From: Candidatus Scatomonas merdigallinarum | GTDB taxonomy: Bacteria; Bacillota; Clostridia; Lachnospirales; Lachnospiraceae | Length of the DNA stretch: 64,000 bases | Direction of reading: 5' to 3' | Assembly: GCA_018716305.1 (NCBI GenBank) | Contig: DVKB01000005.1 | Location: forward strand, 1-64,000 | Shown here: positions 1 to 64,000 of the stretch, one piece after another | Numbering within the stretch: the first letter of the stretch is position 1 | Layout: each line of letters starts with the position of its first letter | Translations under genes and position numbers: made by a program | The notes under the pieces: generated by a model | What the model saw: the letters and a program-made list of their open reading frames with translations, nothing else | Told to the model about the DNA's origin: nothing | Database searches by the model: none

Positions 1-63
1 CGAAGACAAATCTCTTCTGGATTGGCTTAATGGATTGATGCATTAATTATGGAAAGTTGTTCG

Positions 64-95
64 GGCGGATATTTCAGCAAAACTGTATATCCGCC
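64..95. other. 9-bp perfect inverted repeat/hairpin (GGCGGATAT...ATATCCGCC), possible terminator without a clear T-run
   Basis: Direct reading of nt 64-72 vs 87-95. Confidence 0.5.
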
Positions 96-111
96 AGGGC
101 AACTTGTCATA

Positions 112-275
112 AGAATTTGCTTGTCATAATACTGCATGGTGGTATCAATTTGAGGATGACCTAATATTTTTTTTGCCTGTTCAATGGGTGTTCCCTCTGT
201 TCTAAATTAACATTTTCGATATTCAGATTTACCAATTCCCCTACACGAATTCCGGTAGAATAAAGCAGATCAATC
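112..275 (-). pseudogene. Tyrosine recombinase/integrase remnant with internal deletion
   Basis: Minus-strand frames give LLYSTGIRVGELVNLNIENVNLEQRE and, in another frame, EGTPIEQAKKILGHPQIDTTMQYYDK. These are the first catalytic-Arg box and the C-terminal LGH...Y box; the region between them is missing. Confidence 0.85.
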
Positions 276-376
276 TAATGATATTCACAAGTTTTTCTTC
301 CATGCTGCCTGTACCCCTTTTTTACAAGAGTATAGCATAGAATGTTTACCTTGTCTGAAACTCTGCTTGTAAAGGG

Positions 377-838
377 TCAAAGCATTTTATTCTCTCTAAA
401 GCATTCATATATATAGGACGGATTTTCATAATACACACTGCTGTTATAGTCATCGATCTTATCGCTGATAAAGGAGTTATACACTTTTTGCAAAGCTTCT
501 ATCCTTCCTATATGATTTTCTTCTGACACTCTTTTAATCAGACGCTTGTACACTTTTCCGATATCCCAGTGAGAGGGAATCGCATACTGACAGTCGCCTA
601 CATTATCAAAATCCCCATTGCTTATATGCGCCTCTTCAATAAAATCGTCACTTACCCGGTCAATATTATCACTGTGATAGACATCCGCCAGCTCATAAAT
701 TTTTTCCAGCCGTTCCTGACCTAAAGCCTTTACAATATCTGATCGCTTATTTCTAGTTTTTCTTGCAATATAATCAATCAGACTGCATGTAAAAAACAGA
801 TCATTATCTTTGGCCGACTCTCTTCCTTCCGCTCCCAA
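377..838 (-). CDS. Conserved hypothetical protein, 153 aa, next to a DUF3990 remnant
   Basis: Intact ORF in the same orientation, immediately downstream of the DUF3990 remnant. Confidence 0.75.
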   Translation of the reverse strand: MGAEGRESAKDNDLFFTCSLIDYIARKTRNKRSDIVKALGQERLEKIYELADVYHSDNIDRVSDDFIEEAHISNGDFDNVGDCQYAIPSHWDIGKVYKRLIKRVSEENHIGRIEALQKVYNSFISDKIDDYNSSVYYENPSYIYECFRENKML

Positions 839-841
839 GCT

Positions 842-1103
842 TATTTCACCTCCTCATATCCTCGATAACGCAGACATTTCAATGCCGGATCTGTACAGAA
901 ATTAATCTGGTAAGTTGGATACTTAAATTTCGCCAGTACCCAAAACTGTTCTCTGGTAATGACCTCATCCATATAATCGGAAATATAGTTGTAAATCTGA
1001 TCATCTGCCATTGCTCCTATTACAATATCATAGTTGTGTGGCTTTCCGCTTCTGCAGTCAATGATAAAATCCAGCCATTCCTCCGTGGTAAACTGTCATC
1101 ATT
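842..1103 (-). pseudogene. DUF3990-domain protein remnant, internally deleted
   Basis: Start with RBS (GAGGAGAACGCAAAATGATGACAGTTTACCACGG, i.e. M-TVYHG) is followed out of frame by the C-terminal part TEEWLDFIIDCRSGKPHNYDIVIGAMADDQIYNYISDYMDEVITREQFWVLAKFKYPTYQINFCTDPALKCLRYRGYEEVK*. Confidence 0.7.
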
Positions 1104-1114
1104 TTGCGTTCTCC

Positions 1115-1790
1115 TCATCCGAAATACTTCTGCATCAAATTATTAAAAAGCTGCTGTGTCTTTTCAAGAGAGTTTTGTATGGCAGATACGAATTTATTAT
1201 TCTTTTTTAACATCTCACTCAATTCATCCAGATTCTTTTTGATTTCTTTCTCCGGCTGATAGATATCCGCCATAATTTCTTCCGTAGGCGGATATTCTAC
1301 CGGAACATATTCGATCTCCTTATATTTGTTGATGGAAAGATCGTATTCGTTCTCCACAATCTCTTTTTTATCTACCATGAAAGACTGTTCTGTTCGTTTG
1401 CGCTCTTTCTCCTGTTCCCGGCTTTTAAAGCGCTGAAGAATACCGGGAATATCATTGTCCTGCACCTCCGCCCGTTTGAAGAGTTCGGTTTTCTTTGTCT
1501 TACATATTTTCAGCAGGTCGGCAGAAACCGTGTCATAGTCTAAACTGCCTTTAAAAGGCGGATTAGCCAAAATCAGGGTATATTTTTCTCTGTCCGAATT
1601 CTGATCGGAAAAGCTGTCCCGGTATTCGATAAAAGGATTCTCCACCCCGTGGGTCATCATATTCATGGCGCCGATCCGCAGCATGGTGCGGTCCATATCA
1701 AATCCATGAAATATATCATTTTGAACACCCCCTGCGGGGACGGATGTCAAATACCTCTCCGTGCAATTAAGTCTCGCTGTCATTCTTTTC
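1115..1790 (-). pseudogene. hsdM: Type I restriction-modification methyltransferase subunit (HsdM) remnant
   Basis: FHGFDMDRTMLRIGAMNMM...LILANPPFKGSLDYDTVSADLLKICKTKKTEL (includes the NPPF motif), then a jump to KRAEVQDNDIPGILQRF; N-terminus and centre missing. Confidence 0.85.
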
Positions 1791-2284
1791 TTTTTGCTGG
1801 AGAAAAAAATCGCTTTTTGTGTTTGGAGCATACGGTAGTAATACTGGGAAGAAATATTTCGCTGTAAAGTACGGACCCCCAGGTTTGTTCAATTGCTTCT
1901 TTTTCGTACCAGGCACGGGCTTTTGGATCTTTAACCTGCAGCAATCCCTATAATGCGTCCAGGAAAGTAACTTATCAGATCTTCCACTCGGTGAGTGGAA
2001 AATCTCAGGATACGTCTTATAAAAAGAATAGAAACTATACAGGTTGGTCTTCGTATATCCTTTTCCATACTCCGCTGACAATTCTTTTGCCAGCTTCTTT
2101 ATGATTTCAGCACCGTATCTTGCTCTGTCTTCGCCCTGCATTTCTTCACTGGCAATCCGATATCCCAGGAGCCAATTTCTTCGAACAAGGGTTGTGTTTA
2201 CCGCCTGGTATGCGGCTTTTTGTGAGGACTCAATAATCCACACATATCTTTAAAAATATCATCTGTTTTTACATACCCTTCCAT
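1791..2284 (-). pseudogene. YhcG/DUF1016 family nuclease remnant with several frameshifts, fused to the hsdM remnant
   Basis: Pieces in different frames: MEGYVKTDDIFKDMC, IIESSQKAAYQAVNTTLVRRNWLLGYRIASEEMQGEDRARYGAEIIKKLAKELSAEYGKGYTKTNLYSFYSFYKTYPEIF, GLLQVKDPKARAWYEKEAIEQTWG and GVRTLQRNISSQYYYRMLQTQK; C-terminal domain absent. Confidence 0.85.
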
Positions 2285-2338
2285 AATGCTATTATTTCCG
2301 GCGTTAGGCCATTTATTCTCCAAAAGATCTGCCCCTCC

Positions 2339-2845
2339 CTATAACTCACACACCATGATATATTCCTGCTCATTCTCATCCACAGTCTGAAATCCTACCC
2401 GCTTGTACATTTTTACAGCATAGTTGGCTTTCTGCACCGCCAGAGACGCCCGCTTATATCCCTGCATTTTCAATAACTCCAACATTTGAACCATCATCTG
2501 GATGCCAATACCCTTCCCACGGTACTCCTTATACAAAGAAATCGCAAAGGATGGCGTGTCATCGTCTACATGACCGTAATCGTTCATGATTCTTGTCCAC
2601 ACAGCGCCCACCACGCTTCCATCGCAGTCAGCCACCAGACAATGATCCCCTTTCCGGGAACCGAAATCGTCTATGTATACTCGCAGCTCCGGCTGGTCAA
2701 GGATACTTCTGAGCGGCGGAGTTACACCCTCCGGAATAAAGATTGCCTCATACAGAAAATCTTTTAGCAATACAAACTCGTCCTTGCGGATTTCTCGAAT
2801 TACATATGCTCTGTCATTATCAGTTACCATGATTGCCCTCTCCAT
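2339..2845 (-). CDS. GNAT family N-acetyltransferase
   Basis: 168-aa ORF; SLYKEYRGKGIGIQMMVQMLELLKMQGYKRASLAVQKANYAVKMYKRVGF is a typical acetyl-CoA binding/GNAT C-terminus. Confidence 0.9.
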   Translation of the reverse strand: MERAIMVTDNDRAYVIREIRKDEFVLLKDFLYEAIFIPEGVTPPLRSILDQPELRVYIDDFGSRKGDHCLVADCDGSVVGAVWTRIMNDYGHVDDDTPSFAISLYKEYRGKGIGIQMMVQMLELLKMQGYKRASLAVQKANYAVKMYKRVGFQTVDENEQEYIMVCEL

Positions 2846-2846
2846 A

Positions 2847-3449
2847 TCAGTTCTTCAGTATCTTTGCTATGACCTCCGGCGCACATTTGTTTATCTCATG
2901 TCCTGCACCAGGAATTATGTGCAATTCTGCCTGCGGAAGCAGCCTGCCAAGCTGTTTCGAAGCTTTCAGATTTGCGTTATCTTTCTCTCCGCACAGAATC
3001 TTCACAGGACATTTTACTTCTTTCAGGCCGGAAGTAAAATCCAGAGAGCGCATGGAATGAGACAACCGGATCATACTCTCTTTTGAAACACCCATATCTA
3101 AAAAAGCTTTCTTTGGCATACAGCGAAATATCAGATTTTGAATGTCAATGAGCAGAGTCGGAACCTTTATCTGTACGCCGATCAGAATCAGCGAATCCAC
3201 CTTTTCTTTGTGTCGTATTGTATAGTCCAGTGCCAGAATCGCTCCCAGGGAAAGACCACAGAGCCGAAGAGGCTCCTTCGTGTCCGCATATCGTTTTTCC
3301 AGTCCCATTATAATAGCAGAATATGTTCCTTCTTCCTTTGTAAGCGCAAGAAGCTCCGGACAATCGACTTCCGGTAAGGCTGCACAATTGATTACCGCGT
3401 CCCAATCATGAGCGTTTTGTCCTAATCCATGCAAAAACACAGTTTTCAT
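2847..3449 (-). CDS. Alpha/beta hydrolase
   Basis: 200-aa ORF with FLHGLGQ oxyanion region, GLSLG nucleophile elbow, GEKD and GAGHEIN. Confidence 0.85.
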   Translation of the reverse strand: MKTVFLHGLGQNAHDWDAVINCAALPEVDCPELLALTKEEGTYSAIIMGLEKRYADTKEPLRLCGLSLGAILALDYTIRHKEKVDSLILIGVQIKVPTLLIDIQNLIFRCMPKKAFLDMGVSKESMIRLSHSMRSLDFTSGLKEVKCPVKILCGEKDNANLKASKQLGRLLPQAELHIIPGAGHEINKCAPEVIAKILKN

Positions 3450-3462
3450 ATCTCAATTACTC

Positions 3463-4094
3463 CTATATTTTCCTGACAGGATGTCGGATCACAGTTTTCA
3501 GCTTTTCAGGAGCGACCCTCCTTGCATCGCTGAGATAGATTTCATGATGCAGGCGCTTGTCCGTAATATCCAGAGCATACCCCTGGCTCTCCATATACTC
3601 GTGCATAAGTGCGACAGTAGCTGGCTCATCATCATAGGGTCCGATGTGCATACACTGAACGCATTCGCCCTCGTCATAGGTAAAAAACTCAGCCTTGGAG
3701 AAATCGGTTTTCTTTTTCTTTGTGGCTTCCGCGACCGCCCATTCAAAATCTTTCTTTGTAACGAAATCAGGAAGTCGAATGACGGAGATCCATTTGAAAT
3801 TTTCCTTATGGGCGTAATCAATGCCGTCCGCGCCATCCTGCCACCAAAAGCCCTCCAGCGGCGGCCAACATAATCGTAATACTCATCAATCTGATGATCA
3901 CCCTTTTTACTCATCTTGATGGTGAAAGCAATGCCATAAAGCAGTCCGATAGACTGCTTGTATTCTCCATCTTCTGTATTCGGATCGCCCTGTCCGCGAA
4001 CCGCTATATAATTCATGCTCGGCACGGTAACGATGCCAGGTTTATTCTTTGGCATATAGAACTCTTTGTATTCCTTTTTAAAGTCGAAAGCCAT
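3463..4094 (-). pseudogene. GyrI-like small-molecule-binding domain protein, single frameshift
   Basis: N-terminus in one frame (MAFDFKKEYKEFYMPKNKPGIVTVPSMNYIAVRGQGDPN...YYDYV) continues in another frame (PPLEGFWWQDGADGIDYAHKENFKWISVIRLPDF...MHIGPYDDEPATV...IRHPVRKI*). Confidence 0.85.
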
Positions 4095-4097
4095 CTC

Positions 4098-4310
4098 CTA
4101 TTCCTCCCGCTTTACATAAGTCAATTCCACATCATACCCAAGTGCTTCCATCATCGCGAGAAATGTCTTATTGACCACATTTTCGTTCTTCCTTATCAAC
4201 CTGTTCACATAAGAAGGTGTGATGCTGATTTCTTTCGCAAGCTCCGCCTGTGTCGTTTTCTTCTCTATGCACTTAACCTTTACATCTACTTCTATATTGT
4301 TTTTGAGCAT
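4098..4310 (-). CDS. Helix-turn-helix transcriptional regulator (XRE-like)
   Basis: 70-aa ORF; TTQAELAKEISITPSYVNRLIRKNENVVNKTFLAMMEALGYDVEL. Confidence 0.85.
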   Translation of the reverse strand: MLKNNIEVDVKVKCIEKKTTQAELAKEISITPSYVNRLIRKNENVVNKTFLAMMEALGYDVELTYVKREE

Positions 4311-4560
4311 TCCGTTACCTCAACTCCTCGTGAAATGCAGCTTGTAGCATTTGTACAAGTTATTGTAGCGCATATCGGTACTGATTTCTAGACCTGTCGC
4401 AACAAAGTTTTTCTCTTTTTGACGAATATAACTTTTGACAATTCTATTATCCTTGCACCCGATTCACTGCGCAGCCTGTTCTGAAACACCCAAAGCGAAT
4501 GATTATTACAATCCGAAAAATTTTCCGATTAAGGTCCCGTCTTTTCCCGCAGAACATACA

Positions 4561-4602
4561 GCAGCGGACCGGCGTCCTGTTTCCCTGACACCGGCCCGCT
4601 GC
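4561..4602 (-). terminator. Hairpin downstream of ptsI
   Basis: GCAGCGG/CCGCTGC, CCGG/CCGG and GTC/GAC pairings; no strong T-run. Confidence 0.5.
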
Positions 4603-4625
4603 CGCGTTCCCTCTGTTCCCTGTAT

Positions 4626-6254
4626 TTACTTTTCTGTTCCCAGATCTGTCTCCCGGATGATTTTCCGGATCGGCAGCACTGCCGCCGGAGTCACTGACAG
4701 TTCATCGATTCCCATCCGCAGGAAGGTTTCCGTAAGGCTCTGATCCGCCCCCAGTTCTCCGCAGATACCTACCCAGCAGCCTCCCTGGTGGCCGTTCTCA
4801 ATGACCGTGCGGATCATCCGCAGCACCGCCGGATGATGGGCATCGTAAATGTTGTCCAGCCTGGCGTTCTGACGGTCAATGGCTAAGGTATACTGGGTCA
4901 GGTCGTTGGTGCCGATGCTGAAGAAATCTACCTCCTGCGCCAGCAGATCGCTGATGATCACAGCGGCGGGAGTTTCAATCATAATCCCCTGCTCCACCTG
5001 CCCGAAGGGGATGCCCTGAGCTTTCAGCTCCTCCTCCACCCGGGCCGCCATGGCTTTGGCTTCTCTGACTTCCTTTACGGAAATAATCATAGGATACATA
5101 ACGGCGATGTTTCCATAGGCGCTGGCCCGGTAGATGGCTCTCAGCTGGGTGCGGAAGATTTCCTTCCGATCCAGGCAGATGCGGATGGCCCGGTAGCCCA
5201 TGGCCGGATTGTCTTCCCGGTCCAGATGGAAATAGTCCACCTGCTTGTCCGCGCCGATATCCAGGGTGCGGATAATTACTTTCTTTCCGGCCATTGTCTC
5301 CGCCACAGCCTTGTACGCCTGGAATTGCTCTTCTTCCGTGGGATAATCGCTTTTTTCCAGATACAGAAATTCACTGCGGAAGAGGCCGATGCCGTCGGCG
5401 TCGTTGGCCAGCACTTTAGCCGTATCTCCCACGCTGCCGATATTCGCATAGAGCCGGATATGCTTCCCGTCCAGGGTCACATCCTCCTTATTCTTCAGGG
5501 TCTGCAGAAGTTCTCTCTGCCGTTCCTCTTCCTGTTTCTTTTCTTCATACTGCTTCAGTACCTGGGGCTCCGGATCCGCGATCAGTGTTCCCGTCTCCCC
5601 GTCCACAATGCCCATCCGGCCGTCCAGTTCTTCTCCCACCGGAACTCCCATCAGGGCCGGGATATTCATGGTTCTGGCCAGAATCGCCGTGTGGGAATTG
5701 GCGGATCCCAGCTCCGTGACAAAGGCCAGCAGTTTGGACTTGTCCATCTGAACAGTCTCGCTGGGAGCCAGATCTCTGGCAATGAGAATCACCGGCTCTT
5801 CTCCCAGATCGCCGGCATCGTGCCGGCCGCAGAGGATATTCACCACCCGCTCCGCCACATCCTTAATATCCGCGGCCCGGGCCTGCATATATTCATCTTC
5901 CATCTCCGCGAACATCTTGGAAAAATTGTCCCCGGTGACGGCCACGGCATACTCCGCGTTAATCTTCTGAGACTGGATCATGTTGCGGATGGAATCGTTC
6001 AGATCATCATCCTCCAGCATCATGGCATGAACGTCAAAGATGGCCGCTCCCGTCTCCCCTACTTCTTTTAAGGCCTTTTCGTAAAGGCCGTGAAGCTGAC
6101 ACACGGCCTTTTCCCTGGCCTCCTCATACCTGGCCAGCTCGGCCTCCGGGTCTGAGACCGTCCTGCGCTGTACCATCTGTTCGCCCTTGGAATAGAATCT
6201 CATCTTTCCAATCGCGATCCGCTTTAAAATTGATTTTCCTGTGTAGGTTTCCAT
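4626..6254 (-). CDS. ptsI: Phosphoenolpyruvate-protein phosphotransferase (PTS enzyme I)
   Basis: 542 aa; GSANSHTAILARTMNIPALMG active-site His region, GIGLFRSEFLYL, FFSIGTNDLTQYTLAIDR, WVGICGELGAD. Confidence 0.97.
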   Translation of the reverse strand: METYTGKSILKRIAIGKMRFYSKGEQMVQRRTVSDPEAELARYEEAREKAVCQLHGLYEKALKEVGETGAAIFDVHAMMLEDDDLNDSIRNMIQSQKINAEYAVAVTGDNFSKMFAEMEDEYMQARAADIKDVAERVVNILCGRHDAGDLGEEPVILIARDLAPSETVQMDKSKLLAFVTELGSANSHTAILARTMNIPALMGVPVGEELDGRMGIVDGETGTLIADPEPQVLKQYEEKKQEEERQRELLQTLKNKEDVTLDGKHIRLYANIGSVGDTAKVLANDADGIGLFRSEFLYLEKSDYPTEEEQFQAYKAVAETMAGKKVIIRTLDIGADKQVDYFHLDREDNPAMGYRAIRICLDRKEIFRTQLRAIYRASAYGNIAVMYPMIISVKEVREAKAMAARVEEELKAQGIPFGQVEQGIMIETPAAVIISDLLAQEVDFFSIGTNDLTQYTLAIDRQNARLDNIYDAHHPAVLRMIRTVIENGHQGGCWVGICGELGADQSLTETFLRMGIDELSVTPAAVLPIRKIIRETDLGTEK

Positions 6255-6275
6255 GGCCTGTGCCTCCCTGCCGGA

Positions 6276-6533
6276 TCAGAAATTTGCTTTAAAAAATTCT
6301 TCCAGAGCCGCGGCGGCTTCCGCCTCATCGGGCCCTTCCGCCGTAACGGTTACTTCCATTCCCTTCTTAATTCCCATACCCATGACAGCCAGCAGCTTTC
6401 CGGCATCCGCCTGTTTGCCGTTGCCCTGAATGGTAATTTTGGACTGGAATTTCTTTACTTCCTTTACCATAACCCCGGCCGGTCTCGCGTGGATCCCCAG
6501 TTCATCCTGAATGGTGTAGTTAAATGTCTTCAT
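6276..6533 (-). CDS. ptsH: Phosphocarrier protein HPr
   Basis: 85 aa; ELGIHARPAGVMV (phospho-His) and KQADAGKLLAVMGMGIKKG (regulatory Ser region is variant). Confidence 0.95.
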   Translation of the reverse strand: MKTFNYTIQDELGIHARPAGVMVKEVKKFQSKITIQGNGKQADAGKLLAVMGMGIKKGMEVTVTAEGPDEAEAAAALEEFFKANF

Positions 6534-6582
6534 ATTCCTTTTCTCCTTTCATTTTTACAATCTGCCTCTTGGGCAGAAAAAT

Positions 6583-8235
6583 TTACTTTTCGCGGTACAG
6601 CACCATGCACTCGTAAGGCCTCAGGGCTGCTGTTTCCCCGTCAATCTTCTGTTCCTGATAATTTCCCAGAAGGCAGCGGAAGCTTTCCAGATTTTCCCCG
6701 CAGCTCCAGGAAATTTCCTTTCCGTAAAAATTACAGATCACCAGGAGTTCCTCTCCTTCCAGGAGCCGCTTATACACCAGAACAGAAGGGTTTCTCACAT
6801 CCAGCGGTTCAAACTCTCCCCGGGCGATCACATCGTACTCTTTCCGCAGCCGCACCAGCTTCCGGTAATAATTCAGAATGGAATCCGGATCTTCCTGCTC
6901 CGCCTGGGCGTTGATATATCTGTAATTGTCTGTCACCTGGATCCAGGGCTCGCCGGCGGTGAATCCTGCATGGGGGCCCGCCGTCCACTGCATGGGGGTA
7001 CGGCTGTTGTCCCGGGAGTGAATGGCCAGAATCTGATAGGCATTTTCCCGGGAAAGCCCCTTCTCCTGCAGAATCCGGAAATGGTTCAGGCTTTCCACGT
7101 CCCGGTACTGGCGGATATCCGTAAATCCGGGATTTGTCATGCCCAGTTCCTCCCCCTGGTAGATATAGGGAGTTCCCCGCATACAGTGTATCACGGTTCC
7201 CAGCATTTTGGCAGATTCCTTCCAGTACTTTTCTGTATTGCCGAAGCGGGACACCACCCGGGGCTGATCGTGGTTGCACCAGAATACCGCGTTCCAGGCC
7301 CTGTGCCGCGCCATCTTGGTCTGCCACTCATAGAGAATGTCCTTCAGCTTCTGGAAATCAAAGGGCACCATCACCCACTTTTCATTGCCCATAAAATCCA
7401 CCTTCAGGTGATGGAAGCTGAACACCATGGACAGTTCCCCGGTGTCCTCTCCGGCATACTGATAGCAGTTCTCCAGGGTGGTGCTGGACATTTCCCCTAC
7501 CGTTACAATCTCCGCGTCGGTGCCGAAGGTGGTCTCGTTGAGTTCCCGCAGATACCGGTGGATATTGGGGCCGTCCGTATAAAATCTTCTGCCGTCCCCC
7601 TGAAGGTCATCCTCAAAGGAACCCTTGCTGATAAGGTTTACCACATCAAAGCGGAAGCCTTTGACCCCTTTTTTCATCCAGAAGCGGACGATCTTCTGGA
7701 TCTCCCGGCGAACCTGGGGATTATCCCAGTTCAGGTCCGGCTGGGACACGTCGAAGAGATGAAGATAATACTCATCGAACTGTTCCACATATTCCCAGGC
7801 GCTGCCCCCGAATTTGCTCTCCCAGTTCGTGGGGGGCACTCCGGGAGCCTTCCCCTTCCGGAAAATATAGAAATTTTTGTAGGTTTCATCCCCTGCCAGG
7901 GCTTTCTGAAACCACTGGTGCCGGCTGGAGGTGTGATTGAACACCATATCCAGCATCAGCCGGATGCCCCTGGCGGCTGCCTGGCGGGACAGCTCCTCAA
8001 AATCTTCCATGGTGCCGTACCGGGGATCGATCCGGTAATAGTCCTCCACATCGTATCCGTTATCCTTCTGCGGAGATACAAAGAAGGGCGTCATCCAGAT
8101 ATAATCCACTCCCAGATCCCGGATATAATCCAGCTTCTCTGTAATTCCTCTCAGATCACCCAGTCCGTCTCCGCTGCTGTCATAAAAGGATTTGGGATAA
8201 ATCTGATATACGGTGCTTTTTCTGAAGTCTGTCAC
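6583..8235 (-). CDS. treC: GH13 alpha-glucosidase, probably trehalose-6-phosphate hydrolase
   Basis: 550 aa; VYQIYPKSFYDSSGDGLGDLRGITEKLDYI, DMVFNHTSSRHQWF, GFRFDVVNLISK; adjacent to a tre-type PTS permease. Confidence 0.85.
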   Translation of the reverse strand: MTDFRKSTVYQIYPKSFYDSSGDGLGDLRGITEKLDYIRDLGVDYIWMTPFFVSPQKDNGYDVEDYYRIDPRYGTMEDFEELSRQAAARGIRLMLDMVFNHTSSRHQWFQKALAGDETYKNFYIFRKGKAPGVPPTNWESKFGGSAWEYVEQFDEYYLHLFDVSQPDLNWDNPQVRREIQKIVRFWMKKGVKGFRFDVVNLISKGSFEDDLQGDGRRFYTDGPNIHRYLRELNETTFGTDAEIVTVGEMSSTTLENCYQYAGEDTGELSMVFSFHHLKVDFMGNEKWVMVPFDFQKLKDILYEWQTKMARHRAWNAVFWCNHDQPRVVSRFGNTEKYWKESAKMLGTVIHCMRGTPYIYQGEELGMTNPGFTDIRQYRDVESLNHFRILQEKGLSRENAYQILAIHSRDNSRTPMQWTAGPHAGFTAGEPWIQVTDNYRYINAQAEQEDPDSILNYYRKLVRLRKEYDVIARGEFEPLDVRNPSVLVYKRLLEGEELLVICNFYGKEISWSCGENLESFRCLLGNYQEQKIDGETAALRPYECMVLYREK

Positions 8236-8273
8236 TGACTCCTCCTTTCCCCAGGCTCCGGCCTGGCTGGATT

Positions 8274-9615
8274 TTACTCAAAGATCACGATCGCGGTCTC
8301 CGCGGAACGGCAGTCCATTCCCGTGAGATAGCGGATATTTTTAGCCTCTCCTTCCTCTGTCACTACAAGCACAGTAGTCGCCGGATGGCCGGCCTCTCTC
8401 TTCCCGGGAAAGTTTTTTCATTCCCACCAGGAAGGTCAGTACAAAGGGGATAACAATGGCTACCGCCATAGCCAGAAGAAAATATCCGTAATAATCAGAC
8501 ACAATAGAGAGGATACCCGGCAGTCCTCCCACGCCGATGCTCAGAGCCTGTACGCCGAATCCCACGGAAATCATGGCGGCGATGGCGGATCCGATCATGC
8601 CGCAGATCAGCGGAAATCCATACTTCAGGTTCACGCCGAACAGGGCAGGCTCTGTGACTCCAAGATAGCAGGAAATACAGGCAGGCACATTGACCTGCTG
8701 GGCTCTCTCATTCTTCTTCTGCAGCAGGGACATGGCCAGTACCGCGGAACCCTGAGCGATATTGGACAGGGCGATCATGGGCCAGAGAATGGTAGTCTTG
8801 GTTCCCACGCTGAGGAGCTGGCTGTCGATGGCATTGGTCATATGATGAAGTCCTGTCATAACAATAGGCGCGTACAGCAGACCGAAGACTCCCGCGAAGA
8901 GCCAGCCAAAGGAGGACAGCAGGCCGCCTCTGACCACTTCGGCGATAGCGTTGCCGATAGCCCAGCCGATGGGACCCACAATCGTATGAGCGAGTATTAC
9001 TGCCGGCAGCAGCGCGCAGACAGGAACCACAATCATACTGATTACTTCCGGACAGTGCTTTTTAAAGAATTTTTCCAGGAACACCAGAATAAATCCGGCC
9101 ATCATGGCGGCGATTACCTGTCCCTGGTAGCCGATCATCTCCACCTTGAAAAATCCGAAATCCCACACCGGGATCTCTGTGGCTGTAGCTACGCTGAAGC
9201 CGTTCAGCAGCTGGGGAGACACCAGGGTCAGGCCCAGAATAATTCCCAGAATCTGGGTAGTTCCCATCTTTTTGGTAATGGACCAGCAGATACCCACCGG
9301 CAGCATATGGAAGACCGCCTCTCCGATGAGCCAGAGGAAACTGTACATGCCGGCCCAGAACTGGGAAACATCCGCCAGGGTCAGAGTTCCGTTTTCAAAA
9401 AAGCGGATCTCGCCGATCACGTTCCGGAAGCCCAGAATCAAACCGCCGCAGATCAGAGCAGGAATCAGAGGGGCGAAAATCTCTCCCAGGGCTCCCATAA
9501 TTTTCTGCAGGGGCTTCTGATTGGTTTTTGCCGCGGCTTTCACCGCTTCCTTGCTGACTCCCTCGATGCCCGAGTAAGCCGTAAACTCATTGTAAAACAC
9601 ACCTACATCAGCGAT
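8274..9615 (-). pseudogene. treP: PTS trehalose transporter: EIIC domain with EIIB missing and only a C-terminal scrap of EIIA
   Basis: EIIC runs from DVGVFYNEFTAYSGIEGVSKEAVKAAAKTNQKPLQKIMGALGEIFAPLIPALICGGLILG to LVGMKKLSREER. No EIIB Cys motif lies upstream. The out-of-frame tail REAGHPATTVLVVTEEGEAKNIRYLTGMDCRSAETAIVIFE* resembles the C-terminus of a glucose-family EIIA. Confidence 0.8.
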
Positions 9616-9750
9616 GGAGTTATGTTTGAGTTTACCCAGTCCAGACACCGGCCGGATTACTTCCGCTTTTATGACAACGCCGTGCGGCGGCCCAGGGGAA
9701 GCCTTCCTCAGCCGGACACAAAACCGGAAGGAGCCGAATATACTAAGTAA
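9610..9750 (+). pseudogene. C-terminal remnant of a GntR/UTRA-family regulator (TreR-like)
   Basis: Plus-strand frame VMFEFTQSRHRPDYFRFYDNAVRRPRG...*; the SRHRPDxFRF motif is typical of UTRA-domain C-termini; divergent from treP. Confidence 0.65.
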
Positions 9751-9792
9751 AAAGGCTTCTGAAAAAGCCTGCTTAATATAGGAGGATCTTTT

Positions 9793-10242
9793 ATGAATCA
9801 TACGCCTGCCAGACAGCACAGGACTTCCGCCTCCGGCGGGATACACTCCTGTGAGGCTCCGGCTCCCATTTTCCTGGACGCGGAAATTCCCTTCGGCACC
9901 AGCCGCCGGTACGAGCTTTTTACCGTAGCCGGAGCGCCTCCCGTCTCCTCCATCCAGATCAATGCCCAGATCCTGGATGTGATGACGGACCGCTGCATCC
10001 AGCTCACTGCCAGCCTGGAGCAGCCCGGCGCGGAAACGGGAACCACCATGCGTCAGACCCAGGATTTCTATATTCCCGCCCGACACTGCCGCTGCCGGAA
10101 AGACATAATGGTAACCCCCATTGTCTTTACCCCCGCCGCCCAGTCCGCCTCCGATGAGGAAAACGGCGACTGTGTCAGCCCTGCCTTCAGCCTGACGCTC
10201 AGCGCCCGGGTCTTCAGCGGCCCCTGCCCCTGCGGGGACTGA
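9793..10242 (+). CDS. Hypothetical protein, 149 aa
   Basis: Open frame with RBS (AGGAGG, spacing about 6) and a downstream terminator hairpin. Confidence 0.7.
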   Translation: MNHTPARQHRTSASGGIHSCEAPAPIFLDAEIPFGTSRRYELFTVAGAPPVSSIQINAQILDVMTDRCIQLTASLEQPGAETGTTMRQTQDFYIPARHCRCRKDIMVTPIVFTPAAQSASDEENGDCVSPAFSLTLSARVFSGPCPCGD

Positions 10243-10259
10243 AGGGATTCCGCGAATCT

Positions 10260-10294
10260 GGAGGGTCTCCCCCTGCGGGAGGCTCTCCTCTTTC
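10260..10294 (+). terminator. Rho-independent-like terminator
   Basis: GGAGGGTCTCCC-CCTGC-GGGAGGCTCTCC then TCTTTCT. Confidence 0.65.
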
Positions 10295-10391
10295 TATTGA
10301 CACTGATAAAATTTAAAATTATAATCAATAGGAATATTGCCGGAGCCAAAGGGATCCGGATACCATTCTGATTTTTAAAGGAGCACAACAT

Positions 10392-11453
10392 ATGAAAGAG
10401 ATCATCCTCACCGGCGACCGGCCCACAGGCCGCCTTCATGTGGGACATTATGTGGGATCCCTGAAAGAGCGGGTAAAACTTCAGAATTCCGGCCGCTACG
10501 ACGAAATTTATATTATGATCGCCGACGCCCAGGCCCTCACTGATAACGCGGAACACCCGGAGAAGGTCCGTCAGAATATCATGCAGGTAGCCCTGGACTA
10601 TCTGGCCTGCGGCCTGGATCCGGAGAAATCCACCCTGTTTATCCAGTCCGCGGTGCCGGAGCTGACGGAACTTACCTTTTATTATATGAACCTGGTGACC
10701 GTCTCCCGGGTACAGAGAAATCCCACTGTAAAGGCTGAGATCCAGATGCGGAATTTTGAGGCCAGCATTCCTGTAGGCTTCTTCTGCTATCCCATCAGCC
10801 AGGCGGCGGACATCACCGCTTTTCGGGCAACGGCTGTGCCGGTAGGGGAGGATCAGCTGCCCATGCTGGAGCAGTGCAAAGAAATCGTCCATAAATTCAA
10901 CAGCGTCTACGGGGAAACCCTCACGGATCCCAAGATCGTGCTGCCGGAAAATGCCTCCTGCCTGCGGCTGCCCGGCATCGACGGCAAGGCCAAAATGAGC
11001 AAATCCCTGGGGAACTGCATCTATCTCTCCGAGGAACCGGAAGAGATCCGCGCCAAGGTTATGTCCATGTTCACAGATCCCAATCATCTGCGGGTCAGCG
11101 ATCCCGGCAAAGTGGAGGGCAACCCGGTCTTCATTTATCTGGAGGCTTTCTCCCGCCCGGAGCATTTCGCGGAATTCCTGCCGGAGTACAGCGGCCTGGA
11201 GGAACTGGAGGATCACTACCGCCGGGGCGGACTTGGGGATGTCAAGGTGAAAAAGTTCCTGAACCAGGTACTGCAGGTGGAACTGGAGCCCATCCGGGAA
11301 CGGCGGAAGTACTGGGAGCAGCGGCTGCCTGAAGTTTACGAGATCCTTCGGGAGGGCAGCAGAACCGCCAGAGAAAAAGCGTCCCAGACCCTTCAGGATG
11401 TCCGGCACGCCATGCGCATCGACTATTTTGAAAATGACAATCTGCTGAAATAA
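10392..11453 (+). CDS. trpS: Tryptophanyl-tRNA synthetase
   Basis: 353 aa; [18 protein letters not shown] (HIGH-like) and KMSKSLGN (KMSKS). Confidence 0.97.
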
Positions 11454-11462
11454 GCAGAACAA

Positions 11463-11500
11463 GGGCCCGGAAAGCCGCGATTGAAATCGGCTCCGGGCCC
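11463..11500. terminator. Hairpin between convergent trpS and nudC
   Basis: GGGCCCGGA-AAGCC...GGCT-CCGGGCCC. Confidence 0.75.
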
Positions 11501-11511
11501 ATATTTCAGGT

Positions 11512-12354
11512 TTATAAGGTTTTCAAACAAACCTTTCCCTCTTTAAACACCGTCATCATTTCCCGGGTGAGAGCGATCTCCTCCTCATCCTCAGGCACTT
11601 CCTCCGGCAGATACCAGCCGGCCTCCGACAGCTCGTCCTCCTCCAGAGTGATCGTCTCGTCCTCCCCGTCCAATTCGCAGAAGAATCCCATGAGCAGAGT
11701 TCCGGAAAAAGACCAGGGCTGGCTCTTGTAATAGGTGAGATTTTTTACCTTCAGCCCCACTTCCTCCATAACTTCCCGGTGCACTGTCTCCTCAATGGTC
11801 TCCCCGATCTCGTTGAAACCGGCGATGAGCGCGAATTTCTTGTAATCTCTCCCGGCGTACTTGCTCATCAGCAATTTTCCCCTATGTATCACCCCGATGA
11901 TTACCGCGGGGCTGATGGTGGGGTATACCTGATTGCCGCAGGCGGAACAGTAAAGCATCCGCTCCTTGTGATCCTGTTCCATCTTTCCGCCGCAGCGGCC
12001 GCAGCACTGATGGTTTCCGTACCAGCCAAAGAGCTGGTGGCCGGTGATGCCGGCAAAGGCCCGGTCTTTAGGTCTTGCTACCCGGAAGATTTTTACGTTC
12101 TCATACTGCCAGCCCTCCGGCGGTTCTCCCGGCAGTTCTCCCAGAAAATAGTTTTCCCCGCTGATCTCAAAGAGATAGGTGACAATCCGGCAGAGCTTTC
12201 CCAGCTCCCGGAAAACGGGAAAGCGGATCTCCCCTTTGTCATCCCTTTTCACCAGGGCTTCCCGGCCCCGGTACACCAGCACCGTATCGGAACCGGAGGC
12301 CTCTTTTTCCCGATATTCATTGTGATATGTCTTGGGGGCGATATCCTGTATCAT
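11512..12354 (-). CDS. nudC: NAD(+) diphosphatase (Nudix, zinc ribbon)
   Basis: 280 aa; CGRCGGKM...CSACGNQVYPTISPAVIIG and Nudix box GFNEIGETIEETVHREVMEEVGL. Confidence 0.93.
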   Translation of the reverse strand: MIQDIAPKTYHNEYREKEASGSDTVLVYRGREALVKRDDKGEIRFPVFRELGKLCRIVTYLFEISGENYFLGELPGEPPEGWQYENVKIFRVARPKDRAFAGITGHQLFGWYGNHQCCGRCGGKMEQDHKERMLYCSACGNQVYPTISPAVIIGVIHRGKLLMSKYAGRDYKKFALIAGFNEIGETIEETVHREVMEEVGLKVKNLTYYKSQPWSFSGTLLMGFFCELDGEDETITLEEDELSEAGWYLPEEVPEDEEEIALTREMMTVFKEGKVCLKTL

Positions 12355-13519
12355 GCTTCTGCTTCTTCCTTTCTGTTCTTTTGTTCACTTCGTCTCTCAT
12401 CAGACTGTACACTACCGAGGCCAGCGGAATAAATACCAGCATTCCGATAATACCGAAAAGACTTCCGCCCACAGACACTGCCAGCAGCACCCATATCCCC
12501 GGCAGATCGATAGAGCCTCCCACAACTCTGGGATAGATAAGATTGCCCTCAATCTGCTGGATCACCGCGAACAGGATCACAAAGATCAGCGCCTTCAGAG
12601 GATCCACCGTCAGAATCAGCACCGCGCCGATGGCGCAGCTTAAATAGCAGCCGAAAATCGGAATGAAGGACAGCAGGGAGACAATCACGGCGATCAGAGG
12701 CGCGTAGGGAAAGCCCCCAAGGGCCATGGGCACCCAGTAGATCACAAACAGAATGCAGGCCTCCATGCACTGGCCGGTGATAAATCCGCCGAATTTTACC
12801 TCGCACAGATGCAGCACCTTCGACACTCCCCAGGCGGCCCGGTCCGGCAGAAAGGCATGTACCGTCCGGGACGCCTGGCTGTAAAGCTTTTCCTTTCGTC
12901 CCAAAATATAGCAGGAAAATACAAAGGCGATCATAAATGTGGACACGCTGCTGAAAATCCCGCTGAGGAACCCTGTGGCCGCAGCCACGGCTCCCTGCCA
13001 GTCCGCCGCGCTGCCGGATTTCAGGAAGCCGACGATCTCCCGGACCAGTGCCGCCCAGTCCACATCCCGGTTCAGGAACTCGTTGACCGGCTCCAGAAGT
13101 TCCGGGGAATCCGCCAGGATCTGGTTCAGCCATTCCCGGAGCCTCGGCACCGCGGCGTCCAGATTGACCACCACGTTCCGCAGAGCTTCCAGAATCTGAG
13201 GAATTACCAGTCCGATCACCGCGGCCAGCACTCCCAGAATAATCAGAACAGACAGCAGAATACTCACCGGCCGGCGGATTTTCTGCAGAAATTTGTGCCG
13301 CGCCGCGAAACGGTTGCCGAAAAGCCTGGGTTCCAGAAAACTCAGCAGCAGATTGATGCCGAAAGCCATGGCCGCTCCCAGGGCAAAGGGCGTCAGCAGC
13401 CGGGCCAGTCCCCGGAGCAGCGCCATCACCAGGTCAAATCTGAAAAAACAGAAAATCACCAGGACTGTAAAAACGATGAGCCATTGAATTTTGCGCATGG
13501 TTGCCTTGTCTAATTTCAT
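12317..13519 (-). CDS. AI-2E family transporter/permease
   Basis: Polytopic ORF; C-terminal FAVIQQIEGNLIYPRVVGGSIDLPGIWVLLAVSVGGSLFGIIGMLVFIPLASVVY. Confidence 0.9.
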   Translation of the reverse strand: MKLDKATMRKIQWLIVFTVLVIFCFFRFDLVMALLRGLARLLTPFALGAAMAFGINLLLSFLEPRLFGNRFAARHKFLQKIRRPVSILLSVLIILGVLAAVIGLVIPQILEALRNVVVNLDAAVPRLREWLNQILADSPELLEPVNEFLNRDVDWAALVREIVGFLKSGSAADWQGAVAAATGFLSGIFSSVSTFMIAFVFSCYILGRKEKLYSQASRTVHAFLPDRAAWGVSKVLHLCEVKFGGFITGQCMEACILFVIYWVPMALGGFPYAPLIAVIVSLLSFIPIFGCYLSCAIGAVLILTVDPLKALIFVILFAVIQQIEGNLIYPRVVGGSIDLPGIWVLLAVSVGGSLFGIIGMLVFIPLASVVYSLMRDEVNKRTERKKQKHDTGYRPQDISQ

Positions 13520-13530
13520 CTTATGTATCC

Positions 13531-14895
13531 TTACATATAGGTTGCCAGGCCGTAGATCAGAATCACCAGCACGATGCAGGGCAGCACATAGGCGCAGTAC
13601 CTGCGCAGCCCCTCCGGCACCTTCAGTCCTTTCCCTGTGTTGGCCTCCGCCCGGAATTTCTTCCATCCCCAGCCGTAGCGGCTGGTGCAGAAAATCACAT
13701 AGAACAAAGAACCCAAGGGCAGCAGCAGATTGCTCACCAGGAAATCTTCCAGATCCATAATGGTATTCCCCGCCTTCAGGGGGTGGAAATCTGAAAGCAC
13801 GTTAAAGCCCAGCACACAGGGCATGGACAGCGCAATGATCAGAATCGTGTTGACCAGGGCCGCCTTCTTCCTGCTCCAGCCGAAGAGATCCGCCCAGAAT
13901 CCCAGAATATTCTCAAACACCGCGATGATGGTGGAAAAAGCCGCGAAAGCCATAAACACAAAGAACAGGCTTCCCCAGACTCTTCCTCCCGGCATATGGG
14001 TAAAAATATTGGGCAGCGTAATAAAGATCAGGTTAGGTCCGCTGTCAGGATTGACTCCGTAGGCAAAGCAGGCCGGAAAAATAATCAATCCGGAGGTAAT
14101 TGCCACAAAAGTATCCAGGGCCGCCACCGTCACTGACTCCCCCAGCAGGGCTCTTTTCTTTTCCAGATAGCTGCCGAAAATAGCCATGGCTCCGATGCCC
14201 AGGCTCAGGGTGAAGAAGGACTGATTCATAGCCGCCACCATGGCGTTGCCCACTCCCACCTCCTGCAGTTTTCCAGCGTCCGGCTTCAGATAAAACTCCA
14301 GTCCTTCCGCCGCTCCGGGCAGGGAAATGCTGCGGACAGCCAGGATCACCATAATGGCCAGCAGAGCCAGCATCATCCATTTGGTAATCCTCTCCACTCC
14401 GTTTTTCAGCCCCATGGAGCAGATCAGGAAACCTACCGCCACCACGATTACCATCCAGAAGGTCAGCGTTCCCGGACTGGCGTTCATGGAATTAAAAATG
14501 CCTTCCACTTCTTCCGTTGTGGATCCCACAAACCGGCCGCTGGCAGTCAGATAAAAATAGTGGAGCATCCAGCCGGTAACCACCGTGTAGAACATCATCA
14601 GCAGATAGTTGCCCGCCACGGCGATGATTCCGTGGAGATGCCATTTCTGCCCCGGTTTTTCCAGCTGCTGACAGGCTTTCACAGCGCTTCTGCGGCTGGC
14701 TCTTCCCACGGAAAACTCCATGGTCAGAATGGGGATTCCCAGAACGACCAGGAAGAATATGTAGAACAGCACAAAAAACCCTCCGCCGTTCTGACCAGTG
14801 ATGTACGGAAAACGCCAGACATTTCCGATGCCGATGGCGCAGCCGGCGGAGATCAGCACAAACCCCAGCCGGGACGCGAATTTTTCTCTTTCCAT
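13531..14895 (-). CDS. Sodium-dependent transporter (NSS/SNF family)
   Basis: FASRLGFVLISAGCAIGIGNVWRFPYITGQNGGGFFVLFYI. Confidence 0.95.
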   Translation of the reverse strand: MEREKFASRLGFVLISAGCAIGIGNVWRFPYITGQNGGGFFVLFYIFFLVVLGIPILTMEFSVGRASRRSAVKACQQLEKPGQKWHLHGIIAVAGNYLLMMFYTVVTGWMLHYFYLTASGRFVGSTTEEVEGIFNSMNASPGTLTFWMVIVVAVGFLICSMGLKNGVERITKWMMLALLAIMVILAVRSISLPGAAEGLEFYLKPDAGKLQEVGVGNAMVAAMNQSFFTLSLGIGAMAIFGSYLEKKRALLGESVTVAALDTFVAITSGLIIFPACFAYGVNPDSGPNLIFITLPNIFTHMPGGRVWGSLFFVFMAFAAFSTIIAVFENILGFWADLFGWSRKKAALVNTILIIALSMPCVLGFNVLSDFHPLKAGNTIMDLEDFLVSNLLLPLGSLFYVIFCTSRYGWGWKKFRAEANTGKGLKVPEGLRRYCAYVLPCIVLVILIYGLATYM

Positions 14896-15011
14896 TGTTT
14901 TCTCTCCCTCATTGCAGCTTTTGTATTGCCGCCAAAGCGGCACCACTTCAGAGTATAGCCCGGAGAGGCGGGGATGTCAATTTCTCCCTTCCTCTGCCGG
15001 ATTTCCGCCTT

Positions 15012-15986
15012 TCAGTTTATATAACGAATCTTCTGTTCCCTTTCCAGGGGATATCGGATCAGATCCTCCCGGTTCAAATCCTCCCGGCGCAGATCCACAG
15101 CCTGAATCTGACTGTTTTCATAAGTTTTGTAATAATAGATTCCCCGGTCCGCGTTGACGCAGCAGGAATAGGCGGTAATATCATATTTTCCCTCTGCCGT
15201 CACCACAGCCCCCCGGATCATGGACACCTGATCCAGGATATGGAAGAATTGGGTGACATTGTCCGCCTCTTCCTGCCCGCAGACCGAATTTTCTTTCAAA
15301 AAAGCCGCCCTCACAAACCGGGAAGCCGGGGATGCGTCCCCCGGCAGGCCTATAGCTCCCATGCCCTGTCCATAGGCGGTAAGTCTCAGTTCCCCGGCAA
15401 AGCGATTTTCCGGCGGACGCGCGGTCAGATTCATATAATTGCAGAGATTGGCAAGCTGAAAGTCAAAGGGGGGATTGTTGGTCAAAACTCCCACCGGATT
15501 TTCGTACACCTTCAGACCCTCTTTCACTGCTTCCAGCACAATGGCCCGCTCCCGGTCCGCCAGCATCCAATGCAGCGGCGCCGGAGGCATATGCTCCGCA
15601 AAGGATTCATCGGTCACATTCAGATTCCGGATCTGTTCCTCCGCCTCCCGCACCGTGGCGCACCGGCTCAGAATCCAGGGAATCAGCTCAAAGGACGCGG
15701 CGTTTTTCATATTCTCCCGGTATGGCTGATAGCAGGCGTTCCCCGGAAAATTCAGTCCGGCCATACCCAGGCCTTTCTCGTTGACTGCCTCCGCGTACAA
15801 CGGATAAGAGGGTTCCGCCGCTCCCATGCCGATCATCGCGTAGTGCTCCTGTGTTTTCCCCTCTCTGCTCCAGAAAAACGGATACCTCCGGGGCGTAATC
15901 ACCAGCTGTTCCCCGAAAGAATATTCCAGATCCAGATTGCGTCCGAAATAGAAATCTCTGTTTATAAAGGTAATACAGGTACACAT
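15012..15986 (-). CDS. Linear amide C-N hydrolase, choloylglycine hydrolase family (candidate bile salt hydrolase)
   Basis: 324 aa; MCTCITF (catalytic Cys2), FGRNLDLEYSFGEQLVITPR, GLGMAGLNFPGNACY, LTNNPPFDFQL, SRFVRAAF. Confidence 0.9.
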   Translation of the reverse strand: MCTCITFINRDFYFGRNLDLEYSFGEQLVITPRRYPFFWSREGKTQEHYAMIGMGAAEPSYPLYAEAVNEKGLGMAGLNFPGNACYQPYRENMKNAASFELIPWILSRCATVREAEEQIRNLNVTDESFAEHMPPAPLHWMLADRERAIVLEAVKEGLKVYENPVGVLTNNPPFDFQLANLCNYMNLTARPPENRFAGELRLTAYGQGMGAIGLPGDASPASRFVRAAFLKENSVCGQEEADNVTQFFHILDQVSMIRGAVVTAEGKYDITAYSCCVNADRGIYYYKTYENSQIQAVDLRREDLNREDLIRYPLEREQKIRYIN

Positions 15987-16001
15987 ACGCGGCAGCCTCC
16001 T

Positions 16002-16778
16002 TTACGCGCCTACTCCCGTATTCCGGTGATACTCCCCGGTCCAGTCCGCCAGGGCTTTGTCCAGATTCTCCGGCAGTTCCATAGGAACAATCCCAAAAAT
16101 CCGGCGGTCCGCCTCCTGTCTGGTGCCGGCATCCACCCGGAATTCCTCTGCCAGACGGGCATAGGCTTCTTCCCCGTCTTTCAGATACACCCCGTAGAGG
16201 CAGGTCATCAGAGCGTCCTTTGTGTGAAGGATCTCGTAGGCTTTTCGGAAACAGGCGCAGGCTTCATCCATCTGGAACAGCCTGGCGTAGGCACATCCCA
16301 TGTTATGATAAATATTCCCCGCCAGCTGGATTCCCATACGGTCTTTTTCATCCTTCCGCAGGATTTCCTCGTAGGCCTTGATGGCTTTTGTGTACTTTTT
16401 GTGAGCCATCAGGGCATCCCCCTTGCGCTTGGCTCTCACAGGGGCGGGCTCCTGTTCCAGTTTTTTCAGCGCTTCCTCCAGTCTGCGGAATTCCTGCTGG
16501 TTCAGATAATTGATTTCCTTTAAAACCGGAAAAATAAATTCCCCGGCAGAAAATTCCCGGTCCGGCAAGGGCGCCAGTTTCTGGGCCAGGGTCTTCAGGT
16601 TCAGTTCCTGCCACAGCCACTGTACCAGCTGCCGGTTCAGGATCGTATGGTCAAGCAGCGGCAGGTCTGTGCTGAAATAGTAGCACAGCTCCTCTATGGA
16701 ATAAATATTCAGCCCGATATTTTCTATAAAGTACGGATTTTCCGCCTTCTTTGTCTGACATAAAATATATCCGCTCAT
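16002..16778 (-). CDS. TPR-like repeat protein, third gene of the DUF5717-DUF5716 cassette
   Basis: 258 aa; AKRKGDALMAHKKYTKAIKAYEEILRKDEKDRMG...IYHNMGCAYARLFQMDEACACFRKAYEI; start overlaps the upstream stop by 4 nt. Confidence 0.85.
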   Translation of the reverse strand: MSGYILCQTKKAENPYFIENIGLNIYSIEELCYYFSTDLPLLDHTILNRQLVQWLWQELNLKTLAQKLAPLPDREFSAGEFIFPVLKEINYLNQQEFRRLEEALKKLEQEPAPVRAKRKGDALMAHKKYTKAIKAYEEILRKDEKDRMGIQLAGNIYHNMGCAYARLFQMDEACACFRKAYEILHTKDALMTCLYGVYLKDGEEAYARLAEEFRVDAGTRQEADRRIFGIVPMELPENLDKALADWTGEYHRNTGVGA

Positions 16779-18025
16779 GACCAGCCCTCCATGGTCTCAT
16801 GCCAGACCTTGCCGCTGGCAGGAAACAATTCTCCCAGTCCCAGATCCTCCGCTGTGATCCGGCAGCGGTCCGGGGAATCAAATTCCACATGCAGACGGAT
16901 CCGGGTAGCCCGGTCCGGACGCTCCGGCAGGCCCGGCAGAGCCATACCGTATCTGCGCCGTTTTCCCTCCTCCATACTGCTGACCACAAAAACCAGGGCG
17001 CTGGTTCCCTCCAGAAGGAACTCACACTCCTTCTCTGTCTCATACCAGTTTACCCCTGCGGTCACCAGGGGATAGTAAGCAGGGCAGCCGTTGATCTTCA
17101 TATCCATTCCCACATTGAAACGGATCAGCGCGTCTCCCGCGTAGAGATAATTTTTCAGAGATTTCTCCTCCACTTTTTCCCGGGCGGCAAAGCAGGCGCC
17201 CCGGGCAAACAGATTGTCCCCGGCAAACACTTTCCGCTTTCCCCGGCACAGAAGCGCTGTGGATTTCTGGGCCCAGGATCGGTCAAACCCCTCCCCCACC
17301 AGATAGATGCTGGAATACAGCTCCTCCTTCAGAGATTCCTCAATCAGTCTGTGAAATTTCTGATCCTTCCCCTTCGGATCCCCTTTGAGGGAAACCGTCT
17401 TTCCCTCCCGGACAGAGGCCGTCACCGGCTTGGTTCTGAAATTCAGATCCAGCCGGAAAAAAGTCACATCCTCCCCCCCAAACAGGAACAGTCCCACGTT
17501 TCTGGCCCAGAGTTCCTGCTTCTGGCAGAGGGTATGGTAATAAAAACTCTCCCTGTAATCCTGGAGGAAACTCCGGCCGCGGGAAATTCCCAGGATCTCA
17601 TAGGCCCTGCGGATAGCCTGGACAAAAGGTTTGGTCAGACGGGGAACCGTGATCATAATCCCCGCCGTCTGCCGGTCCGGCCTGTCCACCCCCACCATGG
17701 TCAGAACCTGCCGCAGAAACTCAGCCAGCAGTTCCCCTCCGGTAAAGGTCTCCCCCTCCGCGGAAAAAGAATTCCCATCCGCGCAGAGATCATACAGCCG
17801 GTCAATAAGCACGCCGTTTTTCTGCTCCGCGAAATACTCCGCCTCCAGCCCGTACCGCCATTCTCCGGTTTCCGGAAGACGGCAGAGCAGCGTGGGAAAC
17901 GTGACTCTGGCGCTTCCCACCTTCACCGGAGCGGACACGGCGTCCTGGCTGCTCCGCTCATAGTAGCAGATCTGAGATTCTTTTCTGTTGAGATCGATCC
18001 CCACGATCAAATTCTTTGGTTCCAT
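16775..18025 (-). CDS. DUF5716-type protein, predicted Hsp70/actin-fold-like
   Basis: 416 aa; MEPKNLIVGIDLNRKESQICYYE, IMITVPRLTKPFVQAIRRAYEILG, NVGLFLFGGEDVTFFRLDLN. Confidence 0.75.
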   Translation of the reverse strand: MEPKNLIVGIDLNRKESQICYYERSSQDAVSAPVKVGSARVTFPTLLCRLPETGEWRYGLEAEYFAEQKNGVLIDRLYDLCADGNSFSAEGETFTGGELLAEFLRQVLTMVGVDRPDRQTAGIMITVPRLTKPFVQAIRRAYEILGISRGRSFLQDYRESFYYHTLCQKQELWARNVGLFLFGGEDVTFFRLDLNFRTKPVTASVREGKTVSLKGDPKGKDQKFHRLIEESLKEELYSSIYLVGEGFDRSWAQKSTALLCRGKRKVFAGDNLFARGACFAAREKVEEKSLKNYLYAGDALIRFNVGMDMKINGCPAYYPLVTAGVNWYETEKECEFLLEGTSALVFVVSSMEEGKRRRYGMALPGLPERPDRATRIRLHVEFDSPDRCRITAEDLGLGELFPASGKVWHETMEGWS

Positions 18026-18037
18026 ATTCCGTCACTC

Positions 18038-21000
18038 CTACTTTTTCAGAGAAAACAATTCTGAGGTATACGCGTCCTGCCACAGAAATTTTCTGGCGGC
18101 TTTTTCCATAAGCTCTCTGTTTCCCAGCTTTCTGGCCGCCAGCATCTGATTCAGAAGTTTATACCGGGTGCTGCCGGCCGTATCCACCTCTGTCAGCGAG
18201 ACCTGTTCCCGGGCTGTATCACGGGTTTGGCCGTTTTCCGTCACTGTCAGATACCAGGTAAGGGTCTCCCCGTAAAACAGCAGAAACTCCTTCACAAAAA
18301 TCCCCTGAAACATATCCCTCAGAGGCTCGCTGACCCAGCGGGCGTTTTCCTGCCCCTCTCCCCGCAGCTGATAATGGATCACCACCTGGCTTCCGGGGGC
18401 GAAATGTCTCTCTACAAATATTTTATCCTCCACCTGGTAGGCCTGGGTCCAGGGGGCAGGAAAGCGGGCATAAAAGCCAAACCGCAGGCCCCGGTCATTA
18501 AATTTCTTTAAAAGCTTCCGCGCCTGGCGCTCCTGCTGCTCTGTGAAGGCCGTCTGCTCCGAGTAATGCTTCAGAAGCGCCAGCTGGCAGACCTCGCTGA
18601 TCTCCCAGCCCCACTCATAGATTCTTTCCAGATAACGGAAAATCTCTTTCTCCGTCCGTCTTCCTTCCAGAAAATATCCGGAGGACAGATAGCTGAGAAA
18701 GGCCTGTATAATTTTCTCGCTGCCCCGCTGTCTGGCATAACTGTCCAGGATCTCCGCCTCCGGTTCCGGATATCCCTGCACAAACATGGACAGCACCAGA
18801 ATCCTCTCGTCCAGAGTATAGCTTTCCAGATTAAATCCCCGGACTTTTTTCCAGAGACTGCACATGCTCTCCAGAGTTCCCAGATAGTAGTCCCGCAGGT
18901 AGGTAAGGATCATCTCGTCGTATTTTCCCCGGGCGCACACATAGCTGCACAGGCACAGCAGTTCCTCATCCTCTTCGAATTCTTTTCTGAGCACCATGCG
19001 GCTGGCCAGGCGCAGCAGTTTCTGCTCCGGTATCCTCTCATAGCCGAACTCGGATACCAGGGCAAAGGCCTGCTCGTACAGCCCCCGGTCAATGAGCACT
19101 TCCGCCATGGTTCCCTTGTCCGCCGCCGCGTACCTGCGGATATCCAGGGTTTTCAGAATCGGCGCCAGAAAAGGCTCATCCCTGTGTTTGTAATAGTATT
19201 CCAGAAGTTTCATCCGGATCTGTTTTCTGTATTCCCCTGTAAACTCCGGATTTTCCGCCGCCCTGCCGTAGCAGCTGAGGGTTCTGGAATTCACTTCCAT
19301 CTGCCAGGCCTTTTCTTTGCAGCAGTACAGCTCCAGCCCTGTATCCTCCACTCCCAGATCCATACACCTGGCCGCAGCCTCTTTCTCCTCCAGCAGCTGC
19401 GTCAATGAATACTCAACGGTAGAGGCAAATCTCCGTTTTTTGCCATCCTCAAACAAAATACTGGCGTCTTCACTGTACAGATCCACATACGCCGCTCCCT
19501 CCTGGCAGGGATAAACCCTTTCTTCTCCCAGAGCGTAATGGCAGACTACCACCTGGCGGATCTTAGGATCGCCGCAGACCAGCTTTCTTTTAAACAGCAC
19601 CCGGCACAGGGCTGCCCCCTGTTCCCGGGTCTTGGGTTCCATGAGAAATTCCTGGTACAGAACGGCAAAATTTTCATCTATTCTTTCCTTCTCCAGAGAA
19701 GCTTCGGCAAATGCCTCCATCGCGCCGCGATAGCTCTCATAGCTGGCCGGATCCTCCTCCTTATGCCGGATCACACTGGCATAGAGAAATGCCTTCTTGC
19801 GCTCTCCCAGGGTATTATTGTATACAAAATACATTTTTACCTGTCTGGGCAGTTCCCGGCGGCTGTCCCCGTCAACAGTCTCCATATAGTACTCATACAG
19901 CCGGGTAATGCGGATCTCCTGTTCTACCGCCAGGGCGTACCAGGGGAAATATTCCTTTTTGATTGGATTGCCTTTCATCAGAAGCGCGCAGATAGCTTCC
20001 AGTACTTCCCGCTGGCAAAATGTCCTGTATCCCTCCGTCAGCAGCTCATAGACAGGCGCGGAAAATTCTTTCAGATGGCTGCTGAGGTAAGCCGCCCGGT
20101 CCAGCAGGGGCGCCGTCAGGATTTTCTCTCTCTGGACAAACCGCAGGACCTGAATCATAAAAGGAGACAGCCTCCGCAGAAGCGTCTCATGCCGTTCCAG
20201 AATTCTCCAGGCCGTAAGATACAGAAAAGGACTGGTGCATCCCCGCTCAAAAGCCGCTTCCATCTCATACAGGGCCCTGGAGGGCATGGTGTCGCAGAGC
20301 TGTTCATCCTGGAGCAGGAAATACAGAAGCAGAAAATCATCCGGCTGCTGCTGATAATATTTCCGCAGTTCCGGCGCAATCTCCTTTTTTTCCCGGGGCA
20401 GCAGATCTGCCTGCTTGGCGAGATAGAGATAGCCTGCCTTCTCCCGAATACTCTCCAGAGGGAGCGTCCCCTCTTTCATGGGCCACAAAAGCTCCAGAAC
20501 CCGGGTATTTTCATCATTGCAGAAAGCCAGGTAGGCCTGGTACAGCTGAAACGCCGCGGTATGGTTTTCCTCCAGCAGTTCCCGGACCGTCTGGCTGCTC
20601 TGCTCATACCAGGTCCGGTAATCCATTTTTCGCAGCTGCAGCTGCAGAAGATCCCGCGTCAGTTTCAGAATTCCCCTCTTTTCAAAAGAAGTTTTCAGAG
20701 GCCGCATTCCATCCTCGCCGGAAGCCTCTATTTCAAAATCCAGGGTCTGATATACGGTTTTCAGACGGATCCGGCCGTATTTTTTCCCTTTCCCCAGCCT
20801 GTTCCGGTCCACTATGTATTCCAGCCCGTAAACTCTGCCGATAAAGTCGTCGGCGGTCACAACCTTTTTCTCAATCTGCAGGAAATCGCCGTACACCTGG
20901 ATCTCCATCCGCACATAGCCCCAGGTACTCTTGTAAATATACAGGGTGTCCTTCTGAGATACCTCCAGGGTATAGACTGCTTTCTGCTGTTTGTCCAGAC

Positions 21001-21604
21001 TCAGGCGCACCGGCTGCTTTCTGCCTGCCGCCACCAGAAATTCTTCCATATGCTGATAGGTGACGGGGTTGTGGGAAAGGCCTTTGTACAAAGCCCGGAA
21101 AGGCCGGTTTTTCCCGTTGAGAATACGGATAAACATAGGATTGGTAAACAGATGGAAGCCTGCCCGCAGATCCTTCATACACAGTTTGACAAAATCATCC
21201 AGGGCTTCCGCGTCTTCCGGAACGGCCAGGGCAGGATCCTCCTCCAGAACCGCCCGCACCGGGATCTGCTTTTCCGCCAGATTGCTGAGAATTGTAATGC
21301 TGCCTTCTATTTTATCACCTGCCCGAAGGCCCTTGGTGTCAATCCCGAATACCAGACTGCAGGTATTTCCTGAAAATTTTTCGTTTGCAATTAAAATACG
21401 ATGGTTATCAGAAACCACCATTCCCTTTACTTTGCTCCCGTCCTCTGCCCCTACAGAGACGGAACCTCTATATTGTTTTCCTGCCGGCAGCTTCAGTTCC
21501 AGTCTCTCCTCCGACACCTTTAATTCCGGCGTCCGGCAGGAAAAACTTCCCTGCGCCAGCTCTTCCAACCTTTTTTTCAAAGTCTCCACCTGACCTTTTA
21601 TCAC
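18038..21604 (-). CDS. DUF5717-type large protein (N-terminal Ig-like domain plus long alpha-helical repeat region)
   Basis: 1188 aa; beta-rich N-terminus (LKVSEERLELKLPAGKQYRGSVSVGAEDGSKVKGMV...GSITILSNLAEKQIPVRAVLEE); no signal peptide or TM seen. Confidence 0.75.
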   Translation of the reverse strand: MIKGQVETLKKRLEELAQGSFSCRTPELKVSEERLELKLPAGKQYRGSVSVGAEDGSKVKGMVVSDNHRILIANEKFSGNTCSLVFGIDTKGLRAGDKIEGSITILSNLAEKQIPVRAVLEEDPALAVPEDAEALDDFVKLCMKDLRAGFHLFTNPMFIRILNGKNRPFRALYKGLSHNPVTYQHMEEFLVAAGRKQPVRLSLDKQQKAVYTLEVSQKDTLYIYKSTWGYVRMEIQVYGDFLQIEKKVVTADDFIGRVYGLEYIVDRNRLGKGKKYGRIRLKTVYQTLDFEIEASGEDGMRPLKTSFEKRGILKLTRDLLQLQLRKMDYRTWYEQSSQTVRELLEENHTAAFQLYQAYLAFCNDENTRVLELLWPMKEGTLPLESIREKAGYLYLAKQADLLPREKKEIAPELRKYYQQQPDDFLLLYFLLQDEQLCDTMPSRALYEMEAAFERGCTSPFLYLTAWRILERHETLLRRLSPFMIQVLRFVQREKILTAPLLDRAAYLSSHLKEFSAPVYELLTEGYRTFCQREVLEAICALLMKGNPIKKEYFPWYALAVEQEIRITRLYEYYMETVDGDSRRELPRQVKMYFVYNNTLGERKKAFLYASVIRHKEEDPASYESYRGAMEAFAEASLEKERIDENFAVLYQEFLMEPKTREQGAALCRVLFKRKLVCGDPKIRQVVVCHYALGEERVYPCQEGAAYVDLYSEDASILFEDGKKRRFASTVEYSLTQLLEEKEAAARCMDLGVEDTGLELYCCKEKAWQMEVNSRTLSCYGRAAENPEFTGEYRKQIRMKLLEYYYKHRDEPFLAPILKTLDIRRYAAADKGTMAEVLIDRGLYEQAFALVSEFGYERIPEQKLLRLASRMVLRKEFEEDEELLCLCSYVCARGKYDEMILTYLRDYYLGTLESMCSLWKKVRGFNLESYTLDERILVLSMFVQGYPEPEAEILDSYARQRGSEKIIQAFLSYLSSGYFLEGRRTEKEIFRYLERIYEWGWEISEVCQLALLKHYSEQTAFTEQQERQARKLLKKFNDRGLRFGFYARFPAPWTQAYQVEDKIFVERHFAPGSQVVIHYQLRGEGQENARWVSEPLRDMFQGIFVKEFLLFYGETLTWYLTVTENGQTRDTAREQVSLTEVDTAGSTRYKLLNQMLAARKLGNRELMEKAARKFLWQDAYTSELFSLKK

Positions 21605-21694
21605 TTGACTTAGCGCTGTTGCCGCTTTACTATATCAGTATACACTACAAAGAATATCTGCGCAACGTAAGTTTACAGAAAGCGGGGAACCCCA

Positions 21695-22789
21695 ATGTTA
21701 AAGCACAAAGACCATTTTCACGGAAGCGACCTGGAGAAAATCCAGCAGATCTATCACATAAAAAAAGAAGAAATTATCAGTTTTTCTGCCAATGTCAATC
21801 CTCTGGGCATTTCCAGCAAACTCAGAAATTCTCTCTCCCGGCACCTGGACGCCATCACTGTCTATCCGGACCGGGAATATAAAGAGCTTCGGCAGTGCAT
21901 CGCCCAGTATGCCGGCAGCCAGCCGGAAAATATTATTGTAGGGAACGGCTCCACCGAACTGATCTCCCTGTTCATCCAGACCTATCATCCGAAAAAGGCC
22001 ATAATTCTGGGACCTACGTATTCAGAATACGAAAGAGAAATCACCCTGGGGGGAGGCTCCACGGTTTACTATCCTCTCCGGGAGGAACTGGGATTTCAGA
22101 TGGATGTACAGGATTTCTGCAGCCATTTAAATGACAGCCTGGATCTGGCCGTGCTGTGCAACCCCAACAATCCCACCTCCACCGCCATCTCCGCCTCTGA
22201 GATGCGGCAGATCCTGGACGCCTGCCTGCAGCACGGAATCTTCGTCATGGTGGATGAAACCTACGTGGAATTTTCGGAACAGGTAGACGCTGTCTCCTCC
22301 GTGTCCCTGACGAATTATTACACCAATCTGATTATTCTCCGGGGCACTTCAAAATTCTTCGCGGCTCCGGGCCTGCGGCTGGGATACGCGGTTACCGGCA
22401 ACCAGGATCTGATCCGCACCATCAATACCCGGCAGAACCCCTGGTCCATCAGTTCTCTGGCAGAGATTGCCGGACGTCTGATGTTCCAGGACCATGAATA
22501 TATGGAAAACACCAGAAACCTGATTCTTTCCCAGCGGAAGCGCATGTATGACACCCTGGACTCCTGGGATACCGTAAAGGTCTATCCGCCTGCAGCCAAT
22601 TTTATCCTGGCCAGGATCCTGAAGAAAGGCATCGACGCGGATCAGCTCTTTGACCACTGCATTCGTCAGAAGCTGATGATCCGCAACTGCTCCACCTTTC
22701 CTTTCCTGGACAACCATTACTTCCGGTTCTGCATTATGAATCCGGAGCAGAACAGCCTGCTGCTGAAGGCGCTGAGGGAAGTCCTGTGA
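21695..22789 (+). CDS. PLP-dependent aminotransferase, HisC/CobD-like
   Basis: 364 aa; FSANVNPLGI, NPNNPTSTAIS, VDETYVEF, RGTSKFFAAPGLRLGYAV (PLP Lys). Confidence 0.9.
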   Translation: MLKHKDHFHGSDLEKIQQIYHIKKEEIISFSANVNPLGISSKLRNSLSRHLDAITVYPDREYKELRQCIAQYAGSQPENIIVGNGSTELISLFIQTYHPKKAIILGPTYSEYEREITLGGGSTVYYPLREELGFQMDVQDFCSHLNDSLDLAVLCNPNNPTSTAISASEMRQILDACLQHGIFVMVDETYVEFSEQVDAVSSVSLTNYYTNLIILRGTSKFFAAPGLRLGYAVTGNQDLIRTINTRQNPWSISSLAEIAGRLMFQDHEYMENTRNLILSQRKRMYDTLDSWDTVKVYPPAANFILARILKKGIDADQLFDHCIRQKLMIRNCSTFPFLDNHYFRFCIMNPEQNSLLLKALREVL

Positions 22790-22822
22790 AATGGCTGCAA
22801 AAGCCGCAGATTTGTCTTAGAT

Positions 22823-22851
22823 CTCCCCGGAAAATCCGCTTTTCCGGGGAG
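22823..22851. terminator. Hairpin between convergent aminotransferase and fbp
   Basis: CTCCCCGGAAAA-TCCG-CTTTTCCGGGGAG then TTTGAATTTT. Confidence 0.8.
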
Positions 22852-22860
22852 TTTGAATTT

Positions 22861-24813
22861 TCAGGTTTTCTCAATAATCCATCCGTTCCGGTAAGCCTCC
22901 AGAAGTTCCTTCAGCTCACCGATGCGTTCTTTCAGGGCTTTTCCGTTATCCGTATCTCCCACATGCATCCGGTGGGGGGTCATCTTGACCATGATCCGCT
23001 CGGAATGGATGTCCGTCTCATTGACAATAGCCTCTCTGGTAGAGGTAAAAGGCATGTGAGCCACCAGCATCATGCCGTAAGAATTGTAAATCAGCGTATA
23101 CCCGGCAATCCCCGTCTTGGCCTGATAGGCCTTGGAAAATCCTCCGTCAATGACCAGCACCTTTCCCCCGCATTTCACCGGGCTTTCCCCGGAACTCTGA
23201 AGCACCGGCACATGGCCGTTGACGATATGGGCGTCTGTCCCCAGACCGAACTCCGCCAGAATCCGATCCATGACTTCCTCCTGGTCCAGGAAGGAATAAT
23301 AAGGATTCTTCTTTTCTTTATGGGACTCTTTTTCTTCCAGAAAATAGCTCTCAAAAGTAGCCATCTTATTTTTTCCGAAGAGGGGCGAACTGGGACAGCT
23401 CCAGATAAACCAGAGGATATCTTTTCCCTTCTCCCGTTCTTCCTCATCCACAGCAAAAAATGCTTTCCGCACATACTTTTCCAGAGCGTCATAGAGAGCT
23501 TTTCCGGAATATTCCTTTCCATATACGTTGACTTTCAGAAATTCTCCTTTTTCATCCAGGGGCACACAGCCGTGATAGAGCAGATTGTTATTATAGACCT
23601 TATAGAGACTGCCCCGGTTCAGAAGCAGGGTCATATGCTGCTGTAGCTTGCCGCAGTGCAGAAAGGCAGATTTCAGCTGATCCATCACATCCTCCTCCTC
23701 CCGCGTAAGACGGCAGGGATCCCGGGGATCAATGGTGGGAAAATGCGTATCCAGAAGGCGGTATTCCTTTCCCTCCAGAACAATCGTTCCTCTTTCGTAG
23801 TCGATCCGATCCAGAAGCATTCGGTTCTCCATGCCGAACTCCCCTCTGCGCCGGATCAGCTGTCCTTCCAGTTTAAACTGAATGACCACAATCGCTTTAT
23901 GAATTTTCCGATTCATCTCGTCATCTTTGGAAGTACCGCTGCCGTTGGCCTTGATCTGAAAAAGCTGACAGGGATCGTCCCCGTAAACCTTCATGGCCAT
24001 AGCTGCCAGAGGCACCATATTGATCCCGTACCCGTCTTCCAGCAGATCCAGATTCCCGTACCGGACAGAATTGCGGACCACATTGGCGATGCAGGCCAGC
24101 TGTCCTGCCGCCGCCCCCATCCACAGCACATCGTGGTTTCCCCACTGAATGTCCAGAGAATGGTACGACATCAGTTTGTCCATAATCCGGTCAGGCCCCG
24201 GCCCCCGGTCGTAGATGTCTCCCAGAATATGCAGATGATCGATGACCAGCCTCTGGATCAGTTCTCCCAGGGCCACAATAAACTCTTCCGCCCGGCCAAT
24301 GGATATAATGGTGTCCACAATGGCGCTGTAGTAGGCCTCCTTATCCAGAACCTCCGCTTTCTCCGTAATCAGTTCCTCTATGACATAGGCAAAATCCCCG
24401 GGCAGAGCCTTGCGGACCTTGGAGCGGGTGTATTTGGAGGCTACGGTCTTGCAGACCTCGATCAGGCGGTACAGGGTGATTCTGTACCACTCATCCATAT
24501 TTTTCTCTGTCTTTTTCACCAGATCCATCTTTTCCCGCGGATAATAGATCAGGGTGGCCAGGGCGTTTTTGTCCGCGGTGCTTAAGGTCCGTCCGAATAC
24601 ATCATCGATCTTTTTTTTCACGGAGCCGGACCCGTTTTTCAGCACATGAGAAAACGCCTCATATTCCCCGTGAATATCCGTAATAAAATGTTCCGTTCCC
24701 TTAGGCAGATTCAGGATAGACTGGAGATTGATGATCTCCGTAGAAGCTTTGGCAATGGTGGGGTACAATTCCGCCAGACACTGCAGATATTTTAATTCCG
24801 AATGCTCTTTCAT
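22861..24813 (-). CDS. fbp: Fructose-1,6-bisphosphatase class III
   Basis: FITDIHGEYEAF, GDIYDRGPGPDRIMD, QWGNHDVLWMG metallophosphatase signature in a ~650-aa protein. Confidence 0.95.
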   Translation of the reverse strand: MKEHSELKYLQCLAELYPTIAKASTEIINLQSILNLPKGTEHFITDIHGEYEAFSHVLKNGSGSVKKKIDDVFGRTLSTADKNALATLIYYPREKMDLVKKTEKNMDEWYRITLYRLIEVCKTVASKYTRSKVRKALPGDFAYVIEELITEKAEVLDKEAYYSAIVDTIISIGRAEEFIVALGELIQRLVIDHLHILGDIYDRGPGPDRIMDKLMSYHSLDIQWGNHDVLWMGAAAGQLACIANVVRNSVRYGNLDLLEDGYGINMVPLAAMAMKVYGDDPCQLFQIKANGSGTSKDDEMNRKIHKAIVVIQFKLEGQLIRRRGEFGMENRMLLDRIDYERGTIVLEGKEYRLLDTHFPTIDPRDPCRLTREEEDVMDQLKSAFLHCGKLQQHMTLLLNRGSLYKVYNNNLLYHGCVPLDEKGEFLKVNVYGKEYSGKALYDALEKYVRKAFFAVDEEEREKGKDILWFIWSCPSSPLFGKNKMATFESYFLEEKESHKEKKNPYYSFLDQEEVMDRILAEFGLGTDAHIVNGHVPVLQSSGESPVKCGGKVLVIDGGFSKAYQAKTGIAGYTLIYNSYGMMLVAHMPFTSTREAIVNETDIHSERIMVKMTPHRMHVGDTDNGKALKERIGELKELLEAYRNGWIIEKT

Positions 24814-24830
24814 CGCTCCTCCTTCCGGCA

Positions 24831-27800
24831 TTATACAAAATCAAACAGCGAAATCTGGTTGGACTGGGGCAGATCCCCGAAAATGCCCAGATCGCTCATC
24901 AGGTCTATGACAGTGGCGCTGACCTTGGTCCGGCTTCGGAAATCATCCTTGGACAGAAATTTCCCGTCTCTGGCCGCCAGCACCACGGCGTCCGCCGCCT
25001 TGTCTCCCAGGCCCTCAATGGTGTCCAGCGCAGGCATCAGCCTGCCGTCCACAATCTGGAAGCGATGGGCTTTTGCCCGGTAGAGATCCACCGGCATAAA
25101 CTCGTATCCTCTGGCGTACATTTCCTGGACAATCTTCATATCTTTATAGGTATCCTGCTCTTTCTTGGAAAGCGTATCCCATCGTTTCCGATATTCCTCC
25201 ATGTAATACTCCAGCCGTTCCTGCCCCATGCACATAAGTTCATAGCTGAACGCGGAAGCCCGGATGGAAAAATAGGCCGCGTAGTAGGCCAGGGGCTCAT
25301 AGATCTTGTACCAGGCAATCCGGTAGGCCATCATGACGTAGGCGGCCGCGTGAGCCTTGGGGAACATATATTTAATTTTCTTGCAGGACCAGATGTACCA
25401 GTCCGGCACCCCGTGGGCTGTCATTTCCTCCTCCCACTCCGGCTTCAGTCCCTTCCCTTTGCGGACACTCTCCATAATGGTAAATGCCTGCTCGCTCTCC
25501 AGGCCCATACCGATGAGATAGGTCATAATATCGTCACGGGTACAGATGGCGGTGGAAATGGTGGCCTTTCCCTCCTCGATCAGAGTCTGGGCGTTTCCCA
25601 GCCACACATCGGTACCGTGGGACAGACCGGAAATCCGGATCAGATCTGAAAAGGTCTGCGGCTTGGTGTCCTGAAGCATCTGGATTACAAAATCCGTGCC
25701 GAACTCCGGTATCCCCAGGCAGCCCAAAGGACAGCCCCCGATGTCTTCCGGCTTGATGCCCAGGGCCTCCGTGCTCTTGAAAAGAGACATGACCTTGGGC
25801 TCGTCCAGGGGAACCTTTGTGGCGTCCGTACCGGTGAGATCCTCCAGCATACGGATCATCGTGGGATCATCGTGTCCCAGAATGTCCAGCTTCAGCAGGT
25901 TCGCGTCTATGGAGTGATAGTCAAAATGGGTGGTAATGATGTCTGTATCATTATCGTTGGCGGGATGCTGCACCGGGGTAAAGGAATTGATATCCTCCCC
26001 GAAGGGCAGCACGATGATGCCGCCCGGGTGCTGGCCGGTGGTCCGGCGGATGCCGGTGCATCCCAGAACAATGCGGTCGATCTCACAGTTCCGCTTGTGG
26101 ATCCCCCGCTCCTCATAATATTTCTTTACGTAGCCAAAGGCGGTTTTATCCGCCAGCGTGCCGATGGTTCCGGCCCGGAAAGTCTGCCCGGCTCCAAAAA
26201 TCACTTCTGTGTACTTGTGAGCCTTACTCTGATATTCTCCGGAAAAGTTCAGGTCGATATCCGGCTCCTTGTTGCCCTTAAATCCCAGAAAGGTCTCAAA
26301 AGGAATGTCAAAGCCCATTTTCTTTAAGGGCTTCCCGCAGTTGGGGCAGAGCTTGTCCGGCATATCACAGCCTGCCCGGCCGGCATAGGCCTTCACCTCC
26401 TTGGAGTCAAAATCCACATAATGGCAGGACTCGCAGAGATAATGGGGGCTTAAGGGATTCACCTCCGTAATCCCGGCCATGGTGGCTACAAAGGAAGATC
26501 CCACAGACCCCCGGGAGCCTACCAGATAGCCGTCCTCGTTGGACTTCCACACCAGCTTCTGGGCAATGATGTACATCACAGCGTAGCCGTTGGAGATAAT
26601 GGAGTTCAGCTCCCTCTCCAGCCTGGCCTCCACAATGGGAGGCAGGTTTTCCCCGTAAATCTCATGAGCCCGGTTATAGCAGATATCCCGGAGATCCTGG
26701 TCTGAATTTTCAATGACCGGCGGGAATTTTCCCGCCCGGATAGGCGAGATCTTCCGGCACATATCCGCAATTTTCTGAGGATTGTCAATGACGATCTCCT
26801 CCGCCTTGGCGCTGCCAAGATAAGAAAACTCTTCCAGCATCTCCTCCGTAGTATGCAGGTACAGCGGGGCCTGGTTGTCCGCGTCCTCAAATCCCTTGCC
26901 GAACATAATGATCCGCCGGTAGATCTCATCCTTGGGATCCATAAAATGCACGTCGCAGGTAGCCACCACCGGTTTCTGAAACTGCTCTCCCAGCTTGACA
27001 ATCTTCCGGTTTACCTCCCGGATGTCCTCCTCGCTGCTGATATTCTCGTGATTCTCATCCCGGATCATAAAGGCGTTGTTTCCCACCGGCTGAATCTCCA
27101 AATAATCATAGAAAGAAACGATCCTGGAGATTTCCTGATCCGGCGCCCCCCGCAGCAGAGCCTGGTACAGCTCCCCAGCCTCGCAGGCGGACCCCAGCAG
27201 CAGGCCCTCCCTGTATTTCAGGAATACACTTTTGGGCAGTCTCGGCCTCCGGTTGTAATACTTCAGATGCGATTCCGATACCAGCCGGTACAGATTCACT
27301 CTTCCGGTCTCGCAGGTAGCCAGAATAATGGCGTGATAGGTGGGAAGCTTGCGCACGGTATTAGGCGACATGCTGCCCTGCTCATTGAGGGCGTCCAGGT
27401 CCAGAATGTCCCTCTCTTTCAGCATTTTTACAAATTTCACGAAGATCTCCGCCGTACAGGCCGCGTCGTCCACTGCCCGATGGTGGTTTTCCAGGGAAAC
27501 TCCCAGAGCCTTGGCTACCGTATCCAGTTTGAACCGGTTCAGCCCCGGCAGCAGGAACCGGGCCATGGCTACCGTATCCACCACGGTAAACTCCCGGTCA
27601 ATGCCCAGATCCCCGCAGTTTTTCCGGATAAAACTCATATCAAAGCCCGCGTTGTGGGCCACCATCACCGCACCCTCACAGAACCGCAGAAACTCCGGCA
27701 GCACCTGGTCAATGGTGGGGGCCGGCAGCACCATGTTGTCATTGATGCCCGTCAGATTTTCAATGCGGAAGGGAATCGGCGCCTCCGGGTTCACAAAGGT

Positions 27801-29348
27801 GGAAAAACGCTTTACAATCCGTCCTTCCTCCACCCGGACGGCCCCGATTTCAATGATCTTGCAGCTGGCCGGAGAAAACCCGGTGGTCTCAATGTCAAAA
27901 ACTACAAAGGGACTGTCCAGGCTCTGGCCCTGACTGTCGCTGACAATTCCTTTCAGGTCATCTACCAGGTAGGCCTCCATCCCGTAAATCACTTTAAAGG
28001 GAGCGGAAATCTTTTTCAGTTCTTCCTTCGTCACCTCCGGATGATCCTTCTGATACTGGGCACGGTATCTGGAATCAATGTCCTCCATGGCATGATTGGC
28101 CTCGGGAAAGGCCTGAACCACTCCGTGATCCGTGATCGCGATAGCAGGATGTCCCCACTCGTAGGCCCGCTTTACCAGGGCCGCGGCGTCCGTTACTCCG
28201 TCCATATCGCTCATTTTGGTATGGCAGTGGAGCTCTACCCTCTTCCTGGAAGCATTGTCGTGGCGGGCTTCCCGGAAATTTTTGCTCTTCTTAATGCCCC
28301 ACACAGAGGTTACCGTCAGTTCGTGGTCAAAAGAGTCGGTCATCACCTTTCCTTTGACCTTAATAAATGTCCCCTTCTTCAGAATTTTGGACAGCTCCGG
28401 GATCTGCTCCGCTTTAACAAAAATTTTTACCATAATGGTGTCTGTGTCGTCCGTCACAGCGAACACCAGCAGCCCCCGGCCGTTCCGCAGCTCCCGGCTG
28501 TCAAAATTCAAGATCTCCCCGCGGATCACTACATCCCCCACCGCTCCTTCAATACTGTCAATGGGAATGCTGTCATCCTCAAAATCCCTTCCGTACAGCA
28601 CGTCCGGATTGTCGCTGCGCCGCACCGGCTGTTCCTCTCTGCCGTTTTTCCCCCGGTTCCGGCCGTTTTTCCTCCCGGCGGAATTTCCAAAGTACCTGCT
28701 TCCCGCTGCCTTTTCCGCAGGTTTTTTCTCTTCCGGTTCCGGCTCTTCCGCCCTCCCCAGGGAAAGATGCTCCGCTACATGCCTGGCTGCCTCCCGCATT
28801 TCCAGCTCACTTTTCTGAATCTCGCTCTCATCCCGCTCTTCCCGGAAGGAAGTGCGGATGCTCAGGCGGAACCCGCAGCGCTCACAGAAGATCTTATCCA
28901 GAACCCGATACAGTTCCTCCTCTTTTTCATGGGCGATCACGGAATTTTCCAGAGCCAGTTCCATGAGTTCCGGCTCCGGAAACGTAATCTTCGCCGTCCG
29001 GAACAGATGAAACAGCAGAATATGATAATTTTTCAGTTCCAGAAGGATGCTGGAATAGTAGACTTCCAGCAGCCTCTCCGGGGTGTACTGGCGGGACAGA
29101 TAAAAGCGCTCAATGATCTTCACCCGGATAGGCGCATGGGAAAAAAGCTGGCTTTGGATCATGTCCTCCAGCTTGTATATATATTTCTTATGAATCCACT
29201 GGCTGCTGACCGTATAGATCCGCAGCAGATCTTTTCTGCGGTTCAGGGTTACCCGGACCACCTCCATGGTGGAAAGCAGTTCTCTCAGTTCTCCCTCTAC
29301 CTCCAGCTTCGGAAATGCCTCCAGAAACTCTTTTCCCGTTTCTTCCAT
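24831..29348 (-). CDS. polC: DNA polymerase III alpha subunit, Gram-positive type (PolC)
   Basis: 1505 aa; PHP domain (ELHCHTKMSDMDG), embedded 3'-5' exonuclease (FVVFDIETTGFSP), SRGSVGSSFVATMAGITEVNPL. Confidence 0.98.
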   Translation of the reverse strand: MEETGKEFLEAFPKLEVEGELRELLSTMEVVRVTLNRRKDLLRIYTVSSQWIHKKYIYKLEDMIQSQLFSHAPIRVKIIERFYLSRQYTPERLLEVYYSSILLELKNYHILLFHLFRTAKITFPEPELMELALENSVIAHEKEEELYRVLDKIFCERCGFRLSIRTSFREERDESEIQKSELEMREAARHVAEHLSLGRAEEPEPEEKKPAEKAAGSRYFGNSAGRKNGRNRGKNGREEQPVRRSDNPDVLYGRDFEDDSIPIDSIEGAVGDVVIRGEILNFDSRELRNGRGLLVFAVTDDTDTIMVKIFVKAEQIPELSKILKKGTFIKVKGKVMTDSFDHELTVTSVWGIKKSKNFREARHDNASRKRVELHCHTKMSDMDGVTDAAALVKRAYEWGHPAIAITDHGVVQAFPEANHAMEDIDSRYRAQYQKDHPEVTKEELKKISAPFKVIYGMEAYLVDDLKGIVSDSQGQSLDSPFVVFDIETTGFSPASCKIIEIGAVRVEEGRIVKRFSTFVNPEAPIPFRIENLTGINDNMVLPAPTIDQVLPEFLRFCEGAVMVAHNAGFDMSFIRKNCGDLGIDREFTVVDTVAMARFLLPGLNRFKLDTVAKALGVSLENHHRAVDDAACTAEIFVKFVKMLKERDILDLDALNEQGSMSPNTVRKLPTYHAIILATCETGRVNLYRLVSESHLKYYNRRPRLPKSVFLKYREGLLLGSACEAGELYQALLRGAPDQEISRIVSFYDYLEIQPVGNNAFMIRDENHENISSEEDIREVNRKIVKLGEQFQKPVVATCDVHFMDPKDEIYRRIIMFGKGFEDADNQAPLYLHTTEEMLEEFSYLGSAKAEEIVIDNPQKIADMCRKISPIRAGKFPPVIENSDQDLRDICYNRAHEIYGENLPPIVEARLERELNSIISNGYAVMYIIAQKLVWKSNEDGYLVGSRGSVGSSFVATMAGITEVNPLSPHYLCESCHYVDFDSKEVKAYAGRAGCDMPDKLCPNCGKPLKKMGFDIPFETFLGFKGNKEPDIDLNFSGEYQSKAHKYTEVIFGAGQTFRAGTIGTLADKTAFGYVKKYYEERGIHKRNCEIDRIVLGCTGIRRTTGQHPGGIIVLPFGEDINSFTPVQHPANDNDTDIITTHFDYHSIDANLLKLDILGHDDPTMIRMLEDLTGTDATKVPLDEPKVMSLFKSTEALGIKPEDIGGCPLGCLGIPEFGTDFVIQMLQDTKPQTFSDLIRISGLSHGTDVWLGNAQTLIEEGKATISTAICTRDDIMTYLIGMGLESEQAFTIMESVRKGKGLKPEWEEEMTAHGVPDWYIWSCKKIKYMFPKAHAAAYVMMAYRIAWYKIYEPLAYYAAYFSIRASAFSYELMCMGQERLEYYMEEYRKRWDTLSKKEQDTYKDMKIVQEMYARGYEFMPVDLYRAKAHRFQIVDGRLMPALDTIEGLGDKAADAVVLAARDGKFLSKDDFRSRTKVSATVIDLMSDLGIFGDLPQSNQISLFDFV

Positions 29349-29388
29349 GTTTATCCTCCTGATTTTTCCCCTGCCCCGAAAACCCCTC

Positions 29389-30450
29389 TCAAGGGTTCCA
29401 GTTCAGCAGTTCCTCCCGCAGGCAGGCCAGCAGTTCGCTCTCCGGCACCTTCTTTACAATTTCACCTTTCTTAATCAGCAAGCCTTCTCCCTTGCCGCCC
29501 GCAATGCCGATATCCGCCTCCCGGGCCTCTCCTGGGCCGTTGACCACGCAGCCCATGACTGCCACTTTTAGATCGAGCGGAATATCCTGAACGAGAGTTT
29601 CCACCTGATTTGCCAGACCGATCAGATCAATCTGGGTCCGTCCGCAGGTGGGACAGGATACAACCTCCACGCCCCCTTTGCGCAGTCCCAGCGTCTTCAG
29701 AATCCGCTTGGCGGACTTTACTTCCTCCAAAGGCGCTCCCGTCAGGGATACCCGGATGGTATCCCCGATGCCCTGGTACAGAATGATTCCCAATCCCACA
29801 GCAGACTTGATATTTCCGGAATACAGGGTTCCCGCCTCGGTAATTCCCACATGCAGAGGGTGATCTGTCTTCGCCGCAATCAGTTCATGGGCTCTGGCGC
29901 ACATCAATACATCTGAGGATTTAATACTGATTACCAGGTTCTCGTATCCCATATCCTCGATCAGGGCCGCCTGTGCTAAAGCGCTCTCTACCAGGCCCTC
30001 CGGGGTAACCCCGTGATACTTTTCCAGCAGTTCCTTTTCCAGGGAACCGCCGTTGACTCCCACCCGGATGGGAATATTCCGTTCTCTGGCCGCATCCACT
30101 ACCGCCCTGACCCGATCCTGATCCCCGATATTTCCCGGATTGATGCGGATCTTGTCCGCTCCGTTTTCTATGGCAGCAATGGCCAGCCGGTAATCAAAAT
30201 GAATATCCGCCACCAGAGGAATGGAAATCTGCTTTTTAATTTCCTTCAAAGCCGCGGCCGCTTCCATGTGGGGCACAGCGCAGCGGATGATGTCGCAGCC
30301 CGCCGCCTCCAGCTGGTGGATCTGGCTCACAGTGGCCGCCGCGTCCTCCGTCTTCGTATTGGTCATAGACTGAATCAGAATGGGATTGCCCCCGCCAATG
30401 ACCCGATCCCCAATGCGGACTTCTCTTGTGTTTTTTCTTTCCATACTCAA
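29389..30450 (-). CDS. ispG: 4-hydroxy-3-methylbut-2-en-1-yl diphosphate synthase
   Basis: 353 aa; PILIQSMTNTKTED, VSCPTCGRTQIDL, VMGCVVNGPGEAREADIGIAGG. Confidence 0.97.
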   Translation of the reverse strand: MSMERKNTREVRIGDRVIGGGNPILIQSMTNTKTEDAAATVSQIHQLEAAGCDIIRCAVPHMEAAAALKEIKKQISIPLVADIHFDYRLAIAAIENGADKIRINPGNIGDQDRVRAVVDAARERNIPIRVGVNGGSLEKELLEKYHGVTPEGLVESALAQAALIEDMGYENLVISIKSSDVLMCARAHELIAAKTDHPLHVGITEAGTLYSGNIKSAVGLGIILYQGIGDTIRVSLTGAPLEEVKSAKRILKTLGLRKGGVEVVSCPTCGRTQIDLIGLANQVETLVQDIPLDLKVAVMGCVVNGPGEAREADIGIAGGKGEGLLIKKGEIVKKVPESELLACLREELLNWNP

Positions 30451-30935
30451 ACCCTCTCATATCTTCGGAAGGTAAACTCAATGTCAAAACAGGTCTGTTC
30501 CTCGCTCTCCTGTGCCAGCTTCCAATCCTGCCTTTCGTCCAGATTTGGAAAAAAGGTGTCCGCCTGATAGGCGAAATCAATTTTCGTCACATAGACGGTG
30601 TCGCAGTAGGGAAGCAGTTCTTCATAGACAGCCCCGCCTCCGATGACATAGGCCTCTTCCCCTTCCGCCTCTCCCAGAAGCTCCAGAAGTTCTTCAAGAC
30701 TGTGAACCACCTCGGCCCCTCTGACCTGATACTCGGGATTCCTGGTAAGAACAATATTCCTGCGGTTCTTCAGGGGCTGCCCTCCCGGCAGGCTCTCCAG
30801 GGTTTTCCGTCCCATGATCACAGTGTGCCCCGCCGTCGTCTCCCGGAAAAATTTCATATCCGAAGGGATGCTGATCAGCAGCTTGTTCTGACAGCCGATC
30901 CCCCAGTTTTTATCCGCTGATAAAATTGCTTTCAT
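30447..30935 (-). CDS. folA: Dihydrofolate reductase
   Basis: 162 aa; MKAILSADKNWGIGCQNKLL, GHTVIMGRKTLESLPGGQPLKNRRNIVLTR. Confidence 0.95.
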   Translation of the reverse strand: MKAILSADKNWGIGCQNKLLISIPSDMKFFRETTAGHTVIMGRKTLESLPGGQPLKNRRNIVLTRNPEYQVRGAEVVHSLEELLELLGEAEGEEAYVIGGGAVYEELLPYCDTVYVTKIDFAYQADTFFPNLDERQDWKLAQESEEQTCFDIEFTFRRYERV

Positions 30936-30946
30936 TTCGCCGCCTC

Positions 30947-31795
30947 CTAAATCGCGATGGGAATATTTTTGATCTGTGGTCCGGTGACATAATTTTCCAC
31001 CTGCAGATCCTCCACTGTAAAATCATAGAAATTCTTTATTTCCGGGTTCAGGGTGACTTTGGGAGCGTCATAGGTTTTTCGGCTGATGAGTTCCTTCACC
31101 AACGGAATATGCCGGTCATAAATATGGGCGTCCGCGATGACATGAACCAGCTCTCCGGCCTTCATGCCGCAGACCTGGGCAAACATCATCAGCAGCAGGG
31201 AATACTGGCACACATTCCAGTTATTGGCCGCCAGCACATCCTGAGATCTCTGATTGAGAATGGCGTTCAGAGTCAGCTGCTCACTGCCCGGCTCTCTGGT
31301 CACATTAAAGGTCATGGAGTACGCGCAGGGATACAGGGCCATTTCATGGAGATCCTGATGCACATATATATTTGTCATAATTCTGCGGCTGTAAGGATTG
31401 TGCCCCAGATCCCAGAGCACCCGGTCTACCTGATCCATCTCACCCTCTTTATACTGATGTTTCACTCCCAGCTGATAGCCGTAGGCCTTGCCGATGGAAC
31501 CGTTTTCATCCGCCCACTCGTCCCAGATATGGCTGTGGAGTTCATGGATGTTGTTGGATTTTTTCTGCCAGATCCAGAGAATCTCGTCGAAAGCGCTTTT
31601 GAGAGCCGTTCTCCGCAGAGTCAGCGCCGGAAACTCCTTTGACAAGTCGTACCGGTTCACTACCCCGAAGCGCTTAATGGTATAGGCCAGGGTCCCGTCC
31701 TCCCAGTGAGGGCGCACCTTTTCTCCTTCCGTACTGCATCCGTTCTCTATAATATCCCGGCACATGCCGATAAACACCTGATCCGCGTAGCTCAT
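30947..31795 (-). CDS. thyA: Thymidylate synthase
   Basis: 282 aa; NILWIWQKKSNNIHEL-type region, ANNWNVCQYSLLLMMFAQ (catalytic-Cys region), DAHIYDRHI; adjacent to folA. The Cys context NVCQYS differs from classical PCH. Confidence 0.85.
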   Translation of the reverse strand: MSYADQVFIGMCRDIIENGCSTEGEKVRPHWEDGTLAYTIKRFGVVNRYDLSKEFPALTLRRTALKSAFDEILWIWQKKSNNIHELHSHIWDEWADENGSIGKAYGYQLGVKHQYKEGEMDQVDRVLWDLGHNPYSRRIMTNIYVHQDLHEMALYPCAYSMTFNVTREPGSEQLTLNAILNQRSQDVLAANNWNVCQYSLLLMMFAQVCGMKAGELVHVIADAHIYDRHIPLVKELISRKTYDAPKVTLNPEIKNFYDFTVEDLQVENYVTGPQIKNIPIAI

Positions 31796-31880
31796 AGGAT
31801 TAAACCTCTCTTTCTTCTGTTTTTACTGCCGCCCCGCGGCTCTATGTATCATCTTAACATGGAGGACCGGGAATAGCAAT

Positions 31881-33176
31881 TTAAATCCGGCTCCTCCTCT
31901 GTATATGCCGCAAATAATGGACCAGGCTCTTCTGCTGAGAAGTAAAGATAGACTTATTCCAATTAAAGAGGTAGGCCATGATGCAGGTGACAAAAAAATA
32001 CGGGAGCATGCCGTAACCAAAGACTTCGCAGCCAATGAGGATAGAGGCCAGCAGGGTATTGGTTCCGCTGCCGAAGACGGCCGCATAGCCAAGGGCCATG
32101 ACAAACTCCGCCGGCAGGCCGAACAGGGGAGCCAGCAGACTGCCCAGACAGGTGCCGATGGCAAACAGAGGCGCCACCTCTCCGCCGATGAATCCGGAGG
32201 AGAGAGTGAGAATCGTGAGCAGCGCTTTCAGGATCCAGTCATACCAGTAAATCCCGCCGCCGGAAAATCCCAGTTCCACCAGATTTTCTCCGCTTCCCGC
32301 GTACCGTCCCCCATGGACCAGCAGCATCACTGCCGCCAGGACAATACCCATAAGAACTACTTTCCTATAGGGATGGCCCTCGAAGAGAAACGTCAGACGC
32401 AGCCGCGCCAGACGGATTCCCTGAGCAAAGCAGGAACCCGCGATGCCGAACAGGATGCCCAGCAGCGCCATCTGCAGAAGCAGGGGAAAACTGACGCTCA
32501 TTTCTGTCTCCAGGATGTAATGGAAATTGGAAAGTCCCAGCCGGCCGGACACAGTACTGGCTGTGAAGGAAGCCACCGCCGCGGGAAACAGGGCGCTGTA
32601 CTCCAGTTCTCCCACCACCAGCACTTCCAGCGCAAAAAACACAGCCGCCAGAGGCGTCTGAAAAAGTCCGGCGAATCCGGCAGCCATACCGGTCAGAAGA
32701 AAAATCTTTTCCCGTTTTTCAATGGTCCACTTTCTCCTGACCAGCCGGTCTATATTGTCGGAAACCGCCGCTCCGATCTGGATGGCCACTCCCTCTCGTC
32801 CGGCGCTGCCTCCGCAGAGATGGGTCAGCCAGGTGGAAACCATGGCCAGGGGGATCATCCGCATAGGCAGATCCTGATCCTCTCCCAGCCCCACCCGGAA
32901 TACCAGCTTCATTCCCTGGGAAGCCTTCTTGCCCAGGCGGCGGTACAGGGTTACAATGAGAACTCCCGCCAGCGGAAGGAAAGGAACCAAAACAAACAGA
33001 TGCCCGGTACGGATGCCTGTACATTCCTGGAGTACCAGGCCGAAAAGAGCCTCCAGGACACCCACCGCGGCGCCAATCAGGGCGCCGGAAATTCCCAGGA
33101 TCAGCAGGTCCTTATAGTTTGAAAAAATATGTTTTGCTATCGTCTTCATCGCGCTCACTCCTCCCGCGTTAATCAT
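31881..33176 (-). CDS. ClC-family chloride channel/transporter
   Basis: CGGSAGREGVAIQIGAAVSD (GxxGREGP-like) and GFIGGEVAPLFAIGTCLGS. Confidence 0.93.
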   Translation of the reverse strand: MINAGGVSAMKTIAKHIFSNYKDLLILGISGALIGAAVGVLEALFGLVLQECTGIRTGHLFVLVPFLPLAGVLIVTLYRRLGKKASQGMKLVFRVGLGEDQDLPMRMIPLAMVSTWLTHLCGGSAGREGVAIQIGAAVSDNIDRLVRRKWTIEKREKIFLLTGMAAGFAGLFQTPLAAVFFALEVLVVGELEYSALFPAAVASFTASTVSGRLGLSNFHYILETEMSVSFPLLLQMALLGILFGIAGSCFAQGIRLARLRLTFLFEGHPYRKVVLMGIVLAAVMLLVHGGRYAGSGENLVELGFSGGGIYWYDWILKALLTILTLSSGFIGGEVAPLFAIGTCLGSLLAPLFGLPAEFVMALGYAAVFGSGTNTLLASILIGCEVFGYGMLPYFFVTCIMAYLFNWNKSIFTSQQKSLVHYLRHIQRRSRI

Positions 33177-33215
33177 ACTCGCCGGAAAGAAAAATGTAAA
33201 GTTTTCCCTGCCCGG

Positions 33216-34937
33216 TTATTTTTCGCCTGCCACGTCCAGGTAGATCTGCCGGATATTGGCCGGAATATTGATGGTATGAATGTAACCGAAAGGAAGATTC
33301 TGATTCCGGACGACGCGCAGCATTTTCTGATACGTGCTGTGAGAAATAAAATCCGTAAAAAAGTAAATATAATCCGCATGGCTCAGAATGCTTCCATCCA
33401 TGGTGCCGGAAACCTTGGGGCTGAAAAATTCCCAGTTTTTAAATTTGTTTTTCAGTTTATAGGTCCAGTTATCATGTCCTCCCACGATCACGATCTTCTT
33501 CTCCGAAAGAACCTGTTCCATTTTTTCCTGATCCGCCGGTTCCGGTTCCTTCTCCGTCTCTGAGGACTGGTACACATGTTCCCGGAGCGCGATAAGCTCC
33601 TGGCGGTCCGCCTCGTAGCGCTCCTGCAGAGCCGTTCTCTCCGCCTGAGAACTTTTAGCCTCCGCGTACAGATTTTTCATGTGCCGGAGTTCCTGCTCTT
33701 TTTCATGGAGTTTTTTTCGCAGTTCTTCCACCTCTGCCAGCAGCTCCGGCTCCGTCAGTTCCCGGGAAGCCGCCGGAACCGCGGAAAGAACTCCGGGGGA
33801 ATCTTTCTGTTTCTGCCTGGATCTGGTCTGCTGCGGCACGTTTTTTTCAGGATCATACCAGCATTCCTGCTCCTCCCCGTCCCATTCCTCTTGCTGGAGC
33901 AGCATATTCAGCGCGCTGTCCGCGCTGTCGGAAGCGTCGGTGAGGGCTCTCACCGTCTCAAACAGCACTGCGTACAGCTGGATCTCCTCAAAGGAAAAAT
34001 TTTCTCCCGGATGTTTCATTTTCAAGAGGGACAAAGTCCGAGACATAACATCCCGGATGCCCCTGTACTCTTTATTGCAGCAGAACGCATAATCTCCCCC
34101 GTACCCCTGCTGATTCAGACACTGCTCCACAAACTCCTCTGCCTTTCTCCAGGTATGCATTTTCCTGTCCCGGAGCGTATCCTCCCGCGGCTCTCCCATC
34201 CACTGCTCCACCTGGCGGTCCGCTTCCTCCCGGACAGAATCCGGAACAGAAAAATAATATTGGTCTCTTTCCTCATCCTGCTCTGCCTCCATCTCCCTGA
34301 ACCGGGAATCCAGTATTACATAGAGATAGACACAGTCTTTTTCCTTTTCAATTCCCAGAAAGCTGCTCATACATAAAATCCTGGCCATAATATAGATGGA
34401 AGTGTTTTTTTCTTCATCCTCAGACAGGGACAGAACTTCCAGCGCCGAAAGTGTCCGAAACCGCTTCAGCTGATCGTATTCTTTCTTATAATACGTCTTA
34501 TAGAGATTCCGGAACATAGCCGCGGCGTACTCACTGCCCTTCCTGACCGCGTCATACATAAGATTCAGAATTTTGCGGCAGACCCCTGTCTCCAGGTCAG
34601 AATCCGACGGATGATCCTCCAGAAAAGCGTGGGCGGACAATTCTCCCAGGCGCTGATATTCATGGGCCAGGAAATCTCTGGCGATCCTGGAAAAATCAGC
34701 TTCCATATCTATTGTCATAAAATCATCCAGAAAAAAACATTCGCAGCCATAGGGATCCGGAAGAAGCTTCTGGTCATCCCCCTCCATCTCCTCCAGCATC
34801 CGAAAAACCTGCAGCTTTTTCAGCAGCTTTTCGCTCCCGGATTCCGGCTCTTTTTCCATAGCCAAAAGGCTCTCCCTTTTCTCCTTTGAAAAAGGCAGAT
34901 GAATATCCAGTCCCTGTATTTCTTTTTTGCCGTCCAT
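33216..34937 (-). CDS. DUF2325-domain protein with long helical/coiled-coil N-terminal region
   Basis: 573 aa; C-terminal KKIVIVGGHDNWTYKLKNKF...HADYIYFFTDFISHSTYQKMLRVVRNQNLPFGYIHTIN matches the DUF2325 pattern. Confidence 0.75.
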   Translation of the reverse strand: MDGKKEIQGLDIHLPFSKEKRESLLAMEKEPESGSEKLLKKLQVFRMLEEMEGDDQKLLPDPYGCECFFLDDFMTIDMEADFSRIARDFLAHEYQRLGELSAHAFLEDHPSDSDLETGVCRKILNLMYDAVRKGSEYAAAMFRNLYKTYYKKEYDQLKRFRTLSALEVLSLSEDEEKNTSIYIMARILCMSSFLGIEKEKDCVYLYVILDSRFREMEAEQDEERDQYYFSVPDSVREEADRQVEQWMGEPREDTLRDRKMHTWRKAEEFVEQCLNQQGYGGDYAFCCNKEYRGIRDVMSRTLSLLKMKHPGENFSFEEIQLYAVLFETVRALTDASDSADSALNMLLQQEEWDGEEQECWYDPEKNVPQQTRSRQKQKDSPGVLSAVPAASRELTEPELLAEVEELRKKLHEKEQELRHMKNLYAEAKSSQAERTALQERYEADRQELIALREHVYQSSETEKEPEPADQEKMEQVLSEKKIVIVGGHDNWTYKLKNKFKNWEFFSPKVSGTMDGSILSHADYIYFFTDFISHSTYQKMLRVVRNQNLPFGYIHTINIPANIRQIYLDVAGEK

Positions 34938-35181
34938 ATGGTTCCTCCTGTAAAATTAAAACCTTTTTCCGTGAAAATCGTGGCGATACGCCGGAACTGC
35001 CTCTGAGAACTATCTGATGGTAAAATCATACCACGAGTCTCACGCAAAGACAAGAAGGAAATCCCGTTTACTTTTTTTAAATATTTGCTATAATCAAAAA
35101 AACGATGGGAGATTTCCCCGGTTCCCTGATAACCGGAAATTTGCATCTTCTATATTTTTTGTGGAAAAGCTGGAATTTCTG

Positions 35182-35209
35182 TTGATTTAATTGACGTATT
35201 ATGTATAAT
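35182..35209 (+). promoter_or_regulatory. Sigma-A-like promoter for pckA
   Basis: TTGATT-N16-TATAAT, about 110 nt before the pckA ATG. Confidence 0.6.
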
Positions 35210-35319
35210 TAAGTATTGGGGAAACGATGTTTTGTTTTCCGGTGAAATATCATAAGCCCGGCTTCGGCAGGCGCTTATATATTTACCATATATTTTATAG
35301 AAAAGAGGTTAAGAGTAGG

Positions 35320-36924
35320 ATGACAGAAATCAATTTGAGCAAGTATGGCATCACGGGTACCACTGAGATCGTACACAACCCTTCCTATGACCTGCTGTTC
35401 CAGGAGGAGACCAAACCGGAGCTGGAAGGTTATGAGAAAGGTCAGGTCAGCGAACTGGGCGCAGTGAACGTTATGACCGGCGAATACACCGGACGTTCTC
35501 CCAAAGACAAATTCATCGTTATGGATGAGAATTCCAAGGACACTGTATGGTGGACTTCTGAGGAATACAAAAACGACAACCATCCGGCCAGCCAGGAAAC
35601 CTGGAATGTGGTCAAGGAAATCGCTCAGAAAGAGCTTTCCAACAAGAAACTGTATGTGGTGGACGCTTTCTGCGGCGCCAACAAAGACACCCGCATGGCC
35701 ATCCGTTTCATCATGGAAGTGGCATGGCAGGCACACTTCGTAACCAACATGTTCATTCAGCCCACCGCTGAGGAGCTGGAAAACTTCGAGCCGGATTTCG
35801 TTGTTTACAACGCTTCCAAGGCAAAAGTTCCCAACTACAAAGAACTGGGGCTGAACTCTGAGACTGCAGTTGTCTTCAACATCACCAGCCGTGAGCAGGT
35901 AATCATCAATACCTGGTACGGCGGCGAGATGAAGAAGGGTATGTTCTCCATGATGAACTACTATCTGCCTCTGAAGGGCATCGCTTCCATGCACTGCTCC
36001 GCCAACACGGATATGAACGGCGAGAATACCGCCATCTTCTTCGGACTTTCCGGAACCGGCAAGACCACCCTGTCCACCGATCCCAAGCGTCTGCTGATCG
36101 GCGATGACGAGCACGGCTGGGACGACAAGGGAGTCTTCAACTTTGAGGGCGGTTGCTACGCCAAGGTTATCGACCTGGACAAAGAGTCCGAGCCGGATAT
36201 CTACAACGCCATCAAGAGAGACGCTCTGCTGGAGAACGTTACTCTGGATGAGAACGGCAAAATTGATTTCCATGACAAGAGTGTGACCGAGAACACCCGT
36301 GTGTCCTACCCCATCACTCACATCAACAATATTGTACGCCCGGTATCTTCCGCACCGGCAGCCAAGGAAGTCATCTTCCTGTCCGCTGACGCCTTCGGCG
36401 TGCTGCCTCCGGTATCCATCCTGACTCCGGAGCAGACCCAGTACTACTTCCTGTCCGGATTCACCGCGAAACTGGCAGGAACCGAGCGGGGCATCACCGA
36501 GCCCACCCCCACCTTCTCCGCATGCTTCGGACAGGCCTTCCTGGAACTGCATCCCACCAAGTACGCTGAGGAGCTGGTAAAGAGAATGCAGCAGAGCGGA
36601 GCCAAGGCTTACCTGGTAAACACCGGCTGGAACGGAACCGGCAAGCGTATCTCCATCAAGGATACCCGTGGAATCATCGACGCCATCCTGAACGGCGACA
36701 TCCTGAAAGCTCCCACCAAGAAGATTCCTTACTTCAACATTGAAGTACCCACCGAGCTTCCGGGTGTAGACACCAACATTCTGGATCCCAGAGATACCTA
36801 CGCGGACGCTTCCGAATGGGAGACCAAGGCCAAAGATCTGGCAGGAAGATTCATCAAGAACTTCGCCAAATATGAGGGCAACGAGGCCGGAAAAGCTCTG
36901 GTTGCGGCTGGTCCCCAGCTTTAA
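35320..36924 (+). CDS. pckA: Phosphoenolpyruvate carboxykinase (ATP)
   Basis: 534 aa; [16 protein letters not shown] (P-loop), [24 protein letters not shown]. Confidence 0.97.
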
Positions 36925-36968
36925 TGAAATCCGCCGCTCCGGAAATATAAAAACTCTGTAACAAAAAA

Positions 36969-37015
36969 GGAACTGTTCCGACTCACGTTCAGGTGAGAAC
37001 GAACAGTTCCTTCTT
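36969..37015. terminator. Hairpin between convergent pckA and lspA-like gene
   Basis: GGAACTGTTC...GAACAGTTCC with T-rich flank. Confidence 0.8.
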
Positions 37016-37019
37016 TTAT

Positions 37020-37478
37020 TCATTTTCTTTTCTTTCCGGCGCCCAGCAGGGCCAGCAGGCCGCCCAGGAAAATACAGATATCGGAAAGGTTGAACACCAG
37101 ACGGCTGAACCTTCTCCACTTACTGCGGAAGCTGAAATAATCCGTCACCATTCCCTGATGAAACCGGTCGAACCAGTTGCAGAGAGCTCCGCCCAGCATA
37201 AGGCTCAGGCCGGTCTTGCGCAGAGTATTCCCCTTTTTCGGCAGCATAGAAGCCAGAGCGATCAGAAGCCCCAGGATTATGCCGGCCGTTCCCCTCTTAA
37301 TAATCAGCGGATGCCCGGAAAGTCCCCCCAGGGCAATGCCTGAATTGTGGTATTTGCGGATACGGATCTTTCCCCGGAACAGGGTCCGTTCCTCTCCCTC
37401 CGGAAGTTTCGCCTCCACATACTTTTTCAGAAGCAGATCTCCCAGAAATACCGCAAGTATAATGATAATAAAAACCAT
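37020..37478 (-). CDS. lspA: Signal peptidase II-like protein
   Basis: 152 aa; HNSGIALG, GGALCNWFDRFHQGMVTDYFSF and FNLSDICIFLG contain the two Asp motifs. Confidence 0.8.
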   Translation of the reverse strand: MVFIIIILAVFLGDLLLKKYVEAKLPEGEERTLFRGKIRIRKYHNSGIALGGLSGHPLIIKRGTAGIILGLLIALASMLPKKGNTLRKTGLSLMLGGALCNWFDRFHQGMVTDYFSFRSKWRRFSRLVFNLSDICIFLGGLLALLGAGKKRK

Positions 37479-37481
37479 TCT

Positions 37482-37928
37482 TTACTCCTCTTGCGTATCC
37501 GTCCGCGGCTCATCCGGCTCCGTCTCGGTTCCTTCCTGCTGGACTTTCTGGAAAGATGTGCCGCAGTTCATACAGTAATTAGCGTCTTTGGGAATCAATT
37601 CCCCGCATCCCGGGCAGATTTTCGCTCCCTTTACCTGGGCGATCCGCTCCCTGCACTCCCGGATCTCCCGGGTCCGCTTCTCAATCCCCCGGCAGATTTC
37701 CTGAAGCTTCTCCGGAAGCTCTTCCTCCTCCGTATATTTCTGAAAGATCCATTCTCCCATTTTTCTGTAATCCATTTCAATCTGATCTTCCAGATTGTGC
37801 TGGCGGCTGCGTATCTTCTGCACCGTCACAAACTGGTCCGTTTTTTTGCCCAGCTTATTTGCCGCCCTGCTGATGGTATTTCCCACCGCGCCGAAAAAAT
37901 CATTTGCGTTTGCCATGTCCTCACGCAC
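37482..37928 (-). CDS. Zinc-ribbon domain protein
   Basis: 148 aa; KICPGCGELIPKDANYCMNCGTSF. Confidence 0.8.
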   Translation of the reverse strand: MREDMANANDFFGAVGNTISRAANKLGKKTDQFVTVQKIRSRQHNLEDQIEMDYRKMGEWIFQKYTEEEELPEKLQEICRGIEKRTREIRECRERIAQVKGAKICPGCGELIPKDANYCMNCGTSFQKVQQEGTETEPDEPRTDTQEE

Positions 37929-37936
37929 CTCCTGTC

Positions 37937-39364
37937 TTATGACCGCATACCCAGTTCCGGGATCTCCTGCCCCCGCATGATAATCCTGGGTCCTCCTGTA
38001 TGCTCCACATATTCTCTGGTAATAACCACCTCGCCGATGGTATCGTCTTTGGGGATCTCATACATAATATCCAGCATAAACTCCTCGATAATCGCTCTCA
38101 GAGCCCTGGCGCCCGTATCCTTTTCCAGAGCTCTGCGGGCAATCGCCCGCAGGGCCCCTTCCTCGAACTCCAGTTTGACCTCATCCATCTCCAGCAGCCG
38201 GCGGTACTGCTTGAGGATGGCGTTTTTTGGCTCCTGAAGGATCTGCACCAGCATATCCTCCGTCAGGCTTTCCAGGGCGAAAACGATGGGAAGCCTTCCC
38301 AAAAACTCCGGAATCATGCCGAAATTCCGCAGATCCTCCACCGTGACCTGCATCAGAAGATTTTTATCTTCATCGTACTTATCCTTCAGATCCGCCTGAA
38401 AGCCAATGGAAGACTGCTTGTTCAGCCGCTCCTTGATGATGTCCGGCAGGTCCGGAAAAGCGCCGCCGCAGATAAACAGAATATTCCGGGTATCCACCGT
38501 GGTAAGGGGCACCATGGCGTTTTTGCTGTTGGCTCCCACCGGAACCTCCACCTCGCTGCCCTCCAGCAGCTTCAGCATGCCCTGCTGCACCGCCTCGCCG
38601 CTGACATCCCGCTGATTGGTATTTTTCTTCTTGGCAATCTTATCGATCTCATCAATAAAAATAATCCCGTGCTGGGCCCTCTCCACATCATTGTCCGCCG
38701 CGGCCAGCAGCTTGGAAACTACGCTCTCAATATCATCGCCGATATATCCGGCTTCTGTCAGGGAGGTAGCGTCTGTAATGGCCAGGGGCACGTCCAGCAG
38801 ACGGGCCAGGGTCTGTACAAGATAAGTTTTCCCGGAACCGGTGGGTCCAATCATCAGCATGTTGGATTTTTCAATTTCCACATCATCGCCGGGATCTGAA
38901 AACACTCTTTTATAATGGTTGTAAACTCCCACCGCCATAATCTTTTTGGCCTGTTCCTGACCGATGACATATTCATCCAGCTGTTCCTTAATCTTATGGG
39001 GCGGCGGAATATCCTTGATAGAAAATTCTTTCTTTTCCTTCTTCTCTTCTTTCTTCTTGACCTTGGGCTGGGGCGGAATCTGATTCCGCAGAGACGAGAG
39101 GTCGATCATGCTGATATTGGGCGGAAGATTTTTCATCAGGTCATTATAATTCAGATTGATATTCTGCATGGTGTCAAAGCTCTTCTGCATGCAGTCCGCG
39201 CAGACATGAATGTTGCCCGGCAGCTCGATCATCTTCCCTGCCTTGCTCTCCGGCCGTTTGCACATAAAGCAGTATTTTTCATACTCTTCCGGTTTCTTAT
39301 CCTCTGGCTGTTCTCCGGAAGTCTCTGAGGGAACCTTGTCCCGGGTCTCTTTTTCCTCTGACAT
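37937..39364 (-). CDS. clpX: ATP-dependent Clp protease ATP-binding subunit ClpX
   Basis: 475 aa; CFMCKRPESKAGKMIELPGNIHVCADC zinc finger, GPTGSGKTYL, EAGYIGDDIE, FIDEIDKI, SSIGF. Confidence 0.93.
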   Translation of the reverse strand: MSEEKETRDKVPSETSGEQPEDKKPEEYEKYCFMCKRPESKAGKMIELPGNIHVCADCMQKSFDTMQNINLNYNDLMKNLPPNISMIDLSSLRNQIPPQPKVKKKEEKKEKKEFSIKDIPPPHKIKEQLDEYVIGQEQAKKIMAVGVYNHYKRVFSDPGDDVEIEKSNMLMIGPTGSGKTYLVQTLARLLDVPLAITDATSLTEAGYIGDDIESVVSKLLAAADNDVERAQHGIIFIDEIDKIAKKKNTNQRDVSGEAVQQGMLKLLEGSEVEVPVGANSKNAMVPLTTVDTRNILFICGGAFPDLPDIIKERLNKQSSIGFQADLKDKYDEDKNLLMQVTVEDLRNFGMIPEFLGRLPIVFALESLTEDMLVQILQEPKNAILKQYRRLLEMDEVKLEFEEGALRAIARRALEKDTGARALRAIIEEFMLDIMYEIPKDDTIGEVVITREYVEHTGGPRIIMRGQEIPELGMRS

Positions 39365-39407
39365 ATAAGTCTTCTCCTTCTGTATGCGTTATTTCCGAAA
39401 TTTTCCC

Positions 39408-40043
39408 TCAGGGCTGTACCGTCACCTGATAGGATTCCCCCTCCGGATTGGAATTATTTACCACATAAATCCGAGCCTGCTCCATATCTTCGGGAACACG
39501 GAAGGCGATTTCCGCTCTGGCAGGCTCTCCGCCCTGATTCACTTCCGGAACCAGCTGATCCGCCAGATAGTAAGGCGTACATGCCTCCCCCCCGCTGTCC
39601 AGGCAGCGGAAACTCATATCATCTACCAGCACGGCCTCCCCGGAAAGGCTTTCATAAGAATAGGTGAGAAGCAGAACTTTTTCCGGAGCCTCCGTCTCCG
39701 CTACGGCCCGGCGGTCTGTAAACTCCGCCTGCTCCAGGGTAACGGAATACAGTTCCCGGCCGTCCTCCGAAAAAATCAAGGGTTCTCCCAATTCTGCCTC
39801 TGAGCTCCGGGATTCTTCCGGAATATCCGTAGGCGCTGCCCCCTCTCCCATCTGTTCCGGATTTTCCTGCCCCTCCTCAGGAGTATTTATAAGGGGCGCG
39901 GAGCCGGAAGTCCCGGAGGGTTCTGACGATTCTTCCGTCTGTGAGGAATTTTCCACAGAATCCTTTTTCTCTGAGCAGCCTGATACCATCACCGCTGCCG
40001 CCAGCATACAGGCGGCGCTAAAAATCAGAATACGTCTTTTCAT
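39408..40043 (-). CDS. Putative lipoprotein
   Basis: 211 aa; signal peptide with lipobox AAVMVSGCSEKK. Confidence 0.8.
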   Translation of the reverse strand: MKRRILIFSAACMLAAAVMVSGCSEKKDSVENSSQTEESSEPSGTSGSAPLINTPEEGQENPEQMGEGAAPTDIPEESRSSEAELGEPLIFSEDGRELYSVTLEQAEFTDRRAVAETEAPEKVLLLTYSYESLSGEAVLVDDMSFRCLDSGGEACTPYYLADQLVPEVNQGGEPARAEIAFRVPEDMEQARIYVVNNSNPEGESYQVTVQP

Positions 40044-40204
40044 CTTTATCTCTCCTCTGTCCGCTCATCCAAAAGCACAGCGGATTTCCATAGTGCTATT
40101 ATTTTATCACCCATGCACGCCGAAAACAAGTCCGCACAGGAAAATAAGGCGTCCGCGCACCGCTTATGCCAGCGCGCAGACGCCTGCTTCTTTACCATAG
40201 TTCT

Positions 40205-41803
40205 TTATCTGCCGGGAAATGCCTCCTGCTGCTGATTCATCTCACTGGCAGCTCCCAGGGTAACTGTCAGTTCCACCGGCTTATACTCTCCTTCATCGGA
40301 GCGCTGAACGACAATCTTCACCTGCTCTCCTGCCGCGTAATACTGCAGGGCATCCTTCAGCTCATCCATATTGCTGATGCTGCGTCCATCCAGTTCCGTC
40401 AGCACGTCCCCTCTCTTGACCCCTGCCGCTTCCGCGGGACCGTCCTCAATTACGGTAGAAATCCCCACACCGGTAGGCATTCCGTACATCTCAGAAGCAT
40501 CGGAGGTAACGTTCACGCCTTCGATTCCCAGGAAGGAAGCCTGGCTCTCATCCACTTTATCACGGGTGGGAAGCTCCATGAGTTTTTCCAAAATAGGTTC
40601 TGCCTTAGCAATCGGGATAGCGAATCCAATACCGTCCACAGTGGTTCCGGAAGAAGTCATAGAACTTTTTGCCTCATTGATTCCCACCAGTTCACCCTTC
40701 ATATTTAAGAGGGCGCCGCCGCTGTTTCCGGAGTTGATGGGAGCGTCCGTCTGAATCAGCCCGGTGGATTCAATCGTATTTCCGCTGTTGTCTGTAAGGG
40801 TCAGATCCCGGTCCATAGCGCTGACGTAACCGCTGGTCACAGACTGGCCATAACCCAGAGCGTTTCCGATAGCCACCACCTGATCTCCCAGTTCCAGTTC
40901 ATCGGAATCACCCAAAGTCGCAATCTTAATGGCGTTCATGGTTTCCTGGGGGATATCGGAAAGATTTACCGAGACCACTGCCAGGTCATTGCTGGAGTCC
41001 GATCCTTTAATTTTCCCTTCCACGGAAGCCTCATCGATAAATCCAACAGAGAGGCTCTGGGCTCCCTGAACCACATGATTGTTGGTGGCGATCAGCAGTT
41101 CGCTGTCATTCTGGCCTACGATCACTCCTGTTCCCGCGCCCTCCACTTCATACTGCTGGGTGCCTCCGAAGAAACTCTGCATTTCTTCTACAGACATGGT
41201 TGAAATCGTCACTAAGGAGGGCATGGCGTTTTTTGCCACCTCTTTTACGGTTCCTGCCGCTCCCGCGCTGGCGGAAACAGTCTCTGAATCGGATCCGCCG
41301 CTGGTATCGGTCTGTGCCAGAGGCTGCGTGGTCTGCACCACCGTGTTGTCATCCCCGTCAAAATAGTCTGCCGCCCGGTTCACTCCGTACATGGTTCCTC
41401 CGGCTACCACTCCGAAGACCAGCGCCATGGCCACCGTGGCAGCCCACTTTCTTCCGGCGGTCATGGGCTTTCTGGGCTTTTTCACCTTACTCTTTTTCAC
41501 TTTTGCTCCCGGAGCGCCAAATCCCGGTTTTGCTCCCGCAGGGCCGGAAGCCGTGTAGCGGTACTGCTGCCGTTTTCCCGCGTCCGCCCCTGCGGCGTTC
41601 CATCCGCCGCTGTTCTGGGCGCCCCAGGGATTGGATCCTGCCTGCTGGCCCTGGTCCTGGCGCAGCTTCGGATTCACCCAGCTGTAGGTGGTGCCCCCGG
41701 CTGTATTGGCGTTCTGAGATTGGTTTTCCGTATGTTCCTCTGTACCCGCGGAATTCTGCTGGCTGTTCAAATTTTCCTGATCATTTCTGAATTCTTCGCT
41801 CAT
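40205..41803 (-). CDS. htrA: HtrA/DegP-like S1C serine protease with PDZ domain
   Basis: TM anchor; ATNNHVV, SNDLAVV, INSGNSGGALLN catalytic triad contexts; C-terminal PDZ. Confidence 0.93.
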   Translation of the reverse strand: MSEEFRNDQENLNSQQNSAGTEEHTENQSQNANTAGGTTYSWVNPKLRQDQGQQAGSNPWGAQNSGGWNAAGADAGKRQQYRYTASGPAGAKPGFGAPGAKVKKSKVKKPRKPMTAGRKWAATVAMALVFGVVAGGTMYGVNRAADYFDGDDNTVVQTTQPLAQTDTSGGSDSETVSASAGAAGTVKEVAKNAMPSLVTISTMSVEEMQSFFGGTQQYEVEGAGTGVIVGQNDSELLIATNNHVVQGAQSLSVGFIDEASVEGKIKGSDSSNDLAVVSVNLSDIPQETMNAIKIATLGDSDELELGDQVVAIGNALGYGQSVTSGYVSAMDRDLTLTDNSGNTIESTGLIQTDAPINSGNSGGALLNMKGELVGINEAKSSMTSSGTTVDGIGFAIPIAKAEPILEKLMELPTRDKVDESQASFLGIEGVNVTSDASEMYGMPTGVGISTVIEDGPAEAAGVKRGDVLTELDGRSISNMDELKDALQYYAAGEQVKIVVQRSDEGEYKPVELTVTLGAASEMNQQQEAFPGR

Positions 41804-41986
41804 AATCACTTACCCCTTTTCTTTATCCTAAGCTGTAAAAGCTTTCCTTTCTTTATCTTACATGGCTTATTGTAACGGGCAAATGTGTTGAATATGTGAT
41901 GAATTGTGTAAAAAAAGGTGAACGGAAAAAGAACCGGACAGCCGCTGTTTTTTCAGCCGCTCCGGCTCTTCCCCGATCCATAAATT

Positions 41987-43111
41987 TCAGGTTTTTTTCC
42001 TCTTTTTATATAACCACGCACTGATGACAGATACGAGGGGTACAACCGCTATCACCCCGAAGGTTCCGGACAGTCCCTCCAATAATTCTGTCCCCATAAA
42101 ATAGGAATTCATCAGCTGCCGTCCCGGCATACTATATGAATAATAGATCATCATAATGGACGCCGCTCCGCCTACAAAAGCCAGTACCAGGGTACTTACA
42201 TTGGTGCCAAGCATATCCCTTCCAACCCTCATACCGCTTTTTGTCAATTCTTTCACCGATATCTCCGGCGAATGACTGTAAATCTCGCTGACTGCGGATG
42301 CGATCGACATAGCCACATCCATGGACGCTCCCAGCGAAGTAATAAGAATTCCTGAAAAGAGAAGGCCTCCGGCCTGAAGCTGGGAATTCTGCTCTATCAG
42401 AATCAGCGTCTCCACCTCTTCAACATTATAACCGTTAATATGCATAAAATAGGCAAAGATAAACGCGATCAGGCCGGACACCACACAGCCGATGGTGGTT
42501 CCCGCAATAGCCGAAAAGGTTTTTGCCGTAAATCCTCCCAAAAGGATCATAGAAAACAGGGTAATCAGAATACAGCACAAAACCGCTGCCAGAAACGGCT
42601 GCACTCCCATATACATCAGCGGCAGATACAGAAACAGCACACAAACCGCCGCGAATACCAGAGAGATTGCTGAAAATATGCCCTTTTTCCCTCCAACCCA
42701 CATCAACAGTGCCAGGAATACCGCAATAAATATAATAATCACAGAGGTTCTGTCATAATTATAGACATTGGCCGCAAGGGTACCGTCATATTCGCTGATA
42801 TTAATAATAACATGTGTTCCTACTTCACAGGTGGCTCCATATAAGTAACCGTCGAGGCTGGTCGCCTCGACGGTTTCTCCTTTATGAGAGCCACTGGTTA
42901 TTTTTACCTTGACAATCTGTTCCCCGCTTCTGTCTCCAGTCTCCGTCAGGTTATCCTGTATGATTTCAGTTACCACCGCTTTTTCAAAAGAACTCCCATC
43001 CTCCGCTAAAAGCGGTACTTTATGTACGGAACGATTCAGGAAAACCAGACCGACCAAAAATGCCAGGGTCAGGATTGCAAAAATGATGTAACCCGCTCTC
43101 TTATTCTTCAT
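41987..43111 (-). CDS. YibE/F family membrane protein
   Basis: 374 aa polytopic; GVVSGLIAFIFAYFMHINGYNVEEVETLI-type region, GASMDVAMSIASAVSEI. Confidence 0.85.
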   Translation of the reverse strand: MKNKRAGYIIFAILTLAFLVGLVFLNRSVHKVPLLAEDGSSFEKAVVTEIIQDNLTETGDRSGEQIVKVKITSGSHKGETVEATSLDGYLYGATCEVGTHVIINISEYDGTLAANVYNYDRTSVIIIFIAVFLALLMWVGGKKGIFSAISLVFAAVCVLFLYLPLMYMGVQPFLAAVLCCILITLFSMILLGGFTAKTFSAIAGTTIGCVVSGLIAFIFAYFMHINGYNVEEVETLILIEQNSQLQAGGLLFSGILITSLGASMDVAMSIASAVSEIYSHSPEISVKELTKSGMRVGRDMLGTNVSTLVLAFVGGAASIMMIYYSYSMPGRQLMNSYFMGTELLEGLSGTFGVIAVVPLVSVISAWLYKKRKKT

Positions 43112-43116
43112 GCTTT

Positions 43117-45438
43117 TTAACCAAGATAACGGGCAATCATGGTTGCTGCTTCTGCTCTGCAGGCTGTATTCTGCGGAGCCAGCACAGTGCCTTCATTCTG
43201 TCCGGTGATAATTCCGGTTCCTACTGCCCAGATCATGGCTTCCCGCGCAAAATCACTGATCTGCATGGCATCCGGATAATCCAGGACCGTTGCCTGCGCG
43301 GAAATTCCCGCGTTTCCGCTGTACCTGTAAAGCATGGTGGCAATCTGTTCCCTGGTTACAGGATCCGCCGGTCCGAATTTTCCGCTGTCTGTGTAGCCGG
43401 TTACGATACCATTCTCCACGGCCCAAGCAACCGCGTCGCTGTACCAGCTTCCCTGTTCTACATCGGCGAAATCCGCCTGGCTGTTTACTTCAGGGCTTCC
43501 TGCCATACGGTACAGGATGACTACGAAGTGCGCTCTTGCCAGAGTAGTGGTGGGGCCAAAATGGGTTTCATCCATACCGGTCATGATCGCTTTGTCATAT
43601 AAGCTGTTTACTGCGTCGTAATAGTAGGAAGCCGCGTCTACATCCACATAGGGAAGCTCGGAACTTACCAGATTCGCTTTCGCGTCCGCCAGCCTGCTGT
43701 AAACTGCCTGATACTGATCTGCGTTGAGAATCGCCTGGCTGTTGTCCATGGTCTTGTCCAGGAACGGCGCGTATCCGGCTTTCAGTCTCTGGGAATTCGG
43801 ATCCTTGTACTCGCCCTGGGCATATCCGTAATAGTTCAGAGGATCATTTTCATTATTGCCCTGGATGGAAGCATCGTATTTTTCTGTCAGCTCCGCGGGA
43901 ACCATATCTTTGTCTGTTTCCAGATATGCCTCTGCCTCCGCGACTGCGTCTTCATACTTCTGATAGCTGGCAGAGGTGTAATCCTCCGCGTTCATCTCCT
44001 TGCTCTCATTGACAAGGCTCAGCAGAGATTCCTGATCCTGATTCTTGGTGATGGTAAAATCTCCGGCATATTTTGCTCCGGTATTGTCATAGGTCTTAAT
44101 GGTAAAGGTATCATCTGAAAAATCAATGGTGGAGAACGTAGGCGTCTGCGTATTATTGCGTTCCGCGATGTAATACTGTTTCACGGTGTTCAGCGCGTAG
44201 AATTTACTTCCGGAAGCGGAACCTGCCGCGATGTACAGCGTGCCATCCGGATTCACTGCGGAAGTCTGGCCGTAATCCACTGCTTTTCCGTCAATGATCT
44301 GGTATGTTCTGGCATAAGAATGATCGTGACCGGTCAGGCAGATATCAATATCAAATTCATCCATAAGCGGGGCAAAGATGGTACGGAGGTTTGCGCCGTC
44401 CACATCCGAGTGGGGCTGTCCGGAACCATAGATATCATGATGGAACATTACCACTTTCCATGCTGCGTCTTCATGGCTCTCGATGGCTTTCTGCATCAGA
44501 GTTCTGTGCTCAGCAGCGTTTCTGTTGTTGCTGTTCAGCACAATAAACAGAACATCTCCATAGCTGAAGTAATAGTCAGATCCGGAATTCGTGGCCCCCA
44601 GATTATCTCCGTCATTGGGATTGTTGTAATGATACTGATAATCGTCTCCCAGACTCTCATGATTTCCGATTGTAGTCGCCAAAGGAAGGCTTCTCAGCTG
44701 CTCGGGAGTGGAGAACGCGGCAAATTCAAGCTCTCGGATATAATCCTTGTCAGCGCTGGAATAATCGATCTGATCTCCCGCGGACAGAATAAAGCTGGCG
44801 TCCGGCGCGATTTCAGAAGCCATATTCAAGGTCTGCGTCCAGCCCTCCAGATCCGAAGCAATATTCGCATCGTCAACTCTTCCCTGATTGGAGGATCCGG
44901 AAGCTCCCAGCTGCGGATCGCCTACCAGAATCGTCTGGAAAGAATCAAAATCCTTGGAAGTATAGCTGTATACGTCAGACCACTCTGCGCCTTCTCCGTC
45001 ATTCCAGGTATAGCTGTAATAATAAGTGGTGTTTTCCGCAATTGCGCCGGTACCGGTAGAAACCTGGTTAGATGCCGTATAATCGATTCCCTCGCCGGCG
45101 TCATTGTCTGTGGTTTTGCTGATAGCGGCTGCGGTGCCCCTGTAAATTTTTGCGTCAGAAAGATCTTCTTTCGTGCCGATCTTAACTGCGGGGGTTCCTG
45201 CCTGCTCAGAATACCAGCTGAAATTTAACGCGGTTTCATCCTCTCCCGGAGTCAGGATAATTTTTCCCGCGTCCAGACGGGCATCGTATGCATCCGCGGC
45301 GGCGGCCTCACTCTCCTCTGCCGCCTCTGCTGTCACAGCAGTGTCAGTGTTCTGCGCAGTATCAGCAGATACCGTTACAAGCGTACCGGAAAACATTGAT
45401 ACCGCGCATAAAAGCGCCAAAACTTTTTTAGCCTTCAT
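43117..45438 (-). CDS. Exported metallophosphoesterase (purple acid phosphatase-like) with C-terminal SLH domains
   Basis: 773 aa; signal peptide; VGDPQLG, GDQIDYS, GNHES, VVMFHHD, GHDHSYAR; SLH repeats (LARAHFVVILYRMAG etc.). Confidence 0.9.
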   Translation of the reverse strand: MKAKKVLALLCAVSMFSGTLVTVSADTAQNTDTAVTAEAAEESEAAAADAYDARLDAGKIILTPGEDETALNFSWYSEQAGTPAVKIGTKEDLSDAKIYRGTAAAISKTTDNDAGEGIDYTASNQVSTGTGAIAENTTYYYSYTWNDGEGAEWSDVYSYTSKDFDSFQTILVGDPQLGASGSSNQGRVDDANIASDLEGWTQTLNMASEIAPDASFILSAGDQIDYSSADKDYIRELEFAAFSTPEQLRSLPLATTIGNHESLGDDYQYHYNNPNDGDNLGATNSGSDYYFSYGDVLFIVLNSNNRNAAEHRTLMQKAIESHEDAAWKVVMFHHDIYGSGQPHSDVDGANLRTIFAPLMDEFDIDICLTGHDHSYARTYQIIDGKAVDYGQTSAVNPDGTLYIAAGSASGSKFYALNTVKQYYIAERNNTQTPTFSTIDFSDDTFTIKTYDNTGAKYAGDFTITKNQDQESLLSLVNESKEMNAEDYTSASYQKYEDAVAEAEAYLETDKDMVPAELTEKYDASIQGNNENDPLNYYGYAQGEYKDPNSQRLKAGYAPFLDKTMDNSQAILNADQYQAVYSRLADAKANLVSSELPYVDVDAASYYYDAVNSLYDKAIMTGMDETHFGPTTTLARAHFVVILYRMAGSPEVNSQADFADVEQGSWYSDAVAWAVENGIVTGYTDSGKFGPADPVTREQIATMLYRYSGNAGISAQATVLDYPDAMQISDFAREAMIWAVGTGIITGQNEGTVLAPQNTACRAEAATMIARYLG

Positions 45439-45606
45439 ATAGGTGTTCCTCCTCTTCGTTGTTAAGCAACTCTATCCTATCCTGACTGCCAAAAAACTTC
45501 AATTGACTTTACACACATTTAGCAATATTTAACCTTACATCATACTTTTGCATAACAGAACCTTAAAAAACAATCCCCTTTGTAAATAATGAAGCAGCAT
45601 AAAAAA

Positions 45607-45655
45607 TCGGGAGAAGCTTTTCCGATCACATGCGTACCGAAAAACTTCTCCCGCT
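45607..45655 (-). terminator. Terminator downstream of the SLH glucosaminidase
   Basis: CGGGAGAAG...CTTCTCCCG followed by ATTTTTT on the minus strand. Confidence 0.8.
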
Positions 45656-45666
45656 CCCTTGTAAAA

Positions 45667-47706
45667 CTATAAAATATTCTTAATAAATCTTGTTATAATC
45701 GTTGCGCCTACCGCGCGCACTACCGTATCCTGGGGTTTAATCTGTCCGTTATCGCCCTGAATAATATTGAGCCCTATTGCCCATTTTATCGCATTCTCCG
45801 CATAATCCGAAACCCAGGCGGCATCCGGAAACGCGCCAAGCGACCCTGAAGTTGCTGTATCATACCCCATATACTGCATATATCGGTAAAGCATCGTAAC
45901 CATCTGTTCACGGTTCAGGTTATCTCCCGGTCCGAAACATCCGTTGCTGTATCCTGTAACAATCCCCGCTGCGCTGGCCCATTTTACTGCATCTGTATAC
46001 CAGGTTTCCCCCACGTCTTTAAACGCTGTACCTGTCTGGTCAGAGACTGCCGGTTCGCCGGCCATTCGGTATAAAATAAGCGCGAACTGGGCCCTCGCCA
46101 TATTTTCCCCCGGTCCAAAGGTGTACCTGTTCAGTCCTGTCATGATTTCCTGGTCATCAATATATTTTACATAATCGTAAAACCAGGAATCCAGTGAAAC
46201 ATCCGTAAAGGAAACGCCGGAAATCTGCGGAACATCTCCGCTGCCCCGGTACACAAGATCGATATACGAGGAGCTGGCATACAGATACATGGTCTCATAT
46301 TGATAATTCCCTCTGGCGGAAATTTCCAGGTCCGTCCGGCTGTCCGTCAGCGCAGGATCACTCTGTACCCGGTAAAAACCGCTGACCGGAGCGGAATCCA
46401 GAATTACAAAGGCATAGCAGGGCCACTCTCCTGTAGAATAAACCGCTCTGGAACTGGTGGTTGCATCAGCGCGGACATTCAGATCCGTCTGTTCCGGCAG
46501 AATGTCCTTTATTCCGATGGTATACACATAGGAATCCTCTCCGCCTCCGGTAAGATTCACGCTCCATGCCAGCGCCGCGGCTTTTTCTCCCCAATAGGGA
46601 TCCGATGCGTACCGGACATTTAAACCGCTTGCTTTATTGCCCAGAAAGCCTCCGCTGTATTTCCAGTTATCCGGGTTCAGATACTGCTCGGAGAGAAAAT
46701 ACTGTGCATACTCCTCTATGCATACGGCGACGCTGGAAAAAGTATCCGCCGATTCACCCGGTGAACTGTCCACCGCATTGATTCCGAACAGATTATTCTT
46801 TGACTGCGAAATACTGCTGGTTCCCCACGCGCTTTCATTGGCCGCGATGCCGGCTATCAACAGAGCATTGATGCCGTATCTGTCCTGTGCCTGTACCATC
46901 AGCTGACCTGCCTCCCGCAGCTTTGAGCCGGTGCTGACCCGGCTGTTGATGATATCGTTCATCCGCGCGGCAGAATAATTTGAAACACTCCTCAAAGGCA
47001 GGTACTGAAAATAGTTAAAAAAAGGATCCGAAGCATTTACCGAATGTTCCCTGGTTCCTGACCGGTAATCCGACAGCATATACTCGAAATCTTCAAAGGT
47101 ATAAAAGTAATGTCCGTCGTAACTGTAGTAATCTGCTCCGCTGCGCAGATAATCCGGAGCCTCTCCGTTATCCAGATTGCTGAGATAACTGGTTCCTGCC
47201 AGATTGGTGGTAATCCGGTGGATCAGCCTGCCTCCGCTTACTTCGTAATGGCTGATGGAACTTGCCTCATCGACATTGACGATTGTCACCTCTGACGGCG
47301 ATACCAGGCCGGCAACCCCCGACAGCATAAACTTTACCATGCCGTTTTCCATCCCCAGATAGGCAGCGTCGGCCCCGTAATATCCGTTTGTATAACCATT
47401 TTCTCCGGTCACCGCGTCCGTATAATTTGTCACAACAGAACTGGAGGACTTGGTGCGGAAGTTGACCAGCTGTCCTCCTTCTTCCAGCGTCAGGGGATTC
47501 CGTCCGATTACCGTATCCTCCTCACCGTCATCCTCTGCTTCAATGACATTTCCTTCCTCATCCACACCGGTTACATGTTCCAGCGCCTCCCTATTTTCGC
47601 CTTGAAAAAAACTTTCTTCTTCCTCTTCCCGGGCCCACACTGCCCCTGACGCGCTGGTTATTCCCAGACAAATACATGAAAGCAGCGAAATATATTTTTT
47701 TATCAC
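45667..47706 (-). CDS. SLH-domain N-acetylglucosaminidase (GH73-like)
   Basis: 679 aa; LLIAGIAANESAWGTSSISQSKNNLFGINAVDSSP; three C-terminal SLH repeats. Confidence 0.88.
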   Translation of the reverse strand: MIKKYISLLSCICLGITSASGAVWAREEEEESFFQGENREALEHVTGVDEEGNVIEAEDDGEEDTVIGRNPLTLEEGGQLVNFRTKSSSSVVTNYTDAVTGENGYTNGYYGADAAYLGMENGMVKFMLSGVAGLVSPSEVTIVNVDEASSISHYEVSGGRLIHRITTNLAGTSYLSNLDNGEAPDYLRSGADYYSYDGHYFYTFEDFEYMLSDYRSGTREHSVNASDPFFNYFQYLPLRSVSNYSAARMNDIINSRVSTGSKLREAGQLMVQAQDRYGINALLIAGIAANESAWGTSSISQSKNNLFGINAVDSSPGESADTFSSVAVCIEEYAQYFLSEQYLNPDNWKYSGGFLGNKASGLNVRYASDPYWGEKAAALAWSVNLTGGGEDSYVYTIGIKDILPEQTDLNVRADATTSSRAVYSTGEWPCYAFVILDSAPVSGFYRVQSDPALTDSRTDLEISARGNYQYETMYLYASSSYIDLVYRGSGDVPQISGVSFTDVSLDSWFYDYVKYIDDQEIMTGLNRYTFGPGENMARAQFALILYRMAGEPAVSDQTGTAFKDVGETWYTDAVKWASAAGIVTGYSNGCFGPGDNLNREQMVTMLYRYMQYMGYDTATSGSLGAFPDAAWVSDYAENAIKWAIGLNIIQGDNGQIKPQDTVVRAVGATIITRFIKNIL

Positions 47707-47796
47707 TTAAATACCGTCTCCTTTCTGTGCTTGTGATGGAACACCGGAAAACCGTAACCTCTGCTCCTCCTTACGTCTAAGGCGCCGCGCTGAATT

Positions 47797-48666
47797 TTAT
47801 AAGCCCTCGGCGATTTCCATCAGGTACTGTCCATAGGCCGTTTTCAGCAGCGGCTGAGCCAGCTGTATCAGCTGATCTCTGTTTATAAAACCTCGTTTAT
47901 AGGCAATTTCCTCAATACAGGAAATATATAAGCCCTGTCTCTTTTGAAATGCCGCGACAAAATCAGCCGCGTCCAGCAAGGCGTCATGATTTCCCGTATC
48001 CAGCCACGCGAATCCTCGTCCCAGTGTCTCCACATGAAGCGTTCCCCGCCTGAGATATTCATTGTTTACACTTGTAATTTCTATTTCACCTCTGGCTGAA
48101 GGTTGTACGTTTTTCGCAATCTCCACCACATCATTATCATAGAAATACAGACCCGGAACCGCGTATTTGGATTTCGGATGTTCCGGTTTTTCTTCAATGG
48201 AAAGAGCCCGCCCGTCCTGGTCAAACTCTACCACTCCATATTCTCTCGGATCCTTTACATAATATCCGAAAATAGTGGCTCCCTGTTCCCGCTCCGCGGC
48301 TGCCTTCAGAACCCGGGAAAAGCTCTGTCCATAAAAGATATTATCTCCCAAAACCAGCGCAACTCTGTCGCTTCCGATAAATTTCTCTCCCACAATAAAA
48401 GCATCCGCCAGGCCTCTCGGTGTTTCCTGAACCGCATAGGTAAAGGAAAGCCCCAGCTGCTCTCCTGTTCCGAACAGTTCTTCAAACACTTTAATGTCTC
48501 TTGGCGTGGAAATAATGAGAATTTCCCGGATTCCCGCCAGCATCAGGGTGGACAGCGGATAATAGATCATCGGTTTATCATATACCGGCATGATCTGCTT
48601 TGAAATTGCTTTTGTCAACGGATACAGTCTGGTGCCGGAGCCTCCGGCTAAAATTATACCTTTCAT
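47797..48666 (-). CDS. rfbA: Glucose-1-phosphate thymidylyltransferase
   Basis: 289 aa; [46 protein letters not shown]. Confidence 0.97.
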
Positions 48667-48685
48667 ATCTTCCTCCTTTTTTAGA

Positions 48686-48735
48686 AAAGACGCAAAAAGA
48701 CAGTGTCCATGCCACTGTATTTCTGCGTCTTTTTT
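48686..48735. terminator. Hairpin between rfbB and rfbA
   Basis: GACGCA..GACAGTG-TCCATGC-CACTGT..TGCGTC with T-runs. Confidence 0.65.
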
Positions 48736-48742
48736 TCAGATC

Positions 48743-49825
48743 TCAGCGATTACTGTACATATCGTCATAATATTTTTGATAATCCCCACTGGTTACGTGA
48801 TTCATCCACTCTTCGTGTTCGAAATACCATTCAATCGTTTTGCGAATGCCCACTTCAAAAGTGGTCTCAGGATACCAGCCTACCTCAGCGCGGATTTTAT
48901 CCGGAGCAATGGCATAGCGGCGGTCATGCCCTTTTCTGTCCTCCACAAAGGTAATCAATTCGTCTGTAATACCAGCTTTTCTCGGATCACTGTCCGGCAG
49001 CATTTCCCTTAAGGTTTCCAGAATTGTGTGGATAATCTGGAGATTCTGCCTCTCGTTGTGGCCTCCGATATTATAGGTCTCAAACAGTCTTCCCTTTTCC
49101 TGTACCATATCAATTCCCTTGCAGTGATCTTCCACATACAGCCAGTCACGGACATTTTTTCCATCTCCATATACCGGCAGCTTTCTTCCGTGGAGCGCGT
49201 TATTGATCATCAGCGGGATCAGTTTCTCAGGGAACTGATACGGGCCGTAATTGTTGCTGCAATTTGTAATATTGGCCGGGAATTTGTACGTATCCATATA
49301 AGCCTTTACCAGCATGTCGGAAGATGCTTTACTGGCGGAGTAAGGACTGTGAGGCGCATACGGGGTTGTCTCATAGAAGTATCCGCCGTCCTCTTCCAGC
49401 GAACCATATACTTCGTCCGTGGAGACATGCAGGAATTTGTGGTCCGGTTTAAAACTGCCGTCCGGAAGTTCCCAGGCTGCCTTCGCCGCGTTCAGCATTA
49501 CCAGAGTTCCCAGTACATTGGTTTTTACAAACACTTCCGGATGCTTGATGCTCCGGTCTACATGACTTTCCGCCGCGAAATGAACCACTCTCTGAATGTC
49601 ATTTTCCGCGAAGACTGCATTAATCTTCTCCGTATCACAGATATCCGCTTTGATGAACGTATAGTTCTCACGGTTTTCAATGTCTGCCAGATTTTCAAGA
49701 TTTCCGGCATAGGTCAGTTTATCGACATTGATAATCCGGATCTCATTTCCATATTTTTTGAACATGTAATGAATATAGTTGGAACCGATAAATCCGGCTC
49801 CCCCCGTTACCAAATAGGTCCTCAT
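48743..49825 (-). CDS. rfbB: dTDP-glucose 4,6-dehydratase
   Basis: MRTYLVTGGAGFIGSNYIHYM, HVSTDEVYGSL, YSASKASSDMLV. Confidence 0.97.
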   Translation of the reverse strand: MRTYLVTGGAGFIGSNYIHYMFKKYGNEIRIINVDKLTYAGNLENLADIENRENYTFIKADICDTEKINAVFAENDIQRVVHFAAESHVDRSIKHPEVFVKTNVLGTLVMLNAAKAAWELPDGSFKPDHKFLHVSTDEVYGSLEEDGGYFYETTPYAPHSPYSASKASSDMLVKAYMDTYKFPANITNCSNNYGPYQFPEKLIPLMINNALHGRKLPVYGDGKNVRDWLYVEDHCKGIDMVQEKGRLFETYNIGGHNERQNLQIIHTILETLREMLPDSDPRKAGITDELITFVEDRKGHDRRYAIAPDKIRAEVGWYPETTFEVGIRKTIEWYFEHEEWMNHVTSGDYQKYYDDMYSNR

Positions 49826-49867
49826 TCTCCAATCCTCCATAAATCCTGCGAAAATAATATCGTTGGT

Positions 49868-49896
49868 ATTATAGCATTGTCTTTTTCAAATAGCAA
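49868..49896 (-). promoter_or_regulatory. Promoter upstream of rfbB
   Basis: Minus strand TTGCTA-N17-TATAAT with extended TG. Confidence 0.6.
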
Positions 49897-50031
49897 CTGC
49901 AACCGCCTAGAGTTTTACACTGTTTTTTCAAATACCGCTCTTGACCACCGAGTTTCTTTCCTAATACCTATTGATTTTCTTTCACGCCATGTTAGAATAA
50001 AAGACATCGCAGACTGATTCATATACCTACT

Positions 50032-51312
50032 TTATTTTTTCCATCGAGACAGGAGATCTTTGATATTACGTACAGGTGCTGTAAGTTTCCAGCTTTTGGA
50101 ATTTATGATCACATCCAGATCGTGCTGAACTGCTTGTCTGCGGCGGTCTGTCTCAGAAAGTTCCTGTTTAAGCTGTAAAATTTGCGCATCTTTCTGTGCA
50201 TTCTGTTCCTGACAGGCTTCCAGAATTTTTTCCATCTGATGTATCTTCTGGTAGGCCATGTCCAGATGCTGCCTCTGCTGTGCTAACTGCTCCGGATATT
50301 TTCTGGTAAAGGTATCATTGAACAGATGGATCTTTGTATATTTTCCACATTCAATGGTAGAATAGTGATACGTATTTTTTAATAAATCAGAAAGCTTCCT
50401 ATCTTCCATAAGTTTCTCCAGCGGAAAAAGCCCTAGGGGGGAGGGCCAGGAAGACCACTGAATCGGTCTGCACAGCAGGAAAGCCTTTTCACAGAGAAGT
50501 TCCTGAGAGCTTTTTGAATCCGGATACACGAAAAAATCTTTGAATGTGCGGATAAACAAATCGTCATCCATATCATCAAAAAAGCGGTGGCGAATACACA
50601 TATATTCGTTATAAAAACGGGTATCATGTTCTTCGGAGCAGCTGCTGACATTTACTTTCGGATCTGAAACCCGCCTATAATACACCAGAGGTTCTTCCAG
50701 AATCCCGAAGGAAAATTTTTTAGTAAACCGAACCCACCATTCAAAATCCATTGCCTGAATGTAAAACAGATTGTGACTGCCGATCTCCGCCAAAGACTCC
50801 CGTGTGATCAAAGAGGACGGATTATTTAGGCGGTTTCCGTAGAAAAAGAAAAACCTGAGCCAATATTCCCGGGATTCAGTATGCGCCGAGAATTGCTCCT
50901 GCAACTCCGGCATTTTATCATCAATTACTGCGCCGTTTTCATCAATGAGCGTGACCCAGGTAAAACATCCCTGATGCTGCGGGTTGCTGCGAAGATAACA
51001 GATCTGTTTTTCCAGCTTATTCGGAAACCAGATATCATCGCTGTCAATAATAGCAATATAGTCCCCGCGAACTTTAGAAAACCCAATATTTGTAGCATAA
51101 GCAATATGCCGATTTTCCGGCAGTTCAAAATATTCTATTCGAGGATCATTAAACTTCCGGACAATCTGCCCGGTTAAATCATTCGAACCATCGTTGATGA
51201 TAATAAGCTGCAGATTTTGATATGTCTGTTCTAAAACACTGCGTATACTTTTTTCAATAAATTCTTCTGCATTATAGGCAGTCATAATCACACTTATTAA
51301 CGGTTTGCTCAT
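50032..51312 (-). CDS. Family 2 glycosyltransferase with C-terminal coiled coil
   Basis: 426 aa; PLISVIMTAYNAEEFIEKSIRSVLEQTYQNLQLIIINDGSND, DSDDIW. Confidence 0.93.
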   Translation of the reverse strand: MSKPLISVIMTAYNAEEFIEKSIRSVLEQTYQNLQLIIINDGSNDLTGQIVRKFNDPRIEYFELPENRHIAYATNIGFSKVRGDYIAIIDSDDIWFPNKLEKQICYLRSNPQHQGCFTWVTLIDENGAVIDDKMPELQEQFSAHTESREYWLRFFFFYGNRLNNPSSLITRESLAEIGSHNLFYIQAMDFEWWVRFTKKFSFGILEEPLVYYRRVSDPKVNVSSCSEEHDTRFYNEYMCIRHRFFDDMDDDLFIRTFKDFFVYPDSKSSQELLCEKAFLLCRPIQWSSWPSPLGLFPLEKLMEDRKLSDLLKNTYHYSTIECGKYTKIHLFNDTFTRKYPEQLAQQRQHLDMAYQKIHQMEKILEACQEQNAQKDAQILQLKQELSETDRRRQAVQHDLDVIINSKSWKLTAPVRNIKDLLSRWKK

Positions 51313-51325
51313 AATTCTCTGCTCC

Positions 51326-51371
51326 TTGACAAGATGCTTTAATTATACGATAAAGTCTGGCAGAATCGCAA
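51326..51371. promoter_or_regulatory. Overlapping divergent promoters between GT2 and the pyruvyl transferase
   Basis: Plus: TTGACA-N17-GATAAA. Minus: TTGCGA-N18-TATAAT. The -10 regions lie adjacent or overlapping. Confidence 0.5.
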
Positions 51372-51423
51372 CTAGAAGTCCATAATTCTAAAGGAACACA
51401 TAAATTCTTATTTGGAGGTACTC

Positions 51424-52536
51424 ATGAAACGTGTAATGATCCATGCTTATCTGGCCGGAAATCTTGGCGATGATCTCTTTGTTGTTATGCTGTGCCGTCG
51501 ATACCCCAATATAAAGTTTCATATCCTGGCAGATGAATCTTACAAGCAAAAATTTCAAGATTTAAAGAATTGCAGGATCTTTTCAGAAAACGATTTTATA
51601 GTAAAAAAAATAAATCATTTTCTGCAGAAGCGCGGAATCTCCCGCGGATTCTGGAAACTGATGGTCCGCGGCTCCAAAGCTGTCATCCACATCGGCGGTT
51701 CTTCTTTTGTCCAGCACTATGATGATTGGTCCGCCTTTTTCGGAACAGATTTATATCTGGCGGAAAAAAGTAAGGGTCTTTACTTAATCGGCAGCAACTT
51801 CGGCCCATTTACAGATCCGAATTATCTGAGCGCCTACCATAATTTATTTCAAAAGTACAAAGGGATCTGCTTCCGCGATCAGCAATCCTATCAGCTTTTT
51901 TCGGATCTTCCCCATGCCGCCTGGGCCCCCGATGTAGTGTTTAACCTGCATCCCACATTAAAGCCCAAAAAGAGAAAGCTTCTGATCGCCCCGGTATATC
52001 TTGAAAACCGCACAGGTAAATATCCGCTCCATATGTTCCAGGACGCGTACCTGAATTTTCATTTAGTCATGATCCGTCATTTTATCCAGATGGGATATCA
52101 GATTGTTTTGACGGGTTTCTGTGTTCCTCAGGGGGATGGAATTATCATACAGAAACTCTATCAGGCCCTGGATCCTCCCCAAAGAGATTCTGTGCGATGT
52201 GTATTATATGACAAAAACCTTTCCTCCATCCTGCAGGAATTTAAAGAAAGTGAGTATGTGATCGGAACCCGATTCCACAGTATTATCCTGGGTCTGATAT
52301 GCCAGTGCCGGGTTTTTCCTGTCATTTACGATCAGAAAACCGCCAACACCCTGGAAACTCTTCGCTTTCCATCTCATTTTCATCTGACTGAACTGAATGG
52401 AATTTCTTCAGAGGATCTGCAGAAAGGCTGGATCCGGCTCGATCCGCCGGAAATCCAGAGACTCCGCAGGGAAGCTGAAAAACAATTTCAATGGACGGAT
52501 ATCCTGTTTCGGCATAATGCCTCCAAATCAGAATAA
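51424..52536 (+). CDS. Polysaccharide pyruvyl transferase family protein
   Basis: ~370 aa; NLGDDLFVVMLCRRYP, VIHIGGSSFVQH, GLYLIGSNFGPF, YVIGTRFHSIILGL. Confidence 0.88.
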   Translation: MKRVMIHAYLAGNLGDDLFVVMLCRRYPNIKFHILADESYKQKFQDLKNCRIFSENDFIVKKINHFLQKRGISRGFWKLMVRGSKAVIHIGGSSFVQHYDDWSAFFGTDLYLAEKSKGLYLIGSNFGPFTDPNYLSAYHNLFQKYKGICFRDQQSYQLFSDLPHAAWAPDVVFNLHPTLKPKKRKLLIAPVYLENRTGKYPLHMFQDAYLNFHLVMIRHFIQMGYQIVLTGFCVPQGDGIIIQKLYQALDPPQRDSVRCVLYDKNLSSILQEFKESEYVIGTRFHSIILGLICQCRVFPVIYDQKTANTLETLRFPSHFHLTELNGISSEDLQKGWIRLDPPEIQRLRREAEKQFQWTDILFRHNASKSE

Positions 52537-52540
52537 AAAT

Positions 52541-52586
52541 CCCCTGGCTGCCAATATATGCTGCTGGCGCCAGGGGAACTCTTTTT
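52541..52586 (+). terminator. Terminator of the pyruvyl transferase gene
   Basis: CCCCTGGC...GCCAGGGG then CTCTTTTT. Confidence 0.8.
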
Positions 52587-52628
52587 CCGGCATAGATCTA
52601 AAAAGCGGAAATACCCGGATTTATTATG

Positions 52629-55600
52629 TTACAGATTATATTTCTCGGCAAAACGCATAATGACGGCAGCGCATTCCGCTCTGGCCGCGCAGCCCTGCGG
52701 ATCCAGCACTGTCTCATTGTATTTTCCGGTAATAATTCCGGCTCCTACCGCCCACTTCATGGCATCTTCCGCAAAGCTGCTGACATACGCCGCATCCTGA
52801 TAGCCGCTTAATTCTTTTGAATCGCTGACATCATAACCCTGGTATTTCGCATAGCGGTACAGCATGGTTACCAGCTGCTCCCGATTCATCGTATCACCAG
52901 GGCCAAACAGACCTGTATTCTCATATCCGGTCAGGATTCCCCTGCTGTTTGCCCAGATAATCGCGTCTGTAAACCATACCCCTTCCGGAACGTCAGGGAA
53001 TACCGGCCGGTACTCTGACGGTGTTTCCCCGCCGATGCGGTAAAGGATCAACGCTGCCTGCGCTCTGGCGACTTCTTCTGTAGGAGCAAAGACTGTATCT
53101 GACAGCCCTGTCATCAGTCCTTTTTCAAACACATATTTTACATAGCTGTAATACCAGGCTTCCTTCGGCACATCTGTAAAAACCATCTCCGCCGGCTGTA
53201 CACTGGAATAATCTGTAAAGGAGGGAGTCCATTTTCCAATGGAAGAACCGAATCCCATCTGATCCAGAAGCTCCTTTATCTGATCCCGGACATCTTCCGT
53301 CACCTCCATGGTTCCCAGTGTAATTTCTTTGTAATCCTCCGGGTCAAGATAGTTTCCGGATGGATCTTTACTATTGATCTCCGCGAAACGGACATCTTCG
53401 TGGTAAGTGACATCCCTGGTCTCGCCGTTTTGATCCTTTCTCGTCCATACGCTCCATCTCTCATCCTGGATCAGGGGATCCATGTAGCATTCGATAAAGA
53501 TTGCCGCTGAAGAAGTATTTTCATACGCGGGATTTTTGTGTTCCGGATCGTAAACCGTCAGGTAGCTGCTTCCATCTTCTCTTCTGGCTGTTTCCGTATA
53601 GCATTCCGTCTGCCAGGGCCGTCCCAGGCTTACAGTGCTGTCTTCTCCATAAGAGGGATCCACCGTCAGGGTACATCCGGAAAATACAAAACCGACATTG
53701 CCTTTTTTGGTGTTGGCCGCGGTAAAGTAGCCTGTATCTCTGCCGGCAAATCCGGCCATGTGAAGTTTACAGTTCAGGAAATAGGCTTCCGCATCGCCAA
53801 ATATAAAATCTACTGTTCCTTCAATATAACAGTCCTCCACCTGTACTCTGGCGCCTGCCCCATGGAGATACAGGGTGTCCTGACGGCCAAGAAACTGACA
53901 ATTTTTCAGATAAACCTTGTCCGCCGCGGATCCGAAGGCCGCGGCAGGCGTCTGCTGCCCCTCCCCGGTATGATCCGCAATATTATAGCTGTTCTGAAAG
54001 GTAATGCCGGAAGCGCTGAAGCCTGTGGCATTGGCCGTCAGCAGCACCGTACCGCACTGGTCGGTTCCCACATCATATTCATCCTGAGGAATAAATTCCC
54101 CCTCCGCGTTAAATGTATTAGAAGAATAATAACTCTCCTCAATTACAATCTCTCCGCCATTGCTGTACATGGGCTGGAAAGATACCCAAGGCTTATCCAC
54201 CGTAACTTTTTCAGTATAAGTCCCCGGCGCGATCAGAAGTACCAGCGGTTCTGACGCGCTGGACTCATTTTCATTGAGGGCTTCCTGGATGGATGTATAG
54301 TCACAGTTTCCGTTCAAACCGACCGTTACAGTTCTGGCGTTAACCGTGCTGTCGCTCATGTAATCTACTGTGATTCCCGTAAGATAGCAGCTTCCCGTTC
54401 CATCCTCGCTGAGGAACTCCAGCGGAAGATATGTATTTTCCTCTACTGCCGGAAGGGCTGTCTCCTTCCCCAGAAAAATCTCTGTCCCATCCAGCAGGAC
54501 CGTAAGATTATTATAATTATTTCCGGACAGCATAATGGACGCGCCCTGTGTATCCGGCGCTACCGGAATATAAAGAGTGGTTCCTGCCGCTATCTGCGTA
54601 TCGTTTCCTCCCGCGGCTGCTGTACGCGGAGAGAATTTTCCCGTTGTGGCGTCAATCTGAATCCCGTCAAATTCTCCTTTCGCGCCCTGCACAGCAGGCC
54701 GTTCTACCGGACTGCTCTCCGTAAAATCCCAGGTCTTATCTTTTGCCTCCACCACAGGCGTGCCGTAATCGCTGTCCGACCCATAGTTCAAGGAAATTGT
54801 ATTTACATAGCAGATTGTATCAAACTCCACCTTCAGGTATCGGGGATAGGAAGCCGCATCGCTCATATCCAGCGTAATCTCCGCATTGGAGGTACAGACA
54901 GTACCTTCCACTTTGATCTGCGAGGCAGTATGCCCGTCCTGGGTACCTGCGATTAACAGCACCGCGCCTTTTTCATCATAGGCTGCCGGAATATAAAGCA
55001 CCGTGCCCGCGTTCACCACCGCCCGGTTCTGATCCGGCTGGATATTAAATTTACCCGCTGCGGCATCCACCTTCATATCCTCGAAGGTTCCTCTGTTCCC
55101 TTCCAGCTTGCTTCCCTCTGCCGGGTTTCCGCTCTCATCCAGCAGCCCCGCAGCACTGGCAAAACTATACGTTTTATCTTCCGGGAGAGCCTCTTCCGGT
55201 ATTCCCGGGTATTCTTCTGCCGGCTCTTGATAAGACAGTGAAATTGTCTTTACATAGCTTTGTGAAAGAAATTCAATCACACAGGTTCCATCCGTCTCCC
55301 GGGCCTCCAGTGAGTAACTTCCGCTGCCCGAAAAAACCTCCTGCTCTGTACCGTTTATACAGATCTGGGATGTACTGCCTGAAAGCTGAATGGTCAGTTC
55401 CGCTCCCTCTGCATTTGCTTCCACCGGTATCATAAGCACGGTTCCCGCATTAATCTGAGTGTCGCCGGTCCTGGGAGAAAATTTTCCTTTCGCGGCGTCA
55501 ATGAGAATACCCTGATATTCTCCCGTGGTACCCTCAACAAAGGGACGGGACGCATCTGTGCTCAGATCCCAGACTCGATCTCCTTCATGATGCTCCTGGG

Positions 55601-55703
55601 CTGCCTGCACTATCCGCGCGCTGCCTGGGATAAAAAATGTTCCCGCCAACATGCTGAACGTAAGTACTGCGGACAGCACGCCCGCTATCCACCTGCTTTT
55701 CAT
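52629..55703 (-). CDS. Exported pectinesterase with three N-terminal repeat modules and C-terminal SLH domains
   Basis: 1024 aa; signal peptide; LIAPGTYTEKV, FLGRQDTLYLHG, IEGTVDFIFGDAEAYF, VSLGRPWQ; three SLH repeats. Confidence 0.93.
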   Translation of the reverse strand: MKSRWIAGVLSAVLTFSMLAGTFFIPGSARIVQAAQEHHEGDRVWDLSTDASRPFVEGTTGEYQGILIDAAKGKFSPRTGDTQINAGTVLMIPVEANAEGAELTIQLSGSTSQICINGTEQEVFSGSGSYSLEARETDGTCVIEFLSQSYVKTISLSYQEPAEEYPGIPEEALPEDKTYSFASAAGLLDESGNPAEGSKLEGNRGTFEDMKVDAAAGKFNIQPDQNRAVVNAGTVLYIPAAYDEKGAVLLIAGTQDGHTASQIKVEGTVCTSNAEITLDMSDAASYPRYLKVEFDTICYVNTISLNYGSDSDYGTPVVEAKDKTWDFTESSPVERPAVQGAKGEFDGIQIDATTGKFSPRTAAAGGNDTQIAAGTTLYIPVAPDTQGASIMLSGNNYNNLTVLLDGTEIFLGKETALPAVEENTYLPLEFLSEDGTGSCYLTGITVDYMSDSTVNARTVTVGLNGNCDYTSIQEALNENESSASEPLVLLIAPGTYTEKVTVDKPWVSFQPMYSNGGEIVIEESYYSSNTFNAEGEFIPQDEYDVGTDQCGTVLLTANATGFSASGITFQNSYNIADHTGEGQQTPAAAFGSAADKVYLKNCQFLGRQDTLYLHGAGARVQVEDCYIEGTVDFIFGDAEAYFLNCKLHMAGFAGRDTGYFTAANTKKGNVGFVFSGCTLTVDPSYGEDSTVSLGRPWQTECYTETARREDGSSYLTVYDPEHKNPAYENTSSAAIFIECYMDPLIQDERWSVWTRKDQNGETRDVTYHEDVRFAEINSKDPSGNYLDPEDYKEITLGTMEVTEDVRDQIKELLDQMGFGSSIGKWTPSFTDYSSVQPAEMVFTDVPKEAWYYSYVKYVFEKGLMTGLSDTVFAPTEEVARAQAALILYRIGGETPSEYRPVFPDVPEGVWFTDAIIWANSRGILTGYENTGLFGPGDTMNREQLVTMLYRYAKYQGYDVSDSKELSGYQDAAYVSSFAEDAMKWAVGAGIITGKYNETVLDPQGCAARAECAAVIMRFAEKYNL

Positions 55704-55846
55704 AGTGACCGCCTCCTTCTCTGGAAAACAAACTATATGTTCCCTTACATGGTATATTTTCCCAAGGAGAGCGTCAAGCGATTATCTTACTTTTTTATAC
55801 TGGTTTATAACTGTTTCTCCGAAACACCCCCTGTGCCCCGGTCATG

Positions 55847-57661
55847 TCAGGCTTTAACATCTGGCTTTACAGCGTCCGGTTCTTGGCCGCCGCCCTGCAT
55901 AAACAGCATAGACATCATCATCGGAACGCAGACAATGATGGGAAATGCGTACCGGATCGCCAGCACCGGGCCCAGCAGCATTGTTCCCCAAAACGCGAAA
56001 ACCATCAGCAGCGGGAGCATCAGCTTATATTTTCTTCTGATCAGCAGACCGCTTCCCACAAACACTAAAACCAGGAACGGAAAAGCTTCATTTAAAATTA
56101 CTGATAACACCGGTATCTTTTCGTGTGTAAGCTGTTCGGATACTCCCCGCAGATATTCGTCATAGGCTGGGAACAAAGAGTTTCTGGAAATATTTAATAT
56201 ATTCTGTCCGTTATCCAGCCAGGCGCCGTCATACAAGATAAATTCAACCCAGTACGGCGTATAGTCTGTGTAAAAATAGCCGCAGCTCAAATATAAAAAG
56301 GCGTCTACGTAAGCTGAAATATTTTTAATCCCTATGGAAAGCCATACTTTAAAAAACGGCAGCGGATCTTCTCTGAACTGTTCCGCGTTAAATCCTTCCT
56401 TTACCGTATCTGAGGTAACATTCAGATACTGATTCACATATTCTTCAGGAATATACTCGTAGACCGTATCTTTCTCTTCCTGCGTAACATGATCCGGATC
56501 TTGAGTCAAAACTCTTGCGATCTGCTGTATGGGGACGCTCAGTGCTTCCCTTGGATTGGCTGGTTCCACTCCCAGCCCGTTTGAAATTGGGCCGGTAAAA
56601 ATATTCACCGCCACCGCGGCAGACAGGAAAGTCAAAAGACATTTCTTTCTGAACCCGCGCAGACAGAGCACCAGCACAATCCCCATGAGATACAGAATAT
56701 AAATGCCCTGATTCCTGAACAGACACATGAGAATACACCATGCAATAAATCGGATTACATTTAATTTTGATCTGAAAAAATTCCGCGAATCCGTAATCAG
56801 CCCTACTGTCTCCACCATCACCAGCAGGAAAAAACCGGCAAAAATTGTATCCTTCGTGGTCAGGCATACCCAGATCTGCACAATAGGGTTCACTGCCAAA
56901 AACAAAAACGAAAAGACGCGCACAGCCGCGGGGATTCTGTAAGACCGCATTCTTTTCAATACATAGGCGAATACGGCAGCCATAAATGCCATCTGGATCA
57001 GCGTATAAAGCATCAGCCCCATATTATAGTCATTGGTCAGCCATTTCCCGAAAATAAAACAGCCGTTCAGCAGCCATGTATGCAGCAGAGGATGATGCGC
57101 GCTCAGCCCCTGTCCGCCAATGATCTGAAGGACCTGCGGATACGCGTCATAGGAATAAATTCCCGGAAACACAGCTAAAAATGCCGGTATCCAGCATATT
57201 ATAATCAAAATAAAATAGCATAACAGCTGATGCCTCTCATAAAATTTCCAGAATCCTGACTTTCCGGAAATCTCAAACCGCAGAGACAGCGTTTCCAGTT
57301 TTGTATAGATAAACGTCAATGCCAGCCAAAAGACAAGGGCAGTCACTGCGATTCCTGTATACAGGCTGATTTTTTTTAAGTTCAGATGGCCTGTGGCGTA
57401 AAATTCTGTTCCAACCCGATAGCAAGTCCCCAAAATCACTGCCGGGAGTATACTGACAATTCTGGTTCTCTTTGTACTGTGACGGAACACCCAGGAAAAA
57501 GCCAGGAACGCGGCTAAAAATACCATCAGCGCCGTTACGCTGTTTGCCTTAATGCACCCTTCCGCCTGAAATACATAGGGCTCTGTCAACCCCCATGCAA
57601 ACACATACGCCAGGATCGCCATGATTATTTTTTCAACTAAAATACTCCTCTTATTCGACAT
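55847..57661 (-). CDS. Polytopic membrane protein (DUF6020-like)
   Basis: 604 aa, many TM segments; AFLAVFPGIYSYDAYPQ, HHPLLHTWLL, TTKDTIFAGFFLLV. Confidence 0.7.
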   Translation of the reverse strand: MSNKRSILVEKIIMAILAYVFAWGLTEPYVFQAEGCIKANSVTALMVFLAAFLAFSWVFRHSTKRTRIVSILPAVILGTCYRVGTEFYATGHLNLKKISLYTGIAVTALVFWLALTFIYTKLETLSLRFEISGKSGFWKFYERHQLLCYFILIIICWIPAFLAVFPGIYSYDAYPQVLQIIGGQGLSAHHPLLHTWLLNGCFIFGKWLTNDYNMGLMLYTLIQMAFMAAVFAYVLKRMRSYRIPAAVRVFSFLFLAVNPIVQIWVCLTTKDTIFAGFFLLVMVETVGLITDSRNFFRSKLNVIRFIAWCILMCLFRNQGIYILYLMGIVLVLCLRGFRKKCLLTFLSAAVAVNIFTGPISNGLGVEPANPREALSVPIQQIARVLTQDPDHVTQEEKDTVYEYIPEEYVNQYLNVTSDTVKEGFNAEQFREDPLPFFKVWLSIGIKNISAYVDAFLYLSCGYFYTDYTPYWVEFILYDGAWLDNGQNILNISRNSLFPAYDEYLRGVSEQLTHEKIPVLSVILNEAFPFLVLVFVGSGLLIRRKYKLMLPLLMVFAFWGTMLLGPVLAIRYAFPIIVCVPMMMSMLFMQGGGQEPDAVKPDVKA

Positions 57662-57671
57662 ATATCTTCTC

Positions 57672-58961
57672 CTAATCCTGCTTTCTCACCATCTTTTTCA
57701 TTTTATCTATGATCGCCCGCACCGGCGCTGTCAGTTTCCAGCTGGCGGAAGACAGAATGGTATTCAGATCCCCCGCTAATTTTTGATTGAGACTGTCCCG
57801 CATAGATATTTCTTCTCTGAGCTGCGCAGTTTCTCTTTCTCTTTCCCGGATCTGCCTTCTATAGTCTTCCAGTTCATTTTCCAGCTTAAAAATATGCTGC
57901 CGGGTCAGATTCAGCCAGTGCTCCTGTCCCCTGATCTTTTCTTCGTATTTTTGCGTATACAGATCATTAAAGATGTGCTGTCCCGTATATTTCCCGCATT
58001 CAATCGTTGAAAAATTATATTTTTCTTTCAGCAATTTTGAAAACCGCTCATCCGCCAGCATTTCTTCTAATTTCAGCAGGCCTAACGCCTGCGGGCAGTG
58101 TGAACCGTGGATCGGCCTGCAGAGCAGAAAGGCCTTTTCGCAGGCCAGCTCCTCCGGGCTTCTGGAATCCGGGCATACAAACATTTCCTGAAAAGCACGT
58201 AAAAACAGTTCGTCATCCATGTCATCAAAAAAATGATACCGGATAAACATATGCTCGTTAAAAAACCGGATATTGTGCATTTCTGAATCGCTGCTGACAT
58301 TGACCTCCGGGTCGGAAACTCTCCTGTAGTAAACCAGCGATTCCTCTAGAATCCCAAATGAATACCGCTTGGCAAAACGCACCCACCATTCAAAATCCAT
58401 CCCCTGAATATAAAACAGGCTGTGCCGGCCGATTTGAGAAAACGCTTCATATGTGACCAGCGAAGATGGATTGTTCAGCCGGTTTCCATAAAAGAAAAAG
58501 AATCTGAGCCAGTATTCCCTGGATTCCGTACTGGACGAATACAATTTCTTCAGTTCCGGCATTTTATCATCTATTACATGGCCCTGCTCATCGATCAGCG
58601 TAACCCAGGTGAAGCAGCCCTGATGCCGGGGATGCTGCCGAAGATACTCTAATTGTTTTTTGAGTTTATCCGCGTCCCAGATATCATCGCTGTCTATGAT
58701 GGCAATATATTCTCCCTTAACCTTAGAAAATCCTACGTTGGTGGCATGGGCTATATGGCAGTTTTCCCCCAAAGAATAATACTCAATCCTGGAATCGGAA
58801 AATTCCGAAACAATAGCCTCTGTGCTGTCTGTAGAACCATCATTAACAATAATAAACTGTAGATTCTCATAGGTCTGATTCAAAACACTCTCGATACTTT
58901 TCCTGATGAACTTTTCCGCATTGTATGCCGTCATAACCACACTGATCAGCGGTGCATCCAT
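57672..58961 (-). CDS. Family 2 glycosyltransferase, paralogue of 50032..51312
   Basis: 429 aa; near-colinear with the first copy (PLISVVMTAYNAEKFIRKSIESVLNQTYENLQFIIVNDGSTD). Confidence 0.93.
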   Translation of the reverse strand: MDAPLISVVMTAYNAEKFIRKSIESVLNQTYENLQFIIVNDGSTDSTEAIVSEFSDSRIEYYSLGENCHIAHATNVGFSKVKGEYIAIIDSDDIWDADKLKKQLEYLRQHPRHQGCFTWVTLIDEQGHVIDDKMPELKKLYSSSTESREYWLRFFFFYGNRLNNPSSLVTYEAFSQIGRHSLFYIQGMDFEWWVRFAKRYSFGILEESLVYYRRVSDPEVNVSSDSEMHNIRFFNEHMFIRYHFFDDMDDELFLRAFQEMFVCPDSRSPEELACEKAFLLCRPIHGSHCPQALGLLKLEEMLADERFSKLLKEKYNFSTIECGKYTGQHIFNDLYTQKYEEKIRGQEHWLNLTRQHIFKLENELEDYRRQIRERERETAQLREEISMRDSLNQKLAGDLNTILSSASWKLTAPVRAIIDKMKKMVRKQD

Positions 58962-59033
58962 ACCTTCTACCCCCTGACTTCAATTTCCGCGCTAATATAA
59001 GTCATCATATCATGACGCGCCGGGTAATGCAAC

Positions 59034-59078
59034 AGAGGAGCCATACCTGTCCGTGAAAAGATAGGTATGGCTCCTCTT
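59034..59078. terminator. 15-bp perfect hairpin downstream of the SGNH hydrolase
   Basis: AGAGGAGCCATACCT...AGGTATGGCTCCTCT. Confidence 0.75.
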
Positions 59079-59085
59079 TATCTGC

Positions 59086-60816
59086 TCAGCTAAAAACCGC
59101 CCCGTAGCACTGGTCCTCTATGAGACTGCCGCTCTCATCATAGATCCGGAAATAAGTCCAATAATACCCCTGATGCGGCGGCTGCCATGTCGTCCAGAAA
59201 GCACTTCCAACGTCCAGTGTCTGCAAACCGGTTCCGTAGATCCACGGATGCGGATCCCCGGAAACATATTTTCCGCAGTCCAGGATCAGCAGTTCATATC
59301 GATATTTCTGCCCCGGATTTATATTCGTGCTGACTCCAATGAGCCATCCCCCTCCGGAAGGATCAGGTCCCTGATATTTTCCGTTAATATAGACCGGATA
59401 ATTTCTGTTCACCGCAAAATTAATTGTTTTAGAAACTATTTTCCCATATGAATCTCTCACTTCCACATGAAGCCAGTAATTGCCCTTTTTAGGCTGCCAC
59501 GACGACCAGTTGGAACTGCTCCAGTCGCTGATCAGGTTCCAGCTCAGAGTATCGAGATTATAGGACTGCCATCGGATTTCTGTCCCCTCATCCGGACTTG
59601 AAACCGCCGCGCCGATCTGTATCTCATCTTCCTGATAAATCCAGCTCAATCCCTCGATCGTCACCGGCCGGACTGCAGCTGTTACCCCTGCTACATCAGA
59701 AGCTTCCTCCCCCAACGCATTTCTGGCGGTACAATACAGCCAGTAGCCGCCGCTTTTTTCCGGCCTGTACTCAAACTGATTGCTTTCGCTCCACTCGGAA
59801 GCGTAGATCCACGCGGCCGTGCTGCAGTCGTATACCTGCCATTGATACTCCATTCCTTCTGTCAAGCCTGACACAAGATATTCCGCGCGGACAGTACCGC
59901 TGTCATTTTGAAGAACCCGGATTCCTTCCGACTTCAGAACCGGCTGATCGTACTGAAGCATATGCCATATTTTATAGGCCCCCTTTTCGTTAATGTGGAG
60001 ATAATCCGGTCCGCACATATCTTCCTTCTCGTCCAGACCTGACTGTCTTAAATCTACACAGCGGATTCCGTAATACTGACAGATCTCCACAATAGAATCC
60101 GCGTATAAATCTACGTCCTCATTGGTGCTGCTGCTCCACGAACTGATATCCCGGTAATAGGGAGTCAGGCAGATAATTTCCGCCTGGGGATAATATTCTT
60201 TTAACCGCGCCAGGGCAGTCTGGTATGCTGAACAAAATTCCGAAACATTTCCTATGCCCTCGCCGGGTACAAATTCACCCACCGGCGTGCTTGCGATATC
60301 ATTTGTTCCTCCGAAAAACAGGATTATATCAGGCGTTCCGTTATCATCCAGTCTGGCAATTCTCTCTTCTGCCGCCATACACTGCTTGCTGTTGTATCCG
60401 CTGGGCTCTCCTTCCCACCATGCGACTTTTGATCCGCCTAAGGACTCATTTACCCCCAGCCTCATCTGATTGTTTTCAATATACCGCATCCACCAGGTTT
60501 CTGATACATCCATATACTGACTGCAGTAGTAATAATAATAAATACTCCAGGTGGTATACCCTTCATAGGTCCCCAGGCTGTCACTTAAAATAGAAACGAC
60601 TTTTTTGTCTTCACTGTCTTGCGAAAAAATCTCCGGATGATCTGTCTCTCCTTCACGCAGCCACGGGGGAAAATCGATGTTTTCAATATTCTCCAGATCT
60701 TCCTTCTGCCTTTCAGATGCATGCGCCGCAAAGGCAGAAACAGAAAAAATCGCCAGGGTACATCCGCACAGAAGAATCATTCGTTTAAGTTTTCTCTTTA
60801 ATTTCATCGCTGCCAT
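59086..60816 (-). CDS. Exported SGNH/GDSL hydrolase with C-terminal aromatic-rich repeats
   Basis: 576 aa; signal peptide; VSILSDSLGTYEG, FFGGTNDIAS, DYLHINEKGAYK; three WQ-Y..W..Y repeats. Confidence 0.88.
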   Translation of the reverse strand: MAAMKLKRKLKRMILLCGCTLAIFSVSAFAAHASERQKEDLENIENIDFPPWLREGETDHPEIFSQDSEDKKVVSILSDSLGTYEGYTTWSIYYYYYCSQYMDVSETWWMRYIENNQMRLGVNESLGGSKVAWWEGEPSGYNSKQCMAAEERIARLDDNGTPDIILFFGGTNDIASTPVGEFVPGEGIGNVSEFCSAYQTALARLKEYYPQAEIICLTPYYRDISSWSSSTNEDVDLYADSIVEICQYYGIRCVDLRQSGLDEKEDMCGPDYLHINEKGAYKIWHMLQYDQPVLKSEGIRVLQNDSGTVRAEYLVSGLTEGMEYQWQVYDCSTAAWIYASEWSESNQFEYRPEKSGGYWLYCTARNALGEEASDVAGVTAAVRPVTIEGLSWIYQEDEIQIGAAVSSPDEGTEIRWQSYNLDTLSWNLISDWSSSNWSSWQPKKGNYWLHVEVRDSYGKIVSKTINFAVNRNYPVYINGKYQGPDPSGGGWLIGVSTNINPGQKYRYELLILDCGKYVSGDPHPWIYGTGLQTLDVGSAFWTTWQPPHQGYYWTYFRIYDESGSLIEDQCYGAVFS

Positions 60817-60861
60817 ATATTCCTCCAGCTGTATTTATAAACTCCCATTCAACGACACAAA

Positions 60862-61131
60862 GATGGCATGAACGCTCCGAACTGCCATAATTGTATAGAG
60901 ATGTTGGGGGCAAAAGCCCCCAACTATGATGCCTGCGGATTGTTCCGTGCTGCGCACTCCCACAATCCTACCTAATATTCGCATATCGTGGGATATGCAT
61001 CCCACTTTTATGCTCATATTAGGGCGGGTCCCAAAGCCTTAAACCCACTTATGAGCAAGCTCATGTGGGTTTAGGCCTTTTGACCCTGGCATCATAGCTA
61101 AACAATTATTATCTGAAACGTTCATGCCATC
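60862..61131. ncRNA. Highly structured intergenic element, candidate ncRNA or MITE-like mobile element; orientation unknown
   Basis: Nested complementary segments: 60862-60874/61119-61131 (13 bp), 60924-60933/61088-61097 (10 bp), and internal hairpins at 60903-60924, 60937-60968, 60971-61023 and 61026-61086. Confidence 0.65.
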
Positions 61132-61206
61132 ATCAAACGATTATTTACTCCATGGATCGAAAACTATGATTGCTGTCCTTTCAACCCTGATTTCCCAAAG
61201 ACCTGT

Positions 61207-63561
61207 TTACACGTTTGGATCGGTGGGATCCCAGTTCTGATTTGGATCTGTAATCCGTATAATCGGCCCCTGTCCCAGCGGTCCGGGATCCGGACTGTCA
61301 TAAATATCTACCTGCATTCCCAGAGGGCAGTTGTCATAAATCCATTTCGCGTCTCTCACACATAATCTGACACAGCCGCTGGATGCAGGGCTTCCTAAAA
61401 GGTTATACTGATTTGGATCCAGATTATAGCTGGTCATATTAGATCCCGCAACTGAATGGAATAAAACGCCTCCAACAATCCGGGTACAATACTGGCCGTA
61501 TGAAGGACCGATCAGTTCATGCCAGCGGTATTTCGCCAATGTGTGGAAGGTTCCCGTGGGAGTCTCTTTGCCCGGCAGTCCCACGGAACACGCAAACCGC
61601 TTTACGGGAATGATATACCCGTTATTTCCATCCTTAGCGTAGATCGTAACCGTGCAGGTGGTACGGTTGATCTTTGCCAGATAAGAAGACTGTTTGGGCA
61701 GGATCCCGTCAAGGTCAAGCTGTTTTACGTTATTGATATAATAGAATTTATATCCGTTTTCATAATACCATCCGTTTTTCCCGAAATCCGACGGATAAAT
61801 ATGTTTGTTTACCTGATCCACCACTGTTCCCTGGGCGTTTGTGATCCTGCAGCAGAATTCATAATCGCCCACAGCCCACGGAACCCAGCTGATTGCTTTC
61901 GGAGTGCTTCCTGTATACAGTGTATCCCATCCGGATCCGTTCCACTGCAGATAGGTAAATGTATAGTCTTCATGCAGAATGTCTGTTCCGCTGACCGACA
62001 GGCTGGCCTGATACCCCACCTGAAGACTGCTGGAAAAGCCAAAGCTGCTGATTCTGTACCCTTTAATTAAGTATCCGATGGTTTTCTCATAGGTTTTTCC
62101 ATTGCTTCCCGTAATTACCACATGAATCCAATAGGTTCCGCTGGCTTTCGGCTGCCAGTAGGTATTGTGCCCTGTCCCGATATTTGACCACTGCTTCGTC
62201 TGCAGATCATAAATCTGATACAGATACTGGAGATTCGGGTCATTGGATTCTACATTCTGCTGAATATAATAGGTGGCGTAATCCGGTGTATAAACCTGCA
62301 GATCCGTTAAATTCACATGGTATGGGTTGACCTGATAAGCAATCGTCGCCTGACTGCTTCCGCCGTCCTCTGTTCTGGCCTCCACATGGATCCAGTAGGT
62401 AGCAAAACGCTCCGGATTCCACACTGCTTCGGAAGACGCTGACCAGTCCTGAATTAAGCCCCAGGTCTGCTTGTCCAGATCATAATACATCCAGCGGTAT
62501 TCCAGGCCGCTTCCGTTGGTGCTGCCGCTGATATTAACATGAATTTCTTTTTCACCTTCTGCCGATGTCTGGATTGATCCCAGTGTAATCGCAGGTTCTT
62601 CCGCTATATAACTCAGAAAGCTCTGCTTCAGGATCGTTCCCTCTCCATCATAAATCTGGAAACAGAGAAGATAGCTTCCCGGTCCGTCTGCCCGATAATC
62701 CGCGCTCTGCAAAGTATCCGTCTTTAAAATGCTCTTCCAGTACCGGCCGTCATATGCGAGATATTCATAGGTCAGAGGCTGTCCCAGAGGATTATTGACG
62801 CTTCCCGTCAATTTTACCGTGGAGGACCAGATCTGCTGTCCCCCTCCCTCTATGGAAAATCCGGCGATATCCGCGCCGGCGACCCGGTATCCCATGGTGC
62901 TGGTAATTTCCCGGCCGCTTCCGTCTTCCGCAACTACGTGGATCCAGTAATCTCCTCCTTTGGACGGTGTCCAAACACAGGAGGTGCCGCCGTTATCCTG
63001 AAGCGTATACCAAATCTGGTCAGACAGATCATACAGCATATATGTAAAGGATACATCCTGCATATTTGTCTCATACCGCGGCCGGATTTCGATTCCGCCG
63101 CCTGAAGCCGGATTGGTATCTATTCCGTTCAGACGAAGATAGGCCTGATCCACATGCAGAGTCTGAAAAGCGTTTGTCTCCTGCCCATTATACTGAACCT
63201 GATAAGCTACCAGATAATCTCCAACGGCATCCGGGGTCCACTGAACCTGGATTTCCGGATTCGCGGAACGGTAGATCTCTCTCCATGTGGTACCGTCATA
63301 ATAAATATAACGAAATACCGCGTCCGGTTCCCCGGTTACAGCCGCTTTCCCTTTTAATGTAACCGTGCTTCCGATTGGAATATTCTGTGAAGGCGTAATC
63401 TCCAGCGCCGCGGCACTGGCGCTGGCCGCGGTTTTCTCCGTGACAGCCGCCGGACCGGAAGCGTCTTCCGCCAGAACGGGAACACTGGTAAACAGCATAA
63501 GAAAGCAGAGGAATGCTGCCAGAATTCTTTTTCCCTTCATACTTGTCTCCTTTCTGATCAA
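61207..63561 (-). CDS. Exported L,D-transpeptidase (YkuD) with six aromatic-rich repeats
   Basis: 784 aa; signal peptide; PTGTFHTL, FHSV...SPASSGCVRLCVRDAKWIYDN; N-terminal tandem ~95-aa modules. Confidence 0.9.
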   Translation of the reverse strand: MIRKETSMKGKRILAAFLCFLMLFTSVPVLAEDASGPAAVTEKTAASASAAALEITPSQNIPIGSTVTLKGKAAVTGEPDAVFRYIYYDGTTWREIYRSANPEIQVQWTPDAVGDYLVAYQVQYNGQETNAFQTLHVDQAYLRLNGIDTNPASGGGIEIRPRYETNMQDVSFTYMLYDLSDQIWYTLQDNGGTSCVWTPSKGGDYWIHVVAEDGSGREITSTMGYRVAGADIAGFSIEGGGQQIWSSTVKLTGSVNNPLGQPLTYEYLAYDGRYWKSILKTDTLQSADYRADGPGSYLLCFQIYDGEGTILKQSFLSYIAEEPAITLGSIQTSAEGEKEIHVNISGSTNGSGLEYRWMYYDLDKQTWGLIQDWSASSEAVWNPERFATYWIHVEARTEDGGSSQATIAYQVNPYHVNLTDLQVYTPDYATYYIQQNVESNDPNLQYLYQIYDLQTKQWSNIGTGHNTYWQPKASGTYWIHVVITGSNGKTYEKTIGYLIKGYRISSFGFSSSLQVGYQASLSVSGTDILHEDYTFTYLQWNGSGWDTLYTGSTPKAISWVPWAVGDYEFCCRITNAQGTVVDQVNKHIYPSDFGKNGWYYENGYKFYYINNVKQLDLDGILPKQSSYLAKINRTTCTVTIYAKDGNNGYIIPVKRFACSVGLPGKETPTGTFHTLAKYRWHELIGPSYGQYCTRIVGGVLFHSVAGSNMTSYNLDPNQYNLLGSPASSGCVRLCVRDAKWIYDNCPLGMQVDIYDSPDPGPLGQGPIIRITDPNQNWDPTDPNV

Positions 63562-63627
63562 TCACTTGTTTGTCTTTAATCATACTACATTTCTCTTTGC
63601 AGGAAAAGTATAAGATGAAATCTTTTC

Positions 63628-64000
63628 TTAAAGCCGTTTCAGCGAAAAATCCTGGCTGTCCAGCGTCAGATTCGGATTATAATAGGGATCTCCGTTTTTC
63701 AGAATATCCGGCCATTTTTCGGCAAATGTGGCGATTTCTTTCTGAAATCTCCGGATCTTTTCCGGGGTATCTTCCAGCCCTCTGGATTTCGACTCATAAT
63801 GATACAATTCTGCGTATGGATTGTAAACGACAAGTTTTCCGAGTTCTCTCACCTTCATACAGAAATCAATATCGTTAAACGCCACCTCCAATTCCTCAGA
63901 AAATCCATGGACCGCCTCATATACAGATTTTTTTACCATCATGCAGGCTGCTGTCACGGCGCTGTAATCCTGCGCGCAGATAATGCGGTGGCAGTATCCG
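63628..64000 (-). CDS. Glycosyltransferase, C-terminal part (runs off the window)
   Basis: TAACMMVKKSVYEAVHGFSEELEVAFNDIDFCMKVRELGKLVVYNPYAELYHYESKSRG is a typical GT2 acceptor-domain region; the frame stays open to the window edge. Confidence 0.8.
   Translation of the reverse strand, partial: GYCHRIICAQDYSAVTAACMMVKKSVYEAVHGFSEELEVAFNDIDFCMKVRELGKLVVYNPYAELYHYESKSRGLEDTPEKIRRFQKEIATFAEKWPDILKNGDPYYNPNLTLDSQDFSLKRL

Follow-up and report, generated by a model that had tools for sequence, protein, structure and literature searches.

The intergenic stretch at positions 60862 to 61131 of the window (the whole DNA analysed, 64,000 nucleotides from Candidatus Scatomonas merdigallinarum) raises the question of what kind of feature its many nested pairings belong to. 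The original prediction took them as one element of about 270 nt, for which three natures were proposed: a large structured RNA of the HEARO or omega-RNA kind, a MITE delimited by a 13-bp outer stem, or an invertible segment. From the analysis reported here, the feature is with a probability of about 88% a copy of a non-autonomous, MITE-like transposable element, the core of which is what Rfam catalogues as the Clostridiales-1 RNA.

Two features in one folded stretch

All the predicted stems are present where they had been placed. For the interval 60850-61145, the MFE was -128.4 kcal/mol on the plus strand and -145.9 kcal/mol on the minus strand, to be compared with shuffle means of -72.3 and -83.5, respectively. 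This corresponds to z = -12.0 on both strands, and none of 200 shuffles folded as well. The Rfam search that had been proposed as a check gave a strong match, on the minus strand, to RF01699 (Clostridiales-1), a family listed by Rfam since about 2010. The match runs from 61094 to 60927 and spans positions 1-166 of the 166 of the model, with 154.4 bits (E 2.4e-37) versus a gathering score of 48, which places the stretch in the family by score and by full length. The part recognized by Rfam comprises the second long-range stem and the three arms inside it. Besides RF01699, cmscan returned for this stretch a single chance miRNA match at E<=5. So, the proposal of a large structured RNA was right in that a named family exists, but this is neither HEARO nor omega-RNA, and an RNA function is putative. 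The features of the locus are the following (evidence in parentheses).

59086..60816, minus strand: GDSL-type lipase/acylhydrolase, probably secreted (Pfam PF16255, E 1.2e-17)
60862..60874, plus strand: left arm of an older 13-bp inverted repeat, GATGGCATGAACG, outside the element (sequence)
60895..60899, minus strand: putative target-site copy at the right end, T--CTAT (sequence; inferred)
60900..60916, plus strand: right terminal inverted repeat, GATGTTGGGGGCAAAAG, reading outward on plus (sequence, pattern scan, TIR alignment)
60900..61093, minus strand: complete mobile element, A-type Clostridiales-1 member, 194 bp (target duplications of other copies, TIR alignment, pattern matches)
60927..61094, minus strand: RF01699 match, closing stem and three arms (cmscan)
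61077..61093, minus strand: left terminal inverted repeat, GATGCCAGGGTCAAAAG (pattern scan, TIR alignment)
61094..61100, minus strand: target-site copy at the left end, TAGCTAT as read on minus (sequence, compared with the 7-bp duplications of other copies)
61119..61131, plus strand: right arm of the older 13-bp inverted repeat, CGTTCATGCCATC, outside the element (sequence)
61207..63561, minus strand: YkuD L,D-transpeptidase (Pfam PF03734, E 2.9e-18)

The supposed single nested element turned out to be two things merged, as the RF01699-containing element sits inside an older palindrome. Without the element, what remains of the site is 78 nt, GATGGCATGAACG ... AATAATTGT TTAGCTAT ACAATTAT ... 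CGTTCATGCCATC, which fold alone (DNA MFE -17.4 kcal/mol, z -6.6), the element being placed at the centre (loop) of this palindrome. In the host genome the 13-mer occurs exactly only as the two arms, while three more matches with one mismatch are at about chance level. Given this absence of further exact copies, the palindrome is considered a separate, older feature, and the outer 13-bp stem, which belongs to it and lies outside the element, was rejected as a terminal repeat. The palindrome ends read GATG...CATC. It might be the remnant of an older element, and it could also act as a terminator or cis-regulatory structure of the flanking genes. Concerning these genes, the GDSL hydrolase and the YkuD L,D-transpeptidase both give weak Y_Y_Y domain matches, below cut-off, and a family-2 glycosyltransferase adjoins them (window 57672-63561).

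Termini, target duplications and dispersed copies

The flanks of about 95 copies indicate that the Rfam model ends short of the element. Beyond the closing stem GGCATCA, most intact copies carry an extra hairpin that ends in ATC or CTC, and next to this stands a repeat of the bases found ahead of the left-end GAT. The extra hairpin occurs as GTTGGGG..CCCCAAC in the A type, AGAGGTCAAATTTTAATTTGACCTC in the B type, and GCCC..GGGC in the C type. In the window copy, positions 60916-60924 form with the right terminal repeat the hairpin GTTGGGGGC/GCCCCCAAC, which is absent from the Rfam model and which over 12 copies was 86% paired, with two-sided changes at 2 pairs. Because both ends of the element align as inverted repeats, the hairpin omitted by the model is the right terminal repeat. 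The terminal inverted repeats are 17-nt long and imperfect, with left ends GATRCCAGGGTCAAAAG and right ends, read outward, GATGTTGGGGTCAAAAG. Over 48 copies they matched at 13.0 of 20 positions, versus 5.4 in shuffled pairings (maximum 6.4), and sliding one end by a single base lowered the match to 6.3. The end pattern was found in the window at 60900-60915 and 61078-61093. The 194 bp element has no transposase gene of its own, the overlapping open reading frames listed being of about 60 codons and crossing its edge. The MITE hypothesis was right as to kind, but the 13-bp outer stem does not supply the terminal repeats; these lie at 60900-60916 and at 61077-61093, and the target duplication is of 7 bp.

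The target duplication was evident at the family level. For the 7 bases lying outside GAT...ATC, the match between the two sides in 32 copies had a frequency of 0.70, compared with a mean of 0.52 and a maximum of 0.60 in 1000 shuffled pairings, and the edges were sharp, the positions flanking the 7 matching at 0.09 and 0.16. In an independent set of copies, found solely via the left-end 18-mer, 20 of 81 had, at 60-330 nt, an exact duplication of 7 bp or more, versus 2.6 expected and a maximum of 8 in 200 shuffles; these duplications mostly came directly after CAACATC or a close variant. The target consensus was ATNNNAT, with 91% A+T. Among 57 copies, a set partly selected for exactness, the duplication was of 7 bp in 29, 8 bp in 8, 12 bp in one, 6 bp in one and imperfect in 18. 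The 12-bp case (ATTGTATTATAT) is L088 (G030:C77:3241-3408), differing from the 7-8 bp of other copies. The duplication of the window copy appears to be imperfect too, as T--CTAT reads as the 7-mer TAGCTAT minus two bases. Two other target models were rejected: a TA-only target of the Correia/ERIC type, suggested by flanking TA, in view of the 7-bp length, and a 5-bp duplication with TGAT..ATCA ends, because L054 (CTTACTT), L081 (ATTTTAA) and L086 (ATAAGTA) match over 7 bases, the outer ones included.

The search for further copies, also proposed in advance, was positive. The host genome (2.5 Mb, 34 contigs) contains 36 copies above the Rfam cut-off and 48 at E<=0.001. Copies above the cut-off were found in 18 of 61 relatives, several with 15 to 35 or more, and the left-end 18-mer retrieved from species-level genomes at least 118 stretches, almost all of them in Lachnospiraceae and spread over many genera (Blautia, Enterocloster, Hungatella, [Clostridium] symbiosum, Muricomes, Mediterraneibacter, Anaerostipes and others). 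Many contigs of the host draft (C1, C5, C6, C8, C10, C11, C17-C20, C24, C27 and C30) start or end within copies, as near-identical repeats would be expected to break a draft assembly.

The joined flanks of host copies match uninterrupted orthologous sequence in sister species. At four loci, alignments showed the insertion absent from genomes G002 and/or G003, two of them with a single copy of the 7-mer. At C5:35887 the filled site has the duplicated ATCATTT/ATAATTT and the sisters a single ATAAATT or ATAACTT, while at C26:138519 ATGATAT is present twice in the host and ATAATAT once in G002. Empty sites thus exist for these four copies, but the orthologous site of the window copy was not found in the family genomes searched. 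An invertible segment is unsupported, given that copies lie at differing sites with their own duplications and that empty sites exist.

The orientation of the copies to neighbouring genes is not fixed (+,+ 27; -,- 21; divergent 23; convergent 5). This bears on the view that the feature regulates the two flanking genes in cis, for instance as a terminator or attenuator; its position between two co-directional genes would suit such a role. With other copies in either orientation and no T-run after the hairpins, this view is highly improbable. The unfixed orientation agrees with the grading of the motif as probably not cis-regulatory by Weinberg et al. 2010 (PMC2864571).

Deletion derivatives are common, with both ends kept and one, two or all three arms lost. 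Examples with their flanking duplications are:

C26:157040, deletion derivative, ATTTAAT on both sides
C10:73460, deletion derivative, TTAGTAT on both sides
C33:37148, deletion derivative, ATTCAAT on both sides
C26:138519, deletion derivative, ATGATAT on both sides
C16:17007, deletion derivative of 44 nt, TTGATTAT, 8 bp duplication

Such forms are also seen in L356 and L364 (a hairpin of 36 nt; a copy of some 46 nt). The deletions could postdate insertion and so do not show the arms to be dispensable for movement.

Truncated copies bear on a SINE-like origin, in which a structured RNA would be returned to DNA by target-primed reverse transcription. The structured single-stranded form, the variable duplication length (7, 8 and one of 12) and several 5'-truncated copies with intact 3' ends would fit such a route. 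However, the full survey gave as many 3'-truncated copies and many internal deletions, and the approximately equal numbers of 5'-only and 3'-only fragments, without 5'-truncation bias, speak against LINE-like reverse transcription. The two ends are, moreover, mutually inverted repeats, and the short, symmetric target is of the sort used by DNA transposases. This origin was dropped as very unlikely.

Other observations concern particular copies. In L008 (G000:C30:33320-33541) and L012 (G000:C22:156730-157059), a nested insertion is seen: the 5' end of an A-type copy has received a B-type element, flanked by a clean duplication of 7-8 bp. L059 (G000:C26:74748-75202; three copies in tandem), L062, L079 and L080 are divergent, with other end sequences and weaker RF01699 matches, and may represent a separate repeat family having the fold alone in common. 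In several copies (L006, L034, L105, L110, L116 and others) the left-end TGA is the stop codon of an upstream open reading frame, so the element may supply new stop codons to such frames.

Proposed mode of movement and possible role of the three-arm fold

The MITE-like nature is carried by terminal repeats, target duplications at the family level, empty sites, high dispersed copy number and deletion derivatives, in a short element without a transposase gene. The terminal repeats of 17 nt are probably bound by a transposase supplied in trans, which would insert the element into AT-rich intergenic ATNNNAT sites and copy 7 bp (sometimes 8) of target each time. The window copy corresponds to an insertion, in minus orientation, into the centre of the existing 78-nt palindrome between the two genes. 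The mover is most likely a DNA transposase of DDE type making 7-bp staggered cuts.

Concerning an autonomous partner, no relative or transposase was found near isolated ends, nor in end-pattern scans of four genomes. Within 1.74 Mb of loci searched, no long element with paired termini and duplication was found, the single match being two tiny copies around housekeeping genes. Candidate elements between distant ends (C13, 3.4 kb; C32, 0.7 kb; L364, 2.8 kb) were rejected, as only housekeeping or unrelated genes lie inside. The search for phage or plasmid carriage gave no plasmid match and 18 unannotated faecal contigs; in viral contigs, the right end was present in nine and the left end in none.

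The mobile reading has to be weighed against that of Rfam, where the type of RF01699 is 'Gene; sRNA', with function unassigned and expression implied by the type; the copies would then be paralogues of a functional small non-coding RNA gene. The family has a conserved fold, and the motif, from Clostridiales and human gut, is graded as 'probably' a biological RNA by Weinberg et al. 2010 (PMC2864571). In A-type copies from five genomes, at least 2 Watson-Crick types occur at 19 of 50 pairs, and among non-Watson-Crick pairs G-U exceeds A-C (23 vs 11 kinds, 92 vs 13 cells), with the caveat that the structure was predicted by a rule favouring G-U. Of 91 copies, 89 fold better on the Rfam strand, but about half of the strand difference in folding energy is reproduced by shuffled sequences and is thus explained by composition. 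Also against a small RNA gene, the excess of G-U is absent from subfamilies that spread recently (11 vs 14 kinds), many copies are internally deleted to tens of bases, one terminus is missing from the RNA model, target duplications flank copies, and empty sites exist. A small RNA gene is therefore rather unlikely as an explanation of the family, although mobility is compatible with transcription. No further biological account of Clostridiales-1, and no prior report of its mobility, was found in the open literature searched.

Why a MITE should keep so complex a fold across genera is a question raised by these results. The three-arm interior may have been kept through selection acting on a single-stranded form, or through correction of the palindrome. 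The G-U excess in A-type helices hints, as far as the predicted pairing allows, that one single-stranded form has been under selection in source copies, a constraint that a plain MITE would not need. On the other hand, paired changes can also arise when template switching corrects imperfect palindromes, a process established for DNA. The results also warn that covariation in DNA palindromes can resemble that of RNA. It is conceivable, if doubtful, that the single-stranded interior (RNA or ssDNA) acts in the mobility of the element or in transposase control, which would make it a MITE dependent on structured nucleic acid. Selection restricted to source copies would then have left its trace as the G-U excess that old lineages show and fresh copies lack.

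The MITE-like kind of element is an ordinary one, and what is new is the reading of a catalogued RNA family, for which mobility is well supported. The insertions with target duplications give Clostridiales-1, catalogued as a small RNA, a likely nature; many 'sRNA gene' calls would be corrected, and the element explains assembly breaks in carrier genomes.

Relation to known systems

With Rfam RF01699, the window element has in common the sequence family, the strand and the three-arm fold over the full model length. The Rfam model describes a 166 nt sRNA gene and omits the right terminal repeat with its hairpin, the target duplication and mobility.

REP/REPIN repeats with RAYT transposases are likewise palindromic, intergenic and of high copy number, and a hairpin element of this kind, or one derived from IS200/IS605 and moved by a Y1 transposase, would be small and orphan as the present one. 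IS200/IS605 insertions create no target duplication, nor do REP/REPIN, whereas Clostridiales-1 copies have them. Furthermore, genome G005 has about 30 well-formed, duplication-flanked copies yet no Y1_Tnp match. The IS200/RAYT partner was rejected on this account, and such a relationship is extremely improbable.

The bacterial MITEs Correia/NEMIS, RUP and ERIC are close in kind to the MITE-like element described here, being also short, ORF-less, bounded by terminal inverted repeats, dispersed in intergenic positions, accompanied by deletion derivatives and moved in trans, as this element probably is. They duplicate TA or otherwise differ in sequence, while the window element belongs to a family that duplicates 7-8 bp at ATNNNAT, whose ends read GATRYYRGGGTCAAAAG and whose three-arm interior is conserved.
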